Source of the DNA: a bacterium
Lineage (GTDB): Bacteria > ARS69
NCBI GenBank assembly: GCA_025774805.1
Contig: JALGZR010000114.1
Coordinates: 1-12,278 of the forward strand
DNA: 12,278 nucleotides
Direction: 5' to 3'
Shown piece by piece: positions 1-12,278 of the stretch. The translations under genes and the position numbers were made by a program. The notes under the pieces were generated by a model. The model saw only the letters and a list, made by a program, of their open reading frames with translations, ran no database searches and had not been told where the DNA came from. How positions within the stretch are numbered: the first letter of the stretch is position 1; every line of letters starts with the position of its first letter.

Positions 1-1206
1 CGGGTCGGCGAAAGTCCCGCTTCCGCTCGTGCTCCAGGTCGCCGTGCCCGCTCCGCCCCCGAACGAGCCCGCAAGCGCGACCACGAGGTCCGGGGCGGTG
101 CAGACCGCCTGATCCGGCCCCGCGTCCGCCGTGGCAACGGCGTTCACCGCAATGAGCGTGTCGCACGTCGACGTCCCCGTCAGCGTGTTGATCGTGAGCT
201 CCAGCTCGAACGACCCCACCCCCGTCGTCGTCACCGTGACCACGGAGTCGAAGGTCGAGCCTTCGAACGCCGCGCCGGCGGTGTTCGAGAGAAAGGCCCA
301 CTGGTACGAGGCGCTCGGATCGTCCGTGCCGGCATGGTAGGTCGCCATGTCACTCTCGCAGAGGCGATCCGGGCCGGTGATCTCACACATCGGAGGCGGG
401 AACACGGCTGCCGCCGCGAGCGAGCGATCTTGCTGTCCCAGGTTGCCAAGCGTCCACCCTGCGATTCGCATGTGGTACGGCGAGCCGTTGATTCCCGCCG
501 CCGAGAGTGGAGTCCCGTCGGGTAGAAAACCCCAGTCCCGCCGGCTCGCGATGTGCCCCCCCCACGCGAGGACCACCGTCGAGTCCGTCGGCGTGAACGT
601 CACGCCGATTCGCGTCGCGGTCTGCGAGGCCGTCAAATCGCCTTGGGTCACGTACGCGATGCCCTCGATCACGCCGTTCCACATCGACATCAGGCGCTCA
701 CCGGTCGGGAGCGCGTTGAAGCTGTTCGTGGGCTGCCCCGGAACGGGCGATCCCGCCGATGTCGGCGCCGGGATGGCGAACGTGCTCACCGGAATCGAGG
801 ACGGGATTCCCGTTCCCTCGAGCGGATCGATGGTCTCCTTCTCGTGCCCGAACGTCGCGAGATGCGGTTCGAGACGATCGAAGTGCGTCAGGTAATCCAG
901 TGCGTGGGTGTCACTGTGCTTGATGTCGTATTCGAGCTCCAGCGTGATTTGCGTTCCCACGGGCAGATCCGTCAGGATCGCCCGGTAGGCGGTGGACCAT
1001 CCCTCGACATAATGTGCCTGCGAGGCATTCAGGTTCCCGTTTTGCCACGTGCCGGGATCGTTCGGGGAAGTGTCGTTTCCGTTTCGGATCTGCTCGATGC
1101 TGACGGCTGGCTGGCTGGCGAGAACGCCCAGGGGCATCAAAAGGAGACTGAGCGAAGCCGCCAACCAGAAAGCGACCGATCGACCGATCCGTGCAGATCG
1201 GGTCAT
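1..1206 (-). CDS. Secreted surface protein with PKD/Ig-like domains (C-terminus beyond window)
   Basis: The reading frame is open from the ATG at 1206 to the left edge, giving 402 residues without a stop. A GAGGT ribosome-binding site sits 8 nt before the ATG. Residues 1-30 form a signal peptide: Arg-rich start, hydrophobic stretch about 12-28, and a VLA cleavage motif. Residues about 35-270 form one domain containing WQNGNLNAS (54-62), HALDYLTHFDR (101-111), NGSPYHMR (240-247) and QDRSLAAAAV (259-268). I recall this pattern from large secreted proteins of environmental bacteria but cannot name the family. Residues about 272-355 look like one Ig/PKD-like module (C274 to C348, Y301-x-W303). 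A second module begins at about 360 (ADAGPDQAVC, then ATWSTSGSGTF) and is cut. Such modules are usually repeated, so the full protein may be much longer and end in a sorting or anchoring domain. The role is probably cell-surface or extracellular; the ligand is unknown. The gene appears to be transcribed on its own from the intergenic region to its right. Confidence 0.85.
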   Translation of the reverse strand, partial: MTRSARIGRSVAFWLAASLSLLLMPLGVLASQPAVSIEQIRNGNDTSPNDPGTWQNGNLNASQAHYVEGWSTAYRAILTDLPVGTQITLELEYDIKHSDTHALDYLTHFDRLEPHLATFGHEKETIDPLEGTGIPSSIPVSTFAIPAPTSAGSPVPGQPTNSFNALPTGERLMSMWNGVIEGIAYVTQGDLTASQTATRIGVTFTPTDSTVVLAWGGHIASRRDWGFLPDGTPLSAAGINGSPYHMRIAGWTLGNLGQQDRSLAAAAVFPPPMCEITGPDRLCESDMATYHAGTDDPSASYQWAFLSNTAGAAFEGSTFDSVVTVTTTGVGSFELELTINTLTGTSTCDTLIAVNAVATADAGPDQAVCTAPDLVVALAGSFGGGAGTATWSTSGSGTFADP

Positions 1207-1225
1207 GGGTTGTTACCTCGCAGAA

Positions 1226-1477
1226 TTACGCAGCCATGCGGGCTGGGGCGCCCGAGACCGGAGGGGCGGGGTTCCGGCGGTGATCCTCAGGCGAGAGGGA
1301 CTTGTTCGCTGAGAACAGTCTGACATATTCCGGATCGAAAATGCAACCGTGTTTCATTGGGATCCGGGATCCATGTGCAGTTGTTGCCGACACTTGCCAT
1401 GAAAAGCTTCCCCGGACCGTCTCCCGGATGAGGTCCACATCGAAAGTCAGGGTGACTCCCGAGCGTGCCACTCTCAT
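1226..1477 (-). CDS. Doubtful small ORF, 83 residues, no recognised family
   Basis: An ATG at 1477 is preceded by a purine-rich AGAGGG that could serve as a ribosome-binding site, and the frame stops at a TAA 19 bp before the ATG of the secreted-protein gene. The product (MRVARSGVTLTFDVDL at the start, PPVSGAPARMAA at the end) has no signal peptide, membrane segment or motif I recognise. Its codon use is less GC3-biased than that of the surrounding genes, and the C-terminal third is Pro/Ala/Arg-rich as in random GC-rich translation. It may be chance, or it may lie within the leader of the secreted-protein gene. Confidence 0.15.
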   Translation of the reverse strand: MRVARSGVTLTFDVDLIRETVRGSFSWQVSATTAHGSRIPMKHGCIFDPEYVRLFSANKSLSPEDHRRNPAPPVSGAPARMAA

Positions 1478-1494
1478 TTCACGCCCTCTACCTC

Positions 1495-1529
1495 AGTCTG
1501 CATATCTCACCATGGTTCCCCGCGGCAGC
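1495..1529 (-). repeat. 35-nt intergenic repeat, copy 1 (downstream of priA)
   Basis: On the minus strand this block reads GCTGCCGC, nine variable bases, TGGTGAGATATGCAG, one variable base, then CT. It aligns without gaps to 8098-8132 on the plus strand, with 28 of 35 positions identical, including the whole 15-mer. It begins 30 nt after the priA stop codon and points the same way as priA. The function is unknown; a 3' RNA element, a protein-binding site or a mobile intergenic repeat are all possible. Confidence 0.7.
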
Positions 1530-1559
1530 AGTGGAGCCGAGCCTGGTGAAAGAAGCGGA

Positions 1560-4061
1560 CTACAGCATGTCCACCGGATCGACGTCGACGACGATCTCCA
1601 CTCCGGAGGCGCGCGAAGGCGTCTCGAGGGCACGAGCGGCGCAGGCCCGCACGTCTTCCCGTCGCTCCCCCTTGATCAGCAGCCGCAGTCGGTGCTTTCC
1701 GCGGAGCTTCGCCAGGGCGGCCGGCGCCGGTCCGAGCACTACGCTCCAGGCCGGGCGGTCGAGGACCGCCTCCGCGATCCGATCGCGAACGACGGCGGCC
1801 ACCTTCTCCACGTCCGGAAGATGGACTCCCCGTACGAGCACGGACGCCAGCTTCGCGAACGGGGGATAGCGAAGCGCTCGACGCTGCTCCATCTCCGTGG
1901 CCCGGAACGACGCCTCGTCGTGGCCGGAGGCCGCCCGCAGACAGACGTGCTCGGGGCAGCGGGTCTGAATGAGAACCTCTCCCCCGAGCTCGCTGCGTCC
2001 GGCGCGACCGGAAACCTGCGCGAGGATCTGGAACGTGCGCTCCGCCGCGCGGTAGTCGGGTAGGTGAAGGCCGGTGTCCGCGTTGACCACGCCGACGAGC
2101 GTGACGCGCGGGAAGTCGAGGCCTTTCGCGACCATTTGCGTGCCCAGAAGCACGTCGATCTTCCCCTCGAGGAACTTCTCGAGAATCTCCTCGTGCGAGC
2201 CGGTGCGCCGAACCGAGTCGGAATCGAGCCGCGCGAGGCGCAGATCGGGAAACGCTTCGCGGAGCTCCTCCTCGATTCGCTGGGTTCCCGCGCCGCGGTA
2301 GAAGAGCTGCCGGGCGCCGCAGGCGGGGCAGGCATCGGGAAGGCTCTCCGCGTGGTCGCAGTAGTGGCAGCGAATCGTCCCGTCCGCCTTGTGGTAGGTC
2401 AGCGACACGGCGCACTCGGTGCAGCGAACGGCCTCGCCGCAGCTCCCGCACTGCACGAAGGGACTGAAGCCTCTTCGGTTGAGGAAGAGAATCACCTGCT
2501 CGCGCCGGGTGATGCGCTTCTCGATCGCGTCGAGCAGCTCGGGAGTGAACGTGCCCTTCGTCCCGCGCAGATCGACCAGGCGGACCGCGGGCAGCGGCAG
2601 CGACGAGATTCGATCGGGCATGAGGAGGAGATCATGCACGCGGGTCTCGGAGGCGTGGCGGGTCTCCAGGTCGGGGGTGGCCGAACCGAGGATCACGACG
2701 CCCCGGGCCCGCTCGGCGCGCCGGATCGCGACGTCGCGCGCCCGGTAGCGCGGCGTGTCCTCCTGCTTGTAGGCGGCGTCGTGCTCCTCGTCGATGATGA
2801 GAAGACCGAGATCGGGGAGCGGCGCGAAGACGGCGGAGCGGGGCCCGAGCACGACGTCGTAGAGTCCGCGGCCGGCCGCGTGCCAGATGCGGCGGCGCTC
2901 CGGGTCGGTGAGACGAGAGTGCACGACTGCGGCGCGCGACCCGAATCGACCGCGCAGGCGGGACACGGTCTGTGGCGTCAGCGTGATCTCGGGAACGAGG
3001 AGAATCGCTCGCCGGCCGAGATCGCGCGCTTCCTCGAGCGCACGCAGGTAGACCTCGGTCTTGCCGCTGCCCGTCACCCCGTGCAGGAGAAACGTGCGGA
3101 ACTCGCCCGCACGCAACGCCGCGACGATCCCCGCCACCGCGTCGGCCTGCGCGGGTTGGAGCTCGGGACGCGGAACCCGGAGGGAGTCGTCCTCGTCACG
3201 CCCCTCCCAGATCTCGAGGGTTACTCGGGTCAGTCCCTTCTCCCGCAGACGCACCACCGCCCCCCGGGAGCCGGCCACCGCGGCGGCGAGATCGCGCAGG
3301 GGCATCGCCCCACCCGCCTCCCGAAGGAGTGCGAGACACCGCGCTTGCACCGGAGCCCTTCGCACGACGTCGGCGGGATCGGCGGGGGCGTCCTCGGCGA
3401 GGCGCACGACCCGGATCCGGGGAGGACCACCGGTCCCCTTTCCCAAGACCTTCTCGGCCGCGCGGACCTTTCCCCCCCGAACGAGGCGCTGCACCTCGCC
3501 CTGCAGATCCGGAACGCGCATTCCGAGGGCCTTCGCGAGCCGGGAGAGCGGCATCTCCCCGGCCTCCGCGATCCGCGCGAGGATCCGCTCCTCGAGCGAC
3601 GCGCCGGCGAGCCCGCCGAACAGATCCGTCGAGGTCGGCGCGCCGAGCGTGAGCACCTTTTCCCGCCGGGGAACGCCATGCCCGGGAAGCGCGGCCCGGA
3701 GCGCCTCTCCCCACGAACAGAGCGTTCTCTCCGCGAGCCAGCGCGTGAGGTCGAGGATCTCCTCCCCGACCAGCGGCTCGGGATCGATCAGAGAGTGGAC
3801 CTCCTTGAGCTCGCAGGGGGCGTCCTCCGGATCGAAGCCGATCACGAACCCGGCCAGCATCCGCGATCCGAAGGGAACCATGACCCGACAGCCGCGCTCG
3901 ACCCGACCCGCCAGACGGTCGGGGATGCGGTAGGCAAACGTCTTCCGCACCGGCACCGGCAGCGCGACATCGGCGATCGCGGCGGCTCGGGCGCGCGCTT
4001 CGGGTGTTCCCCCGGCCGAGGTGCCGATCTCAGGCTGGGAGACCGCGGCGCGATCCGGCAT
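1560..4061 (-). CDS. priA: Primosomal protein N' / replication restart 3'-to-5' DNA helicase PriA
   Basis: PriA is a superfamily 2 helicase that recognises stalled forks and D-loops and reloads the replicative helicase. The 833-residue product has the full architecture. The N-terminal 3'-end DNA-binding domain is at about 29-125 (VALPVPVRKTFAYRIP), followed by a winged-helix/linker region to about 295. Helicase lobe 1 has Walker A GVTGSGKT (328-335), DEEH (424-427) and GSATP (459-463). The zinc-binding insertion has eight cysteines (538, 541, 547, 550, 565, 568, 578, 581). Lobe 2 has GTQMVAKGLDFP (640-651) and QVSGRAGR (682-689). A C-terminal domain follows. The protein is about 100 residues longer than the 732-residue E. 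coli PriA, mostly in the N-terminal tail and linker. I chose ATG 4061 because AGAGG lies 4 nt upstream and the conserved domain starts about 28 residues later; the frame stays open far upstream only because of high GC. Nothing catalytic is missing. It lies 86 bp downstream of a same-strand membrane gene with no functional link. Confidence 0.97.
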   Translation of the reverse strand: MPDRAAVSQPEIGTSAGGTPEARARAAAIADVALPVPVRKTFAYRIPDRLAGRVERGCRVMVPFGSRMLAGFVIGFDPEDAPCELKEVHSLIDPEPLVGEEILDLTRWLAERTLCSWGEALRAALPGHGVPRREKVLTLGAPTSTDLFGGLAGASLEERILARIAEAGEMPLSRLAKALGMRVPDLQGEVQRLVRGGKVRAAEKVLGKGTGGPPRIRVVRLAEDAPADPADVVRRAPVQARCLALLREAGGAMPLRDLAAAVAGSRGAVVRLREKGLTRVTLEIWEGRDEDDSLRVPRPELQPAQADAVAGIVAALRAGEFRTFLLHGVTGSGKTEVYLRALEEARDLGRRAILLVPEITLTPQTVSRLRGRFGSRAAVVHSRLTDPERRRIWHAAGRGLYDVVLGPRSAVFAPLPDLGLLIIDEEHDAAYKQEDTPRYRARDVAIRRAERARGVVILGSATPDLETRHASETRVHDLLLMPDRISSLPLPAVRLVDLRGTKGTFTPELLDAIEKRITRREQVILFLNRRGFSPFVQCGSCGEAVRCTECAVSLTYHKADGTIRCHYCDHAESLPDACPACGARQLFYRGAGTQRIEEELREAFPDLRLARLDSDSVRRTGSHEEILEKFLEGKIDVLLGTQMVAKGLDFPRVTLVGVVNADTGLHLPDYRAAERTFQILAQVSGRAGRSELGGEVLIQTRCPEHVCLRAASGHDEASFRATEMEQRRALRYPPFAKLASVLVRGVHLPDVEKVAAVVRDRIAEAVLDRPAWSVVLGPAPAALAKLRGKHRLRLLIKGERREDVRACAARALETPSRASGVEIVVDVDPVDML

Positions 4062-4147
4062 GGGACCTCTCGAGGGACGGGGGAAAGGGGATGGAAGGGG
4101 AAGGCCCGAAGATAGCGGGCTCCGGACGAGGGAGCAAGCGGGCGCGG
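4062..4147 (-). other. Short gap between the membrane gene and priA, with a small hairpin
   Basis: These 86 bp hold a possible stem GCCCG-(7 nt)-CGGGC at 4104-4120, followed on the minus strand by a pyrimidine-rich run (CTTCCCCTTCC). The stem is only 5 bp and no U-tract follows, so it is at best a weak terminator or attenuator. I could not identify a separate priA promoter, so co-transcription with the upstream gene is possible. Confidence 0.3.
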
Positions 4148-5605
4148 CTAATCCCGCCTGGGCCGCCCCGGCGCGGCCCCCCGCCCCCTCGGAAACAGAA
4201 GCGCCCAGACGGCCGCCAGGGGAAGCAGCGCGAGGGGGCCGGGCAGTCGAATCGCCTCCCCGATCAGAAACGCGTCCCACCGATCGGTCACCGACGCGTC
4301 GATTCTCCCCGGTCGGAGCTCCGCGAACCCCTGCTCGGCGACGGAGAGCTCCCCCCGCACGAAGTGGGGAAGCCAGTGTTCGAACAGAGGATTGCCGATG
4401 GTCTCGGGCGCCTCGGGTTGCACCGACGTGCCCGCCAACATGAACAGCACGGACAGTGCGCCGATCGCGCAGGTGATGCGCGGCCATCGGGCCAGCGCCG
4501 CCGCGAGTCCGAGCCCGAGGAGAGGAATCGCGGGCACGAGGTGGCGCGGGCCGATCGACCACCCTCCGTGCCACGGGTGGTGCGCCGCGCTCAGTCCGAG
4601 GTAGTAGAGAAAGACGATCGCCGCGGCCACGGATTCCACGCGGCGTGCGGGCTCTCGAAACGTGCGGCCGAGTCCGTAAAACGCCATCAGCAGAATCGGA
4701 CACATGAAGAACAGCCCCCGGCGCGGTCCGAAGAGCAGGCGGAGGGCCGCCGCCGGATCGGGGGCCGTGAAGCCGTAGGTCTCGACGTTCTCGCGGAAGA
4801 GCGGGATCGTCTCGAATCGATACCCGGTCGCGAACGGACTGCCGAAGGCGACCTGATGGTAGGTCCCGAGGAGGAGGAGCCCGGGCGCCGCGCCCGCCAG
4901 CATGCCGAGCGCTCGACGCATCGCGCCCTGTCGATCCCGCAAAAGCGACCCGACGGCGAGAGTGAGGACCGCCGGCGCCGATGGGTACTCCGTCGCGATC
5001 GCGGCGGAGGCGGCGGCGCCCGCTCCCAGCGACCGAAGCCACCCCGACCGTCCTTCGCGGAGGTCGGTCGCAGCGGGATACGCCGCCCAGAAGAAGAGGA
5101 CCAGCCACCCCGCCGTCGGCGCGTGTCCCTGGAGCAGGGTCGCGTACGGAAAGAGGATCGTCCCGAGGAAGAGAAGGACGGTGGCGAGCCACGCGGTCGG
5201 GAGGTCGTACCCCCGATCGCCCAGGATTCGCAGGGTGACCACACCTCCCACCGCGGTGACGAGCCCCGACGCGAAGAGCGCCGCCAACCCGCCCGTCATC
5301 GCGAGCCAGACCGTCGTCGTCTTCGGCTGCCCGGTCACCCCGCGGATCGCATGACCGAGCGCCACCCCGGGCGCCGCCAAGAACGACGGCAACGGAGCCT
5401 TGTCCGAGTAGTAGTGCCCGTCGAGGTTCGCCTTGTCCCCGGTGTTCGCGTGATAGTCATCGATGCGAACGGTGCCCTGCTCGGCGAGCGCCCGGGCGAG
5501 ATCGAACCGGGAGGCCGAGCCCCACGTCGCCGCCTGGAAGAACCCGGCATACGTGAGCAAGAGCAACAGGAAGACCGAGAGGCTCTCGGCGCGACGGCCC
5601 GACAT
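4148..5605 (-). CDS. Polytopic membrane protein, GT-C glycosyltransferase-like
   Basis: The 485-residue product is strongly hydrophobic, with roughly 9-11 membrane segments (about 9-27, 70-90, 98-125, 136-153, 162-177, 193-222, 234-254, 296-311, 323-340, 354-392, 455-471). After the first segment comes a loop, RIDDYHANTGDKANLDGHYY-SDKAPLPS (47-74), whose acidic residues and Y-SDKAP motif recall the first extracytoplasmic loop of GT-C enzymes. The later motif WHGGWSIGPRHLVPAIPLL (345-363) is typical of a family usually annotated as hypothetical or glycosyltransferase-like membrane proteins. By analogy it would transfer a sugar from a polyprenyl-phosphate donor on the outer face of the membrane. 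Donor and acceptor are unknown, and catalysis is inferred, not shown. The start at 5605 is the first ATG giving a sensible N-terminus, though no strong ribosome-binding site precedes it. It diverges from the gene at 5720. Confidence 0.8.
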   Translation of the reverse strand: MSGRRAESLSVFLLLLLTYAGFFQAATWGSASRFDLARALAEQGTVRIDDYHANTGDKANLDGHYYSDKAPLPSFLAAPGVALGHAIRGVTGQPKTTTVWLAMTGGLAALFASGLVTAVGGVVTLRILGDRGYDLPTAWLATVLLFLGTILFPYATLLQGHAPTAGWLVLFFWAAYPAATDLREGRSGWLRSLGAGAAASAAIATEYPSAPAVLTLAVGSLLRDRQGAMRRALGMLAGAAPGLLLLGTYHQVAFGSPFATGYRFETIPLFRENVETYGFTAPDPAAALRLLFGPRRGLFFMCPILLMAFYGLGRTFREPARRVESVAAAIVFLYYLGLSAAHHPWHGGWSIGPRHLVPAIPLLGLGLAAALARWPRITCAIGALSVLFMLAGTSVQPEAPETIGNPLFEHWLPHFVRGELSVAEQGFAELRPGRIDASVTDRWDAFLIGEAIRLPGPLALLPLAAVWALLFPRGRGAAPGRPRRD

Positions 5606-5623
5606 GATGGGAGTGTGCCGGGT

Positions 5624-5637
5624 CCGCCCGAGGGCGG
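5624..5637. promoter_or_regulatory. Short inverted repeat in divergent intergenic region
   Basis: CCGCCC-GA-GGGCGG is a 6-bp perfect inverted repeat with a 2-bp centre, 18 bp upstream of the start of the minus-strand membrane gene. It could be an operator half-site pair. The 2-nt loop is too tight for a good RNA hairpin. GC-rich sequence yields such palindromes by chance, so support is weak. Confidence 0.25.
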
Positions 5638-5644
5638 AAAGAGG

Positions 5645-5670
5645 TTTCGCCCCGACCGATTTCGCCCCGA
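5645..5670. promoter_or_regulatory. 11-bp direct repeat TTTCGCCCCGA x2 in divergent promoter region
   Basis: TTTCGCCCCGA occurs at 5645-5655 and 5660-5670, a 15-bp period with a 4-bp spacer CCGA. The second copy overlaps the place where a -35 element would fall for a possible -10 hexamer TAAGAT (5683-5688). That hexamer is 31 bp before the ATG of the plus-strand gene. A repeat with about 1.5 helical turns between copies in a 114-bp divergent gap is consistent with a regulator site acting on both genes; this is inference only. Confidence 0.35.
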
Positions 5671-5719
5671 GTGAAAAGCGGGTAAGATCCCTCTTCCGCT
5701 CTCCCGGGGAGCTCTCCGC

Positions 5720-8065
5720 ATGTTTCCAGCCCGCCTCGGCCTCGCGATCGGCGCGTTCGGGCTCGCCCTGTTCGCCGTCTCACAGATGGTGCTCTATGCC
5801 TCCCGCTTCGACCCGGCGTTCTTCTTCGTACCGCTCGGGGCGGCAACGCTCGGCCTCTCCGCCGCGTGGGGGAGACGCGACGCCGCGCCACCCGGCTCGG
5901 GAAGTCCGGAGAACGAGGCCGAGGCGCGCGGGGTGGCGGGAGCGCGGGGGCTCGCGGCGACCGGAATGCTGGCCGTCGGGGCCCTGGCGCTTGCGGGAAC
6001 GATCCCGGTGGGCTCTCTCCCCTGGTTTCTTCTGACCGTCGCGGTGCTCATCGTGGCCTACGATCGCGGGGGCCGGGCGACGCGGGCATTGATGAACGAG
6101 GAGATCCGACCCGTTCTGCAGCACGCGATCTGGCTGGTGCCGGCGGTGGCGGGGATCGCTCTCGGCCCTCGTCTCGTGGACCTCCTGGGGGGACCGGTGA
6201 GGGTCGGGTGGCTGACCGCCTCCCTCTTCGGAATCGCCTCCTTCGTCCCGGGCGGCCGTCGTCGGGCCGACGGGTGGGCGCGGACCGAAGCCTGGGTCGG
6301 GGTGGTCGCCCTCGTCCCGATCGTCGCCGCGGGCCTGGTTCTGATCCGCGCGACGCCGTCCGGCCTTCCCGAGCGCGCGTCGCACGTGAACTCGATCGTG
6401 GCTCCCGGCTTCGGACGAAGTCGATCTCCGGGTGACTCGGAGACCTCGAGAGCGTCGGATGAACCGCGCCGTGAGCCGGCCAGGATCGAGTCGACTCGCT
6501 GGACCTCGCTCGCGCGCATCGACACGGTCGTCGTTCGGGCGGAGGAGACGACCCGCTGGACTCTCGCCGACGGGGAGTCTCCCGTTCCGGTTCCCTGGAG
6601 GGAATCGGGTCCCGAGGGGGCCGACCCTTCGATCGAACGGCTCCTTGACCGGTATCCGCTGCTCGCTCATCCGATGCTGTTCTCCCGAGCCGGGCGCGGG
6701 GTCGTAATCACTCCCCGCCCGGGTCCCGAGGCGAGGATCGCCGAGGCGCTCGACATGTCCTCCTTCCACGTCCTGTCGGCGCACGATCCTCTCTCGGATC
6801 CCCGACGGAAACTCCGCTCCCACTCCGGAGATCTCGATCTGATTCTCCTCATCACGACGCACACGGATCCATCGCTCGTGCCGCGACATCACGCGCTCGA
6901 TCCCCGACTCTACACGCTCGAGGCATTCCGCGAGATCCGGAACAAGCTCGCTCCCGCGGGTCTGCTGGCCTTCGTCACGTACGACGAGCGGCTCTTCGTG
7001 CGGGGACTGCTCACGGCGTGGAAGGTCTTCGCGGCGGAGACGGACGACGGTCCTCTCGCAGACCGGGCGTGGGCCCTGAAGCTCGGAAGTGATGCGCCCT
7101 TCTGGAGTCCGTACCGTTACCTGCTTCTGATCTCGGCAGCCCCCTTCAAGGCAGGGAGGTTGGATCGATTCGAGAATTCGGTCGGGCCCATTCCCGTCAA
7201 GACGCTGTTCGGACCGGGACGTCGCCCCGTGGATCGGTATGCTTCGTTCGGGCTCAATCAGGGGCGAGAGAACGCTCGTGGCGACGTCCGCAAGATCTTC
7301 AGTGCCCGGAGCGGGACCTGGCTGAATCTCGAGCCGGCCCGGGACCGGGGCGAGTCCTTCTTCCGGATTACCGCGCCTCTGCCTCCGCCCTTGAAGTGGC
7401 TCTTCGCGGGCTGCGTGCTCGCGACGATTCTCGCTCTCGTGATGCCCCGCTCCGAGCGCCGTCACGTCTACGCTCCCGGGGCGGGAAGTCACCCGCCGAT
7501 TCCCGTCCTTCTCTCGCCGTTCGTTCTCTACGGGGCCGGCGCCTCGATCGCGATCGTGGCGACCGCGGCCACCGCGACGGAAGTGGCCGCGGTGCCCCCG
7601 ACCGAGTCCGCGGGGTGGGTCGGCGCGGTACTTGCCGGCTTCGCGATCGGGTCGATTCGCGTGCCCGCGTCCCGGGCGGCGATCGTCGGGGGGGTGGCGG
7701 CCGCGATCCTTTTCTACGGAATGCGAGCGCTACCGGATGCCCTCCTCGCGGGAGATTCACCGATGTCTCCAGTGGGGCGTTCTCTCTCCCTCGCCGCGTC
7801 CGGTGCCCTCCTCGGTCTCGCGATCGCGCTCCCACTCGCGCGAATCCGCCACATACTCTCGCGGGACCTCCCGGACCTCCTGCGGTGGGGACCGACTCTC
7901 TTCGGAATCGCGACCCTCGGCGCTCCCTCTCTCACCCACTGGACCGCCCAGGTCCGGGGGCCCGACTGGCCGTGGAACGCGGCGGTGATCGGGTCGCTCG
8001 CCGCCCTGGGGGCGGTGCTGTGGGGAGAGGTGGTGGGGAGAGGAAGTCGCCGCAAGGACGGGTGA
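5720..8065 (+). CDS. Membrane protein with degenerate spermidine synthase-like domain
   Basis: The 781-residue product starts at ATG 5720, 8 nt after GGGGAG. It has three parts. Residues 1-210 carry about six or seven membrane segments (about 5-26, 33-50, 79-97, 100-114, 134-152, 162-177, 190-210). Residues about 255-550 are soluble. Residues 558-772 carry about six or seven more segments. Within the soluble part, YPLLAHP (312-318), DLDLILL (371-377) and RLYTLEAFREIRNKLAPAGLLAFVT (396-420) follow the order and spacing of the SAM-binding fold of spermidine synthases, where DVIIVD... LYT-EFY... L-PGG-L-V is typical. The glycine-rich SAM loop (GGGDGG in active enzymes) is replaced by TPRPGPE (331-337), and the usual acidic ligands are not evident, so I expect it not to make polyamines. 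SpeE-like domains fused to membrane segments are common and mostly uncharacterised. Its role may be binding or structural. The gene is divergent from the GT-C-like gene and convergent with the operon to its right. Confidence 0.75.
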   Translation: MFPARLGLAIGAFGLALFAVSQMVLYASRFDPAFFFVPLGAATLGLSAAWGRRDAAPPGSGSPENEAEARGVAGARGLAATGMLAVGALALAGTIPVGSLPWFLLTVAVLIVAYDRGGRATRALMNEEIRPVLQHAIWLVPAVAGIALGPRLVDLLGGPVRVGWLTASLFGIASFVPGGRRRADGWARTEAWVGVVALVPIVAAGLVLIRATPSGLPERASHVNSIVAPGFGRSRSPGDSETSRASDEPRREPARIESTRWTSLARIDTVVVRAEETTRWTLADGESPVPVPWRESGPEGADPSIERLLDRYPLLAHPMLFSRAGRGVVITPRPGPEARIAEALDMSSFHVLSAHDPLSDPRRKLRSHSGDLDLILLITTHTDPSLVPRHHALDPRLYTLEAFREIRNKLAPAGLLAFVTYDERLFVRGLLTAWKVFAAETDDGPLADRAWALKLGSDAPFWSPYRYLLLISAAPFKAGRLDRFENSVGPIPVKTLFGPGRRPVDRYASFGLNQGRENARGDVRKIFSARSGTWLNLEPARDRGESFFRITAPLPPPLKWLFAGCVLATILALVMPRSERRHVYAPGAGSHPPIPVLLSPFVLYGAGASIAIVATAATATEVAAVPPTESAGWVGAVLAGFAIGSIRVPASRAAIVGGVAAAILFYGMRALPDALLAGDSPMSPVGRSLSLAASGALLGLAIALPLARIRHILSRDLPDLLRWGPTLFGIATLGAPSLTHWTAQVRGPDWPWNAAVIGSLAALGAVLWGEVVGRGSRRKDG

Positions 8066-8130
8066 TTCAGCCGAGTGAGACGTGCCGTCGGCAAGCCGCT
8101 GCCGCAGCAGAGCCTGGTGAGATATGCAGG
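8066..8130. other. Convergent intergenic gap with a possible small hairpin
   Basis: This 65-bp gap lies between the ends of two converging genes. It contains TGCCG-T-CGGCA at 8083-8093. A hairpin TGCAGG-(6 nt)-CCTGCA at 8125-8142 overlaps the stop codon of the minus-strand gene. Neither is followed by a T-run on either strand, so intrinsic termination is not well supported. Most of the second 35-nt repeat falls here. Confidence 0.4.
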
Positions 8131-8132
8131 CT
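8098..8132 (+). repeat. 35-nt intergenic repeat, copy 2 (downstream of the 781-residue gene)
   Basis: On the plus strand this block reads GCTGCCGC, nine variable bases, TGGTGAGATATGCAG, one variable base, then CT. It matches copy 1 (1495-1529, minus) at 28 of 35 positions without gaps. It starts 32 nt after the stop of the upstream plus-strand gene and points the same way, just as copy 1 does after priA. Its last two bases overlap the stop codon of the convergent gene. Confidence 0.7.
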
Positions 8133-9372
8133 AGCTCCTGCAGAAAACGCCGGCCGGATCGGCCGCGGTAGACAGGTCGACGATTCTCACCGGCAATCCC
8201 GCGGACTCCGCCCAGGCCCTCGCGCCCGCGGTGAAACCCGCCAGGGAGTACACCTTCAGGTGATCGAGGCCGGGGGTGAAGTGCCGATCGTACATTTCAC
8301 CGAGGTCCCTTTCCGTCGCCGGGGTACCGCGCCAGAGCATCTTGCCGGTCAGGCCTCCGTTGGCGAGCACGATGAACGGGCTTCGCGCGAACACGTGCTG
8401 CAGCGGCTCGTCGAGGCGCTGCGGACGGAGCAGGATGTTGCCGCGAGGGACGGGGCTGATCTCGATCCGGGTTCCCCACTTCCGTTTGTATCGGAAGAGG
8501 CCGTCGTTGAGCAGGGGGCGACTGCCCAGGAAGTCGACCTCGTGACAGCCCTGAAGGTACCCGTGAAGAATCGTGAAGTAGTACATTGCGCTGAACGCCC
8601 CCCGGAACAGATCGGCGGGCAGTCCGTCCGGCACTCCCACCCAGACGTAGGCGAGACGCCCCTCGAGCATGTGCAGCAGGACGGCCGCCACCACTTCGCC
8701 CTCGCGGAGGACATGCATCAGCGCGCCCTTGTGGTACTGACGCCGGACCTTCGCCTCCGGCTCGATGATGGCCTCGTCGCCGAATCGCATCCGGAGATAG
8801 GGAACGTACATCCGGTGGTAGAAATCGTCGAAGTCTTTCTCCCGCCGGGTGATCACGTAGGTCAGACCGTACTTGCGCACCCTCCGGAGATCCGTCTTCT
8901 TCGTGTTCTTCCGGAACGAGCCCAGCACCTCCGACCACGTCCCAGGCATCTCGTACTTCTGCCGGATCCACTGCGGGATTTGAAGAAACGAGGCCCGTCG
9001 GAAGGGGCGGTCGTAGAGAAGCTCGACGTCGGCGAACAGCAGAGAGGCGCGATCCGACCAGCGCGCGATCCACCGGGGGCCCCGGAGCGAGTGGACGCCC
9101 TCGTGCCGCTCGACCGTCTCGAACTCCTCGTAGATCCGTTTCAAGACGAAGGCGTGCGACCCGTAGTGGCCGAAGTACGCGGTCGTGAGTGGGAGGCCGG
9201 TTTCCTTCTCCCGGCCTCGGATCAGGAGGGCATCGGCTCGCGCGAGGCGCAGCGACCCGGAGAGCTCCCAGAGGTATTCCAGAGTCGCCCCTGCGCGCTT
9301 GCGCAGGCGTCGTATCGGCCCCGCGGTGTGATCGACGATCGGCCGCGTCTCAGGAATGGGGAGAGATTGCAT
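8131..9372 (-). CDS. GNAT/FemAB-like acyl- or aminoacyltransferase (second paralogue in operon)
   Basis: The 413-residue product starts at ATG 9372, which overlaps the end of the radical SAM gene by 23 bp. GAGAGGG lies 9 nt upstream; the frame continues further upstream only as a shadow. It has no signal peptide or membrane segment. The centre, SFRKNTKKTDLRRVRK (152-167), then MYVPYLRMRFG (188-198), GEVVAAVLLHMLEGRLAYVWVG (225-246) and EVDFLGSRPLLNDGLFRYKRKWG (278-300), is the pattern of the Acetyltransf_6/FemAB-related GNAT fold. FemAB relatives transfer amino acids from aminoacyl-tRNA to peptidoglycan precursors; others transfer acyl groups from CoA. The donor cannot be told from sequence. 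Residues about 310-413 form an extra C-terminal domain, containing SPFIVLANGGL (331-341) and GLDHLKVYSLAGF (368-380). This domain also matches the partner gene at 11544. It is the last gene of the operon. Confidence 0.8.
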   Translation of the reverse strand: MQSLPIPETRPIVDHTAGPIRRLRKRAGATLEYLWELSGSLRLARADALLIRGREKETGLPLTTAYFGHYGSHAFVLKRIYEEFETVERHEGVHSLRGPRWIARWSDRASLLFADVELLYDRPFRRASFLQIPQWIRQKYEMPGTWSEVLGSFRKNTKKTDLRRVRKYGLTYVITRREKDFDDFYHRMYVPYLRMRFGDEAIIEPEAKVRRQYHKGALMHVLREGEVVAAVLLHMLEGRLAYVWVGVPDGLPADLFRGAFSAMYYFTILHGYLQGCHEVDFLGSRPLLNDGLFRYKRKWGTRIEISPVPRGNILLRPQRLDEPLQHVFARSPFIVLANGGLTGKMLWRGTPATERDLGEMYDRHFTPGLDHLKVYSLAGFTAGARAWAESAGLPVRIVDLSTAADPAGVFCRS

Positions 9373-10474
9373 TCGCGAACACCCTCTCGTGGCCGTAGTT
9401 CTTCGGGTCCCATATGCCGCGCAGGCAGGGCGCCCCCGTCGCCATCCGTCCCCAGCAGCCGCCCCCACACGCCTGGCGATGTATGCATGTGGCGCATTCG
9501 CCCATCAGCTCCACCTTCCGGTATTTCTCGAATCCGCGGAGCCAAATCTCACGGAAGGACCGATCCCGAACGTTCCCCTCGGAATAGGCGGTGTCGTAGA
9601 CAATCTGGCAGGGCAGAACGTGCCCGTTCGGCATGATCACGCAAAAGCTCAGTCCGGAGGGACAGATGAACGGTGTGTTGCGCGTCGTGGTGTCTAAGCA
9701 GCCGAGATAGCCGAGCTCCTCGGAAAGCTCGATGTCGAACTCCCGCCTCTTTCCCTCGACGAATCGGAACAGTCGCTCGATTTGGTCGTGAGAGAGGGCC
9801 CACTGATTGTCGGAGGCCCGACCGACCGGAGTCGCCAGCGCCAGACGCCACTGATTGATGCCGGCATCCCGGAGAGCGGCCAGGAGCTCCGGAAGCTCTT
9901 CGAGGATCCCCGGATGCACCATCGTGTTCACGACGCGCCGGGGGACCTCGATCTTTCGGTAGAAGCGGATGGCGTCCAGCGTCGTGCCGAAGGCTCCCGC
10001 GACACCCCGATTTCGATCGTGGGTCTCCGCCAGTCCGTCGACGCTCGTCCAGATGCTCGCCAACCGAGCTGCCTCGAGATCCTTCGCGTATCGTCTCCAC
10101 AACAGGCTGTTCGTGATGATCGAAACGGTCATTCCCCGCCGTCTCGCCTTGCCGAGCACCGGAAACAGGTCCTTTCGGAGGAGCGGCTCCCCGCCGGTGA
10201 CGAAGAACCGCTTGACCCGGAGCGCGGCCAGGTCGTCGAGAACGCGGACGATCTCTTCGGTCGTCAGCTCGTCGGGCCGCTTGTCGTCCGCGCTCGCCTC
10301 GCAGTAGACGCAACTCGAGTTGCAGCGGTAGGTGGCCATCCAGTGGACGACGGAGGGTCCCGGGCGGAGCCCGGTCCGGCGGAGGAAGTTCAGGTAAGAG
10401 CGCTTCCAAGTGAAGTAGTTGTTCCTGTAAAGGGCCCCGAGGAGCGGGATCTTCTGAACGTGACAATTCCACAT
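9350..10474 (-). CDS. Radical SAM/SPASM domain enzyme
   Basis: The 374-residue enzyme has the [4Fe-4S] radical SAM motif C51-NSS-C55-VY-C58 and GGEPLL (94-99) for SAM binding. It also has a complete seven-cysteine SPASM motif: C271-x12-G284-x4-C289, C327-x2-C330-x5-C336-x3-C340, and C350. SPASM proteins hold one or two auxiliary clusters. In characterised cases (PqqE, anaerobic sulfatase maturases, sactipeptide and mycofactocin enzymes) most modify a peptide or protein; a few act on small molecules. The first 40 residues form a basic/aromatic segment of unknown role, and no RiPP recognition (PqqD-like) domain is obvious. The ATG at 10474 overlaps the M23 stop as TGATG and is preceded by a near-ideal AGGAGGT 9 nt upstream, so translation is coupled and probably strong. 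Substrate unknown; the neighbours suggest a peptide or envelope component. Confidence 0.93.
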   Translation of the reverse strand: MWNCHVQKIPLLGALYRNNYFTWKRSYLNFLRRTGLRPGPSVVHWMATYRCNSSCVYCEASADDKRPDELTTEEIVRVLDDLAALRVKRFFVTGGEPLLRKDLFPVLGKARRRGMTVSIITNSLLWRRYAKDLEAARLASIWTSVDGLAETHDRNRGVAGAFGTTLDAIRFYRKIEVPRRVVNTMVHPGILEELPELLAALRDAGINQWRLALATPVGRASDNQWALSHDQIERLFRFVEGKRREFDIELSEELGYLGCLDTTTRNTPFICPSGLSFCVIMPNGHVLPCQIVYDTAYSEGNVRDRSFREIWLRGFEKYRKVELMGECATCIHRQACGGGCWGRMATGAPCLRGIWDPKNYGHERVFANAISPHS

Positions 10475-11547
10475 CAGATCGCGACCTCCTGGACATCGAT
10501 TCCCGGCTTCGAGAGCTCGTACCAGTCGAGGAGAAAGTTGTACGGATTGACCGGGATCGTCGCGAAAACGCTGTCGTCCCTCTCGAGGCCGAGACAGGAG
10601 GGATTCAACCGCATCTCGAAGTGGAGATGGTCGTCGATGGCGGCGTCGAAACCGGTGTGGCCGGTGAAGCCGATGACCTGGCCCCTTCGGACCCTGTCGC
10701 CGTCGGCCACGAGAATCTCGGACAGGTGCAGGAAGCGGTAGAGGACGCGCCCCCCGTCCGGACCGACCTCGGCCTTCCCCCAGAGGTTCACCACCTTGCT
10801 GCGCGTCCGGTCGTCGGGATCGGCGTCGGCGTGGTAGATGCGGTGCACCGTTCCATCGACGGGACTCAGTACCGGTTCCGGGACTCCGTCCCGGGTCGCG
10901 AAGAGGTCGATCCCCCCGTGGATGCCGTAGCGGGTCGTGTGCAGCCAGTTCCCGAACCGGTCCCGGGTCCACTCGGGCTGGTCGAGGACGAAGCGCCCGG
11001 AGGCCTCCGACGGGCCGCCTCCGGCCGTCGGGCTCCAGACGGCGAGGCGCACGTCTCCTCGCAACCGGAAGCGGCGGAACGTGTTGAACGGCGACGTACC
11101 TCGGTGGCTGCGGGAGAAGAGCAGGCGGGTGATCTCGGCGGAGATGGCCACACCGTCGATGGAGGTGCGCCCGACACCTCCCTCTCGGGGCCCCTCCATG
11201 CCGCAGCGGACGTCATGGCGCTCACCCCGATGCTCCAGGATCACTCGGGTGCGCGGGCAGGCCCAACGGCGGCTCTCGACGGCGACCCCGACCACGCAAA
11301 GAGGAAGCTCCTCGCGGTCGGATCGGAGGATCTTCAGGGTGTCGCCGACGCACAGATCCACATAGCGCGGGAGCGGGGAAGAGTGATCCGTCGCGCGCAG
11401 ATCGACGGGCACGCTCGATGGCCTGTGCCTGTCGCCCGGCGACCCACCCCATCGACCGGGGCCGAGGTAGTAGTGCCGGGGGACCACGATGGCGAAAAGG
11501 GCCCCACCCAGAGCCAACGCGCCGAGGATCAGCAGGGCGATTCTCAC
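10474..11547 (-). CDS. Membrane-anchored M23 family metallopeptidase (LytM/lysostaphin type)
   Basis: The 357-residue product starts at GTG 11547. The start overlaps the stop of the preceding gene as GTGA, with GGGAGGAG 5 nt upstream; the frame open further upstream is a shadow of that gene. Residues 4-22 form a signal anchor or uncleaved signal peptide, so the rest should lie outside the cytoplasm. Residues about 60-170 form a domain I do not recognise, with four cysteines (66, 84, 97, 115) that could make two disulfides. The M23 domain spans about 205-312 and is intact: H210-xxx-D214 and H307-L-H309 supply the zinc ligands and a catalytic His, and H274 lies in the usual YRFLHLS strand. M23 enzymes cut peptidoglycan cross-links or Gly-rich peptides; many are scaffolds, but here all ligands are present. 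In this operon it may cleave a modified peptide or open peptidoglycan for export; both are inference. Confidence 0.92.
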   Translation of the reverse strand: MRIALLILGALALGGALFAIVVPRHYYLGPGRWGGSPGDRHRPSSVPVDLRATDHSSPLPRYVDLCVGDTLKILRSDREELPLCVVGVAVESRRWACPRTRVILEHRGERHDVRCGMEGPREGGVGRTSIDGVAISAEITRLLFSRSHRGTSPFNTFRRFRLRGDVRLAVWSPTAGGGPSEASGRFVLDQPEWTRDRFGNWLHTTRYGIHGGIDLFATRDGVPEPVLSPVDGTVHRIYHADADPDDRTRSKVVNLWGKAEVGPDGGRVLYRFLHLSEILVADGDRVRRGQVIGFTGHTGFDAAIDDHLHFEMRLNPSCLGLERDDSVFATIPVNPYNFLLDWYELSKPGIDVQEVAI

Positions 11548-12278
11548 GTCTTCTCCTCCCCGACGTCCACGGAGACGTCGCGCGCCGCCGGGGGTCGTTC
11601 CCTCCGATAGTGCTCCATAGCCGTCGCGAGGTCCCGGCACACGAGATTGCGGGGCCCCACCTCCGCCCGGAGCCGATCGGGAACTCCGTCGCGCACTCCC
11701 CCGGGACAGACGCCGATGAAGCTCGTGAGCCCGTCGACCCAGGAGACACGGCGCAGCTTGCGGACCTCGTCGAGATCGAGACGATGGTCCGCGTGGCGGA
11801 CGCAGAGGACGCCGAGCCCCCCGGCACTCTCGTAGACAAAGCTCGTCGACTCCAGTGCCTCGGCGAGCCCGACATCGGGCCGGCGCCAGGTGAGGGCCAT
11901 GCTCATTACGCCGTCCGCATCCGGGGTGATTTCCATCTGCCACTTGCGCTTGTTGTAGAAGACCCCGTCTCCCGGGAAGGGCCGCGTGTGACCGACGTCC
12001 AGCGTTCGGACCCCGTGCTCGGCCGCCCACTCGTGCAGGTGGTAGTCGAGAGCGGCGGAGACGGGTTCGCGCAGGATGTCCCGGGATCCGTCCAGGACCC
12101 CGATCGTGGTGAGCGAGGCTCGGCTTCCGTCGACGCGCACGAGCCCCCCGGCCACGGTCTTGCCAGCCCGGCCGACGAGCATGAGGAATCCGGAGTGGAA
12201 ATCCCTCAGCAGCCGGCCCCGTGACTTCAGAATGGTGCCGCCCCCGAAGCGCGCGGCCGCGTGAGGTCGATACATGCG
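11544..12278 (-). CDS. GNAT/FemAB-like transferase, N-terminus beyond window (first paralogue)
   Basis: The frame is open to the right edge; 244 codons are visible. The Met at 12275 is not the true start: RMYRPHAAARFG there aligns with HRMYVPYLRMRFG, residues 187-198 of the protein encoded at 8131-9372, so about 190 residues are probably missing. Other matches are GKTVAGGLVRVDG with GEVVAAVLLHMLEG, TLDVGHTRPFPGDGVFYNKRKW with EVDFLGSRPLLNDGLFRYKRKW, and in the C-terminal domain TSFVYESAGGL with SPFIVLANGGL. Identity is low, but order and spacing hold along the whole visible length. The fold is Acetyltransf_6/FemAB-like, and the donor and acceptor are unknown. Its 3' end carries the ribosome-binding site of the M23 gene and overlaps it by 4 bp, so it belongs to the same transcript. 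It is the most upstream gene of the operon visible here. Confidence 0.78.
   Translation of the reverse strand, partial: RMYRPHAAARFGGGTILKSRGRLLRDFHSGFLMLVGRAGKTVAGGLVRVDGSRASLTTIGVLDGSRDILREPVSAALDYHLHEWAAEHGVRTLDVGHTRPFPGDGVFYNKRKWQMEITPDADGVMSMALTWRRPDVGLAEALESTSFVYESAGGLGVLCVRHADHRLDLDEVRKLRRVSWVDGLTSFIGVCPGGVRDGVPDRLRAEVGPRNLVCRDLATAMEHYRRERPPAARDVSVDVGEEKT

Follow-up and report, generated by a model that had tools for sequence, protein, structure and literature searches.

FemABX transferases use aminoacyl-tRNA as donor and have a conserved lysine (K305 in FemXWv), and BtrN, a SPASM-related enzyme, modifies a sugar in a sugar-derived antibiotic pathway. SkfB, PqqE, and the mycofactocin maturase are SPASM peptide maturases. 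GNAT-fold enzymes of the kind that one transferase in the present locus resembles (GNAT2, below) are aminoacyl-tRNA-dependent transferases (reviewed in PMC12945691). In the biosynthesis of pearlins (3-thiaglutamate, 3-thiahomoleucine), an amino acid is loaded from tRNA, modified in place, in the tmo case by a radical SAM enzyme, and freed by a protease (PMC9303977). As a works-like analogy, the locus described here would resemble this scheme in its proposed combination of loading from tRNA, modification in place, and release by a protease; however, pearlins are built on a ribosomal peptide carrier by ligases that are LanB-like, not GNATs (PMC12945691), while no carrier peptide was found in the operon studied here and its transferase is a GNAT. 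Within the part of the open-access literature that was covered, we found no published association of a SPASM enzyme with surface polysaccharide or of a FemX-type transferase with a polysaccharide system, nor any described system uniting a SPASM enzyme, GNATs, and an M23 peptidase, as the preliminary description of this DNA had also stated.

The window, the whole 12,278-nucleotide stretch that was analysed, contains the four overlapping genes of that description, all on the - strand: the 3' part of GNAT1, a FemX-like transferase (11544..12278); an M23 (LytM-type) metallopeptidase of 357 aa (10474..11547); a SPASM radical SAM protein of 374 aa (9350..10474); and GNAT2, a FemX-like aminoacyl transferase of 413 aa (P0001; 8131..9372). 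The reported overlaps are likewise present: the GTG start of the M23 gene overlaps the GNAT1 stop in a GTGA (the junction reads CGTGAG, 11547-11544), the M23 and SPASM genes share a TGATG (CTGATGT, 10476-10472), and the SPASM and GNAT2 genes overlap by 23 bp at 9350-9372. All four genes look coding, since their third-position GC (0.81-0.86) matches that of other genes on the contig. A membrane glycosyltransferase-like gene on the same strand (4148..5605; sub-threshold match, E 1.3e-10, to the LA_3751/LA_3752 family of putative glycosyltransferases) probably lies outside the operon, as a + strand gene intervenes.

The first GNAT is present as described, but the gene as listed comprises only the 3' 244 of about 410 codons, as the window ends inside it. 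A second contig from this genome, C169, carries the missing 5' part (locus L003), with an ATG start at C169:598 on the - strand. The C169 protein ('...ELFYERMYRPHAA') has 'RMYRPHAA' in common with the window end, and the DNA of C169 and of the window contig (C81) is identical at 23 of 24 overlapping bases. The composite GNAT1 has 410 aa and aligns with GNAT2 across the joint (32% identity over 240 aa, E 7e-28). The end of C169 is a deletion-like junction, and the joint rests on this short overlap together with the continuity of the protein.

Upstream of GNAT1, C169 encodes a pyruvyl transferase (PS_pyruv_trans PF04230, E 9e-29; CsaB-like, E 2e-41), a CapK/PaaK-type AMP ligase (DVU_1553/PaaK-like, with an apparent frame-shift in the last quarter of the gene), and a Wzx-like flippase (Polysacc_synt_3, E 6.8e-5; its 22.7 bits fall narrowly short of the 23-bit cut-off), in that order, on the same strand and each touching or overlapping the next. 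GNAT1, M23, SPASM, and GNAT2 follow. A flippase and sugar-modifying enzymes share one operon, as in a Wzx-type surface-polysaccharide locus, and, like Wzx-dependent loci, this operon combines PF04230, Polysacc_synt_3, and an AMP ligase; unlike them, it adds a SPASM enzyme, two FemX-like GNATs, and an M23 peptidase, and its seven genes include no glycosyltransferase, Wzy polymerase, or export gene. The window genes form the tail of this seven-gene operon, whose surface-glycan setting is well supported. Its upstream part had been named as the place where a known pathway would count against the preliminary reading, and what appears there is surface-glycan synthesis.

The SPASM protein contains a CxxxCxxC motif (C51/C55/C58) and a further cysteine set, C271-x12-G284-x4-C289, C327-x2-C330-x5-C336-x3-C340, and C350. 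These three radical-SAM and seven SPASM cysteines, ten in all, are invariant in six homologues, and the protein matches Radical_SAM (PF04055, E 3.5e-24) and SPASM (PF13186, E 1.5e-8). It shares this cysteine pattern with SkfB, PqqE, and the mycofactocin maturase (TIGR04133), which are its best PDB and NCBIfam sequence matches; its profile also matches BtrN in the PDB search. However, the best 25 of its 74 NCBIfam equivalog matches are all far below cut-off (top match TIGR04133, 160.3 versus 425 bits), so that, among these, the enzyme appears to fall outside every named family. It further differs from the SPASM peptide maturases in having no PqqD/RRE partner or precursor and in having a FemX-like transferase as its operon partner. 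No relatives were found among viral contigs and plasmids.

A sister SPASM clade, 36-40% identical, adjoins PqqD, lasso-B2, and lasso-type leader-like peptides, so the earlier suggestion of peptide modification survives in part, through the RiPP-like loci of these relatives of the enzyme, but finds no support in the window operon. A six-frame scan for one motif class, the lasso-type leader, gave nothing convincing in the window, in C169, or in the SPASM-GNAT loci; no convincing precursor-like ORF came to light in the window, in the small-ORF lists for the gaps of C169, or in the SPASM-GNAT loci, although an atypical precursor could escape these checks; and PqqD (PF05402) is absent from the genome itself, which is 96% complete. 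The gene junctions in the window, all overlaps, leave no space for a precursor gene. With polysaccharide genes upstream, the operon is not a recognisable RiPP cluster, and the RiPP-like pathway proposed earlier is not borne out here.

Assignment of the two GNATs depends on fold comparison and on their mutual identity, because Pfam cut-offs are not passed: GNAT2 matches PF13480 below cut-off (E 0.009) and has no match to FemAB (PF02388), GNAT1 (P0004) has no Pfam match, and a GNAT profile matched no PDB sequence. The GNAT2 model shows a confident second domain that is closest to FemX and a low-confidence, putative N-terminal GNAT domain (mean pLDDT 55.5). Foldseek ranked Sba18 and FemX of Weissella viridescens highest (E about 3e-8), and VIA-align gave Z 15.7 for FemX and 15.5 for Sba18 over about 143 residues, whereas FemA, MprF, and acyl-CoA GNATs reached no more than 12.8; Sbb17, an aminoacyl-tRNA-dependent transferase like these two, is also among the best folds. 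K296 is invariant in 6/6 aligned relatives, and a C-terminal extension is absent from those in other genomes. The modelled fold suggests an aminoacyl-tRNA-dependent amino-acid transferase for which tRNA is the predicted and acyl-CoA a possible donor. GNAT2 differs from FemX, Sba18, and Sbb17 in lacking PF02388, in identity (about 15-19%), in its SPASM partner, and in its location in a surface-glycan operon.

The M23 protein (P0003; Peptidase_M23 PF01551, E 3.3e-13) is related to the M23 endopeptidases ShyA and lysostaphin and has an N-terminal membrane helix (residues 2-24); a single-sequence structure model (pLDDT 35) is uninformative past this helix. HxxxD (H210/D214), H274, and HxH (H307/H309) are all present, and with the cysteines above they confirm that both enzyme cores are intact. 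No close relatives were found at E 1e-15 in 241 genomes, and a regular-expression scan, which a divergent protein could escape, detected no M23-type HxxxD...HxH protein in other SPASM neighbourhoods. We therefore reject M23 as a conserved partner of the SPASM-GNAT pair, which it accompanies only in the window locus.

The tie between SPASM and a GNAT is found in other genomes. A FemX-like gene directly follows the SPASM gene in 4/5 of the closest loci (three from KSB1 and one from a delta-proteobacterial MAG), the exception being a Delongbacteria locus. In L026, L029, and L030, a 4-bp overlap joins the SPASM stop to the GNAT ATG; in L027, a gap of 2 bp separates the genes. Because GNAT relatives (E <= 1e-20) occur in only 6/290 genomes, this adjacency is not due to chance. 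At least two further bacterial phyla carry the core pair. All three KSB1 loci encode a methyltransferase, a MurF-like ligase, SPASM, and GNAT, in that order; a CapK-like gene recurs beside the pair, following it in the delta locus (33% identity in L026). Glycan genes around these loci include Wzx, GT2, PMT_2, and a deacetylase-GT2 fusion.

The probable role of the seven-gene operon is to make a sugar polymer for the cell surface and to add amino acids to it that are then chemically altered. We consider the best overall explanation, at a probability of roughly one half, to be a surface-glycan operon in which amino acids derived from tRNA are grafted, altered by SPASM, and trimmed by M23, and we infer its chemistry from the enzyme families and their partners as follows. 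A lipid-linked sugar intermediate would be made and pyruvylated in the cytoplasm. Each FemX-like GNAT would then use aminoacyl-tRNA to load an amino acid onto an amino group of this intermediate, forming a short amide-linked side chain; the fold behind this predicted reaction is that of GNAT2. The CapK-like ligase could activate a carboxylate for capping or joining the side chain, a role that, in the KSB1 loci, the exchange of partners would assign to an enzyme of Mur-ligase type. The SPASM enzyme, given its pairing with the transferase, may oxidatively alter the attached amino acid by radical chemistry. The product would be flipped by Wzx, and outside the cytoplasm the membrane-anchored M23 peptidase, a lineage-specific addition, may trim the side chain or open the wall for the polymer.

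Alternatively, the CapK-like ligase could supply acyl-CoA with which both GNATs acylate glycan sugars, while SPASM modifies a sugar. The glycan gene context, the CoA ligases among CapK relatives, the use of acyl-CoA by ordinary GNATs, and the match to BtrN all accord with this scheme, but acyl-CoA GNATs score about 3 Z units lower than the FemX and Sba18 folds, and the KSB1 ligase partner is of the Mur (amino-acid ligase) type rather than a CoA ligase, so we regard acyl decoration as rather unlikely. Peptidoglycan remodelling, in which the GNATs would extend lipid II with bridge amino acids, SPASM modify the stem or bridge, and M23 cut, with the glycan genes attaching a wall polymer, would fit the action of FemX and M23 on peptidoglycan elsewhere and the MurF-like ligases beside the pair in KSB1. 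It appears improbable, as M23 was not seen in the other SPASM-GNAT loci, GNAT relatives accompany PMT_2/GT2 genes, and the SPASM family has a sparse, patchy distribution (6/386 genomes at E 1e-75), unlike a core wall function. A pearlin- or RiPP-like route, with the GNATs extending a ribosomal precursor encoded elsewhere, SPASM modifying it, and M23 cutting it at export, could draw on the SPASM homologies, the sister clade, and the pearlin precedent, but is very doubtful given the missing PqqD, leader motif, and precursor, the overlapping junctions, and the LanB-like nature of pearlin ligases.

Returning to the grafting of amino acids onto a surface glycan, we tentatively suggest a cross-phylum module in which SPASM might remodel amino acids that a FemX-like transferase grafts from tRNA onto a surface-glycan carrier, the glycan taking the place of the RiPP or pearlin carrier peptide. 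Should the pair have the proposed role, bacterial surface glycans would have their amino-acid side chains altered by radical SAM/SPASM chemistry, the surface-polymer repertoire would gain non-standard residues, and a SPASM stop overlapping a FemX-like ATG would be a genomic signature for finding more pairs. The locus also cautions that a SPASM enzyme encoded next to a peptidase or transferase need not be a RiPP maturase. A single recent transfer as the source of the adjacency is rejected: identity to the window SPASM is only 36-40%, and the loci belong to different phyla, so that any transfer of the pair must be old.

Four minus-strand ORFs close the window: GNAT2 (8131–9372), encoding a FemX-like GNAT; a SPASM radical SAM protein (9350–10474); an M23 peptidase (10474–11547); and the 3' part of a first GNAT gene, GNAT1, which extends from 11544 off the window end. 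All lie where the preliminary description placed them, and the overlaps it claimed can be read in the sequence as the junctions GTGA and TGATG and a 23-bp overlap. Third-position GC is 0.81–0.86 in all four, similar to the contig's other genes, and thus the overlaps join real genes. Both enzyme cores are intact, as had been claimed: the SPASM protein contains three radical-SAM and all seven SPASM cysteines, all ten invariant in six homologues, while the M23 protein contains HxxxD, a further His, and HxH, as well as an N-terminal membrane helix. Both GNATs fell below the Pfam cut-off; their identity as GNATs rests on fold and mutual similarity. Each carries a C-terminal extension of ~70–100 residues (8131–8400 and 11544–11800, minus strand) missing from aligned relatives in other phyla. 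An unrelated minus-strand frame at 1560–4000 was recognised by eye as a PriA-like primosomal helicase.

The window is one entire contig of a 5.1 Mb, 96% complete assembly. Searched against its own genome, GNAT2 matched GNAT1 and a stretch of another contig, C169, that aligns with its N-terminal half. The C169 protein ('...FELFYERMYRPHAA') and the start of the window protein ('RMYRPHAA') share 23 of 24 bases at the DNA level. Window positions 11907–11990 are identical to C169:1–84, which there adjoin sequence lying 5' of the window end, so the C169 end skips ~260 bases of GNAT1 between two copies of CACGCGGCC, either an assembly artefact (collapse) or a strain deletion. When the composite GNAT1 (410 aa) is compared with GNAT2, the alignment runs through the joint without interruption, at 32% identity over 240 aa (E 7e-28). 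Based on the shared sequence and this alignment, we take C169 as the upstream neighbour of the window, a strong inference short of read-level proof.

The preliminary description had proposed examining the upstream sequence, and C169 supplies three further genes on the same strand as GNAT1: a polysaccharide pyruvyl transferase (C169:4566–3298; PF04230, E 9e-29; CsaB-like, E 2e-41); a CapK-like AMP ligase (C169:3301–1994, minus strand), nearest to DVU_1553/PaaK-like proteins and overlapping the preceding ORF by 4 bp; and a Wzx-like protein (C169:2156–600; PF13440, E 7e-5, 22.7 bits, just short of the cut-off of 23), with GNAT1 starting immediately 3' of its stop, at C169:598. The CapK-like frame diverges from its relative in L026, a delta-proteobacterial MAG locus, near C169:2300, so this gene may be broken or mis-assembled. 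With the four genes of the window, they make up a series of seven, each abutting or overlapping the next. Further upstream, C169 encodes a CPBP-like membrane protein, along with genes of no evident relation to the operon.

A collection scan recovered SPASM relatives (36–39% identity) in five loci: L026, two from KSB1 (L027, L029), one from Delongbacteria (L028), and one from UBA2214 (L030, genome G435), which the search placed in the phylum of the KSB1 genome G049. A FemX-like GNAT directly follows SPASM in four of the five; in three of these its ATG and the stop codon of SPASM overlap by 4 bp, and in one a 2 bp gap separates them. The claimed SPASM–GNAT adjacency thus recurs. In Delongbacteria, SPASM is followed by another radical SAM gene and glycosyltransferases, and the upstream side ends at the contig end. 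All three KSB1-phylum loci contain a methyltransferase and a MurF-like ligase upstream of the pair; in L026 the gene after the pair encodes a CapK-like ligase that shares 33% identity with its C169 counterpart. Wzx, GT2, PMT_2, and deacetylase genes occur in the vicinity of these loci, and PMT_2-type genes adjoin GNAT relatives in at least two further genomes. A motif-pattern scan showed no M23 protein in the other loci; the M23 part is lineage-specific.

Each component family is already known. The preliminary description knew of no system with its four-gene set, and the open-access literature searched, of partial coverage, yielded no match for a SPASM and FemX-like pairing in surface-glycan operons, which we find in three phyla, counting the window's own. 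The combination is unexpected and testable.

An AlphaFold2 model of GNAT2 with five relatives is confident in the second domain and poor in the first (mean pLDDT 55.5). The ten leading Foldseek hits comprise FemX, Sba18/Sbb17, and a single lysyl-phosphatidylglycerol synthase; in VIA-align, FemX scores 15.7 and Sba18 15.5, ahead of FemA (12.8), MprF (12.7), and acyl-CoA GNATs (≤12.1). Because FemX and antibiotic-pathway relatives with this fold are described as aminoacyl-tRNA-dependent (PMC12945691), the model favours an amino acid as the transferred group. In the proposed mechanism, the two GNATs would load tRNA-supplied amino acids onto a lipid-linked glycan intermediate, the SPASM enzyme would act on the attached amino acid, and M23 may act after export. 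The pearlin pathway (PMC9303977), in which residues are loaded from tRNA, modified in place, and released by a protease, is a fair "works like" analogy; we do not place the operon in that class, as the analysis turned up no carrier peptide and the transferase belongs to another family. The main rival is acylation by an acyl-CoA made by CapK, with SPASM acting on a sugar; the higher fold scores of FemX and Sba18 relative to acyl-CoA GNATs count against it. Peptidoglycan remodelling, suggested by the M23 and MurF-like genes, is less likely, the former being lineage-specific.

A RiPP pathway, as first suggested, is also less likely here. A sister clade of SPASM proteins (36–40% identical), present in six genomes that share a genus within the G228 phylum, forms its own supported branch; the window SPASM is provisionally placed beside both this clade and the group above. 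The three sister loci examined (L043, L064, L065; G228:C7, G489:C4, G485:C26) encode PqqD, lasso-B2, an HprK-related kinase, and a nucleotidyltransferase, with a cyanophycin-synthetase-like Mur ligase in two of them, and several very small ORFs whose motif resembles a lasso leader, for example PYTKPTLTKHKPLRDIT. We know of no description of this RiPP-like arrangement. As the SPASM family is common to RiPP-like and glycan settings, function must be decided by setting, not family. The tiny ORFs read PYxKPTLTKHKPLRDIT or PYxRPxLRRxGWLRDVTA, with very short tails after the Thr. A further SPASM radical SAM protein (L038; G268:C84, 532–2550) carries a fused N-terminal SPFH/Band 7 (stomatin) domain.
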